DNA of 48,253 bases, taken from the NCBI GenBank assembly GCA_021817735.1, contig JAKAFX010000004.1, positions 1-48,253 on the forward strand, given 5' to 3'. The notes beneath the pieces are model-generated. The model saw only the letters and a list, made by a program, of their open reading frames with translations. It did no database searches and was not told where the DNA came from. The stretch is from Thermoplasmata archaeon. GTDB taxonomy: Archaea > Thermoplasmatota > Thermoplasmata > Thermoplasmatales > Thermoplasmataceae. Made by a program: the position numbers and the translations under genes. Positions within the stretch are counted from its first letter, which is position 1. Each line of letters begins with the position of its first letter. Of this stretch, positions 1 through 48,253 are shown in pieces.

Positions 1-1
1 G

Positions 2-739
2 GAGGCGATCAACCTGAGGCCGAATGATCCAAATTACCACTATTCCACAGGCATGTTCCTGCAGGACAAGGGAAGGCATGAGGAGGCCCTGGAAGAGTAC
101 AACCGGGCGATAGAGCTGGATCCGGACAATCCAAAATTCCGGTACCAGAAAGCGACACTACTGATAAAGATGAGAAGAACAACCGATGCTATTGCAGAAC
201 TTGATGCTGCAATTGCGGTGAGGCCAACCGAGGCTTCATATTACTTCCTGAAAGCCCAGGCCATGAAGAGAACAAGGAAGTACGATCTAGCCATGCAGGA
301 GATTGACAAAGCAATCCAATTCGATCCGAACACTGCAGAGTACCACTTTGAAAAGGCCATACTCTGGAAGGACATGGATCATGTCGATGACGCAATAGCG
401 GAGTTTGACGCTGCAATAAAAATTCAGCCTGACGGGGTAGACTACTATGAGGAAAAAGCTGACCTCCTAAGGGAGACCGGAAAGCTTGACGCTGCACTTA
501 GCACGATGAAGAGCCTTACCGAGAGGGTTATGGGCAACCCCAGCGTGTGGCTGCATTATGCTGAAATTCTTTCGCTCAAGGAATCCGCAAAAGCTGCAAT
601 TGAGGAACTTGCTGCGTCTATCAAGGCAAAGCACGTTACTGCGAAACAGCTGTGCGAAGTAATGAAGGTCGAGGCCAAGAAGGATCTGGAGCTGTCTGTC
701 CAGGAAATGATAAACGGATTCACGGACGAGTACTGCTGA
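2..739 (+). CDS. TPR-repeat protein (5' truncated by the window edge)
   Basis: Tandem TPR signatures (A-x-E-x-Y-x-x-A-I-x-L-x-P-x-x). The frame stays open upstream of the listed ATG to base 2 (EAINLRPNDPNYHYSTG...), so the true start lies outside the window. Confidence 0.9.
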   Translation, partial: EAINLRPNDPNYHYSTGMFLQDKGRHEEALEEYNRAIELDPDNPKFRYQKATLLIKMRRTTDAIAELDAAIAVRPTEASYYFLKAQAMKRTRKYDLAMQEIDKAIQFDPNTAEYHFEKAILWKDMDHVDDAIAEFDAAIKIQPDGVDYYEEKADLLRETGKLDAALSTMKSLTERVMGNPSVWLHYAEILSLKESAKAAIEELAASIKAKHVTAKQLCEVMKVEAKKDLELSVQEMINGFTDEYC

Positions 740-794
740 CAGGAGTGAACAGCCTGTTGGAAAGTTATAAATCGAAATCGATCATTCCCCACTA

Positions 795-868
795 GGGTCC
801 GTAGCTTAGCTAGGTAGAGCGATAGACTCTTAATCTATAGGTCGGGGGTTCGAACCCCTCCGGACCCG
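795..868 (+). tRNA. tRNA-Lys (anticodon CTT)
   Basis: Cloverleaf by eye: acceptor GGGTCCG/CGGACCC, D-arm GCTT..GAGC, anticodon stem ATAGA/TCTAT with loop CTCTTAA (CTT), T-arm GGGGG-TTCGAAC-CCCTC. Confidence 0.95.
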
Positions 869-1134
869 CTTGAATTTGTTCGGGTTCATCTGGACCCGGA
901 TTTATTCCTGTTTCAGTATAGCCATCTGATCCAATTGTTCATCATGTCCAACTTAAGTTCCTCTTTCGCGGATTGATGTTCGGATGCTTTCTGACTCCGA
1001 TCACCGATTGAGCTATTTTTCATGCGTCATCTGTTCGCTGTGCACAAAGACCCAAGCCCGGTTGCGCGAAGGGAATCAAGCACCGTTTCAGAGCGAGCGT
1101 TTTTAGACATAATAGATATGATCGGACACACAAA

Positions 1135-1914
1135 ATGATCAATATTGACCCGCTTTACTTGTTTGACGGGCTTGCTCCGATGATAATCAGCATATTTCTT
1201 GTGCTATTTTGGCGGTTGAAAAGGAGCCTTAAATGGATTGCACTTGCATATGCTCTACTGGCATATGGAGGTGCGATTGCACTGAAATATGCGATCCAGA
1301 TTCCCACCATAAATTCGGTAATTGGCACGTTTGGAAGCCACAGCCCAGAACTTGCTTTATACTATGGGCTTCAGACCAGCGTGCTGGAAGTCGGCGGCGC
1401 ATATCTGGTTGCGCTTTATGCCGTGAAGAAGAAGAACCTTGGACTGGCTGACTGTGCATCCTATGGAATCTCCCTGTCTTTCTGGGAAAATGGGATATTA
1501 CTTGGTCTATTCACGTTTGTCAGCCTGCTGCTCGATTACCTGATCATCGGATCTGGAGGGGTGTTGGGCGGTGTTGTATATGACCAACTGATGAAGACAT
1601 CCCCTGCACTATTTTACGGCCCTGCCCAGGCATGGTTCCTGGTGATACTGTCCGTTCTTGAGAGAATTTCGTCGTTGCTTGCCCATGTTGCCTGGGGGAT
1701 TCTTACTCTGCTGGCGGCAACCACGCGCAGAAGACGCTATTTCTATATTGCATTGCCAATGGGAATGATTGATGCCATGGTACCCTATTCAAGCATGCTC
1801 GGGCTGGCTGCCTTCGAGTCTCTTCTTTTCGGGATATGCATTTCATTCCTGATCATCGCGGTCTTCCTGGAAACCAGAGTTATGTGGCAAGGATTCGAGA
1901 TGAACGGAGAATGA
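1135..1914 (+). CDS. Multi-pass membrane protein, divergent YhfC-family (glutamic-type intramembrane protease-like)
   Basis: Six to eight hydrophobic segments. The layout (TSVLEVGGAYL ... SFWENGIL ... LERISSLLAHVAWGIL ... MGMIDAMVP) resembles the YhfC family. Confidence 0.55.
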   Translation: MINIDPLYLFDGLAPMIISIFLVLFWRLKRSLKWIALAYALLAYGGAIALKYAIQIPTINSVIGTFGSHSPELALYYGLQTSVLEVGGAYLVALYAVKKKNLGLADCASYGISLSFWENGILLGLFTFVSLLLDYLIIGSGGVLGGVVYDQLMKTSPALFYGPAQAWFLVILSVLERISSLLAHVAWGILTLLAATTRRRRYFYIALPMGMIDAMVPYSSMLGLAAFESLLFGICISFLIIAVFLETRVMWQGFEMNGE

Positions 1915-2356
1915 CTGGCACTTAATCCTGCGAGAATCTTGTGACCGCGGGACCTTACCCTGATCCTACCAAAACATTCCCTGAATGATTGGGGCCTGTG
2001 AAAATCCATTTCTGCTATATTTTCCATGAGTAAGAGTCATGAAATCGAAGCAGGCTGAGTTATAGCCTGAAGAATCATGCAGTGATACAGACCGGATACA
2101 AGCTTTGATCCTATTATTCCATTTGCTTATTTCTGAAATGGATCCTGAAACGGTCAATGCCGTGAAGAAGCCTGAACAGATTAACAGGAATAGAGATGCG
2201 GGGTATTATCCCGAACCGGTATCCCAGCGCGAAACGCCTGGAATTTTGGATCACACAATCGTGTGAAATGCAAGATCCCGCTTGTTTTTACCCGTACTGA
2301 AGACCTGATAGCTGTTCCAGAGAAAAATTCTTATTTATAATATCTCTTACATTTGA

Positions 2357-5300
2357 GTGAATAAAAATTTAAAGTTTTTCTATACTGTATTGATAGCCGT
2401 ATTCCTTCTTGTTTCTGGGTCAGGGATCTTCCTTGCATCAAACTCTGATGTGATCCCTCTGGTTTCAAGCTCTACGGGATTCAGCACAACAATTGTCATA
2501 CATAACAATCTCTCCAAGGCAACTCCTAGTCCCTATGATGAGATGATTGTTGTAAACAGCCTTAATTATTCAACATATGAGAATGCAAACCTGTCCAACA
2601 TATGGTTTTCTAATGCTAATGGCGCCAGGATACCTTCATGGCTGCAGTCTGGAAATTCTAATTCTGATCACAATACCACGTACTGGTTAAGGATCAATTC
2701 ATCTATTGCCGCCGGCGGGACTCTGCAGATTAGGATGAATTTCCTTCCGCTTGGAAGCTCGTCATTCAACAATTACTCCACAGGTGAAGCCCCGCAGTTC
2801 ACCAACGTATATGGGATATATGACGATGGTTCTCACGTATTCAACTTTTACGACAATTTCTCTGGTACATCCATCAAGGGTTCAATATGGGCCAATGCCG
2901 TTAATTCTGGGTTCATTGTGAACAATGGAATAACGTTCACGTCGCAGTGCCACTTTCTGAATTCGACATTGAAATATAATTCCTCAGGCGAAGTTGAGGC
3001 CTACGGAATCATGAACACCCCGAACCTAACCGGCCAGACCTCTTTTTTCCTTGGTGGTGCAGGCTTCGGAAATCGCAATATCTCCTGTGCCTCTCCAGTC
3101 ATGACCGCGGGATGGGCGGAGAACGATTCAAATATGCTCGGCCTCAGCGTCTGGAATGGTAACGGTGCTACTTACACATATAATGTCTCGAAATCGATCA
3201 ACCCCAATGTAGATCATATCTTCGGAGTTGGGTACATAAATGGCAGCACTACAACAATATCAATTGACAATGTCCTACAGAATATCTCCCACACTCCACT
3301 GGGCATTCCCGGAAACAGGGGTCTCAACGTTGTAATGGGTTTTCAGAGTGGCAATTTCCCAGAGGTTAACCACTTCTACTGGATATTCGAAAGGAATGCT
3401 ACTTCAGATGGCTACAACCTTCCTTATAATTTGCACCAGGCTTTCCCAGTAAGGATCATTGCATCCGGACTACCCGCAGGCAATGCCTGGAGTGTCAGTA
3501 TACAGAATGTCGGCACATTCGGGTACGCGGTATCCGGGCAGGAATCCCTGGATCTGGTGAATGGTACATACAACCTGACTATTGCTGCCATGAACGGCTA
3601 TATAGCATATCCAAGCACCCTGAACTTCACTGTTAATGGATCGCCGACCACCTTGTATGTCGCCTTCGAGTCTCCATCCAATAGATCTCTCATCGGAGCG
3701 GAAATGACTCTGTCTCCTTTGGGTCAATCTTTTGGGCCTTTCCCATTATCTTATCCAGGTTATAATCTCCAGGAATTTCCAGCACCACTTGGCTACACAG
3801 CAATGGCCCTAGACAATAACTCCAATAGCCTCTTCATAAGTTTCTACTCTTTTGGCGGCGGAGGGATTGCTGATATCAATCTCACCAGTGGTACAGAACA
3901 GGTGCGGCTGCTGAGTAACTTCACAACCCAGCTTGGGATGTACTATAACCCGTCGAATGGATATCTGTATGCACCTAACCAGAATGGACTTTCGATTATT
4001 GACGCTTCCAATTTTCATTTCGTGAAGAACGTGACTCTATCCCACACTACAGTGCTCTCGCTCACAGCAAGTACTGATGGCAGCATAATTTATCTCCTTT
4101 CTGATAACACGACCGGGAAGGCAAATATTACCAGCATAAACCAGACTGGCAAGATCCTTGGAAATCTCAGTTTCCCCGGTTTCGAGTCCAATAGCTTACA
4201 AATCGGCAACCTCATTGAACCCCCTGTGTATTTCAATGGAGACCTGATTGTAACAAACAATACTGGAATCTTCAGTTTCAATTTAACGGGAGGAGCTGAG
4301 AACTTTGTGCAGGCTCCTCCAAAGTACGAACCGCTCTCGTTACTTCCATACGGGAGCTCCGGTGATTTCCTGGTTGGTGGCAACAACGGTAGCCAGAAGA
4401 GCAGCTATGTATACAATGCAACCAACGGCAAATTCATCAGCGGCCCACCAATCAGTGGATTCATTACAGCATCCGCTTACAACAGCTTCAGCGGTGACTA
4501 CTACTTCTGGTCTGGATCTAACACTCTGTTTTCCGGTAACATTACGGAAGTCAATCCGACCACAGGAAAGATTCTTGCAGTATCACCTGCGCCCGCTTTG
4601 ACAAGCATGCTGCTGTTTGATCCCAGTTCACAGTCACTTTTCGCCATGGATTATTTTGTTGATTTTTCCTATGGGGCCATTTCAATGATATACGAATACA
4701 GTGTTCAGCATGATTACAAGGCTACTTTCACTGAAAACGGGCTGGGATCTGGCGCATGGTATGTGAATGTGACCGGCGAGCCTAGCTCCGGTCCAATCTA
4801 TGGCAACACATACTCCACTTACCTACCCAATGGAACCTATTCATACTCAGTATCGGCAGCTGATAAGCAGTACTCACCTTCCTTTTCCTCGACTTTCACC
4901 ATTTCTGGGAACCCCATGACCGAGCCAACAGCCTTCTCTCTGGTGAATTATACTGTAACGTTCATTGAAAGCGGGCTGCCCTCCGGCACTTGGTACGTCA
5001 ACCTTTCTGGAACGCTGGTGAGTGCCTCAGCGGGATATACAATTTCCTATAATGAGCCAAATAATACTTACTCAGTCCACATCTATACGGATAACAAGCT
5101 CTATCACCTGTCTTCATACTCGGGATCGGTAGCTGTCAGTGGTAAGAGCATTACTATAACGGTATCCTTTGTCCCAACCACATACAGTTACACTTTCATT
5201 GAGAGCGGCTTACCTGCAAACTCGACGTGGACCATAACAATCGATAACGTCAGCCATAGCGTAAATGGCTCAACCTATGTTGCCCAGCTCCAGAATGGGA

Positions 5301-5509
5301 CATATCACTACAGTGTTTCTGCAGGAGGCTACAGTGCAAACAACCAGACCGGAACCATCGAAGTTTCAGGAGGAGCCAATACAACCCACGTCACTTTCTC
5401 CAGGATCCCCTCATATGGGACGTATTACCTTGCTGGTGGCGGCATTGCGGCTGCTGCGGTGATCATAGCTGCCCTGTTGTGGTGGAGGAGAAAGGGGCAG
5501 TCTAAGTAG
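2357..5509 (+). CDS. Large secreted, membrane-anchored surface protein: DUF2341-like N-terminus, propeller-like middle, C-terminal ESGLPSGTxWxV repeats
   Basis: GTG start, signal peptide, many Asn-glycosylation-type sequons, repeats (T)FIESGLPSGTWYVNLSG, C-terminal TM plus basic tail (AAAVIIAALLWWRRKGQSK). TATA-like TTATTTATAA lies just upstream. Confidence 0.85.
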   Translation: MNKNLKFFYTVLIAVFLLVSGSGIFLASNSDVIPLVSSSTGFSTTIVIHNNLSKATPSPYDEMIVVNSLNYSTYENANLSNIWFSNANGARIPSWLQSGNSNSDHNTTYWLRINSSIAAGGTLQIRMNFLPLGSSSFNNYSTGEAPQFTNVYGIYDDGSHVFNFYDNFSGTSIKGSIWANAVNSGFIVNNGITFTSQCHFLNSTLKYNSSGEVEAYGIMNTPNLTGQTSFFLGGAGFGNRNISCASPVMTAGWAENDSNMLGLSVWNGNGATYTYNVSKSINPNVDHIFGVGYINGSTTTISIDNVLQNISHTPLGIPGNRGLNVVMGFQSGNFPEVNHFYWIFERNATSDGYNLPYNLHQAFPVRIIASGLPAGNAWSVSIQNVGTFGYAVSGQESLDLVNGTYNLTIAAMNGYIAYPSTLNFTVNGSPTTLYVAFESPSNRSLIGAEMTLSPLGQSFGPFPLSYPGYNLQEFPAPLGYTAMALDNNSNSLFISFYSFGGGGIADINLTSGTEQVRLLSNFTTQLGMYYNPSNGYLYAPNQNGLSIIDASNFHFVKNVTLSHTTVLSLTASTDGSIIYLLSDNTTGKANITSINQTGKILGNLSFPGFESNSLQIGNLIEPPVYFNGDLIVTNNTGIFSFNLTGGAENFVQAPPKYEPLSLLPYGSSGDFLVGGNNGSQKSSYVYNATNGKFISGPPISGFITASAYNSFSGDYYFWSGSNTLFSGNITEVNPTTGKILAVSPAPALTSMLLFDPSSQSLFAMDYFVDFSYGAISMIYEYSVQHDYKATFTENGLGSGAWYVNVTGEPSSGPIYGNTYSTYLPNGTYSYSVSAADKQYSPSFSSTFTISGNPMTEPTAFSLVNYTVTFIESGLPSGTWYVNLSGTLVSASAGYTISYNEPNNTYSVHIYTDNKLYHLSSYSGSVAVSGKSITITVSFVPTTYSYTFIESGLPANSTWTITIDNVSHSVNGSTYVAQLQNGTYHYSVSAGGYSANNQTGTIEVSGGANTTHVTFSRIPSYGTYYLAGGGIAAAAVIIAALLWWRRKGQSK
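3443..5403 (+). repeat. Four divergent ESGLP-type protein repeat modules (about 3443-3670, 4712-4930, 4946-5180, 5183-5403)
   Basis: IIASGLPAGNAWSVSI / ATFTENGLGSGAWYVNV / TFIESGLPSGTWYVNL / TFIESGLPANSTWTITI within the ORF 2357-5509. Confidence 0.7.
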
Positions 5510-5512
5510 TAA

Positions 5513-5653
5513 CCAAATGGAAAGAACCTTGTGAGGGTACCAATTCCCCTCTACAGGTTCCAATTTCCTAACTCAACACCCATGGTGGCGGGTGAAGTGT
5601 GTTCTGAAATGGGCTATCTGACGAGAGCCAATGTAAGCGAGCAAAGCCATTAA
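5513..5653 (+). pseudogene. Possible C-terminal remnant of an IS605-type TnpB
   Basis: Short open tail PNGKNLVRVPIPLYRFQFPNSTPMVAGEVCSEMGYLTRANVSEQSH* immediately followed by a GC hairpin typical of IS200/IS605 ends; no upstream transposase body. Confidence 0.3.
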
Positions 5654-6298
5654 AAACCCCGGGTTGAACGCGGGGGATTCTAAGAATGACGATTCAAATA
5701 GCAGGACCTTTTCAGTCCATGCGACCATCGTCGGTGAACCCCCTGATTTCAAAGATTTCCTTCACGTCAGGAAACGGTTGGTTCAGAGCATGGCTCCTGT
5801 TGAGCCAGGTCACACAGTCCCCTTCGGTTTGATCTGCCCAAATACCATTCCTCGCATCCTCATTGCAAGCATCGTTTCTTTACCAGTCATTCAACGGCTC
5901 AAGTAACCTATTGTTTACAATGCCCTTTTTCATTTCAGTAAGGAAACCATCAAAGATTACGTCTAACTTTTTCCTTTTCCATTCGCGATAGAAGTTAGGA
6001 AATAATGAGCGAAACTGGGTTCCTTGTGTCCGTCCTGCCAACTTGAAACCGTTGAACAGGATCCTTTTCATTGAAACAACTAGATGTGACCCTGGCTGAT
6101 CTCAAGTTAATTGAAGAACATCCGCCAGGAAAGGTTTCAAACCACATGAAAACCATTGAAAAGGAGTCCTCAATTTCAGAGCCTCCGGTTAATCAGTATT
6201 GTTGTGCTGAAGCGTTATAAAATCAAGAAACTGAAGACTTGATCCTTCAGAGGCAAATGAACCAAGATTATCTGCCACTTATGCATCAAGAGGGAATC

Positions 6299-6667
6299 AT
6301 GGCGGGGGAAAACTATTTTGATCTTAGGTCTGCTGAAGAAACACTGGCCTGGCTCAAGGAGAAATTGGACTACCTAGAAGACCTTGGCCCGAAAGAAAGG
6401 AAGGCCATGGAGTCAGGTGACCTGGATTCTGCCGAGGAGATTTCCATTATGATCCAGGAAATTGTGGAAGAGATCATCGACAGGGGAATTGTGGTGCGTG
6501 ATCAGTCCATGATGATATTTGACTTTCCGGCGATCATAAACAATATGCCGGCATATCTCTGCTGGCAGAGGGGAGAATTAGGCCTCTCCCACTGGCACTA
6601 TCTTGATGAGGGATTTGCAGGCAGGAGAGAACTTACTGGAGAAGAGGCAATCATGGAGAGAACATGA
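6299..6667 (+). CDS. DUF2203 family protein
   Basis: [15 protein letters not shown]... and [40 protein letters not shown] match the DUF2203 pattern (DFPA..YLCW..GE...WH.LD.GFAGR). Start chosen at in-frame ATG 6299. Confidence 0.8.
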   Translation: [122 protein letters not shown]

Positions 6668-6728
6668 TATTTCGACCCTATGCTTCGATCCGATACAGGG
6701 ATTATATCTGCAACGGACATGACTGGCC

Positions 6729-7004
6729 ATGCCTGAAAAAATAAGATGCTCACACATTCTCGTGGAAAAGGAAGGTGTAGCAAAGGAGGTGCTTGGCAAG
6801 CTGGACAAGGGGGAGAGCTTCGCTAAACTGGCAATGGAGTACTCCATCGACGGGAGCAGGAAAAGAGGAGGCGACTTGGGTTACTTTGGAAGAGGGCAGA
6901 TGGTTAAGGATTTCGAGAGGGCAGCGTTTGCATTGCAGAAGGGAGGCATTTCAGGAATAGTGAGAACTCAGTACGGATACCACATAATTAAGAGGACAGA
7001 ATAA
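6729..7004 (+). CDS. Parvulin-type peptidyl-prolyl cis-trans isomerase (PpiC/rotamase)
   Basis: [12 protein letters not shown]...[40 protein letters not shown]...[16 protein letters not shown]. Confidence 0.93.
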
Positions 7005-7154
7005 ACGCAGAAATAGCCCGGCATTCTAGGCATTATGGCGCACATATTTCAATGCGTATCATGTTATTCTGGCAGTCAGAAAGAACACACCATGAAAGTT
7101 CTTCGTCTCGGTTGGCTCCATTAAGTTTTTAAATTGATAATCTATTGAATAGGG

Positions 7155-8837
7155 ATGGAAATTTCTTCTGAGAACCAATACGAGGCCGTATTCAAGAAAC
7201 CGTACCCGGAGTGGGCCAGGCGCGAGATCGTTATTCCGGACATATCCCTTGGCGAACTTCTGGATAGATCGACTTCCCAGTATGGAAACCGTGTTGCAAT
7301 TTCGTTTTATGGTCGAGAGATCACGTATAATGAGTTCAGAACCTTGGTGGACAACATGGCAGGCTACCTTGCCGCATCCGGTGTTAGAAAGGGTGACCGT
7401 ATTGCCATAATGCTGCCCAACATACCGCACTTCGCGATATTCTTCTTTGCAGTGGCAAAGGTGGGAGGTATAGTCGTGCAGACTAACCCACTATATACTC
7501 CAATAGAGCTTAAGCACCAGATCCATGATGCAGGAGCTGACACAATAGTCGTTATGGATGACTTTGTGGACAAGGCAATGTCGCTTTACCCCAACCCTAT
7601 AACGAAGATCATTGTTGTTAAGGTCCAGGACTTCCTGCCATCGGGCCTTGCGTTCATGTACAGTCTTATCAAAGCCGTCAAGAGAACCGGGAAGAAGGTC
7701 AGGGAAGAGGGTGGTGTAAAGCTGTACAGCAGCATAATGAGCAAAGAGTACCCAGCTGCTCCGGCAGTCAACGTCAATCCCAAAGAAGATCCCATGGTCT
7801 TCCAGTATACCGGAGGGACAACTGGTGTGCCAAAGGCTGCAGTTCTAACCCACGAGAACCTGGTGTCAAATATCTATCAGGTTACAGAATGGATTCCGCC
7901 TAAATACAGAGATGGTATCTCATATCTCTCCGCGATCCCGTTTTTCCACGTTTACGGCATGATGACTGCCATGCTTACTCCGCTGGCTACCGGCTGCAGG
8001 GTAATCATGGTGCCTGATCCCAGGGATACCGATACCATACTGAAGACTATTCACAAGGAAAAACCCGATTCTTTCCCGGGCATACCCGCAATGTACCATT
8101 CTTTCCTGTCTCACAAAGATGTTGCAAAATATGACCTGAATTCCCTTAAGTTTTGCCTGTCTGGAGCTGCTCCACTCCCAAAGACCCTGCAAGACCAGTT
8201 CGAGGCAAAAACTGGGGCAGTGATAATTGAAGGTTATGGCCTAAGCGAGGCATCCCCGGTCACCAATGCAAATCCCCTGGATTCAACACTAAGAAGGATA
8301 GGATCCATTGGTCCCCCGGTGCCCAATACTCAGGAAAAGATCGTTGATCTTGAAACCGGCACCAAGGAAGTCCGAATTGGTGAGCCTGGAGAACTCATAA
8401 TCAAAGGGCCGCAGGTCATGAAGGGATTCTGGAATAACCCGGAAGAGACGGGTAGGGCCCTGAAGGATGGATGGCTCCATACTGGGGATATCGCAAAAGT
8501 CGATGAGAATGGCTATGTCTATATCATTGACAGGAAGAAGGATATAATCATCGCAGGTGGCTACAATGTATATCCAAATGAGGTCGAGGAGGCCATACGG
8601 TCGTACCCCAAGGTAGAGGAAGTGGCCGTCGTTGGAGAGAAAGACGAGCACAGGGGAGAGACCGTTAAGGCATTCATCGTACTGAAGCAGGGGCAGCAGG
8701 CAACAAAAGAGGAGATAATAGAGCACTGCAGGAATTATCTTGCAGTATACAAGTTGCCGAGAATCATCGAATTCAGGGACTCCCTGCCAAAATCACTGAT
8801 TGGGAAGATCCTCAGGAGACAGCTGCGAAATCAGTAA
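7155..8837 (+). CDS. Long-chain acyl-CoA synthetase / AMP-dependent ligase
   Basis: AMP-binding motif YTGGTTGVPKAAVLTHENL; GYGLSEASPV; GWLHTGDIAKVDENGYVYIIDRKKDIIIAGGYNVYPNEVEE; C-terminal PKSLIGKILRRQLR. Confidence 0.95.
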   Translation: MEISSENQYEAVFKKPYPEWARREIVIPDISLGELLDRSTSQYGNRVAISFYGREITYNEFRTLVDNMAGYLAASGVRKGDRIAIMLPNIPHFAIFFFAVAKVGGIVVQTNPLYTPIELKHQIHDAGADTIVVMDDFVDKAMSLYPNPITKIIVVKVQDFLPSGLAFMYSLIKAVKRTGKKVREEGGVKLYSSIMSKEYPAAPAVNVNPKEDPMVFQYTGGTTGVPKAAVLTHENLVSNIYQVTEWIPPKYRDGISYLSAIPFFHVYGMMTAMLTPLATGCRVIMVPDPRDTDTILKTIHKEKPDSFPGIPAMYHSFLSHKDVAKYDLNSLKFCLSGAAPLPKTLQDQFEAKTGAVIIEGYGLSEASPVTNANPLDSTLRRIGSIGPPVPNTQEKIVDLETGTKEVRIGEPGELIIKGPQVMKGFWNNPEETGRALKDGWLHTGDIAKVDENGYVYIIDRKKDIIIAGGYNVYPNEVEEAIRSYPKVEEVAVVGEKDEHRGETVKAFIVLKQGQQATKEEIIEHCRNYLAVYKLPRIIEFRDSLPKSLIGKILRRQLRNQ

Positions 8838-8841
8838 GACA

Positions 8842-9366
8842 TCAGGAGATGAGATGGAGTATATTGCCTACATAGGCAATTATCACTCCAATTGAAATCA
8901 TTGAAAGTGGCCATGTATACCTGTTCCCTTTCACTGATTTGGCTATGGCAAGCCCAGTCAAGCCAAGTGCAATTATGGCAGTTGCCAGCGAAAGAATGCC
9001 ATTGTCTGGGAATGCGGTAGCTACAAGAAGGGGAAAGAAAGACCCGGAAAAACTGAAACCGCCAGATATCCCCGTCGAGACGAAGGCCTCCTCAAGTATA
9101 TCTCTCCCGGGCTTGCTCCTGATCAGAAACATCGGGGATGAGAAACCAAGGTGCCTCGATATCCTGGCAAGTTCTTCCCTCAACGAGGAATATTCAGCCA
9201 CAAAGTAACTGAAGCTGCCCACTAAAGCAGACCCCAGGGCAATCCTTATGGAAAGGATCAGGCTGATGGCACTGGCCTGAATAATATAATTTGTAGCCAG
9301 CATAAGGGTGGTGATTATCCCATCGGTAATCCCGATGGCCATGGGAAAAAGAAGACTGTTCCTCAT
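8842..9366 (-). CDS. VIT1/CCC1-like membrane transporter
   Basis: Five TM-like segments; N-terminal GITDGIITTLML motif; EYSSLREEL ... region typical of VIT1/CCC1. Confidence 0.65.
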   Translation of the reverse strand: MRNSLLFPMAIGITDGIITTLMLATNYIIQASAISLILSIRIALGSALVGSFSYFVAEYSSLREELARISRHLGFSSPMFLIRSKPGRDILEEAFVSTGISGGFSFSGSFFPLLVATAFPDNGILSLATAIIALGLTGLAIAKSVKGNRYTWPLSMISIGVIIAYVGNILHLIS

Positions 9367-9647
9367 AACCTTGTTTTCACGCTTGGTATAATCCTTGACC
9401 CGGTTGCAAGCTCATCGATAGAGTGCACGACGGAACCTGTATCCTCTATGGTGCTGATGAGCTGATCCACGTTTATTCTGGTACCTTCGATTGAGATTAC
9501 CGTACCCATTGTCTCCATGTCTATCTCGTTGACTGATATGTTCAGGGCTTCAACTCCCTGGACGCTTTCTATTGCAGAGGCAAGCTCCATCAGGGTAGGC
9601 CTGTTGAGTGACTTATCAACGTCGAGCACTATTCTTCTTACGTTCAT
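9363..9647 (-). CDS. DUF211 domain protein
   Basis: MNVRRIVLDVDKSLNRPTLMELASAIESVQGVEALNISVNEIDMETMGTVISIEGTRINVDQLISTIEDTGSVVHSIDE matches the DUF211 pattern; 4-nt overlap with the VIT1-like gene. Confidence 0.85.
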   Translation of the reverse strand: MNVRRIVLDVDKSLNRPTLMELASAIESVQGVEALNISVNEIDMETMGTVISIEGTRINVDQLISTIEDTGSVVHSIDELATGSRIIPSVKTRL

Positions 9648-9794
9648 CTATATCTTCACTTAACCATAGATCAAAACAACGCGGTATCTCCCCACGAATG
9701 GTCTATACCGCCTTGTCGAAATTCACGTTTTGGTGTGATACCACTATCAGGAACTTGAATGTTAAATTTATCATAACCCGGGTGATTTCATTTG

Positions 9795-10454
9795 ATGACT
9801 TTTACCATAATAGTCAATTTCAAGCACTACAAGCAGGCTTCTGGCCCGAGAAGCGAAGATTTGCTCAGGAACCTTATTACGTGCAGGAAAAAGCCGGAGA
9901 CCAGTGTTTTATTCGCGGTTGGCCCGTCCGACCTGCGCAATGCTATTACAATAGCCCCAGGAAGGATAATTGCCCAGTCGGTCGACACCGTCTCCATGGG
10001 GGCGTTTACTGGCAGCCTCTCTGCTGAGTTTCTTCAGCAGGTAGGAATCTCGGGTTCCCTCTTGAACCATTCCGAGAAGCGGGTAGACAGGATCATTATC
10101 TCAAGACTTCTTGAAGGCGCAAAGGAAATGGGGTTCCCACTGTATATATGTGCGGAAAGTCTGGATGAAGTCAGATCATTCAGCGAAATGAAGCCAGATT
10201 TTATCGCTTATGAACCGCCAGAACTCATTGGAGGTGACGTGTCAGTGTCGAGTGCAAAGCCAGGTATCATATCCGAAGCGAGCGATATATGCCGGAAAAG
10301 CAATGTGAAACTATTAGTAGGAGCTGGCGTGAAAAACGCAGATGATGTACGCAGGTCCAGGCAACTTGGTGCCCAGGGGGTGCTTATTGCTTCAGGGATT
10401 GTGCTTTCAAGGGATCCAGCAACCGCGTTAAATTCATTAATAGAGGCTGCATAA
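9795..10454 (+). CDS. tpiA: Triosephosphate isomerase (archaeal type)
   Basis: IIVNFKHYKQ, AQSVDTVSMGAFTGS, LLNHSEKR, AYEPPELIGG, LLVGAGVKNADDV. Confidence 0.93.
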   Translation: MTFTIIVNFKHYKQASGPRSEDLLRNLITCRKKPETSVLFAVGPSDLRNAITIAPGRIIAQSVDTVSMGAFTGSLSAEFLQQVGISGSLLNHSEKRVDRIIISRLLEGAKEMGFPLYICAESLDEVRSFSEMKPDFIAYEPPELIGGDVSVSSAKPGIISEASDICRKSNVKLLVGAGVKNADDVRRSRQLGAQGVLIASGIVLSRDPATALNSLIEAA

Positions 10455-10465
10455 GGTTGGGTTAA

Positions 10466-11134
10466 ATGGCCAAGGATAAGGCGGAGCCCGTATTCGAGGA
10501 ACCTGAGTTTGATGAGAAAGAGTTCCTCCGCAGTGAGAAGGAGAGAGCCAAGGGCATAATCATAATATTCCTCATTGGGGCGCTTCTTGGGTTATTCTCC
10601 GGTTACCTTCTTACAATAGGGCTGTGGTACTTTGGAGTTCTTCTTTTCTTCGTCATTGCCCTTTTCCTGAGGCAGATTTTTGGGATCCTCGGAGTTCCAT
10701 TGCCAAAGAGGGCTTCACACTGGTTCTATCTCGTGATGGAGTACCTGATTATCTGGGTGGTTTTCTGGGTCATCTTCCTGAACCCTCCCCTTACAGTTGC
10801 ATCCGGCCCTCAGATTTCCAGTCCCCAGTTTCAGATGTCAGATGGAACATGGCACACATTGAACCAGAGTGGTTCAAACACCTATGTCATTTACAATGGG
10901 TATTACAATCTTGGGGTTCACGTTTCATACATGAAGGCAATCACGTCTTATTCAGTCAGCGAGAGCTTGGGAACAAGTGTGTATTCGCTCACTTCTACTT
11001 ACAATAATACTTCTGGCTACATCCAGTTCACGCTCCACGACGGAAAATTGATAAGCCAATCCGAACCTGCGGACATGACGATCACTGTATCAAGTGGGTC
11101 AATGAGCAACACAATGAATTTTGTCCTTATCTGA
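10466..11134 (+). CDS. Hypothetical membrane protein with an extracytoplasmic C-terminal domain
   Basis: Three TM-like segments followed by a polar Ser/Thr/Asn-rich domain; starts 12 nt after tpiA. Confidence 0.7.
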   Translation: MAKDKAEPVFEEPEFDEKEFLRSEKERAKGIIIIFLIGALLGLFSGYLLTIGLWYFGVLLFFVIALFLRQIFGILGVPLPKRASHWFYLVMEYLIIWVVFWVIFLNPPLTVASGPQISSPQFQMSDGTWHTLNQSGSNTYVIYNGYYNLGVHVSYMKAITSYSVSESLGTSVYSLTSTYNNTSGYIQFTLHDGKLISQSEPADMTITVSSGSMSNTMNFVLI

Positions 11135-11259
11135 ATTCTCACCCCTGTTCGTCCTTTGGACTTTCAGTTTTGGTGTGCCGAGCCTTATCCATTACCAGTC
11201 AACCTGTATCACGGGCCCATGAAAAGGCTAAATAAATCAAAGTCATCTCAGCAAACTGC

Positions 11260-11334
11260 GCAGGTGTAGTGTAGACTGGTCTAGCACGGAAGCCTTCCAA
11301 GCTTTCGACCCGGGTCCAAATCCCGGCACCTGCA
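11260..11334 (+). tRNA. tRNA-Gly (anticodon TCC)
   Basis: Acceptor GCAGGTG/CACCTGC, anticodon stem GAAGC/GCTTT with loop CTTCCAA (TCC), T-arm CCGGG-TCCAAAT-CCCGG. Confidence 0.93.
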
Positions 11335-11371
11335 TTAATATTGAAGGAAGATTCAGGCCATCCTTAAGCGC

Positions 11372-11392
11372 CAGGAACTGTGTCCTGTTTTT
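11372..11392 (+). terminator. Hairpin plus T-run downstream of tRNA-Gly
   Basis: CAGGA-ACTGTG-TCCTG-TTTTT. Confidence 0.4.
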
Positions 11393-11958
11393 ATAAAGTT
11401 GGATAATCGTTAATATCTGAACGTATGAATGCTATTTGATCAGGATCACTTTCATTAACCCTGTATCAAGCCTTAGCCTACCTTGAATGCCTCTATCAAA
11501 CCCCCGTCCTCTTCCAGATTTTATTATCTCTCACCACTGTGTCGTTGATTCTTTCTTGCCTTGTTCATTTTCCTTTTCGCACATCATGGGGTTCGCATGA
11601 GGCCTCTAACCCTGATAGACAGATCTTATTCTTCAAGCCATATGGACTCTCCGGCTTCTGGTTCACTGTTGACTGCATCTCCCCGTCATTAGGTGTTCAT
11701 TTAACTCCTAATTTCCATTTCTTTTCCTTGGACCGGCCACGGAATTCAGGCAGACCTGCTCCATGGATAGGCGTAGGGGTGGCAGAAGATTCACTCAATG
11801 GAAATCAGGATCAGAGATTTCCTTTGCGGCAGTGATCTCCCTGAAGAACTCAATATCAGGAAAGGGACATTCAGGCAATACTGTAAATGACCCTTGAGGT
11901 ATTCACGCTATCTTATGTTCTTGACACCCTGCAATTCGAAACGTACCTAATCTCTTCA

Positions 11959-13002
11959 TCACTTCATCTGTATGCTCACACCTTCTCTGCGTAACCCGTC
12001 CAGAATGTACCCTACTGTCCCGGGATCAGAAGATAGGTTCTCCGGGGGAACAAGACCGCTTAACTGGGGATTCTTTCTTACCCAGAGTGCAACTAGGGCT
12101 GCAGTATGACCCGTGAGTCTTGACATTGACGACTTGTCACCTGATCCTCTATCCCTGAGTTCAACCTTGTGGGTTTTCCTGCCACTTGATATCAGGTCGA
12201 GAATGCAGGTATCCCTTGGATCAGAGTACCTGGCGAGAACCGATTCGGTGACTTTCCTGGGTGAAGGATTGCCTGATTCCTCAAAAAATCCCAAGTCTCG
12301 CAAGACTTTCATTCGCTCTAAGTGACCTGGATATCTAAGGGTAATCTCCCTCAGTTCCCTGATCTTCAGAGTTTTCAGCATGGTTCTCAATCCGTCGGAA
12401 TAGAATCCCTCAAGTTTGCGGAACCCTGAAGGCTCATATTGGATCCTCTCTATCAGTGGATCCTTTTCCACGACCTTACCATCGAGGATTATCTTTGCAG
12501 TCCTTACATACTCATCAATAAGCCCTTCAACGCTCCAGGTTATGCTGTGCAAAAATGGTTCCTTTGGTTCCAATGGAAGCCCACCCACGAAGATGTCAAT
12601 AGATTCGGCCCCCAGTTGCCGAACCATATGCCCGGCAAGAATGTTTGAGAGACCCGGAGCAAATCCACAATCTGGGATGTAGAGTGAATCACCGGAGAGG
12701 TACCTGGAGAATTGCATGGGGTTCTCCTGATAGAAGGATACATCTACGACCTTCTTTCCAGACTCGAGCAATAAAGAGACAGTTTTCTCAGCAATGCTCC
12801 CAGGAAGCGCAACTACGAATAGGTCACTTTCAGAAAGTAGCGCTGGATTTTCGTGAATTGATCCTGCAAAAGTGCTGCATGAATTCCATCCTTTCAGGGC
12901 TGCAGGATTGGGATCCACCAGCAAGCAATCGCCATACTGGGCAAGGTATGTTGCAATCTCCTTTCCTATGTGGCCTGCACCAATAACCACGATGTCCCTC
13001 AT
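11959..13002 (-). CDS. Saccharopine dehydrogenase / lysine 6-dehydrogenase family oxidoreductase
   Basis: N-terminal Rossmann VIGAGHIGKEIATYLAQYGD; IPDCGFAPGLSNILAG; VGGLPLEPKEPF; TLRYPGHLERMKVLRDLGFF. Confidence 0.87.
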   Translation of the reverse strand: MRDIVVIGAGHIGKEIATYLAQYGDCLLVDPNPAALKGWNSCSTFAGSIHENPALLSESDLFVVALPGSIAEKTVSLLLESGKKVVDVSFYQENPMQFSRYLSGDSLYIPDCGFAPGLSNILAGHMVRQLGAESIDIFVGGLPLEPKEPFLHSITWSVEGLIDEYVRTAKIILDGKVVEKDPLIERIQYEPSGFRKLEGFYSDGLRTMLKTLKIRELREITLRYPGHLERMKVLRDLGFFEESGNPSPRKVTESVLARYSDPRDTCILDLISSGRKTHKVELRDRGSGDKSSMSRLTGHTAALVALWVRKNPQLSGLVPPENLSSDPGTVGYILDGLRREGVSIQMK

Positions 13003-13063
13003 GACTGGGTAATTGCCTAGATCTGAAAACAGTTTCTGCCAGTATGATTAGTGAAAGATAACA

Positions 13064-13084
13064 TTTATATCATACCAATGGTAT
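13064..13084 (+). promoter_or_regulatory. TATA-like element plus 13-bp palindrome in the lipase promoter
   Basis: TTTATAT at about 13064, then ATACCA-A-TGGTAT (13072-13084), just before the probable leaderless ATG at 13095. Confidence 0.45.
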
Positions 13085-13094
13085 ATTGCTATCC

Positions 13095-13997
13095 ATGGTA
13101 CTCACTAGCATGAAGTACACCAGTCTCGTTGTAGTAGTTGCTCTGTTCTTCCTTGGTATCTGGGCCCCAGTACACTCAGAGCCTACGCACTCTGCAACAG
13201 TGCCACTTTCTACCACCGCTTCCTCAGGCACATACGTGATCCTTGTTCACGGATACAATCCGGGCGATACCTCCGGTACTCCCAGCACAGGAACATGGAC
13301 CTGCGGTGTTAGCTTTGAGAGTCAACTGGTTTCTGCCGGGTACACAGTTGGTGTTGTTTCATACTATGGAGAGTTCACGATTGCATTCAGCAACGGATAT
13401 GCATACTCCAATTCATCCTTCTTTGGTACATCCAACACCCCGATCCAGAATATTGGCTCACAGCTGGGGATTGCAATATCAAAGATTTTCACATCGGGGA
13501 CCACCAGCGTAGACATAGTGGCTCACAGCATGGGCGGTCTAGTCACGCTCTATGCACTTGAGCACTATTACGATCCCCATATCGCGCTCAGGAATGTGAT
13601 TTTTATAGCCACACCATTCGGCGGGTCTCCCTTTGCTAGCGTTGCGCAGTTTCTGGGTTTGTCCGGTGTTGTCGGATGCGAAGCAAACCAGATGGTGAGC
13701 GGTTCTTCCTTCCTTACCGGGCTGCAGAATAATCTTGGAAATGCATACAGCAACTACCCCGGTTTTATCTGGACTGTCTTTGCGGGAAACTACGATCCCT
13801 GGTGGGGATACCTGTTCTTCAGCGGTGGAAATGATGGGGTAGTCTCTGTCAACTCTGCTGCGTATCTTGGCTACAACAGCATATATGTTTTCCCTGACCT
13901 CCATACAGGATCCCTTGACGGATATACCTGGTACGGAATCTCCTACTTCCAGGACCAGTCTGTAGCCAACACAATGCTCTCAGTCCTCGGAACTTGA
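13095..13997 (+). CDS. Secreted alpha/beta hydrolase (lipase-like)
   Basis: Signal peptide MKYTSLVVVVALFFLGIWAPVHS; YVILVHGYNPG; nucleophile elbow AHSMGG; C-terminal Asp/His region. The ORF track begins at TTG 13086; ATG 13095 or 13110 is more likely. Confidence 0.85.
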   Translation: MVLTSMKYTSLVVVVALFFLGIWAPVHSEPTHSATVPLSTTASSGTYVILVHGYNPGDTSGTPSTGTWTCGVSFESQLVSAGYTVGVVSYYGEFTIAFSNGYAYSNSSFFGTSNTPIQNIGSQLGIAISKIFTSGTTSVDIVAHSMGGLVTLYALEHYYDPHIALRNVIFIATPFGGSPFASVAQFLGLSGVVGCEANQMVSGSSFLTGLQNNLGNAYSNYPGFIWTVFAGNYDPWWGYLFFSGGNDGVVSVNSAAYLGYNSIYVFPDLHTGSLDGYTWYGISYFQDQSVANTMLSVLGT

Positions 13998-14088
13998 ATC
14001 GATTCCAGAGAGGACTGAGATAAATAATAACACCATTCCGGACTACGGAAAAAGCAAGGAAATATAGTTCGAATGGTTTTCCTACTCC

Positions 14089-15606
14089 ATGGTGGACCTT
14101 GACGGAGAATCCCTGACCATAGATCAGGTCATAGGGGTATCCTCGCGATTTGAAGAGGTCAGGATCGACGAAAGGGCTTGGGAAAGTGTTCTCAGGTCCA
14201 GGAAGACTATTGACGAGATCATTGCTTCTGGAAGGATTGCATATGGTGTTAATACCGGCTTTGGCAGCCTGCTAAACGTAAAGATAGGACCGGGGCAGGC
14301 TGTGCAACTCCAGGAGAACCTAATAAGGAGCCATTCGTCCGGTGTAGGAAATCCCCTATCCCAGGAGCACGTTAGAGCCATAATGCTGGTGAGGCTGAAC
14401 AGCCTTATCAGGGGATTCTCCGGAGTAAGCCAAGGTGTGGTTGAAAGCCTCGTTGCGACCCTCAACAGCGGCCTTTATCCAAAGGTCCCTGAGTATGGAT
14501 CAGTTGGGGCAAGTGGTGATTTGGCTCCTCTTGCGCATATAGCCCTTTCCCTTATGGGCGAGGGAAAATTCATAGTGAACGGTTCAGAGGTTTATGCGTC
14601 AGATGTACTGAGTGCCGCCGATATAAAGCCGATGCAACTAAGGGAAAAGGACGGAGTTGCATTCATAAATGGAACCTCGGCAATCTCTGGGATTCTTGCA
14701 GTCGAGATAGGAAAAGCCACAAGGCTGCTGGAAGAGAGCCTTGCTGCGGCTTCCATGTCTATGGAGGCCCTGAGAGCTACGCTGAGAGCTTTCTCTGACT
14801 CCGCAGTGGCTACCAGGAAACACCAGGGTCAGCGGGTGATTGCAAGAATGATTAGGGAAATCCTTGATGGAAGCAGGAACATTGAAAAGCATAGCTCCAC
14901 GAAGGTTCAGGATGCTTACACTGTGAGGTGCATTCCACAGGTATATGGTGCTGTGCTAGACACCGTGAACTACTCCTCGCTCGTGCTTTCAGACGAGATC
15001 AATTCAACGACGGATAACCCTATTGTAGTAGACGATGACGTGATCTCTGCAGGAAACTTCCACGGAGAACCAGTTGCTTTCATTTGCGATTTTCTCTCGA
15101 TTGCGCTTACTGATCTCGGCAACATGATCGAAAGGAGGATAGCAAGACTTGTGGATGATAAGCTTTCAGGCCTGCCGCCATTCCTTATTGCTGGATCCGG
15201 GCTTAACTCAGGGCTCATGATCCCACAATACACTGCAGCTGCCCTGTGCAATATGAACAAGGTTCTTTCCTTCCCGTCTTCTGCGGACACTATTCCTACA
15301 TCCGCAAACCAGGAAGATCATGTAAGCATGGGTATGAACGCGGCGCTTAAGCTTTCAAGAATAGTAGAGAACTTGGAGCGTATCATAGCAATAGAGTTCC
15401 TGGTGGCCAATCAGGGACTATATTTCATAGATGACGAAATTTCGCCTGCTGTAGTGGAACTCAGTGGGATGATCAGGAAACTTGTTCCCAGAATTGAATC
15501 CGACAGGCCTTTCAGCAATGACATAGAGAATATCATAAGAATTATGAGATCGGAGGAATTCAGAGATGCCGTCAAGAGAAGCGGCGCTAATCTTGTTCCA
15601 TGGTAA
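14089..15606 (+). CDS. hutH: Histidine ammonia-lyase
   Basis: MIO motif region GSVGASGDLAPLAHIALSLMGEG; YGVNTGFGSL; QDAYTVRCIPQVYG; TTDNPIV; SFPSSADTIPTSANQEDHVSMG. Confidence 0.95.
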   Translation: MVDLDGESLTIDQVIGVSSRFEEVRIDERAWESVLRSRKTIDEIIASGRIAYGVNTGFGSLLNVKIGPGQAVQLQENLIRSHSSGVGNPLSQEHVRAIMLVRLNSLIRGFSGVSQGVVESLVATLNSGLYPKVPEYGSVGASGDLAPLAHIALSLMGEGKFIVNGSEVYASDVLSAADIKPMQLREKDGVAFINGTSAISGILAVEIGKATRLLEESLAAASMSMEALRATLRAFSDSAVATRKHQGQRVIARMIREILDGSRNIEKHSSTKVQDAYTVRCIPQVYGAVLDTVNYSSLVLSDEINSTTDNPIVVDDDVISAGNFHGEPVAFICDFLSIALTDLGNMIERRIARLVDDKLSGLPPFLIAGSGLNSGLMIPQYTAAALCNMNKVLSFPSSADTIPTSANQEDHVSMGMNAALKLSRIVENLERIIAIEFLVANQGLYFIDDEISPAVVELSGMIRKLVPRIESDRPFSNDIENIIRIMRSEEFRDAVKRSGANLVPW

Positions 15607-15619
15607 GAGTGTGCAGTAA

Positions 15620-17632
15620 ATGTCAGAAAAAGAAAAGAAGATGAGTGTGGCAAAGGGTAAGCCGATAGCTCAGTCCATCCCGGGAGGTTTGCTTCCATCC
15701 ATTGTAGCTGCAAGAATTGATGGTACTCTAGTGGACCTTTCTTTTGTTCCAGATCATGAAGTTGAAGTGGAACTAATAAAAGCGGATTCAGAGGAAGGGC
15801 TACGCATATTGAGACATTCGGCAGCACACCTGACAGCACAGGCTGTCTTGTCATTGTACAGGAATGCTAAGCTTAATGCTGGACCCCCGACAGAAGATGG
15901 CTTCTACTATGATATCCAGATGGATCCCATCAGTTCCGAAGATCTGGGAAAAATCGAGGAGAAGATGAAGGAGCTTTCCGCCAGGAAGCTGAAGATAGAA
16001 CGCGTTGAGATGAGCCGCGAAGAACTCGAGAGGGAATTCTCCAATAACAAGTTCAAGCTCGACAAGATCGTTGCTAAGGTCAAGCCCGGCCATAAGTCTA
16101 CGGTGTACAGGCAGGGTGATTTCCAGGACTTCTGCACTGGACCCCATGTGCCGGATACGTCTTATCTTAGTGCGGTCAAGCTACTTTCAGTTGCTTCCAC
16201 TAATTACATGGGAGACGTGACCAAGGAGAAAATGGTCAGGATATATGGAACTGCATTTCCAGACAAAAAGTCTCTTGATCAGTTCCTGGCAATGAGGGAA
16301 GAGTCCATGAAAAGAGATCACCGGAAAATCGGACAGGAGATGGATCTCTTCACCTTCAATTCTGAGCGTGCTCCCGGTTTCCCGCTATATGCACCAAACG
16401 GGCAATGGATCCGTTCGAGGATGGTTGGGTTCATGAAGGACCTCAATGAGAGGTATGGATGGCAGGAAGTCTGGACACCCCACCTATTCAGAGACACTAT
16501 GTGGAAGCAATCCGGGCACTATGCAAAGTACAAAGACAATATGTACCTGTTCCAGCTGAGCGACGGGGATTCTTATGCCATAAAGCCAATGAACTGCCCT
16601 GGTCACATAACGATATTCGAGCGAACAATGTACAGCTACCGGGATCTCCCAGTGAAATACTTTGAAGCTGGAACTGTATATCGGTACGAAAAATCAGGTG
16701 AAGTAGGCGGCCTTACCAGGCCCAGAGCGTTCACAATCGATGATGGCCACGCATTCCTCCGCATGGACCAGATGGTCACCGAGATTGCCGCAGTACTCTC
16801 CATGGTTAAGGAAGCTTTTTCTGCATTCTTTCACAAGCCTGAAATGATATATGATCTCAGCGTTATAGACAAGGAGAACTATGACAATTACCTTATTTCC
16901 TATCACTGCAACAGTTGCGACAGCATTTCTGACATCCGGAAGGCGGCAGTGGAAGAACTCAAATGCCCCGTGTGTGGATCTACGGAACTTGAGCCGGATT
17001 TCAGCAGGTGGGATGCCGCAACAGAAGCACTAAAGAATGCCTTGGTGTCAAACGATATACCGTTCAAGGAATACCCGGGAGAAGCTGCTTTCTATGGCCC
17101 AAAGATCGACATTCACGTGAAGGATGCCTTGGGAAGGAGCTGGCAGCTTTCTACAGTACAGTTGGATTTCTTTATGCCAATCAACTTTGATTTGAACTTC
17201 ATCAACGAGCAGGGAAAAAAGGAGACTCCTGTGATGGTTCACAGAGCCATATATGGGAGTTATGAGAGATTCATGGTAATTCTCTTGGAGAGCTATGCTG
17301 GTAAACTACCAACTTGGATATCCCCTCTTCAGTGTTACGTTGTTCCTGTTAGCCAATCTTTTTCAGATTACGGCAGGAAGGTGGAGAAGGCCCTGAAAGC
17401 TAGAGGTATTCGTGCGATCTTAGATGACACCAACGAGACGATGAACAGGAAGATCAGGAACATAAGGAGGCAGCGGCCTTCATACATAGTTGTAGTGGGT
17501 GGCAAGGAATCTGAGACCAACACGGTGAGCGTCAGGAACAGGGAAGAGAAGCAGACCGTTTATGATCTGGAGAAGTTCATAGATGCCATCTCGAGGGAGA
17601 TTGATGAAAGGGAAATACAGCAGACACTCTAG
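15620..17632 (+). CDS. thrS: Threonyl-tRNA synthetase, bacterial-type architecture
   Basis: TGS-like N-terminus, editing-domain motifs RHSAAH and CTGPHVP, catalytic MNCPGH, TIDDGHAF, HRAIYGSYERF, C-terminal anticodon-binding domain. An alternative start is ATG 15641. Confidence 0.96.
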   Translation: MSEKEKKMSVAKGKPIAQSIPGGLLPSIVAARIDGTLVDLSFVPDHEVEVELIKADSEEGLRILRHSAAHLTAQAVLSLYRNAKLNAGPPTEDGFYYDIQMDPISSEDLGKIEEKMKELSARKLKIERVEMSREELEREFSNNKFKLDKIVAKVKPGHKSTVYRQGDFQDFCTGPHVPDTSYLSAVKLLSVASTNYMGDVTKEKMVRIYGTAFPDKKSLDQFLAMREESMKRDHRKIGQEMDLFTFNSERAPGFPLYAPNGQWIRSRMVGFMKDLNERYGWQEVWTPHLFRDTMWKQSGHYAKYKDNMYLFQLSDGDSYAIKPMNCPGHITIFERTMYSYRDLPVKYFEAGTVYRYEKSGEVGGLTRPRAFTIDDGHAFLRMDQMVTEIAAVLSMVKEAFSAFFHKPEMIYDLSVIDKENYDNYLISYHCNSCDSISDIRKAAVEELKCPVCGSTELEPDFSRWDAATEALKNALVSNDIPFKEYPGEAAFYGPKIDIHVKDALGRSWQLSTVQLDFFMPINFDLNFINEQGKKETPVMVHRAIYGSYERFMVILLESYAGKLPTWISPLQCYVVPVSQSFSDYGRKVEKALKARGIRAILDDTNETMNRKIRNIRRQRPSYIVVVGGKESETNTVSVRNREEKQTVYDLEKFIDAISREIDEREIQQTL

Positions 17633-17695
17633 ATTCCTAGTGAGCCTCCCCGCCCATTTCCTGGGCTGTCTTCCGGTTATACAGGCGGTGGGTTC

Positions 17696-18031
17696 ATGAC
17701 TGATTGCCTGATGTACAACATAATTCTTGAAAATTACCACCCATCTACGATCTGCGTTGAACTCTCATTGGTACCTGAATCACTTGATTATCTTTCCCGG
17801 ATCATTGACAGCCCGCATATCCTGGAAGAGATCCCTGAATTCATCGAGAAGTTTGCAAGGAAGGATGAGATCATGCCTACAGACCGCACAGTTGGTTTTG
17901 TTGTAGTGCATCAACCGAAGAAGAGTATGGCAATTTCCCTCGGAAAGGTGGACCAGGAAGTCAGGAACAGGATGAGAGAATCCTCTGACAGCTTTAGAAC
18001 CAAGAATTTCAACGTTGAACTTGATTTCTGA
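17696..18031 (+). CDS. Hypothetical protein
   Basis: Intact 111-aa ORF with protein-like composition, same strand just downstream of thrS; family not recognised. Confidence 0.55.
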   Translation: MTDCLMYNIILENYHPSTICVELSLVPESLDYLSRIIDSPHILEEIPEFIEKFARKDEIMPTDRTVGFVVVHQPKKSMAISLGKVDQEVRNRMRESSDSFRTKNFNVELDF

Positions 18032-18269
18032 TCTTCGAGTTGAAGGACAGAACCATAAGTTTCATTTTTGTCCTGATTCAGATCATCAGTTTATGAGGCA
18101 ACCGTAAATGGCCCCACACATGGCTGACCACATATGGGAGATATGCACTGGAAGCCTACAACTAAGAAGAAGAGAAATAGAATTAACCTGCCGACCAAGA
18201 CTAGCCGATCAGTCTGAATGCCAACCCAGGTTCTCCAAGAAATATTTTGACCTGTCTTGACACTTCATA

Positions 18270-18281
18270 AATTTATAAATA
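18270..18281 (+). promoter_or_regulatory. Archaeal TATA box for tatA-tatC
   Basis: AATTTATAAATA about 26 nt upstream of the tatA ATG (18302), consistent with a leaderless transcript. Confidence 0.6.
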
Positions 18282-18301
18282 AGAATTAACTATGTAGACG
18301 C

Positions 18302-18592
18302 ATGTTTGATTCGCCTACCGACTGGCTTATCATAATTGTCGTAGTGCTGGTCCTGTTTGGCGGTGCCAAGAAGATTCCAGAATTCGCAAGGAGCCTTGGA
18401 AAGGCTACAGGCGAGTTCAGTAGGGGAAAGATGGAGATCGAAAAGGAAATCAGGGCCGCAGCAGCAACTCCTACCACTGCAGCAGCACCGCAGAGTTCCA
18501 TAAAGGAAGCTGCAAAGAACCTTGGCATTGAGACCACAAACAAGACGGACGACGAACTTAAGAGAGAGATGTCGGAAAAGCTGAAGAGCTGA
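18302..18592 (+). CDS. tatA: Sec-independent translocase TatA/TatE-like
   Basis: Single N-terminal TM then FGGAKKIPEFARSLGKATGEF amphipathic helix. Confidence 0.92.
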   Translation: MFDSPTDWLIIIVVVLVLFGGAKKIPEFARSLGKATGEFSRGKMEIEKEIRAAAATPTTAAAPQSSIKEAAKNLGIETTNKTDDELKREMSEKLKS

Positions 18593-18595
18593 TGA

Positions 18596-19411
18596 ATGCT
18601 AGAGGAACTGGTAAACAATACTGATTTTCTCAGGCATCTCGAAGAGCTGAGGCACAGAGTAATTAGGATACTCTATTACTTCATATTTTTCTTCGTTTTT
18701 TTCCTAGACTTCCGGTTCAACTTCCTCACGTTGGGTGGCATTCCCGTGCCCTACCCTTATCCCAACTTCTTCGATAATTCAGGATCTCAGGTTCTCCGTC
18801 TGCTGGAAAGCCATGTGCTGCCCGCAAACGCTGTCCTCATAAACGTGAAGCCAACTGACAGCATAGTGGCAGACTTCTATGTGTGCATGTTCCTGTCACT
18901 GATTTTTTCTATGCCTGCCATTGCCTATCACATGTGGAGGTTCATAGCGCCTGGGCTGAAACCCAGCGAGACCATGACGATAAGATACATCGTGGTCCCT
19001 GCCACTTTCCTCTTCCTCCTGGGCTCTTTCATGGGACTGTGGATTGTTGCACCCGAACTTTTCCGGATATTCAACGATTTCAGCATAGGGCTGGGTGCCC
19101 TTGACAGCATGACCCCACTGTCGTTCGTCTCCTTCCTCCTTATCTATACCCTTGCCTTCGGGCTTTCCTTCGAAGTTCCGGTTTTCATGGTCGCACTTAC
19201 TAGGTTTGGAATGGTAACCTCGGATTACTGGTACAGGAACTGGAGATATGCAGTAGTAGCCTCCCTTGTTTTTGGAATGATTTTTTCCCCAGGAGTTACG
19301 GGATTCACGATGGTTGTGATGGCAGCGCCCATGATCGCCCTCTATTTCGCCGGGATCTACTTTGCAAGGCGAACCGAGAGGAACGTTTCACCTATTCCTG
19401 CCGCTGAGTGA
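18596..19411 (+). CDS. tatC: Sec-independent translocase TatC
   Basis: FLRHLEELRHRVIRILYYF; FYVCMFLSLIFSMPAIAYHMWRFIAPGLKPSE; six TM pattern; directly follows tatA. Confidence 0.95.
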   Translation: MLEELVNNTDFLRHLEELRHRVIRILYYFIFFFVFFLDFRFNFLTLGGIPVPYPYPNFFDNSGSQVLRLLESHVLPANAVLINVKPTDSIVADFYVCMFLSLIFSMPAIAYHMWRFIAPGLKPSETMTIRYIVVPATFLFLLGSFMGLWIVAPELFRIFNDFSIGLGALDSMTPLSFVSFLLIYTLAFGLSFEVPVFMVALTRFGMVTSDYWYRNWRYAVVASLVFGMIFSPGVTGFTMVVMAAPMIALYFAGIYFARRTERNVSPIPAAE

Positions 19412-20140
19412 GGTTCTATGCTCCTCCAGCTGCTTCAGCCTGATCCTGCCAGGATCGTAAAGCAGCGGAAGCATTGCGTGGTAGTTTCCCTGTCCAATTG
19501 CAGCTAAGCCTTTGTACCTGTGGTTAAGGAAGCTGTTGATATCCGGGATCATTGCCATCACTGCCCCTGGATCATCGACTATGCCAGAGATTATACCGAG
19601 CCTCCTCGCTGTCTCTTCCCCAAAAAGGTCGCCGGAAGTGACGGTCTTCTGCAATTGGGTGCCGTAGATCTTCCGCGTTGGGTCGATGGCAAGGAACGGC
19701 ATGCCAAACAAGATGTCCGGGAACCCGAACATAGTCCCTCTCGTGCAGTAGGTATAATCAGACAGGAGGGCAATCTCAAGGCCGATTCCAAGGCAGGTTC
19801 CTGAGACAACAGTCACAAACAGTTCCCGGGAGTTGGAAAGCAGGCTGCCCAGGGTTGAAGTCACTGAAATGATGTCACGGAAGTAATCCTGTTCCCGTAT
19901 CCTCTGGCAGGATGCGTCGAAACCAAGCGTGAACAGTTCATTGCTGGTGGAGCTGATGATCGTTGCCCCTTCCTGGAGAGACAGGACGTTTGCAATGGCC
20001 TGAACCAGGTCTTCTAGCATCTCTATATCAATAACTGGATACTGGGAACTGTTGATCTGGATCCTCCGAACCCTTTCATCGATCTCAAGGAAGACCTTGG
20101 ATCGGTTATTGATGTTCTCCACCATTTCAGTTAATGGCAA
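19388..20140 (-). CDS. Enoyl-CoA hydratase/isomerase (crotonase) family protein
   Basis: Crotonase-like fold motifs SGTCLGIGLEIALLSDYTYCTRGTMFGFPDILFGM; converges on and overlaps tatC by 24 nt. Confidence 0.8.
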   Translation of the reverse strand: MPLTEMVENINNRSKVFLEIDERVRRIQINSSQYPVIDIEMLEDLVQAIANVLSLQEGATIISSTSNELFTLGFDASCQRIREQDYFRDIISVTSTLGSLLSNSRELFVTVVSGTCLGIGLEIALLSDYTYCTRGTMFGFPDILFGMPFLAIDPTRKIYGTQLQKTVTSGDLFGEETARRLGIISGIVDDPGAVMAMIPDINSFLNHRYKGLAAIGQGNYHAMLPLLYDPGRIRLKQLEEHRTSLSGRNR

Positions 20141-20221
20141 CCCTACTTAAAACTGGTAGCATTGGAAGTGATATGGCAACCGATGCAGGAAAGCGGGATC
20201 AGAATACCCCTTAACGCGTGT

Positions 20222-20482
20222 TCAGTACATCGTGAGGTTGTATTTCCGATCTGCCTCGTGGTAAGATTCCAGATCGGTTATGCCAAGGGCTCTTGACAAA
20301 TTTTCCATGGCCTTCGATACAGAGTTGTCGTAAATCTCCCTTCCAAGCACAAGCCTGTGCTGCTCGGGGCTGAACATCACTATTTCACCGTATTTCTTAA
20401 GGCAATGCACAGCTTCTGCGGCTCCTTCCTCTCCTTCGACATGCTCAAGGCATTTCCTGAAGCCGGTCATTGATCGCCACAC
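20222..20482 (-). CDS. Hypothetical protein, last gene of the nuo operon
   Basis: 86-aa ORF overlapping the preceding ORF by 16 nt on the same strand. Confidence 0.65.
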   Translation of the reverse strand: MWRSMTGFRKCLEHVEGEEGAAEAVHCLKKYGEIVMFSPEQHRLVLGREIYDNSVSKAMENLSRALGITDLESYHEADRKYNLTMY

Positions 20483-20829
20483 CTCTTCTGGTCGTAATTT
20501 GGATAATCCACATTATACCTGTCGATGGAGTACCTGGCATAGAATGCGAAGTTGTTGAGGTAGACTTCCACGTCTTCAATGTTACCAAACATGTTCGCGT
20601 ACATTGGATCAAGAAGCTTAGTCACCATGTCATCCGGGGACAATTTCCCCTTCAACATTTCCAGCAAAAGCCCATATGCTTCCTGCAGGTCCGCATATAC
20701 TTGTTTTTTTGTGGCCATTTGCATGAACTTAGCTCTGGTAAGCCTTTTTTCCATCCACTTGACTGCAGACCCGACATCGCCCATTAGCAGGAAAGTCCTG
20801 ATCTGCTCTATATCCAGTTCAAGATTCAT
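20467..20829 (-). CDS. Hypothetical helical protein coupled to nuoN
   Basis: 120-aa ORF; start overlaps the nuoN stop by 4 nt (ATGA type). Confidence 0.75.
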   Translation of the reverse strand: MNLELDIEQIRTFLLMGDVGSAVKWMEKRLTRAKFMQMATKKQVYADLQEAYGLLLEMLKGKLSPDDMVTKLLDPMYANMFGNIEDVEVYLNNFAFYARYSIDRYNVDYPNYDQKRCGDQ

Positions 20830-22292
20830 CCTGTCACCCCGAATAGCCCCTGCGCAAAACCATGCAGGAGAGAGAACAGCGGGAAGTAAAAGAATAGGGC
20901 AACTACCACTATTGCGGATACTATAACGGTAGCAGACGCTATCCTGGATCCTGAAAGAGAGACCCCGCTATCAGGCTTCCAGTACATGTACATTATGACC
21001 CTGAAGTAGTAGAATACAGAGATGGCACTGTTGAGTATGGCTATGATCGCCAGCCACCACAGCTTGGCGTCCACCAAGTAAAGGAACATGTAGAATTTAG
21101 CAGTAAATCCACCTGTGAAAGGGATTCCCGCCAGTGCCAGCAAAATTATGGAGAGACTGAGGGCAAGGGCCGGAGATTTTCTTGCAAATCCTGAGATATC
21201 GGAGAACTCCGGGTTCTCCTTGTCCAGAGTGTTGAGAAATACAAAAGCCCCTCCTTTCATAAAGATGTAAACCAGGGAATATAGCATGGCGGCCGCGACT
21301 GCATTTACTGCAATGAGGCCATAATTCTGGCCTGACCAGAGGGCATAGGACGTGATTGAGAAAACAAGGATAAGGTAGCCTGCCTGGGCTATGCTGGAAT
21401 AGGCAAACAACTTCTTCACGTTGGTCGTTGAGAGAGCCGAAATGTTGCCATATGTCATGGTGAAAATCGCGAGCAGTGTGAAGAGAAGGAAGACGTCTTC
21501 CCCCATTGTGGAGAAACCTACGATAAAGATCTTCAGCATTATCATGAAAGCAACCAGTTTGCTCCCAGTGGAAAGAAAGGCCGAGACAGAGTTTTCCGCC
21601 CCATAGTAAGTGTCGATTGCCCACTGGTGCATGGGAAATATTGCAACCTTGAAGCCAAAACCGATTGTAAGAAACAGAAGGGCTATGAGAAGAGCGGGTT
21701 TTGAAACCACGGCAAGCGCTGAGGTGAGTTCAAAGGTGCCAGCCGCCTGGTAGAAGAACGCAAGCCCGAAGATTATGAAGGAGGTGGAAACCACCCCAGT
21801 GAAGAAGTACTTGGTTGATGCCTCAAGGGTTCTCCTGGTCTTGTGGAATGCCGCCAGGACATAGGTCCCAATGCTCACTGCCTCGAATGAGATGAACAGC
21901 ACTATGAGATTCATGGTGAAGGCTGCAACGATCATCCCGGTAGTCACGAAGAGGAGAAGCGCATAGAATATGTCACCCTTTGCGGATATATTCTTCAGGG
22001 ATGGTAGGACAATGAACAACGACGAAATCACGAAGAGTATGGCAAAGTAAGCGCCAAACTGGCTGTATGCGAAGCTGTTGCTCAGGACAAAGGATGCATT
22101 CTGCGGGATAAGGAGGATGAGTATGGCAGCAATTGCAAGGGCACCGAAAGCAATACCCGCATATGCTTTCTTGCTGGAAGTCGCCAGGCCGAGCCCTAGG
22201 ATGATGAATCCCGCTATGCCGAGGACAATCAGTGGGTAAAGGTATTGCAGCGACTGCACCCCTGTTACTGTAGAGATTGATTCTGATATCAT
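20826..22292 (-). CDS. nuoN: Complex I / Fpo-like subunit N
   Basis: Proton-pumping antiporter-like subunit with about 14 TMs; KLFAYSSIAQAGYLILVF; GGFTAKFYMF; position in operon. Confidence 0.92.
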   Translation of the reverse strand: MISESISTVTGVQSLQYLYPLIVLGIAGFIILGLGLATSSKKAYAGIAFGALAIAAILILLIPQNASFVLSNSFAYSQFGAYFAILFVISSLFIVLPSLKNISAKGDIFYALLLFVTTGMIVAAFTMNLIVLFISFEAVSIGTYVLAAFHKTRRTLEASTKYFFTGVVSTSFIIFGLAFFYQAAGTFELTSALAVVSKPALLIALLFLTIGFGFKVAIFPMHQWAIDTYYGAENSVSAFLSTGSKLVAFMIMLKIFIVGFSTMGEDVFLLFTLLAIFTMTYGNISALSTTNVKKLFAYSSIAQAGYLILVFSITSYALWSGQNYGLIAVNAVAAAMLYSLVYIFMKGGAFVFLNTLDKENPEFSDISGFARKSPALALSLSIILLALAGIPFTGGFTAKFYMFLYLVDAKLWWLAIIAILNSAISVFYYFRVIMYMYWKPDSGVSLSGSRIASATVIVSAIVVVALFFYFPLFSLLHGFAQGLFGVTG

Positions 22293-23761
22293 GCTATTCC
22301 TCCAAGGTATCCTGTAAGCAGCGGGAACACTATTCTTGGGAAAACGCCTATGACCAGGATCGAGATCAGCATGAGAAGCATTGCCGATGCTTCGGAGCGG
22401 GATAGATCCCTGATCTGGCCAAGGTTCTCGTTATATGGGCCGTATAGCGCCTTTTGTGCTGCCCAGATATGATAAGAAGCAGTAATGATCATGGAGAATA
22501 TCACCAAAAATACCAGTGGGCCAAGTATGCCATAGGAACCTGCAATGATGGAAAACTCTGCAACGAAACCTGCGAGGCCCGGCAGGCCAAGTGATGCCAG
22601 TAGCCCGCCGAGGAACAGTGTGGCAAGCACTGGCGACTCCCTGTATATGCCCCCAAGGCCATAGAAGGTGTCATGGCCGGCATGGGTTTTCATATAGTAA
22701 AGAAGGGAGAAGAGGAAGGCCACTATTAGGCCATGCGCGAAGATCTGGAACATGCCGCCGGCAAGGTCAATGATTCCGTTTGGTCCGGTTCCCAGTATGC
22801 CGCTTCCAAAGGCAATGCTAACAAACCCCATGGAACCTGCACTTGCATAGGCCATCATCCGTTTAAGGTTGCTCTGGAACATGGCTGTAAGGGAGAAGTA
22901 GATCAGGCTGATTATGCCCAGCGCTATGAGGAGCCAAAGGAAGAAAGCCGGTATCTGAGGGTACAACGGATAGAGTATTCCAAAGAGTCCGTAACCTCCC
23001 ATTACTGACAGGGCGCCTGCAAGTATTACGGTGACTGGATATGGTGCCTCCTGGTAAGAATCCGGAAGCCAAGAGTGTATTGGAAAAGTCGGAAGTTTGA
23101 CGAGGAAGCCTATGAGGAAACCAGATAGGATGAATACCCTGTAAAAGAAAGGAATGGTGCTGAAAAACGTGGTTGAAAGGAGGTCAGAATTCTGCATCGT
23201 CAGGATGCCATACTCGGAATAATAGTACGAGTACAGCGTAAAGATTGAGAGCAAGATGAATACTGACCCTATGTGGGTGTACACAAAGAACTTCAGGGAT
23301 ACTGAATCCTTCCTTGGCCCCCCGTAAATGCCAATGAGGAAGTATACCGGCACAAGTACAACCTCCCAGAATACATAGAAGAAGAAGAGATCGGTCGACA
23401 TCAGGAGGCCAAATGTTCCAACTTCCGTAAGCAGTACCAACCCATAGTAGACAGGATCATCCTTGCGGTCGGATATGAAAAGTGCAGCAAGGACTATTAT
23501 GGATCCAAGCACGACAAGCAAATCAGTGAAACCGTTAACCCCAAGTGAGAAATAGAAACCAGTGTAGGTTGAAAGCGTGAGGCTGAAACTAGAGATATCT
23601 CCACCATTGTAGCCGGGGTAGAACCGGTAAACAGAATAAAGGATGAATGCCACAGCAACCGCTAGCGAGGATACCCTGGCAAATTGGCGTGAGTGACTTC
23701 CAATGAAGAAAGTGATTATGGATGCTGCCACAAGAAATGCAAAAATATATTCTATTATCAT
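22289..23761 (-). CDS. nuoM: Complex I / Fpo-like subunit M
   Basis: FFYVFWEVVLVPVYFLIGIYGG; VKLPTFPIHSWLPDSYQEAPYPVTVILAG; LKRMMAYASAGSMGFVSI. Confidence 0.94.
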   Translation of the reverse strand: MIIEYIFAFLVAASIITFFIGSHSRQFARVSSLAVAVAFILYSVYRFYPGYNGGDISSFSLTLSTYTGFYFSLGVNGFTDLLVVLGSIIVLAALFISDRKDDPVYYGLVLLTEVGTFGLLMSTDLFFFYVFWEVVLVPVYFLIGIYGGPRKDSVSLKFFVYTHIGSVFILLSIFTLYSYYYSEYGILTMQNSDLLSTTFFSTIPFFYRVFILSGFLIGFLVKLPTFPIHSWLPDSYQEAPYPVTVILAGALSVMGGYGLFGILYPLYPQIPAFFLWLLIALGIISLIYFSLTAMFQSNLKRMMAYASAGSMGFVSIAFGSGILGTGPNGIIDLAGGMFQIFAHGLIVAFLFSLLYYMKTHAGHDTFYGLGGIYRESPVLATLFLGGLLASLGLPGLAGFVAEFSIIAGSYGILGPLVFLVIFSMIITASYHIWAAQKALYGPYNENLGQIRDLSRSEASAMLLMLISILVIGVFPRIVFPLLTGYLGGIA

Positions 23762-25651
23762 TCAGACTCCCCCGACTATCTCAAGAAGTATGAAGACCAG
23801 TGCAGCAGAGATAATGATTAGGAGGAAGTAGTTCTCTACCACTCCGCTCTGGAGTCTCCTTAGAACCTTCCCTGCCTTGAGGAAGGAGCCTCCAAATCTC
23901 TCTACTCCTTCGTTGTAGCTTGATTCCATTCCAGCAAATGCAGATGATAAGGGAAGGATTGCACCCTGCGCCAGGGCATTTGTGAACAGTTTGTCAAGGT
24001 AGTACTTGTTGGTCAACATCTTGTAACCTGGAACCTTTTCTGCGTTGATCTTGGTGAACCTGTCGCCTGCATAAAGTACGTAGGTGACTATCACACCGAT
24101 AACCAGGAAGGCAATGCTCAGCATCTCCGTCATGTCAGGTATAGCAGGTACGGAGGCCCCGGATATGACGAAGCTGTAAAAGCTCCCCTGAAATATCCCA
24201 TATACTAGGGATAGCGCCGCAAGAATGCCCAGCGGGATCAGAACGATCTTCTTCGGATCTTTCGCTTCTGAAGCTAGGTGCGATCTTGGTTTGCCCAGGG
24301 CGACCAGGAAGAACATCCTGAAGGTATACAGGACTGTTGCGAGTGCTCCAAGTTGCAGGAAAATCCAAGGAATGGCCATCAAGAGCGTACCGCTTGACTG
24401 GTAGAATGTGTAAGAAAGGCCGATGATTGTATCCTTGGAGAAATAGGCGGAAGTGAATGGTACTGCGGCAAGTGTGATTGAGCCGATAAAGAGCAGAGTC
24501 ACGGTATAAGGCATGCGCCTCCACAGACCCCCCATCTGCCTTACATCCCTGAGATCCATCAGTGCAAGTAAAATAGCTCCTGCGCTCATGAATAGGAGCG
24601 CCTTGAAGAAAGCATGAACAACAAGATGATACATAGAATACGAGATCACGTCGGAGCCAAACATGCTTCCAAGTCCCAGCGCAGCGAGCATATATCCCAA
24701 CTGGCTGATAGTGGAGTATGCAAGTATACGCTTTATGTCGTTGACCACGATCCCGATTGTCCCAGCAAACAGGGCAGTAAATGAGCCTATGAATAACACC
24801 GCATAAAGGGATATTGGATATGCTTCGTAGAACAATGGATATACTCTAGCCACCAGGTATATTCCTGCAGTGACCATTGTAGCTGCGTGGATCAGTGCAG
24901 AGACTGTTGTGGGACCTTCCATAGCATCAGGGATCCATACGTGCAGCGGGAACTGGGATGATTTTCCTATTGCCCCTCCCAGAAACAGCAGGGAGATAAT
25001 TGTCAGGTTGTACTGCCCTATGAGCGATGGGAGCTGAGCGGCATTATTGACTATGAAGCTGATACTGAGAGGATCACTGGCAATTGGAGAAAGACTTGTG
25101 TATATCACTGCCAGCCCAATCAGGAAGAGCAGGTCCCCTACCCTGGTGACGATGAAAGCCTTCTTTGCAGCTGAGACTGCATTGGGCTTGAAAAACCAGA
25201 ATCCTATAAGCAGGTATGAACACAGCCCGACCAGTTCCCAGAACATGAAGAATTCCAGCAGGTTTGAGGACTCCACCAGCCCGAGCATGCCTGATGTGAA
25301 AAGTGCGGTTTCTGCAAAATAGGCGTGCCTGTTCGGGTCACCGCCCATATAATACAGGGCAAACAGATGGATCATGAGTGATACGAAGGTCACCATCAGA
25401 AGCATTACGATGGCGAGATGATCCACGAATATTCCGTAGTTGATGTTGTAGAACCAAGTGTACTGCGACTCAATTTGAGACCCGCTGGAAACCTTGAGAT
25501 ATACCAGGTATGACAGAACAAGAGAAAGGCCTATGGACGCAGACGCGATTATGCCGGATGCATTCCTGCTTTTCCTTCCGGCAAGGAGGGCAATAGGAGA
25601 GGCAATCATGGGCGAAAGAAAGATTCCCCATGTCTCAAGTTCTGTAATCAT
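23762..25651 (-). CDS. nuoL: Complex I / Fpo-like subunit L
   Basis: GKSSQFPLHVWIPDAMEGPTTVSALIHAATMVTAGIYLVARVYPLF; DIKRILAYSTISQLGYMLAALG. Confidence 0.95.
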   Translation of the reverse strand: MITELETWGIFLSPMIASPIALLAGRKSRNASGIIASASIGLSLVLSYLVYLKVSSGSQIESQYTWFYNINYGIFVDHLAIVMLLMVTFVSLMIHLFALYYMGGDPNRHAYFAETALFTSGMLGLVESSNLLEFFMFWELVGLCSYLLIGFWFFKPNAVSAAKKAFIVTRVGDLLFLIGLAVIYTSLSPIASDPLSISFIVNNAAQLPSLIGQYNLTIISLLFLGGAIGKSSQFPLHVWIPDAMEGPTTVSALIHAATMVTAGIYLVARVYPLFYEAYPISLYAVLFIGSFTALFAGTIGIVVNDIKRILAYSTISQLGYMLAALGLGSMFGSDVISYSMYHLVVHAFFKALLFMSAGAILLALMDLRDVRQMGGLWRRMPYTVTLLFIGSITLAAVPFTSAYFSKDTIIGLSYTFYQSSGTLLMAIPWIFLQLGALATVLYTFRMFFLVALGKPRSHLASEAKDPKKIVLIPLGILAALSLVYGIFQGSFYSFVISGASVPAIPDMTEMLSIAFLVIGVIVTYVLYAGDRFTKINAEKVPGYKMLTNKYYLDKLFTNALAQGAILPLSSAFAGMESSYNEGVERFGGSFLKAGKVLRRLQSGVVENYFLLIIISAALVFILLEIVGGV

Positions 25652-25941
25652 TCCCTGATCTCCTTCAGCAACGAAATGCTGACTTTCCCGAACTTGCGGT
25701 AAACAGCAATCAGGAGGCTGACCCCAACCACGGATTCAACCGCCGCTATGGCAATCACGAAGAGGGCAAGCACGATTGGTTCCATGGAGTTGACTGCTGA
25801 GGCGACAAGTGCGATGACGGCTGAATTGATCATTATTTCAACTGAGATTAGCATCTTGATACCGATACTTGACGTCATTACCCCGTACAAACCTACAACA
25901 AACAGGAAAAGTGCAACTGCGTCTGCTATGAAGATATCCAA
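25648..25941 (-). CDS. nuoK: Complex I / Fpo-like subunit K
   Basis: GVMTSSIGIKMLISVEIMINSAVIAL ... VIAIAAVESVVGVSLLIAVYRKFG. Confidence 0.93.
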   Translation of the reverse strand: MDIFIADAVALFLFVVGLYGVMTSSIGIKMLISVEIMINSAVIALVASAVNSMEPIVLALFVIAIAAVESVVGVSLLIAVYRKFGKVSISLLKEIRE

Positions 25942-26160
25942 TTAGTCTTCCCTCCCGGCAATGTAAAGCATCCCAACTATTCCTCCGACGAGAATGAGCG
26001 AAATGAGTTCAAATGGAACCAGGTAAATCCCGAATAGCTGGCTGCTGATTTCTGAGATGTTCTGGGACAGGTATGTTGTGGTTCCTGAAATCTGCAGTAC
26101 TTCATATAAAATAACAAGGAAGAACAGTGCAACTGCTGAGCCCGCAGCCATCTTATTCAA
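25942..26160 (-). CDS. nuoJ: Complex I subunit J, C-terminal part (FpoJ-C-like)
   Basis: 72 aa; two TMs ending PFELISLILVGGIVGMLYIAGRED; follows the N-terminal half. Confidence 0.78.
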   Translation of the reverse strand: MNKMAAGSAVALFFLVILYEVLQISGTTTYLSQNISEISSQLFGIYLVPFELISLILVGGIVGMLYIAGRED

Positions 26161-26401
26161 CTTCTTTCCCTCCCGTGAGCATAAGAGTGAATGCTATGAG
26201 AGTTACGACTGCACCCACGTAAACTAGAAGCTCAATTGTTCCAAGAAAATCCACTCCCATAAAAATGAATAGTGAACCGACACCAAACAGGAAAATCATG
26301 AGATACACTGCGGAATGAACGATGTTCTTCTCCCTCACAGCCATGATTGCGGTTATGCCAAGAATCACCGAGAATATCAGGAATATGACCGTGAAGATCA
26401 T
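26153..26401 (-). CDS. nuoJ: Complex I subunit J, N-terminal part (FpoJ-N-like)
   Basis: 82 aa; ENIVHSAVYLMIFLFGVGSLFIFMGVDFLGTIELLVYVGAVVTLIAFTLML is the conserved NuoJ core. Confidence 0.85.
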   Translation of the reverse strand: MIFTVIFLIFSVILGITAIMAVREKNIVHSAVYLMIFLFGVGSLFIFMGVDFLGTIELLVYVGAVVTLIAFTLMLTGGKEVE

Positions 26402-26844
26402 TTCTTCACCTTGTCTTCATCCAGTGCCAGTTCTTCTGGTGAGTATGTGAAGCTGTTCCTTGTCCTCGAAGTCTCGAAGACATGAGTCAGGTATATAGCC
26501 TCAGTTGGGCATATCTCCTGGCAGTTCCTGCATACTGTGCATGTGCCAAAGTTGACGTCTGGGTATATCATCCTCTTGTTGCGGGGATTTTCCCTTTGGA
26601 CGTTCTGCATTTTTATTGAGCCATTAGGGCATACCTGCTCGCACAGTGTGCATCCTACGCAGTCATCAAGCTTCAGGTATATCCGGAACCTGAATCTTTC
26701 AGGCAAGTCCGGCTTCTCTTCAGGATACTGAAGTGTTACCGGTTTCTGGAAGAGGTGTTTTCCTACAGTGGCCATCCCGGAGATCACGCCAACCAGCGGA
26801 ACACGCTTTTTTGGTTCTTCCACTTCCTTTATTCCTATCGTCAT
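26398..26844 (-). CDS. nuoI: Complex I 2x[4Fe-4S] subunit I
   Basis: Two ferredoxin motifs DDCVGCTLCEQVCP and FGTCTVCRNCQEICP. Confidence 0.95.
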   Translation of the reverse strand: MTIGIKEVEEPKKRVPLVGVISGMATVGKHLFQKPVTLQYPEEKPDLPERFRFRIYLKLDDCVGCTLCEQVCPNGSIKMQNVQRENPRNKRMIYPDVNFGTCTVCRNCQEICPTEAIYLTHVFETSRTRNSFTYSPEELALDEDKVKK

Positions 26845-26845
26845 T

Positions 26846-27886
26846 TTACCACCCCAACCCCAGTGTGAGGATTCCTGTGAGGATCAGGTTCACGAATGAT
26901 ATTGGGAGGAGGTACTTCCACCCAAAATTAACGAACTTGTCTATTCGGATCCTCGGCATCGAGAGCCATACCGTGAATGATATGAGAACCAGGACCATTG
27001 CCTTTATGAATAGCCACACTACGCCTGCTTCTGTTGAGAGAGGACCATTGTAGCCCGACAAATAAAGGAGAGAAACAAGGGTGGATCCTAGCAAAATCGA
27101 TCCAAAGAGCCCAATGTAGAATATGCCGAATCTCATTCCAGTATATTCAGTGGAAAACCCGGAAACAAGCTCGCTGTCGCTTTCACCCATGTCGAAGGGC
27201 GTGTATGATGCCCTTGCAACCATTGAGGTAAAGAACACGAATACCCCTAGAGGTTGAAGAATGGCATATGGCAGAAACTGGGCGGAGACGATTGAACTTA
27301 TGCTTAGCGATTCCGGTACCCTTGCGGAAGCCATCATCACGATGGCCAGTATAGATAACATCATAGGGACCTCAAACGAAATATCCTTGGCGATTGAGCG
27401 AAGGGCCCCGATTAGCGCATACTTGTTATGCGAACTTATGCCCGCAAGAACCTCGCCGAGAGGCATTATTGCTATAACAGCGAATACCAGGAGGAGACTG
27501 ACTGCAGAGTTTGTGACAGTCAAGGAGCCAATGCCTATCAGTGATCCGTAGGGCAGAATGGTGAATGCAAGGAAAAGCCCGATCATCACGATCATTGGGG
27601 CTACCCTGTAAGGAAGATCATCCCTTTCCTTGGGAAGAATTGATTCTTTCCCGATCAACTTTAGCGCATCTGCGATAAGCTGAAGTAAGCCAAATTTCCC
27701 CACCCTGTTTGGCCCCAGCCTTAACTGGAGTCTGGCCATGAATTTTCTGAAGAGATATATCACAAATATAAGCAGGAGAGAGATGACAATCAAGTAGAGC
27801 AGTGCTTCTATGAAATAACTAACAGCATAGCCTGGATAGTGACCTAGGAACGAAAATATTCCATAAAGTGTGCTCAGAAGAGTCAT
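26846..27886 (-). CDS. nuoH: Complex I subunit H
   Basis: RLQLRLGPNRVGKFGLLQLIADALKLIGKE; ARASYTPFDMGESDSELVSGFSTEYTGM. Confidence 0.96.
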   Translation of the reverse strand: MTLLSTLYGIFSFLGHYPGYAVSYFIEALLYLIVISLLLIFVIYLFRKFMARLQLRLGPNRVGKFGLLQLIADALKLIGKESILPKERDDLPYRVAPMIVMIGLFLAFTILPYGSLIGIGSLTVTNSAVSLLLVFAVIAIMPLGEVLAGISSHNKYALIGALRSIAKDISFEVPMMLSILAIVMMASARVPESLSISSIVSAQFLPYAILQPLGVFVFFTSMVARASYTPFDMGESDSELVSGFSTEYTGMRFGIFYIGLFGSILLGSTLVSLLYLSGYNGPLSTEAGVVWLFIKAMVLVLISFTVWLSMPRIRIDKFVNFGWKYLLPISFVNLILTGILTLGLGW

Positions 27887-28986
27887 CTGTCTATCTCCCC
27901 GAATACTAGGTCAATGGAACCGGAAATCGCTATTAGATCTGCAATCATCTGATTCTTTGCTAGTTCTGGCAACACTGAGAGGTTCTTGAAAGTGGGACTG
28001 CGTACATGAACCCTGTAGGGTTTGACCCCACCGTCTCCAACGATGTAAACCCCGAATTCACCCTTGCTTGACTCTGTTCTGGCATAGACCTCGCCGTCTC
28101 CCCTGAGACGGATCATCATGGGTTTTTTTGCCTTGGGATTGAAGAATGGACCTTCTGGGATCTTGTCGATGATCTGCTTGATTATCCTGATGGACTGCCT
28201 GATCTCCTCGAATCTGACTGAGAATCTCGCAAGTGAGTCTCCCTTCTTCGAAATCGGTATGTCGAAGTCTACTTTGTCATAGAGGAGGTAAGGTTCCGCC
28301 TTCCTGACATCATATGGAACACCTGAGGCCCTCAGCATTGGCCCTGTAACTCCATACTGAATTGCGATCTCCGGATCCAGATAGCCGATCCCCCTCGTCC
28401 TTGAAAGGAAAACGTCATTCTTTGCGAACAGGTTGTAGATATCCTCCAACTTTCTGGGGAACTCGCTCAGGAATGTCTTGATGTGATCCACTATCTCCGG
28501 GGTGATGTCCTGGTATACTCCCCCTATGCTGAAATAGTTGGTTTCCTGCCTTGAGCCACATGACTCTGTGAATATCCTTAGTATCTTCTCCCTCTCTACG
28601 AAACAGTAAAAGAATGGAGTGAGCATTCCAAGATCAAGACCGAAGGCGCCCGCCCATACGAGGTGAGAAGCAATTCTGGAAAGCTCGTTCATTATTGTCC
28701 GTATATAGACTGCCCTCTCTGGCGGAGGTATCCCGAGAAGCTTTTCAGCCGCCTCAAGGTAACCAGCCTCCATGTTCATTGAAGCTACGTAATCCATTCT
28801 GTCAAAATAGACAAGATTGTCGCAGTAGTATGTCATTTCGCAGAGTTTCTCTGCATTCCTGTGAAGGTATCCAATTACGGGCTCAATCTCCCTGATGATC
28901 TCCCCTTCGACCTTTACCTTGAGTCGAAGCACTCCATGCATCGAAGGGTGCTGAGGCCCCATGTTGAGCTGCATGAGATCCGACAT
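27883..28986 (-). CDS. nuoD: Complex I 49-kDa subunit D
   Basis: LNMGPQHPSMHGVLRLKVKVEGE; EPVIGYLHRNAEKLCE; C-terminal SGSIDLVFGEIDR. Confidence 0.96.
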   Translation of the reverse strand: MSDLMQLNMGPQHPSMHGVLRLKVKVEGEIIREIEPVIGYLHRNAEKLCEMTYYCDNLVYFDRMDYVASMNMEAGYLEAAEKLLGIPPPERAVYIRTIMNELSRIASHLVWAGAFGLDLGMLTPFFYCFVEREKILRIFTESCGSRQETNYFSIGGVYQDITPEIVDHIKTFLSEFPRKLEDIYNLFAKNDVFLSRTRGIGYLDPEIAIQYGVTGPMLRASGVPYDVRKAEPYLLYDKVDFDIPISKKGDSLARFSVRFEEIRQSIRIIKQIIDKIPEGPFFNPKAKKPMMIRLRGDGEVYARTESSKGEFGVYIVGDGGVKPYRVHVRSPTFKNLSVLPELAKNQMIADLIAISGSIDLVFGEIDR

Positions 28987-28988
28987 AT

Positions 28989-29447
28989 TTACCAGCCGTC
29001 CCCTGGATCAAAGGTGGAATAGTCCTCTCCATCCTCATCCATGTTAATGTACTGCACATTGCCAAGATCGTAATCTTTCCTTAGGGGGTGCCCTACCCAT
29101 GATTCAGGCAGGAACATCCTCTTAAGGTTAGGATGGCCTTCAAACTTGATGCCCATTAGGTCCCACTGCTCTCTCTCGTCCCAGTTGGCACTCCTCCAGA
29201 GAGAGGTAACGCTCGGAACTGTGCAGTTGTTCGTAGTGGTCTTCACAACGATGTACCGATCCTGTTCCACCGAGTGAAGGTGATAGACCACCTCGATGTG
29301 ATCTTTCCTGTCCACCCCGGTTATGAGTGAAAGATGGTTAAATCCCTCATCCTTCCTGGCTCTCATGAATTCAAGAAGCTTCTCCTTGGGAACCTTGAAA
29401 ATCTGCCTTCCGGCTTTATCCACCTGCTGTTGACCTTCATCTGCCAT
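28989..29447 (-). CDS. nuoC: Complex I 30-kDa subunit C
   Basis: REQWDLMGIKFEGHPNLKRMFLPESWVGHPLRKDYDL. Confidence 0.93.
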   Translation of the reverse strand: MADEGQQQVDKAGRQIFKVPKEKLLEFMRARKDEGFNHLSLITGVDRKDHIEVVYHLHSVEQDRYIVVKTTTNNCTVPSVTSLWRSANWDEREQWDLMGIKFEGHPNLKRMFLPESWVGHPLRKDYDLGNVQYINMDEDGEDYSTFDPGDGW

Positions 29448-29451
29448 TCTC

Positions 29452-29925
29452 TCACCTGTCAGATTCGCCGCGAATCCTCTTCTGCAGTGTTGTTATGCCG
29501 AATATAAGTGCTTCTGGTGTCGGCGGGCAGCCCGGTACATATACATCCACAGGTATCACCTTGTCTACCCCGAGCACAACTGAGTAACCCTTCACGTAGG
29601 GCCCACCCTGAATGACGCAGACTCCCATTGCAATGACGTACTTGGGGAACGGCATTTCGTCATAGAGCCTCTTTACCCGGGGAGCCATTTTTTTGGTAAC
29701 CGTACCGGCAACTATCATCAGATCTGATTGCCTTGGAGAGTTCCTGAATATTTCGCTGCCAAATCTTGCAACGTCATAATTCGCACCCTGCATTGCCATC
29801 ATCTCTATGGCACAGCAGGCAAGGCCAAAGGTAAGCGGCCAGAGCGAATTGCTCCTGCCCCACTCCATGGCGTTCTCGAGGGTGGTGGTAATTATCCCGA
29901 AATCTCCATCCTTCACTTTATCCAC
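29452..29925 (-). CDS. nuoB: Complex I subunit B
   Basis: [41 protein letters not shown] (Cys ligands of N2). Confidence 0.96.
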
Positions 29926-30350
29926 CTCATGTATCCTTCCTTGAAAGCGTAAAAGACTGCAAACATAGGCATGGCCAGGAATATTAGCGTCTCAATGAAA
30001 GGGTAGAGCCCTAGCGAATAGAAATCGTAAGCCCAGGCAAGAAGTAGAACCATGTCTACATCAAACAATACGAATAGTAGGATAACGACATAATACTGAA
30101 GATTGACGAAGGTGCCAAATTCACCCCTGGCTTTTTCCCCACTCTCGTACGGTTCCAGGTACGCAGTGTCCTTCACCGGTGGGCTGGACTCATTTGCCAT
30201 CCCACTAATAATGTCGGATGGCCTGAAGCTGGGTTTCCTGCCAGGCGCATACCTGGCTGATTGTATGGACGGCAAAATCGAAAATAATCCAATCACGCCT
30301 AGCACCAGCAGGATAAGTACAACTGCAAGCACTATGTAGCCGTCATTCAT
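29913..30350 (-). CDS. nuoA: Complex I subunit A
   Basis: [44 protein letters not shown]. Confidence 0.93.
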
Positions 30351-30441
30351 CGGTTCAGGATTGTCAGAAAATATTTAATGGTAAGCCCGTTTTGTCAGGT
30401 TTCCCGCGTGTTTCCCGCAGCACCGACCGCATGCAATTGGA

Positions 30442-31197
30442 TTACCCATACATCCTGTCAGAACTGTCTGTCTCGCCTTTCCTCATCTTGTCCATCTGAG
30501 CACTAAGTTCCCGTATCTGGTTGTGGATTTCCGTAACCGATTCTTCGAGCAATTCAGTAGGGACGTTCAGGTTGAATAACTTATTCAGCGCCTCGATGAC
30601 CCGAAGGGCTGAACCTGGGTCTGGGATATAGGCCGACACATCAGACATGACACAGGAGCAGTTCATGTCCCTCTCAATGCACTGGTTCATTATGGCACCA
30701 CCGAGTCCGCCTATCAGGGCTGACTTCGCTGGCTTAAGCCCTTTCTTCTGGAACTCCGCAAGCTTGTTTTTCCCTGCGATACCGTATACATCCCTCTCCC
30801 CTTGCGGGTCTTCCCCCTGAGTTCCCTCGATTATCACGAGCTCCGATGGCTTGAGTTCTTCGATCCAGTTCACGAGCACGCTAGATATCTCATAGTATCC
30901 GTTGCTGTTGAGAGGTGACTCGCTCAGGATAATCACAAGAGTTCCATCAGGATTAGTATAGATCCTGAATGGGTTCCTAAGCCTCTGACCGACGAATACT
31001 GCAATTGGCGGGATATATATCGAACGAAGATGCCCGATTTGGTGTAACTTGAGCTGATCAACCATGTAGGTTGCGGTTAGGGATCCTACCGGGAATGAAT
31101 CAACAAAACCGCATATTACCACTGGATTCTGGAACTTCACTTCCTCGCTTAGCACCACCCTGGTTTTCAGAAGCTCTTCCGAGTCCTTTGCAGCCAT
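30442..31197 (-). CDS. PAC2-family protein (proteasome assembly chaperone-like)
   Basis: VICGFVDSFPVGSLTATYMVDQLKLHQIGHL ... GIAGKNKL ... GLGGAIMNQCIERDMNCSCVMSDVSAYIPDPGSALRVIEALNKLF. Confidence 0.83.
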   Translation of the reverse strand: MAAKDSEELLKTRVVLSEEVKFQNPVVICGFVDSFPVGSLTATYMVDQLKLHQIGHLRSIYIPPIAVFVGQRLRNPFRIYTNPDGTLVIILSESPLNSNGYYEISSVLVNWIEELKPSELVIIEGTQGEDPQGERDVYGIAGKNKLAEFQKKGLKPAKSALIGGLGGAIMNQCIERDMNCSCVMSDVSAYIPDPGSALRVIEALNKLFNLNVPTELLEESVTEIHNQIRELSAQMDKMRKGETDSSDRMYG

Positions 31198-31223
31198 GAT
31201 GTTGGAATGAGGAAATGGCTAAT

Positions 31224-33059
31224 CTACTTTCCCGCTCTGGCTTTCAATGAATCATAGGCCTTCATTGCCGTTGAAGGATCAAAAGGCCTGCCTGACTTCT
31301 CCCTTATGGACGCTATGATTCTGCTCTTCTCTGAGCCTGGTCCTCCCTCATCCAGTATCTGCCTCAAGATAGTATCCAGTTCCTGGGAACTGAGAGGGAC
31401 TATGCTGCTGCTTGCCGAAACACTCAATGGAGTTTCCTTTCCCGCATACACCAGATCAAGGGCTTTCTCCATTGATTCACGGCCAAGATTCCTGTTTCTA
31501 ACAGCCTCCAGGATGCTGATTATTTCATCCTCGCTGAGTGCCTTGCCGTGTTTTGTTTCAAACGCACCTTTCAGCTGCAGGATAAACCTGGTCGCCCATC
31601 TGGAGTCGGATGAAATCTCAGATATCCTCTCAAGTAGTGCAAGGCTGTTTTCCCTAAAAATGGTGTCTGCATCCTGCCGTGAAATACCGTATTTCCTGGA
31701 TATCTCCATGGATGCTTCTTCAGGAGTTCTAGGGAGTTTCTCTGAAAGGGCACAAACATGTTTCTGGTCGTATTCGATGGCCTCAACATCCGTCTCTGGG
31801 TACATGCGCTCGCTTCCTGCAAGCGGCCTTAGGAAAAAAGTGCCGATTTCAGGGTTGTATCCCCTAGTTTCTGCAAGGTCCATGGTAATGATCTTCGCAA
31901 GCCTAAGCTCCATTGCAGTCCTAATCCTCTCGATGTCAGTTACCCTTGCAACCATGATTGCAAAACCGTCCACTTTTCGTGGTGATAGCATCGATCTTAG
32001 ATTCCTGACCTCCTCTTCAGTTACCCCGTAACCTGGAAGCTCGTCAGAGTGCATCAATCCGGAAAGACCCACTGTCTTGACTGCATCCGCAAGTTCCCTC
32101 CCTAGCCTGAAGTCACCACTCTTGAGGAGGCCGTGCATTCCGGGGAGAACCAACCCCAGGATCTGGTTTCCAGCCTCCAAGCCCTTCTTCAGTACCCTGC
32201 TCTGAGTATCTCTGAATAACTCTGAAACATCTCTCAGGGTAAGGTTGAATGTTTCATTGCCAGTCCTTTCTCCAAGTATTGAGATGGCACTGCCCAGAGC
32301 AGCATTTCTCTCCCTCTCGGCCCTTATGCATTCCTTTATGTCAGAGATCCTGGAAATTCCTTTGAGCTCAATCCTCCCGTGACCAAAGGATACGTTAACG
32401 TCCTGTCTTATGGCTTCTGCCGCCCTGTGCGCTTTTCCAGTTGCGGTTACGACAAATGATATCGCCCTGGCGGTCTCAACTGCATGTTCTTCGTCCTTAA
32501 TGTCCGGCTCGGTAGATATCTCTATTAGAGGAACGCCCAACCTTCCCAGTGAGTACTGAACACTGGACCCGTTGGTTTCGGTTTTTCTGGCAGAATCTTC
32601 CTCGAGGCACACTGATGAAATCCTGACCGGACCCCGGGAAGTATTTATGGTTCCACCTATCCCGACAAGTGCCGTCCTCTGGAAGCCGGATGTGTTTGAA
32701 CCGTCAATCACGAGTTTCCTCATCACGAAGACACGTTCCAGAAGAATACAATCAAGCTTGGAAGCTACGACCAGGGCAGTTTCCAGCGCCTCTCCATCGA
32801 TATGGTGAGGAGGTTCTTCATCTGCTTCAACCAGGCAGCTGTTTTCTGTTACAAGATATTCGAATGTCCTGTTCCTGAAAGTCTCAAATTTCACTGCGCT
32901 GTCCGATTTCCCCATTTCACCGGTTGTCGCGTAAAGCCTCCTGGATATCCTGGTGCCTGTATGTGTTTCGCCAGTGCTTCTGCACCTGCAGAACAACTTT
33001 CCTGTGTTTAACTGCACGTGTATCTCGAGGCCGATCTTTGTGCCGCTTTCTCCCGTCAT
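31224..33059 (-). CDS. gatE: Glu-tRNA(Gln) amidotransferase subunit E
   Basis: KIGLEIHVQLNTGKLFCRC; FVMRKLVIDGSNTSGFQRTALVGIGG; GVPLIEISTEPDI; IRQDVNVSFGHGRIELKGISRI. Confidence 0.96.
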   Translation of the reverse strand: MTGESGTKIGLEIHVQLNTGKLFCRCRSTGETHTGTRISRRLYATTGEMGKSDSAVKFETFRNRTFEYLVTENSCLVEADEEPPHHIDGEALETALVVASKLDCILLERVFVMRKLVIDGSNTSGFQRTALVGIGGTINTSRGPVRISSVCLEEDSARKTETNGSSVQYSLGRLGVPLIEISTEPDIKDEEHAVETARAISFVVTATGKAHRAAEAIRQDVNVSFGHGRIELKGISRISDIKECIRAERERNAALGSAISILGERTGNETFNLTLRDVSELFRDTQSRVLKKGLEAGNQILGLVLPGMHGLLKSGDFRLGRELADAVKTVGLSGLMHSDELPGYGVTEEEVRNLRSMLSPRKVDGFAIMVARVTDIERIRTAMELRLAKIITMDLAETRGYNPEIGTFFLRPLAGSERMYPETDVEAIEYDQKHVCALSEKLPRTPEEASMEISRKYGISRQDADTIFRENSLALLERISEISSDSRWATRFILQLKGAFETKHGKALSEDEIISILEAVRNRNLGRESMEKALDLVYAGKETPLSVSASSSIVPLSSQELDTILRQILDEGGPGSEKSRIIASIREKSGRPFDPSTAMKAYDSLKARAGK

Positions 33060-34291
33060 AGTTTCAACCTCTCAAGAAGCTCGTTTCTCAGGTTACTGGT
33101 CATCAGCTCCCTGAACCTGTCTGCAGGGAAGTTGCCAAGTACATACATTGACTTGACATATGCCACTTCAGACAGCATGTCCCCGAGGTATGTTACTCCC
33201 GCATCGCTGAGGTTTCTACCGGTGGAATATATGAATGGGTTTACGCGCCCATAGATGCACTGGCTGGTCATCATGAATTCAGTTCCATCCCTGGATAGAC
33301 GCCTTATTGACTGCAGCAGATCATCGGCTATGTGCCCCAGCCCTGTTCCCATGATCACCACTGCCTTCTTCCCTGAAGCCATGGACTCAAAGTCTCCGGC
33401 GCTGAGACCGGGATAGAAATATGTCATTGTGACACTTTGCTCCAGACGATCATCGAGGGTTGACTCTCCTGAGAGCGGCCTGTATTCGCCGTACATTTCC
33501 AGCTTCCCATTGCTGTACTTTCCCATTGGACCCTCTTCTATGGGCTTGAATGCATCCCGCCTTGTGCTATGCATCTTTCTGGTCCTGACGGCACGCATCG
33601 CAGAAATGCAGTCGTCTGATGGGGAGGAGTGCATTGCAATAGCTACCTCTCCGAGGTTGGAGGATGATACAGAAACTGCACCTTCAACGTTGAGAAATGA
33701 GTCGCTGCTGGGCCGGTCAGAACTTCTCTGTGAACCGGTGAAGACAACCGGATGACTCAGGGACCTGAACATAAAGGCCATTGCCGATGCCGTGTATGTC
33801 ATTGTATCTGTTCCGTGCAGCACGACCACAGATCTTCCAGCGTCCAAGTCAGTCTTGATCTTCCTAGCAATAGCGATCCAGTTCGATGGCTTCATGTTCT
33901 CGCTCAGGATGTTCTCGATGATCCTGAATTCCGCAGTAAGCCTTGAACCGTTCCTGTTGAATGGGGCACTCTCCAGAAGCCAGTCAATGTCCTCTGATGG
34001 CTTGACGGCCCCAGTAGTATAGTCTACCCGGCTCGCTATCGTTCCCCCAGTGGAAAGAATGCTGATCTTAGCTCCCTCTGCTTTCCTGGTGGGTTCCTTT
34101 TTCCTTTCTGCCTTTACCTCGGAATGCTCCAGGATCTCTATGGAATCTGGCAGGAAACCAGCGTTATAGCCGTTGGCCAGCTTGATAGTCACTATCCCGT
34201 TCTCAATTCCTATAAATGTCCCAGACAATACTGTGTTTCTGTAACGGAAACGTATTGCCGCTCCGAACTTGATTGAACCTAGGTCTGACAT
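33056..34291 (-). CDS. gatD: Glu-tRNA(Gln) amidotransferase subunit D
   Basis: Asparaginase motifs ILSTGGTIASRVDY and VVLHGTDTMTYTASAMAF; 4-nt overlap with gatE. Confidence 0.96.
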   Translation of the reverse strand: MSDLGSIKFGAAIRFRYRNTVLSGTFIGIENGIVTIKLANGYNAGFLPDSIEILEHSEVKAERKKEPTRKAEGAKISILSTGGTIASRVDYTTGAVKPSEDIDWLLESAPFNRNGSRLTAEFRIIENILSENMKPSNWIAIARKIKTDLDAGRSVVVLHGTDTMTYTASAMAFMFRSLSHPVVFTGSQRSSDRPSSDSFLNVEGAVSVSSSNLGEVAIAMHSSPSDDCISAMRAVRTRKMHSTRRDAFKPIEEGPMGKYSNGKLEMYGEYRPLSGESTLDDRLEQSVTMTYFYPGLSAGDFESMASGKKAVVIMGTGLGHIADDLLQSIRRLSRDGTEFMMTSQCIYGRVNPFIYSTGRNLSDAGVTYLGDMLSEVAYVKSMYVLGNFPADRFRELMTSNLRNELLERLKL

Positions 34292-34333
34292 TGCTATGCA
34301 ACCCTGGATTGAGTCTTACTGGAATGGGCAGGT

Positions 34334-35146
34334 TCAGAATAACCTTTGCTGGCTGCTATCCGAGGGTCTATTGACTCCGAGAGCACCCATCAGTTCCAGC
34401 GCATTCAATGGGGCATTTCCCTGGGGGTGGTTATTGAAGAAAATAAGAAGGTCACTGGTCGTGCCAGTCGACCGGATCAGTTCCGCAATTTCAGTTATCT
34501 CGGCCTTGCTGTAGCGGTAGAGGTACTTTTCCATCCCCTCAGCCGTCTTCCACGTTTCATAGTTCCTCCCGTGGAGCCTCACATATGCTACCGAGCCTGC
34601 GGTATATATCTTCCTGATCAGGCTGGCCGGGCTGTCAATGCTTACTGTGGACACGTTGATGGCAGCCAGTTCCTCGATCGCTGTCGTGTCGCCATACAGA
34701 GTAGGGTGCCGAAACTCCACTGAGTAACTGACTTCTGTTGTACGGGCCTGCTCCAGAAGCGAAGTGAGAGATTCCATGTCTGATCTCTTAAAGTATGGAG
34801 GAAGTTGGACAAGGCATGCCGAGAGCAGGTTCTCCCTCTTCAGCGGTTCTATGACTGTCGACATAAACCGCTCAAGATCGCCAATAGCGGCACCGGGGTT
34901 GCTCATCATGTGGTGATGGGTAATCTCGCTCCACATCTTCACCGAGAACCGGAAATGTTTGAGCGGCCTGGCCTTCTTTATCCATGCGGTGACGATCTCT
35001 TCGGAAGGCATCTGGTAAAAAGTCGAGTTGATTTCGACCGCATTGAAGTATGTTGCGTACTGGCGAAACATATCACCGGTTCCGGTGTAGAATATTCCCT
35101 TCCATTCAGGGTAACTCCACCCGGAACAACCGATGTATATCATCAA
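34334..35146 (-). CDS. DUF72 family protein
   Basis: IYIGCSGWSYPEWKGIFYTG; YFNAVEINSTFYQMPSEEIVTAW; VEFRHPTLY; YVRLHGRNYETW; FFNNHPQGNAPLNALEL. Confidence 0.92.
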   Translation of the reverse strand: MMIYIGCSGWSYPEWKGIFYTGTGDMFRQYATYFNAVEINSTFYQMPSEEIVTAWIKKARPLKHFRFSVKMWSEITHHHMMSNPGAAIGDLERFMSTVIEPLKRENLLSACLVQLPPYFKRSDMESLTSLLEQARTTEVSYSVEFRHPTLYGDTTAIEELAAINVSTVSIDSPASLIRKIYTAGSVAYVRLHGRNYETWKTAEGMEKYLYRYSKAEITEIAELIRSTGTTSDLLIFFNNHPQGNAPLNALELMGALGVNRPSDSSQQRLF

Positions 35147-36279
35147 GCCTTGAGTAGTTCCCTGGCTATAATTACCCTCTGAATCTGGTTGGTCCCCTCG
35201 TAGATCTGGGTGATTCTGGCATCCCTCATGTGCCTTTCAGCGTCGAAGTCGGTCGTATACCCATATCCGCCAAACAGCTGCAGTGCCATTGTAGCAATCT
35301 CATTGCATACATCGGAAACATACATCTTTGCCATGGATGTGTATTTCACTGAATCCTTTCTTTCCTCCCATGATTCAGCGGCCCTGTACGTGATCAACTT
35401 CGCTGTTTCCAGTTTTGTGGCCATGTCGGCGATCATGAACTGGATCCCTTCAAAACTGGAGATAGGCTGGCCAAATTGTTTACGGTTCTTGCTGTAATCC
35501 AGGGCTTCCTCAAATGCTGATTCTGCAATTCCCAGCGCCTGTGCTGCAACTCCCACTCTGCCCGCATCAAGGGTCTCCATTATTACCTTGAACCCTTCGT
35601 TCTTCTTCCCAACTATGTTGTTGGCTGATACCTTCATGTCCTTGAATACCAGTTCAACTGTGCTTGAGCCACGAATGCCCATCTTGTGGATGTCCCTGCT
35701 TATTTCCAGCCCTGGGGTGCCTGCATCGACAACAAATGTCGTAATCCCCCTATGCGCCTTGCTTGGATCGGTGACTGCGTCAAAGACGAAGAACTCCGCA
35801 ATCCTGCCGTTGGAGATGAATGTCTTTGTCCCGTTGACAACGTAGTGATCTCCCTGTTCCACTGCAGAAGTCTTTATGGAAGCAGCGTCACTTCCGGCGC
35901 CCGGCTCAGTAATTGCAAGCCCTCCAATGGCACCCTGGGCTACCCGTGGAAGATAGCGCTTCTTGAGGTCTTCACTCCCAAACATCATGATAGGTTCAGC
36001 AAACAGAGTGAGGGCACCATCCAGTACTAGGGCCGTGCTGGGGCATCCTCTTGATATCTCCTCAATCACCCTTATGAGAAATCCAAACCCGAGACCGGCT
36101 CCGCCGTACTGCTCCGGGATGTATGATGAAAACAACCCGAGCTCCTTCATTCTTGAGATAAGCTTGTCTGGGACCATCATCTTCTCGTCTATTTCCTTCG
36201 CAAGGGGCTTTACTTCTTTCTCGGTGAATTCCTTTACATATTTCAGCACTTCAAGTTCTTCTTCGGTGAGTTTCAGCAT
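35143..36279 (-). CDS. Acyl-CoA dehydrogenase
   Basis: LAITEPGAGSDAASIKTSA; GNGTKTFISNG-type region; QLFGGYGYTTDFDAERHMRDARITQIYEGTNQIQRVIIAREL. Confidence 0.95.
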   Translation of the reverse strand: MLKLTEEELEVLKYVKEFTEKEVKPLAKEIDEKMMVPDKLISRMKELGLFSSYIPEQYGGAGLGFGFLIRVIEEISRGCPSTALVLDGALTLFAEPIMMFGSEDLKKRYLPRVAQGAIGGLAITEPGAGSDAASIKTSAVEQGDHYVVNGTKTFISNGRIAEFFVFDAVTDPSKAHRGITTFVVDAGTPGLEISRDIHKMGIRGSSTVELVFKDMKVSANNIVGKKNEGFKVIMETLDAGRVGVAAQALGIAESAFEEALDYSKNRKQFGQPISSFEGIQFMIADMATKLETAKLITYRAAESWEERKDSVKYTSMAKMYVSDVCNEIATMALQLFGGYGYTTDFDAERHMRDARITQIYEGTNQIQRVIIARELLKA

Positions 36280-36298
36280 ACGTCCAGATCATTTACAG

Positions 36299-36309
36299 GC
36301 TATAAATAG
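36299..36309 (-). promoter_or_regulatory. TATA-like element upstream of the acyl-CoA dehydrogenase
   Basis: On the minus strand TCTATTTATAGC-like sequence about 25 nt before the ATG at 36279. Confidence 0.45.
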
Positions 36310-36430
36310 TTCAGAGAGGACTCCGATCGACTCCGGAAAATGGCACATTTTGCGTTTGCAGGTAAAGAGTGGGCATCTCCCGATTTGGGCTCAAGATAGC
36401 CTCTAGGTCTATATAGGCATACCATCTCTT

Positions 36431-36467
36431 CCAGGTTTGGATTGCTAAACCTGGTGCAAATATTGCA
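36431..36467. repeat. Two adjacent inverted repeats in intergenic DNA
   Basis: CCAGGTTT-GGATTGCT-AAACCTGG (36431-36454), then TGCAA-ATA-TTGCA (36455-36467). Confidence 0.8.
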
Positions 36468-36536
36468 GGTACCATGATCGAATAAAACTACCTCCTGCAT
36501 GGACGACAGGCCAAGCCGGCCCTAGTGTAGTAATCC

Positions 36537-37118
36537 TTAGTTCTGGTTGATTTCGGATTTCAGTGTCTCAAGCAGATCCCCGGGAATTCTCGCTACTTCC
36601 CTGAAACCTTCCTTACGACACTCAATGAATGCGTTCCTCGCAGTGATGAATTTTCCAGCAAGGTCCTTGCTGAAGTTAAACCGGAGGTATTGAAGGGTTG
36701 ATTCAAGCGTCTCTGTCGATCTTCCCTCCTCGTAGTTGGCCCTTATCTCGTTCCCATCAAAAACAAGGTATATCTCCTTCTCGACACCAGAGAGAGGCAC
36801 CATTGATTTCATAAGGGTTTCCTGGTCGGTTATGTCTATGAACATGCTCACGCTGAGGCTCCCCCTGCCTGGGAGAAGATCTGAGTATATCTCGATAAGA
36901 GATTCTATTTCCTTCTGGTTCGTTATCTTCTCGAGATAGATCATCTCATTGATCTGGTTCAGCACTATTTCCCTGGTTTCAAAAAGGAATGTGAAGGTCT
37001 TGGTCGAGATCCTTCTTTTCTTCTCTATCTCGACGACCTTCCTATTGTAATCGTCCCTGATCTTGCCGTATTCTTCATGGCCAAGGACGCCGCTTCTCAA
37101 GTCCGGCTGCATTTGCAT
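36537..37118 (-). CDS. DUF3501 family protein
   Basis: EYGKIRDDYNRKVVEIEKKRRI...FTFLFETREIVLNQINEMIYLEKI...EIESLIEIYSDLLPGRGSLSVSMFIDI matches the DUF3501 pattern. Confidence 0.82.
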   Translation of the reverse strand: MQMQPDLRSGVLGHEEYGKIRDDYNRKVVEIEKKRRISTKTFTFLFETREIVLNQINEMIYLEKITNQKEIESLIEIYSDLLPGRGSLSVSMFIDITDQETLMKSMVPLSGVEKEIYLVFDGNEIRANYEEGRSTETLESTLQYLRFNFSKDLAGKFITARNAFIECRKEGFREVARIPGDLLETLKSEINQN

Positions 37119-37537
37119 TATTCCTTGATTGTAGCTAACGTGTCCTCATATTTCTTGGCATGGGACTTTTCGGCCTTGGTTAGTATCTCAAACCAGTGAG
37201 CGATTTCGTCAAAACCTTCATCTCTTGCAACCCTTGCAAATCCCGGGTACATCTGGGTGTATTCGTAGGTTTCTCCCGCAATTGCAGACTTCAGGTTCTG
37301 GGAAGTGGTACCGATTGGTTCCCCCGTCACTGGGTCACTTGCTTCCTTGAGATACTTCATGTGACCAAAAGCATGAGCAGTCTCGCCGTCCGCAGTGGAC
37401 CTGAATATATTCGCGATTTCCTGGTATCCCTCCTCGTCTGCTTTCAATGCAAAGTAGAGATATCTCCTGTTAGCCTGGCTTTCTCCTGCAAATCCCGCTT
37501 TAAGATTCTCCAATGTCTTGCTCTTGGCAAATTCCAT
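37118..37537 (-). CDS. Rubrerythrin
   Basis: KTLENLKAGFAGESQANRRYLYFALKADEEGYQEIANIFRSTADGETAHAFGHMKYL ... ETYEYTQMYPGFARVARDEGFDEIAHWFEILTKAEKSHAKKYE; ferritin-like diiron ligands. ORF-track start trimmed to the MEFAKSKT methionine. Confidence 0.93.
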   Translation of the reverse strand: MEFAKSKTLENLKAGFAGESQANRRYLYFALKADEEGYQEIANIFRSTADGETAHAFGHMKYLKEASDPVTGEPIGTTSQNLKSAIAGETYEYTQMYPGFARVARDEGFDEIAHWFEILTKAEKSHAKKYEDTLATIKE

Positions 37538-37586
37538 TTCAATCGTCTGAGAATTTGAAACTCTTATATTATATTTTGTACCGATA

Positions 37587-38741
37587 TCAACTGATAGTAA
37601 ATATAATCTGGGATTTCCTAGATGCTGATGCATAGACCCCAAGGTAGGTGGGGACGTCGCATTCACCTTCTGTTACGCTGAAGTGCTCACCGTTCATGGA
37701 GATTTGGAACGAATTTTCTGAAGCTATGCGAACGGTTCCGTCCAGAAAAGAGTTCGGGATTGCTTCGACCAGTGGATCAAACTCTGAAAGATGGTCTATT
37801 GCTATCTCCTTGACCATCAGGCCTGTCTTTCCGTGCAGGCTTCCTGGGAGCCTTATCAGCCTGTGTGTGTCCGTAGTAACCGGGCTGTCGATCTCCACCC
37901 TTTCTGATATGCTCAGATCGGACAGGAGCACCTGCCACAGTTTCTCGTCGTCCGAATCCATGATCTTGTATTTTTCCTGCCCGGGCGTCTTTAGGATGTC
38001 CAGTCTCGGTCTCTTGTTTATGAACCGTGATCTGAGTTTGCTGACGTACTTTTCCGGGTTAAGCCCAGCCCTTTCAAGCAGGTGATCCATGATGCCTCCT
38101 GATGCGATTTCGCTGTAGAATTCTGAGATTCTTGAATCAAGTTCACCGACCCATCCACTTCCGTTGTACCTCACGCTGGTTGCATTTTTCCTTATTTCCT
38201 GGATACTCAAACCTTCAGCACGGATGTAGTTGGAGATTTCCCTCCTCATATCAGAGTCCAGGCTGTAGACTTTCTCGCTTACCACATGGACATGGTACCC
38301 CCTCCCTCCGGAGAAGAAAACTCTTAGTTCCGCAGGTTCCATTCCCATTTCTCGGAGCAGGAACTTCTCTATGAGTCTTCTTGCGTGACTCTTAACGATG
38401 TCGAGCGTCTGTTCGTATGTCAACTCCGTGACTCCCTCTATGTGATCTGCGTCAAGGTCGAAGATGAGTTCCGCCCCCATCCATTCCTTGTCCTGCATGT
38501 TTCTCTCCTCCGGCTTCCTGTAGTAAGCGGTGGAATAGTAAACGTGACGGGGTACAGTGGTTGATAGGAACCTCCTGAGATCAGCGTGTGATTGGAACGC
38601 AACGTGCCTGACCATTGATCCTGTGAAAGGTATGTAGCCGAATTCCCTGGAAACTATTCTCTCAGGTTCCACGGACCTGAACGAAGAGTAGTATTTCTTG
38701 AAAAGCGCCATGAGCGGTGGAACCTGTTGGGTTTTTTCCAT
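37587..38741 (-). CDS. priS: DNA primase small (catalytic) subunit
   Basis: FKKYYSS; REFGYIPFTGSMVRHVAF; ELIFDLDADHIEG; LRVFFSGGRGYHVHV; SPVTTDTHRLIRLPGSLHGKTGL. Confidence 0.95.
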   Translation of the reverse strand: MEKTQQVPPLMALFKKYYSSFRSVEPERIVSREFGYIPFTGSMVRHVAFQSHADLRRFLSTTVPRHVYYSTAYYRKPEERNMQDKEWMGAELIFDLDADHIEGVTELTYEQTLDIVKSHARRLIEKFLLREMGMEPAELRVFFSGGRGYHVHVVSEKVYSLDSDMRREISNYIRAEGLSIQEIRKNATSVRYNGSGWVGELDSRISEFYSEIASGGIMDHLLERAGLNPEKYVSKLRSRFINKRPRLDILKTPGQEKYKIMDSDDEKLWQVLLSDLSISERVEIDSPVTTDTHRLIRLPGSLHGKTGLMVKEIAIDHLSEFDPLVEAIPNSFLDGTVRIASENSFQISMNGEHFSVTEGECDVPTYLGVYASASRKSQIIFTIS

Positions 38742-38788
38742 CTGTTATGCATAATTGATTTGTGCTAAAAACACTTCACCATGTCGTA

Positions 38789-41700
38789 ATGAAGAAACTT
38801 CCAGCAGCGCTGATTCTCATCATAATGAGTGTACCGGGCGTATCGATTCTCGACACGGCCCATAATCAAATTCCAGCTCAGGTGTTCTTTCCGAGCATTT
38901 CAAGTGTTACCTCCTCAAATGGCTCCATTAGCCTTGAACTATACAACCCTACAGGCTCACCGTATTCATACATTGCTCTTTACAGGGCGCTTGAACCGCT
39001 AGGAATAAAGGTGTCCAATTACGGCTACCTGATACAGATAACTGGACCATCTTCTTCAGTGAGCAGGCAGGCTGAAAGCATAGTTCATTTGGAGAACGCG
39101 TACCACCTTTCGCCTGGTCCGGGTAATGTTACATACACCCCATTCCTTTCCTACCAGCCAGATCAGTCCGGTCAGCCTTATTCCCCTTCACTCCTTGCGC
39201 AGGCTTACTCAATGGAGGGGGCGTATAGAGCCGGGATCAATGGTTCAAACGAGACCATAGCAATTATCGACGCGTTTGGAGATCCGTCAATCCAGTTCGA
39301 TGTAAAGGCTTTCGACTACATGTATAGCATTCCAGGCCCACTGAAGCTCAATGTAATATACCTTAATACTACTCCGAACGCCTACAACCCATCTTGGGCG
39401 ACTGAAACCGCCCTGGATGTAGAATGGGCCCACGCAATGGCACCTGGAGCAACCATCGATCTCGTGGTTTCTCCCAACGCCAACTCCGGCCTCAACAACG
39501 CAATAAGCTACGTGATATACCATCATCTTGCAAGTGTAGTGTCTCTGAGCTGGGGAACTCCTGAATATAAGATTGCGGACACAAACCTGACCCAGATGGA
39601 TTCGATCTTTCAGCAGGCTGCCTTTGAGAACATCAGTGTTTTCGCAGCTTCTGGAGATGAGGGGGCGTACAACGGCACCACTCTCACTGTCAGCTATCCT
39701 GCTTCAGATCCATATGTGACAGGGGTTGGGGGCACTACTCTCTCACTCTTGAATGGAGTCTTTAGCGAGAGCGCATGGGGAGGCAGGAATGCGAAGGGGA
39801 GCTACGGAAGTGGAGGAGGGTTCAGCGGGTTCTTTACCCAGCCCAGCTGGCAGAAGACCGCATTTTCCAACAATTCAATGAGAGGGGTGCCGGACGTCTC
39901 CATGGATGCGAATCCTGCTACCGGAGTGGAGGCTATTTCGGAAGGAGGCCAAATTTATCTTGGGGGAACTAGCCTTGCAACCCCGATGTGGGCGGCAGTT
40001 GCCGCAATGATGGATCAGAGGAGCCATAGGGATATAGGTTTCCTTAACCCCCTACTGTACTACATAGGATCCTCTAGTTATTATTCAAGTGCTTTCAATG
40101 ATATAACAACCGGCAACAACGGATATTACTATGCATATCACGGATGGGATCCTGTCACCGGACTTGGGACCCCGAGGGTGTCATTCCTTGTGAACCTAAG
40201 CGCAAAATTGCTTGAACCCCAGGGTTCTGCAATTCAGGTCGTTGGCCCTGGATTCAACTACTCTACCATATCTTCCGAAGTCTCCATAACCGCAAATCCC
40301 AATCAGTTCTCAGGATCTGATTTTTACTATCTCGCGTTTTACGGCAACAGTTCCGAGTTTATCAAGTTCGGAATAATGAATACAAACAATACCCTCAGTT
40401 TTGGTTTCATGGCTCAGTGGAATAACCTATCGTATAGTTCATTTGCCCCTCTTGGGAGTTTGGCTGGTACGCAGAGTTATGCCCTGTCGTTTAGCAGGAA
40501 CGGGTCTGTCTTTACTGGAAGCGTTGGGACAAAGCAGATCACGGCCAACATCTACATGACCGGAATAGGAAGGTTCAACGATTCGATTGGTGCTGAATTG
40601 ATCGGAGCACCTGGAAACGGTTCTGCAATCCCCAAGGCTTCATTCTCCCCGCTTCAGCTGGACAGTGGCTCTCTTTCTGCTGCACCGGAATATCTCCTTG
40701 CATCCAAGTATTCAGGCCTTGGGCCGGCTTTCACCACTGTATGGTTTAGATACAATAATGGATACCTGAACACCACCTTCTCCCAGGGCGTAGGCAATTC
40801 ATACCTGACCCCTCCGCCGACCACTTCTCCTGTGGCGGTAACTTACACAGGGGATTTCAGGCCTGCACCGACTTACTCCTTTACGCTCCAAGGTTACACA
40901 GGAAGCGTTACGTGGAGTACTGTTCAGAGTGGGACCTCCATATCCGCAAACGGCCAGATTACGTTCAGTTCGCCTGGGAGGTATGAAATTGTTGCCTCGA
41001 CATCATCGCTTGGAAACTTCTACAGGAACATAACGGTCCCTGTGATTTACACGATTAAAACCACTATATCGGCTCCTTTCGACAACCTTTCCGTTGATGC
41101 GTCATCATTGGTAGATTCATTCTATGCTTCAACCATGAGCTTTGTCGGATCAGATGTCCTGGATTATTACTTTCTTGAGGGATCCAATACCTTTGAAGTC
41201 TCTGCACCAGGCTATCATCCACTTCATGAGAGCTTCACGGTTACGTCCAGCGGCGCAATGGACTTTGCGCTGATCCCGCTGAATGCTACCCTGTCGGCTT
41301 ATATCTATCCAGCAGTGCATGCATTCACAATAGACGGGAATGCGGTGGATTATGGTCCTTCGACCATTCTTACCGCATCTCCTGGCCTGAAGTACATCAA
41401 CTTCACTTCCCAGGGGGAAGCGGTCAGTTCTGCGTTATTCCTGAGACCTGGAGCAACAATGTCCTTCCAGTACCAGGCGAGTTCGTCCCCCCCAGATAAT
41501 TTTACCTTTTCAGGATACGTTTCAGACGATCCATACGGTTTGCCGCTGGAGGGTGTGAATGTCTCGTCCAATGGATCCTATGCCTACACCAACGCCTCAG
41601 GATATTTTAGCCTCATAGTTCCAAATGGTGCACACAGCATCCTCTTCTCCCTGAATGACTTCTATTCAGTCTATTACAATGGAACCTTTTCGTCGAACCT

Positions 41701-42124
41701 CTCGCGGAATATGACGATGAAATTCTCTTCAGAAGCCAGCCAGTATTACATCCATATAAACAGGGTGTTCTCGCTGCTGTTCTGGATATACTATGTGAGT
41801 TGGGATTATAACATGGCCCATGTTGCATACTTCAAGCTGTCCTATTCCCAGTCAAGCTCAATGGCCGACCCCACCACAGTCACTGTGGGATACAACCAGG
41901 CTTACAGGCTGTTAACTATCTCGCCGAACCTTGGAATATACTACTTCACCGTCAGCGCATTCCTGCAGACTGGCAACATATACACCAGCCAGGTTGTTGC
42001 AATGGATAACAGTTCACCGCTTACCCTTTACACAACCCTGGCAATATACGGTGCCATAATCCTTTATGTGGGGTACTTTGCTTACATGGTTTCAAGAAGA
42101 CGCAGGAGAAGGCGTGAATACTAG
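38789..42124 (+). CDS. Secreted S53 (sedolisin/kumamolisin-type) peptidase with a long C-terminal extension and TM anchor
   Basis: ATETALDVEWAHAMAPGATIDLV (Glu/Asp), AASGDEGAYNG, GGTSLATPMWAAVAA (Ser); carboxypeptidase-regulatory-like module FSGYVSDDPYGLPLEGVNVSSNGSYAYTNASGYFSLIVPNG; C-terminal TM plus RRRRRREY. The ORF track starts at GTG 38762. Confidence 0.92.
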   Translation: MKKLPAALILIIMSVPGVSILDTAHNQIPAQVFFPSISSVTSSNGSISLELYNPTGSPYSYIALYRALEPLGIKVSNYGYLIQITGPSSSVSRQAESIVHLENAYHLSPGPGNVTYTPFLSYQPDQSGQPYSPSLLAQAYSMEGAYRAGINGSNETIAIIDAFGDPSIQFDVKAFDYMYSIPGPLKLNVIYLNTTPNAYNPSWATETALDVEWAHAMAPGATIDLVVSPNANSGLNNAISYVIYHHLASVVSLSWGTPEYKIADTNLTQMDSIFQQAAFENISVFAASGDEGAYNGTTLTVSYPASDPYVTGVGGTTLSLLNGVFSESAWGGRNAKGSYGSGGGFSGFFTQPSWQKTAFSNNSMRGVPDVSMDANPATGVEAISEGGQIYLGGTSLATPMWAAVAAMMDQRSHRDIGFLNPLLYYIGSSSYYSSAFNDITTGNNGYYYAYHGWDPVTGLGTPRVSFLVNLSAKLLEPQGSAIQVVGPGFNYSTISSEVSITANPNQFSGSDFYYLAFYGNSSEFIKFGIMNTNNTLSFGFMAQWNNLSYSSFAPLGSLAGTQSYALSFSRNGSVFTGSVGTKQITANIYMTGIGRFNDSIGAELIGAPGNGSAIPKASFSPLQLDSGSLSAAPEYLLASKYSGLGPAFTTVWFRYNNGYLNTTFSQGVGNSYLTPPPTTSPVAVTYTGDFRPAPTYSFTLQGYTGSVTWSTVQSGTSISANGQITFSSPGRYEIVASTSSLGNFYRNITVPVIYTIKTTISAPFDNLSVDASSLVDSFYASTMSFVGSDVLDYYFLEGSNTFEVSAPGYHPLHESFTVTSSGAMDFALIPLNATLSAYIYPAVHAFTIDGNAVDYGPSTILTASPGLKYINFTSQGEAVSSALFLRPGATMSFQYQASSSPPDNFTFSGYVSDDPYGLPLEGVNVSSNGSYAYTNASGYFSLIVPNGAHSILFSLNDFYSVYYNGTFSSNLSRNMTMKFSSEASQYYIHINRVFSLLFWIYYVSWDYNMAHVAYFKLSYSQSSSMADPTTVTVGYNQAYRLLTISPNLGIYYFTVSAFLQTGNIYTSQVVAMDNSSPLTLYTTLAIYGAIILYVGYFAYMVSRRRRRRREY

Positions 42125-43140
42125 ACGCCCAGCCTTTTCCTCACAATATCCCTTCCCTTAACCATGCTTGCCAGTTTCTTCTCCCCGATTTCGCGGCTCC
42201 TGGTTCTGAGCCCACAGTCCGGGTTTATCCTGAGTCTCTTGGCATCAATGTGGTCCAGTGCAGTCTCTATCCTGTCGGCAACCTGTTCAGGGGTTTCCAC
42301 ATAGTCGATGTGCACATCGTTGACACCGAGCCCGAGGAACCTGTCGGTAGATGCATCTGCGAAGTCCTTCACGGTCTCATATGCAGAGATCTCCTGCTTC
42401 CCTGTCACGGGATCAACTATCCCCCTGTTCGCGAATTCCAGGTTATAGCCGTGGAAGTTTAGGTCAGGAATCCGCCTGTAGAGTATCCTGTAGTCAGTGC
42501 TGTAGCAAACATGAAGCGAGAATTCGCATCCCTTTATCCCCTCCATCGAAGCATTGAGAGATTCGACGCCTATGTCCATTTCCGCGGGGTGAGTCGTTAA
42601 GGCGGGTTCATCTATCTGGATCTCCAGGTCAAGATCGTTCCTGGAATGCCAGAAATCCCTTAGTTCCCTGATCTCCTGGTTTATGATCTCCGCATATTTC
42701 ATGGCCAGCTTTTCCCTGTTCTGGTAGTAGTCGTTAAATGACCATTCCATCATGGTATACGGGCCGGTTATGGGCACTTTTATGGCCTTTCTAGTTAACC
42801 CCATGACGTCTCCCATCTCTTCTATATGCACATTTCCGGTTTTCTTGAGTTCTGATACAACGCTTCCCTTCCTGAAGTACCTGTTATCGAAGCTCCGGAC
42901 CATTCCGTAAAACTCTATTCCCTTGAGTCCTGCAGCAAGGTGCTCGTACATTTCCCACCGGTACATTTCCCCTCCTACGCCTATGTTTTCCAGCCCGGTC
43001 CGATCGAAGAGATCCAGTGTTTCCTTGAGCGCCTTCCTCTTAAGCTGGTGGAGTTCTTCTCCGGAAAGCTTGCGGAAGACATTGCTTAGGTACTCCGGCT
43101 TCCTGAAACTCCCTATTTCCTGAGTTATCAGATCTTTCAC
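42121..43140 (-). CDS. metE: Methionine synthase catalytic (C-terminal) domain protein, core-MetE-like
   Basis: Zn-ligand motifs SLHVCYS, HGYNLEFANRG, RINPDCGLRTRS; QIDEPALTTHP. GTG 43140 preferred (GGTGA upstream); the track start is 43188. Confidence 0.88.
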   Translation of the reverse strand: MKDLITQEIGSFRKPEYLSNVFRKLSGEELHQLKRKALKETLDLFDRTGLENIGVGGEMYRWEMYEHLAAGLKGIEFYGMVRSFDNRYFRKGSVVSELKKTGNVHIEEMGDVMGLTRKAIKVPITGPYTMMEWSFNDYYQNREKLAMKYAEIINQEIRELRDFWHSRNDLDLEIQIDEPALTTHPAEMDIGVESLNASMEGIKGCEFSLHVCYSTDYRILYRRIPDLNFHGYNLEFANRGIVDPVTGKQEISAYETVKDFADASTDRFLGLGVNDVHIDYVETPEQVADRIETALDHIDAKRLRINPDCGLRTRSREIGEKKLASMVKGRDIVRKRLGV

Positions 43141-43147
43141 TTTGTTT

Positions 43148-44065
43148 TCACCTCTCCCTTGAATACGCAGATAGCTTCTGATCTGCAATACCTCTGGGCA
43201 GGAAGTCCAGGTAGTCGTTGTGCGTTACAATGCATTTCACTACCCCATGCTTCTCTGCCACGCCGGTGGCCCTTTCCCTGGCCTTCTTCTCTGACACAAG
43301 GCCGGTTGAGAAAGCATCAGACAGCCCTATTCCTGGCACCCTGGAGTGTGCTGCGGCCGTGCTGAAGTACCTTGCGTCTGGGACGACTATAGAATGGAAT
43401 TCCTGCCTGAATCCCTTGAACGCCGCCTCTGATATTGCGCCGGTGGATACCAGGATAACCGTTCTTCCCTGGACCAGATCTTCCAGCACAGACAGCCTGT
43501 CTTCCCCAAGATAACCGGTGGCCTCATACAGCAGAAGCTTGTCTGTGCCCAGCTTTTCAAGGATCGCATCGTATACGTGCAGGAGCCCGGAGATGATTCC
43601 GGAAGTGTCGTTACCCCCATGATCGCACATTCTTGCAAAGGAGATTGGAGAAGGCAGGAAAGCGTAGAATTCACCAAAACCAGGGTCTTGGTACATTGGG
43701 AATTCCATGGTCTCGTCCAGCGGCAGATCCAGGGCGACATCATCCCTGAGAGAGATCTTTCCCCTGATCTCAGGCAGCCTGTAAAATGTGTTTGTCTCCC
43801 TGTATCTCCTCAGTGGTCCGAGTGACATTCCGTCAGTTGCCAGCACTATTGGCCGGAATATGTCATTCCAGTTTGACAGTGGGTCCGTGAAGTGCTCGAT
43901 CCGGTTTCCTTCTATGTTGCTTATGTAGTGCTCTCTCTTCTCCCTCGAAATTTCCTCAAGAAGGCCGTCAAAGGTATCTCGTTTCCTTTCCCATCTTCCT
44001 ATCCTTACTCGCAGTTTCTCGCTTCTTGGATACAAACCGTAAGCAAGCTTCTCTATTATTGTCAT
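43148..44065 (-). CDS. MetE N-terminal-domain-like protein (split MetE)
   Basis: YGLYPRSEKLRVRIGRWERKR, then TIM-barrel-like GPISFARMC-type region LPSPISFARMCDHGG; upstream of the core MetE gene. Confidence 0.72.
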   Translation of the reverse strand: MTIIEKLAYGLYPRSEKLRVRIGRWERKRDTFDGLLEEISREKREHYISNIEGNRIEHFTDPLSNWNDIFRPIVLATDGMSLGPLRRYRETNTFYRLPEIRGKISLRDDVALDLPLDETMEFPMYQDPGFGEFYAFLPSPISFARMCDHGGNDTSGIISGLLHVYDAILEKLGTDKLLLYEATGYLGEDRLSVLEDLVQGRTVILVSTGAISEAAFKGFRQEFHSIVVPDARYFSTAAAHSRVPGIGLSDAFSTGLVSEKKARERATGVAEKHGVVKCIVTHNDYLDFLPRGIADQKLSAYSRER

Positions 44066-44068
44066 CAG

Positions 44069-44884
44069 TTACACTCTCTCCAGTATCTCTCTTGCAGTTG
44101 CGTAGTCTCCCATGGACATTATGTGGATGCCGCGGACATAGCTCTTGATTTCGTCGTACGTTTCAAGTATCAGCCGGATTGATTCGCCCCTGATATCCTC
44201 AGCCTCGCTGAGCCTCCTCATTCCCTTCGAGTCCTTTGGGACTCCAAGCCTTGCAAGAAATTCCAGGCTCGATTTTCTCTTTAGGGGCATAAATCCTGGG
44301 ATTATGTTGAGGCCACTCGCCCTAAATCCGGCAAAATCAACGCCTTCAGATCCTGCGAGGATCTGCGAGATGAAGAACCGCGATCCTGCATCCTTTTTCT
44401 TCAGCAGGAATTCAGCCTCGTTTGGCCGGTATGGGTTGAAGGCAGTCCCTACTGTAACGCTTTCCCCAAAGCCCTTCATCATTGAAGTGGAATTGACTAT
44501 GGTGCGTATGGTGCCAAGCACGTCCAGTTCACGTACTTCCCTGGAGTTGAATTTCTCGCTGATCCTGTCTCCGCCTATGACAAAGAAGTTCCGTATCCCG
44601 AACTTGAGTCCTGTAAGAACCTGAGACATGATGTGAACGGCATTCTTGTCCCTTGGTGAGATATGCGGGACAGGAAGTATATCCGTATCGCCAGTAATAT
44701 CTATCAGGGATGCAACAGGATCAATTCCGGGGCTCCCCATGGGGTTTTCAGGGCATGTCATCACATTGGCATAATCTTTCAGTAATTCCCTGGCCTCATG
44801 AAAGTCTTCCTTCCCGGCAGCCTTGTCCGGAACCACTTCCACTGACCGTATCCTGGCCAAGTCTGATACTGCGCCAATCTTCAC
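44069..44884 (-). CDS. Methylenetetrahydrofolate reductase-like protein (MetF family)
   Basis: SPRDKNAVHIMSQVLTGLKFGIRNFFVIGGD; GTAFNPYRPNEAEFLLKKKDAGSRFFISQI; MPLKRKSSLEFLARLGV; ESIRLILETYDEIKSYVRGIHIM. Confidence 0.85.
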   Translation of the reverse strand: MKIGAVSDLARIRSVEVVPDKAAGKEDFHEARELLKDYANVMTCPENPMGSPGIDPVASLIDITGDTDILPVPHISPRDKNAVHIMSQVLTGLKFGIRNFFVIGGDRISEKFNSREVRELDVLGTIRTIVNSTSMMKGFGESVTVGTAFNPYRPNEAEFLLKKKDAGSRFFISQILAGSEGVDFAGFRASGLNIIPGFMPLKRKSSLEFLARLGVPKDSKGMRRLSEAEDIRGESIRLILETYDEIKSYVRGIHIMSMGDYATAREILERV

Positions 44885-44928
44885 CAGAGCCCCATAAGGC
44901 CTTAACTAAAAACGTTATGTAGCCAAAA

Positions 44929-44943
44929 ATTACTCATAGTAAT
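44929..44943. promoter_or_regulatory. Inverted repeat upstream of the metF-like gene
   Basis: ATTACT-CAT-AGTAAT about 45-59 nt upstream of the GTG start at 44884. Confidence 0.4.
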
Positions 44944-44954
44944 AATAACAGGAG

Positions 44955-46496
44955 TCAGACGTCAAATCTGACTCCCTGTGAAAGCGGCAGGTCCTTGCCA
45001 TAATTGATCGTTACGGTCTGCCGCCTCATGTAGTTCTTCCATGAGTCGCTTCCACTTTCCCTTCCTCCCCCAGTCTCTTTTTCCCCGCCGAAGGCACCCC
45101 CAATCTCTGCGCCTGCTGTTCCTGTGTTCACATTTGCTATGCCGCAGTCCGAACCTCGAGAAGAGAGGAAATACTCGACCTCCCTGACATCGTTGGAGAA
45201 GATTGAAGACGATAATCCCTGCGGGACATTATTATGAATATCCATGGCCTCCTCCAATGTTTCATACCTATAGACATAGAGAATTGGGGCAAAAGTCTCA
45301 GTCTTGTCTATTGTCATCCCCTTGCTGGCTTCAATGATCGCTGGTGTCACATAGTGTCCTTTCTCGTGCCCCTTTACAGTCAACCTGGTTCCTCCGCATA
45401 GGAGTTTTCCCCCTTCTTTTTTCGCCGTATCTATGGCCTTGAGGAACCCATCAACAGCCTTGCCGTCAATTAATGGCCCAACTAAGACTCCTTCCTCAAA
45501 GGGGCTCCCAACCCTGACAGAGGAATATGCCTTGACAAGCTTTTCCACGAAGCTGTCATATATCCTGGAGTCAACTATTGCTCTCCTTGTGCTGGTGCAT
45601 CTCTGCCCTGCTGTTGCAAGTGCGCCAAAGGCAACTCCTTTCAGGGCTATGTTCAGGTCTGATTTCGATGACACGATGGCAGCATTGTTTCCCCCCAGTT
45701 CCAAGATCGTTTTTCCAAGTCTCCCAGAGACTACCGTGGAAATATGCTTGCCGCTGGGAATGGAACCGGTGAACGAGACAAGTTTGATCCTGTGGTCGGA
45801 TGATATTAGTTCACCGATGCTGCTCCCACTGCCGATTACCAATGAGAAGATGTCTGGGTAACCGAGGCGCTTCACGACACCGTTCACCACTTTCATGACG
45901 GCAATTGCAGTCAAGGGCGCTTTGGAGGATGGTTTCCATATCACGGTGTCACCCGCTACAGCTGCAATGAAGGAGTTCCATGACCAAACGGAACATGGAA
46001 AGTTGAAGGATGATATGACTGAAATGGGACCGAGTGGTACCCATTGCTCGTACATCCTGTGGTTTGTCCTTTCAGAGGACATGGTCAGGCCATAGAGTTG
46101 CCTGGAAAGCCCTACTGCAAAATCTGCGACATCAATCATCTCCTGGATTTCCCCTTCCCCCTCGGACTTTGTCTTTCCTACTTCAAGTGATACCAGCCTT
46201 CCGAGCTTTTCTTTGTTCAGCCTCAGTGCATTCCCGATTTCCCTTATGAGGATGCCTCTTTCCGGAGCCGGAACCATAGACCATTCTTCGAAGGCCTTTA
46301 TGGACTTTCTGACAGTTTGTTCATAGGTTTCTCTTTCGGTTACTGTGACTTCAGCAATCCTGGATCCATCCACGGGGCTGAAGGAGGTGATTCTCTCCTT
46401 CCCTGATTCTACCCAGTTACCGTTAAAAGAGCCGGAATTCGTCTCTGAAAGCCCGACATCCGCGAGAATGCCGGAAACATCTCTATTTTTGGTCAT
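44955..46496 (-). CDS. Aldehyde dehydrogenase, ALDH7/antiquitin-like (alpha-aminoadipic semialdehyde dehydrogenase)
   Basis: ILELGGNNAAIVS; GQRCTSTRRAIV catalytic Cys; NTGTAGAEIGGAFGGEKETGGGRESGSDSWKNYMRRQTVTINYGKDLPLSQGVRFDV is ALDH7-like. Confidence 0.9.
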   Translation of the reverse strand: MTKNRDVSGILADVGLSETNSGSFNGNWVESGKERITSFSPVDGSRIAEVTVTERETYEQTVRKSIKAFEEWSMVPAPERGILIREIGNALRLNKEKLGRLVSLEVGKTKSEGEGEIQEMIDVADFAVGLSRQLYGLTMSSERTNHRMYEQWVPLGPISVISSFNFPCSVWSWNSFIAAVAGDTVIWKPSSKAPLTAIAVMKVVNGVVKRLGYPDIFSLVIGSGSSIGELISSDHRIKLVSFTGSIPSGKHISTVVSGRLGKTILELGGNNAAIVSSKSDLNIALKGVAFGALATAGQRCTSTRRAIVDSRIYDSFVEKLVKAYSSVRVGSPFEEGVLVGPLIDGKAVDGFLKAIDTAKKEGGKLLCGGTRLTVKGHEKGHYVTPAIIEASKGMTIDKTETFAPILYVYRYETLEEAMDIHNNVPQGLSSSIFSNDVREVEYFLSSRGSDCGIANVNTGTAGAEIGGAFGGEKETGGGRESGSDSWKNYMRRQTVTINYGKDLPLSQGVRFDV

Positions 46497-46627
46497 GGGA
46501 CGTGAATCACGCGTGCGTATAGAATGTTAATCTTTGACACTGGAGGGAGCGCATTTTTCAGCGTGCCTGGTAAACGGTCATCATGTTAAGAGACCCAATG
46601 GTGTAAACAGAATTGATGCCATAGGCA

Positions 46628-47611
46628 TCAGGCAATTGCGCTGATCCGATCGATAACTATAACAGACAGGTCCATGAGCGTCTCCAGATCAGGTGATCTT
46701 CCGGTATCCTTGAGGGCATCGATTGACATTAGCGCATATTTCTTCGCCATTGAAAGCGAATATTCTATGGATCCGGATTCGAGGAATATTTGCTTCAGCC
46801 TCTCGCGCTGGCCTTCGAGGTTATCCCTGTCCCTGAGTATCTTCACGAGGTCGTCGGAATACGCGTCATGCCTTGATAGGGTATGGATCACCGGCATAGT
46901 GATGGCAGAATGATCTATATCCACGAATACAGGTTTGCCCAAGGTTTCCTCATTTCCTATTATATCCAGGATGTCATCCGTGATCTGGAAAGCCATTCCC
47001 ATGTTGAATGCGAATTTTCCCAAAGTGTCATACATCTTTTCTGTGGATCTTGCGGCTCTAGCAGCACCCTGGGCGCATACAGCGAAGAGGTGGGCTGTTT
47101 TCCGCGAGATTATATCCATGTATGTCTCTTCGGACATCTCAAGGTTCCCCAGGTTATTATATTCCAGGACCTGCCCCTCGGCCATCTTCATTGCGCCCTG
47201 CGCCATTATCCTGGAAACCTCTGGACCATACCTGGATGCCAGTTCATATGCCTTTGTGAATAGATAGTCACCCACTACTATTGCGTTGTAGATGCCATAC
47301 TTGTAGCCAAGAGTGGCACGTCCACGCCTTGTGTAGGAATTATCAATAATATCATCGTGAATGAGGCTTGCCGTGTGCACAAGTTCAGTGCTCACAGCTA
47401 GATCAAGAACTTCCTCGTATGGTCTGTCGCTTGCTATACTGTAACTGAGAATGGTAAGAATAGGCCTTAGCCTCTTTCCGCCGGCCTTGATGACATAGAC
47501 CGACATTTCCTCCAGATCTTCCTGATCGCATTTGACCGAGTCAACCAGCCGAGAGTTGATCTTGTCTATCTTTGTTCTTAGGCTGCTCTCCCATTCAGAA
47601 ATGTCCTTCAT
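46628..47611 (-). CDS. Polyprenyl (geranylgeranyl-type) diphosphate synthase
   Basis: GGKRLRPIL; LIHDDIIDNSYTRRGRATLGYKYG (FARM); FQITDDILDIIG (SARM). Confidence 0.95.
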   Translation of the reverse strand: MKDISEWESSLRTKIDKINSRLVDSVKCDQEDLEEMSVYVIKAGGKRLRPILTILSYSIASDRPYEEVLDLAVSTELVHTASLIHDDIIDNSYTRRGRATLGYKYGIYNAIVVGDYLFTKAYELASRYGPEVSRIMAQGAMKMAEGQVLEYNNLGNLEMSEETYMDIISRKTAHLFAVCAQGAARAARSTEKMYDTLGKFAFNMGMAFQITDDILDIIGNEETLGKPVFVDIDHSAITMPVIHTLSRHDAYSDDLVKILRDRDNLEGQRERLKQIFLESGSIEYSLSMAKKYALMSIDALKDTGRSPDLETLMDLSVIVIDRISAIA

Positions 47612-47803
47612 CTGCCTTCAGCTTTCTGGGGTATATGCTTAAATGACATTTAACACTTATTTAGGAATACTTCAAATTAAATAGGCACGTTCTTGCTTCC
47701 TGGATTCCTAGTTCTCTGTTCCCGACAATAACAGACAGGCTCAAAGGATCATTCTGCTAAACGGTGGAACTGTTGGGAATTCCCATTTAAGCCGGTTCAG
47801 AGG

Positions 47804-48073
47804 CTATCTGGACAGGATGATCTCAATAGAAGAAACGTTTGATTCTCCTCTCTCTCCCTGGACAACCTCGGTATCCAGGTTCACCCTTGAGTACTTGACT
47901 TCCTTGAGGAACTTGTGTTTGGTGATCTCTGCGATGTCAACTGCCTTGCTGATAGCTTTGCCCCTTGCCTTTATGGTTATGTGGTCGACATTGTTGTTGA
48001 ACTGGGTTACAATTGCCAGCACATAGTTCATAGCAGGTTTCTTGCCGACGTAGATGATGTTTTGTTCTGCCAT
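47804..48073 (-). CDS. albA: Alba DNA/RNA-binding chromatin protein
   Basis: NIIYVGKKPAMNYVLAIVTQFNNNVDHITIKARGKAISKAVDIAEI is the Alba signature. Confidence 0.96.
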   Translation of the reverse strand: MAEQNIIYVGKKPAMNYVLAIVTQFNNNVDHITIKARGKAISKAVDIAEITKHKFLKEVKYSRVNLDTEVVQGERGESNVSSIEIILSR

Positions 48074-48138
48074 ACAAAGCCTCTGAATCAGATTTAAATT
48101 TCTTATTTAATTGTATCGAAGTCTTTGAGTGTGGGACA

Positions 48139-48253
48139 CTATTCCTTTTTCTTTTCCTTCTTAAAAGTACCCTCATTTTTGGTGATTATCACATAGACTC
48201 TTCTGCCTATGTATCTTCTCGGGATGTCTGCCTTTCCCGACATTCCTATTGGT
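48139..48253 (-). CDS. C-terminal end of a hypothetical protein (truncated by the window edge)
   Basis: Minus-strand open frame ...PIGMSGKADIPRRYIGRRVYVIITKNEGTFKKEKKKE* running off the right edge. Confidence 0.45.
   Translation of the reverse strand, partial: PIGMSGKADIPRRYIGRRVYVIITKNEGTFKKEKKKE

Follow-up and report, generated by a model that had tools for sequence, protein, structure and literature searches.

Archaeal complex I enzymes without NuoEFG are usually regarded as a bare core of 11 subunits, and the question raised by this locus is whether two small genes that follow such an operon, here called orf120 and orf82, belong to the complex as well. The window (the whole stretch of 48,253 nucleotides that was analysed) comes from a genome of 1.38 Mb and 85% completeness (G000:C94), in which the operon comprises 11 subunits in the order nuoA-B-C-D-H-I-J-K-L-M-N and nuoEFG are not adjoining (Table 1). 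The first-pass annotation had taken the two genes either for lineage-specific accessory or assembly subunits or for part of the missing electron-input module, and had named absence of linkage in related genomes and homology to an unrelated soluble enzyme family as observations that would speak against this. The comparisons described below point to the former: orf120 and orf82 would encode lineage-specific partners of complex I in Thermoplasmatales, these being most probably accessory subunits that stay permanently on its cytoplasmic face, a reading to which a probability of roughly 60% is given.

Table 1. Features of the nuo operon, of the two genes that follow it and of their surroundings in the window.
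Feature	Position	Strand	Remarks
nuoA	29913-30350	minus	start of the 11-subunit nuo operon
rest of the nuo operon: nuoA, B, C, D, H, I, J (two pieces), K	25648..30350	minus	
nuoJ, one piece	26153-26401	minus	82 aa
nuoJ, other piece	25942-26160	minus	72 aa
nuoL	23762..25651	minus	grouped with nuoM and orf120 where genus g2 has split the operon
nuoM	22289..23761	minus	grouped with nuoL and orf120 where genus g2 has split the operon
nuoN	20826..22292	minus	directly upstream of orf120; Pfam Proton_antipo_M
orf120	20467..20829	minus	120 aa; homologues in 92 genomes, all in f1, f3 or f4
orf120 tail, residues 104-119 (RYNVDYPNYDQKRCGD)	20473..20520	minus	model pLDDT 48-67
orf82	20222..20470	minus	82 aa, start ATG 20470; homologues in 92 genomes of the order
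orf82 C-terminal pentapeptide NLTMY	20225..20239	minus	last residues of the protein
enoyl-CoA hydratase/isomerase-like gene	19388-20140	minus	Pfam ECH_1
tatA and tatC	18302-19411	plus	
TA0956 family member	17696-18031	plus	Pfam PF11513

The first of the two ORFs was confirmed as annotated, lying on the nuo strand with its start within the nuoN stop (ATGA, 20826-20829, an overlap of 4 nt), and in relatives the two genes are joined in differing ways, from a 4-nt overlap up to a spacing of some 12 nt. For the second ORF, existence and strand stood, while the length of 86 aa and the overlap of 16 nt had to be revised: they derive from a GTG at 20482, an artefact that arises when the first start codon is used mechanically. 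Specifically, upstream starts are not conserved, and the ATG that shares 4 nt (ATGA) with the end of orf120 is possible as a start in nearly all of 30 relatives, so that the overlap between orf120 and orf82 represents conserved coupling. No terminator-like site was found between these genes at the locus. Within the operon, nuoJ is split into two overlapping pieces; a two-piece nuoJ (nuoJJ) is likewise reported for Cuniculiplasma (PMC5155288), and fpoJ occurs as N and C pieces in Methanomassiliicoccales (PMC4153887). Beyond the operon, the enoyl-CoA hydratase/isomerase-like gene is found downstream of orf82 on the same strand in many but not all relatives, and tatA and tatC are convergent to the operon end in most of them. 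The window also holds a member of TA0956, a Thermoplasma family of unknown function, and a similar gene directly adjoins orf82 in another genome (G024, L120:7855-8205).

Both orf120 and orf82 are genuine genes. Their homologues lie directly 3′ of nuoN in all 29 loci first inspected besides the window, and dN/dS values of 0.03-0.18 (pairs of close relatives with computable dS) indicate purifying selection; retention across three families together with these values places the pair beyond chance. An apparent fusion of nuoN and orf120 into a 583-aa frame (G618) was rejected, as a run of N in the assembly joins two frames.

Across the 117 genomes sampled from the order, orf82 was detected in 92, orf120 in 95 and nuoN in 96, the last two counts each including three from family f2 (weak and spurious matches for orf120, only distantly similar sequences for nuoN). 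The orf120 candidates in f2 (E 2e-4 to 9e-4) are located within ORFs of about 267 aa and match the helical body only, the tail being absent in one that was inspected. Family f2, with G059 as its representative, has neither gene; at L124 this genome carries, in place of the nuo operon, a rearranged N-L-H-B-C-D cluster that looks like a membrane-bound hydrogenase or an Fpo-like complex. The 11-gene operon is found in three families (f1, f3, f4), where 93 genomes carry nuoN and 91 of these have orf82 (for orf120 the figure is 91 or nearly so). The two exceptions (G294 and G612) have contigs that stop at nuoN or inside orf120, the apparent absence in G294 being a contig that terminates within orf120, and one genome with orf82 and no strong nuoN match (G615) has a contig that stops inside a nuoN directly upstream. 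Wherever the contig continues, the pair follows the operon, and at fully covered loci the gene order is ...K-L-M-N-orf120-orf82, genus g2 being the one in which it is split apart. Among the 117 genomes, no confirmed complete member of f1, f3 or f4 has the pair without complex I, or the reverse. Gene linkage and co-occurrence with core genes, by which accessory subunits of complex I are judged, were both found for the pair; the absence of linkage that would have spoken against the annotation is thus not what these three families present.

The wider class was sampled partially, with 250 genomes, of which 185 carry nuoN, 144 of them outside f1, f3 and f4. Profiles built with the divergent f3 and f4 members included (A3 and A4) found no credible homologue in these 250 genomes outside the three families, and no orf120 or orf82 homologue lies downstream at 20 nuoN loci from outside them. 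When about 85,000 species of bacteria and archaea were scanned with the orf82 alignment and its NLTMY-tail pattern (the latter would miss divergent tails), 55 loci were recovered, all in Thermoplasmata/Thermoplasmatota or similarly named records, the relatives including Thermoplasma, Ferroplasma acidarmanus, Acidiplasma aeolicum, Cuniculiplasma and E-plasma; a contig scan with a single orf120 protein as query gave no match. In class members outside the order (L143-L162), the genes behind nuoN often resemble polyprenyl synthases and geranylgeranyl reductases (names given by sequence reading), neighbours which suggest a link between quinone synthesis and complex I.

Homology searches did not connect the pair to any described family. 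Pfam gave no match for the two proteins as encoded in the window at E<=10 and none that was consistent across alignments, searches of NCBIfam and of PDB sequences gave no credible match for orf120 or orf82, and Foldseek with the predicted models found nothing in the PDB at E<=0.001 for either. These HMM and structure searches therefore gave no homology to an unrelated soluble enzyme family, the second observation named against the annotation. They likewise gave no homology to known accessory subunits of complex I, whether by Pfam, NCBIfam, PDB sequence or PDB fold, so the proteins, if subunits, would form a new family. No paper naming the two genes was found among open-licence full-text papers, and the passages of PMC5155288 and PMC3750248 on Thermoplasmatales respiration, which describe nuoABCDHIJJKLMN and no NuoEF, make no mention of them.

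Both products are acidic and hydrophilic soluble proteins (14.1 kDa and pI 4.9 for orf120, 9.4 kDa and pI 5.5 for orf82), and a cytoplasmic location is suggested by the lack of an apparent signal or membrane segment in either. AlphaFold predicts an all-helical bundle with a disordered C-terminal tail for orf120 (mean pLDDT 88) and an HHEEHHH fold for orf82 (mean pLDDT 90.5). The low confidence that it gives to both tails falls on the best conserved parts of each protein, with a mean information of 3.25 bits in the tail vs 1.71 in the body for orf120, and of 3.85 vs 2.52 bits for orf82. More specifically, the orf120 tail follows the pattern [DN]RY..xxP.[FY][DN].KRC.D (also given as R-Y-N-x-x-Y-P-x-[FY]-D-x-K-R-C-x-D), in which R, Y, P and R are found in 100% of 78 distinct sequences, K in 95%, D in 96% and C in 90%, while N-[LI]-T-[MID]-Y-COOH terminates orf82 in 98 of 98 loci. 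Since the tails are invariant and yet lie outside the predicted fold, docking to a conserved partner is suggested, and the almost absolutely conserved C-termini (RYNVDYPNYDQKRCGDQ; KYNLTMY) are short enough for testing as docking peptides.

Which part of the complex each protein might serve is indicated by genus g2, which groups on the Ferroplasma/Acidiplasma side, has a GC content of 37% and, judging from this placement and GC, is probably Picrophilus. In G024, the core operon (L120) reads nuoA-B-C-D-H-I-J-K-N-orf82, without nuoL, nuoM and orf120, and two separate further loci (L121, L122) read nuoL-nuoM-orf120. A second species (G615) repeats the arrangement, in that M-orf120 occurs at two loci and orf82 comes straight after nuoN, which makes an assembly error unlikely. 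In trees of NuoL and NuoM, both copies group with Ferroplasma/Acidiplasma (support 1.0 and 0.997), so that duplication and loss inside this lineage produced the arrangement; support for the duplication from the orf120 gene tree is weak (0.43-0.57). Purifying selection acts on each of the two orf120 copies (dN/dS 0.06 and 0.18), and both NuoL/NuoM pairs retain nearly all conserved charged residues. The tail of the L122 copy is partly degraded (YPEYINKRIDP), and this second locus (L122:3012-6658) has a GC of 0.32 vs 0.37-0.38; it may be specialised or decaying.

Given an original order L-M-N-orf120-orf82, the presence of orf120 with both nuoL-nuoM copies, and of orf82 with nuoN, is the outcome expected if ORF120 serves NuoL-NuoM and ORF82 the core. 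The split, which is one evolutionary event in one genus and two species, suggests such a division, with ORF120 belonging to the NuoL-NuoM distal proton-pumping arm; it offers a natural way of allotting one partner to the distal pump and the other to the core, and makes membrane-arm assembly directly testable. A tentative extension is that one complex I core of g2 takes either of two interchangeable distal modules (NuoL-NuoM-ORF120, of type 1 or of type 2, each coupled through its ORF120), or that both modules join one enlarged pump.

Taken as permanent subunits, each protein would consist of a small folded body and a flexible C-terminal tail that becomes ordered on docking. The helical bundle of orf120 would dock on the distal NuoL-NuoM membrane arm via its R-Y-N-x-x-Y-P-x-[FY]-D-x-K-R-C-x-D tail, and the small alpha/beta protein of orf82 on the core (the NuoN or Q-module side) via its N-L-T-x-Y carboxy terminus, and both may have a stabilising or assembly role for complex I. 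Binding, the subunits bound, the cytoplasmic location and the stabilising role are each inferred from the sequence comparisons. The suggestion of lineage-specific accessory or assembly subunits is well supported, with a linkage to nuo that is complete in three families, with both genes missing where this operon type is missing, and with no homologous enzyme family found. If both families are constant partners, the complex I of a whole acidophilic archaeal group exceeds the minimal core.

Permanent subunits are favoured over assembly chaperones that leave the finished complex, orf120 escorting NuoL-NuoM and orf82 escorting NuoN or the core, which is the less likely reading but the best of the rivals; it would give identical linkage and an identical split pattern. 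TPR-like folds often serve as chaperones, and orf120 contains a helix-turn-helix in which a TPR-like L..G[DE]..DA pattern occurs, its best PDB sequence matches including TPR proteins. However, these matches are not significant (E 0.03-0.2), TPR_30 is matched by 1 of 26 members at E 0.12, Foldseek gives E>=1.4 (again no match at E<=0.001), and no significant TPR profile or fold match marks orf120 as a TPR protein; moreover, permanent docking would account at least equally well for C-termini that are invariant to the very end.

Accessory subunits are preferred far more clearly over the idea that orf120 and orf82 form or dock the missing electron-input module, e.g. as a ferredoxin-binding site replacing NuoEFG. 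That nuoEFG are missing from the operon, as in all Thermoplasmatales that PMC5155288 reports on, and that orf82 remains with the core genes in genus g2 would agree with it, but the proposal is very improbable on several grounds: (i) in the split operons orf120 comes after nuoL and nuoM, which encode the region of complex I most remote from the electron entry site, (ii) neither protein has flavin, NAD, F420 or Fe-S binding domains of the NuoEFG/FpoF type, and the homologue alignments contain no cluster-type cysteines or cofactor motifs, and (iii) nuoN occurs in 144 further genomes of the class sample that lack both genes. The single well-conserved Cys of orf120 is replaced by Ser, Ala or Ile in some homologues and orf82 has no conserved Cys in its alignment, which bears out the earlier remark that an Fe-S motif is lacking; for orf120, the association with nuoL-nuoM and the lack of cofactor motifs led to rejection of an electron-input role, and this part of the annotation is not supported. 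It is just as improbable that the pair are independent housekeeping or regulatory genes sharing a transcript, since tatAC and the enoyl-CoA hydratase-like gene, which also cluster nearby in many relatives, are missing from the nuo end in several genera in which the pair is not, and since orf120 was kept beside both nuoL-nuoM copies, and only there, after the split.

Extra genes beyond the 11 core subunits are also known from Methanosarcina, where FpoO, a 2Fe-2S protein, is encoded after fpoN. Like FpoF, which oxidises F420H2 or ferredoxin (PMC9012536), FpoO is an electron-input protein, unlike orf120 and orf82 with their lack of conserved cluster-type cysteines; the view that the pair are not direct FpoO equivalents is consistent with the data, FpoO being set apart by description. 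The closest published parallel, likened by gene position, comes from another archaeal phylum: according to a figure legend (S6 Fig of PMC9012536), FpoX and FpoY follow the Fpo operon in place of FpoO in ANME-2c and Ca. Syntrophoarchaeum, that is, two conserved proteins after an operon of the 11-subunit type in one archaeal lineage. Known bacterial accessory subunits of complex I occur mainly in Alphaproteobacteria and Cyanophyceae (PMC12361115), and those of the NDUFA9, A12, S4 and S6 type in mitochondria and bacteria (PMC12361115) are also small lineage-restricted additions to a conserved core, although no sequence or fold similarity to orf120 or orf82 was found. Cyanobacterial NDH-1M combines a common core with exchangeable NdhD/NdhF modules that have their own small partners, as in NdhD3-NdhF3-CupA-CupS (PMC9283085). 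Genus g2 resembles this system in having one core operon and two nuoL-nuoM-orf120 loci, with a small partner per antiporter pair, but differs in that neither sequence nor fold links orf120 to any PDB chain (solved NDH-1 subunits included) and in that the other genera of orf120 carriers have a single unsplit operon. If its modules are indeed exchangeable, g2 would provide an archaeal equivalent of the modular cyanobacterial NDH-1.
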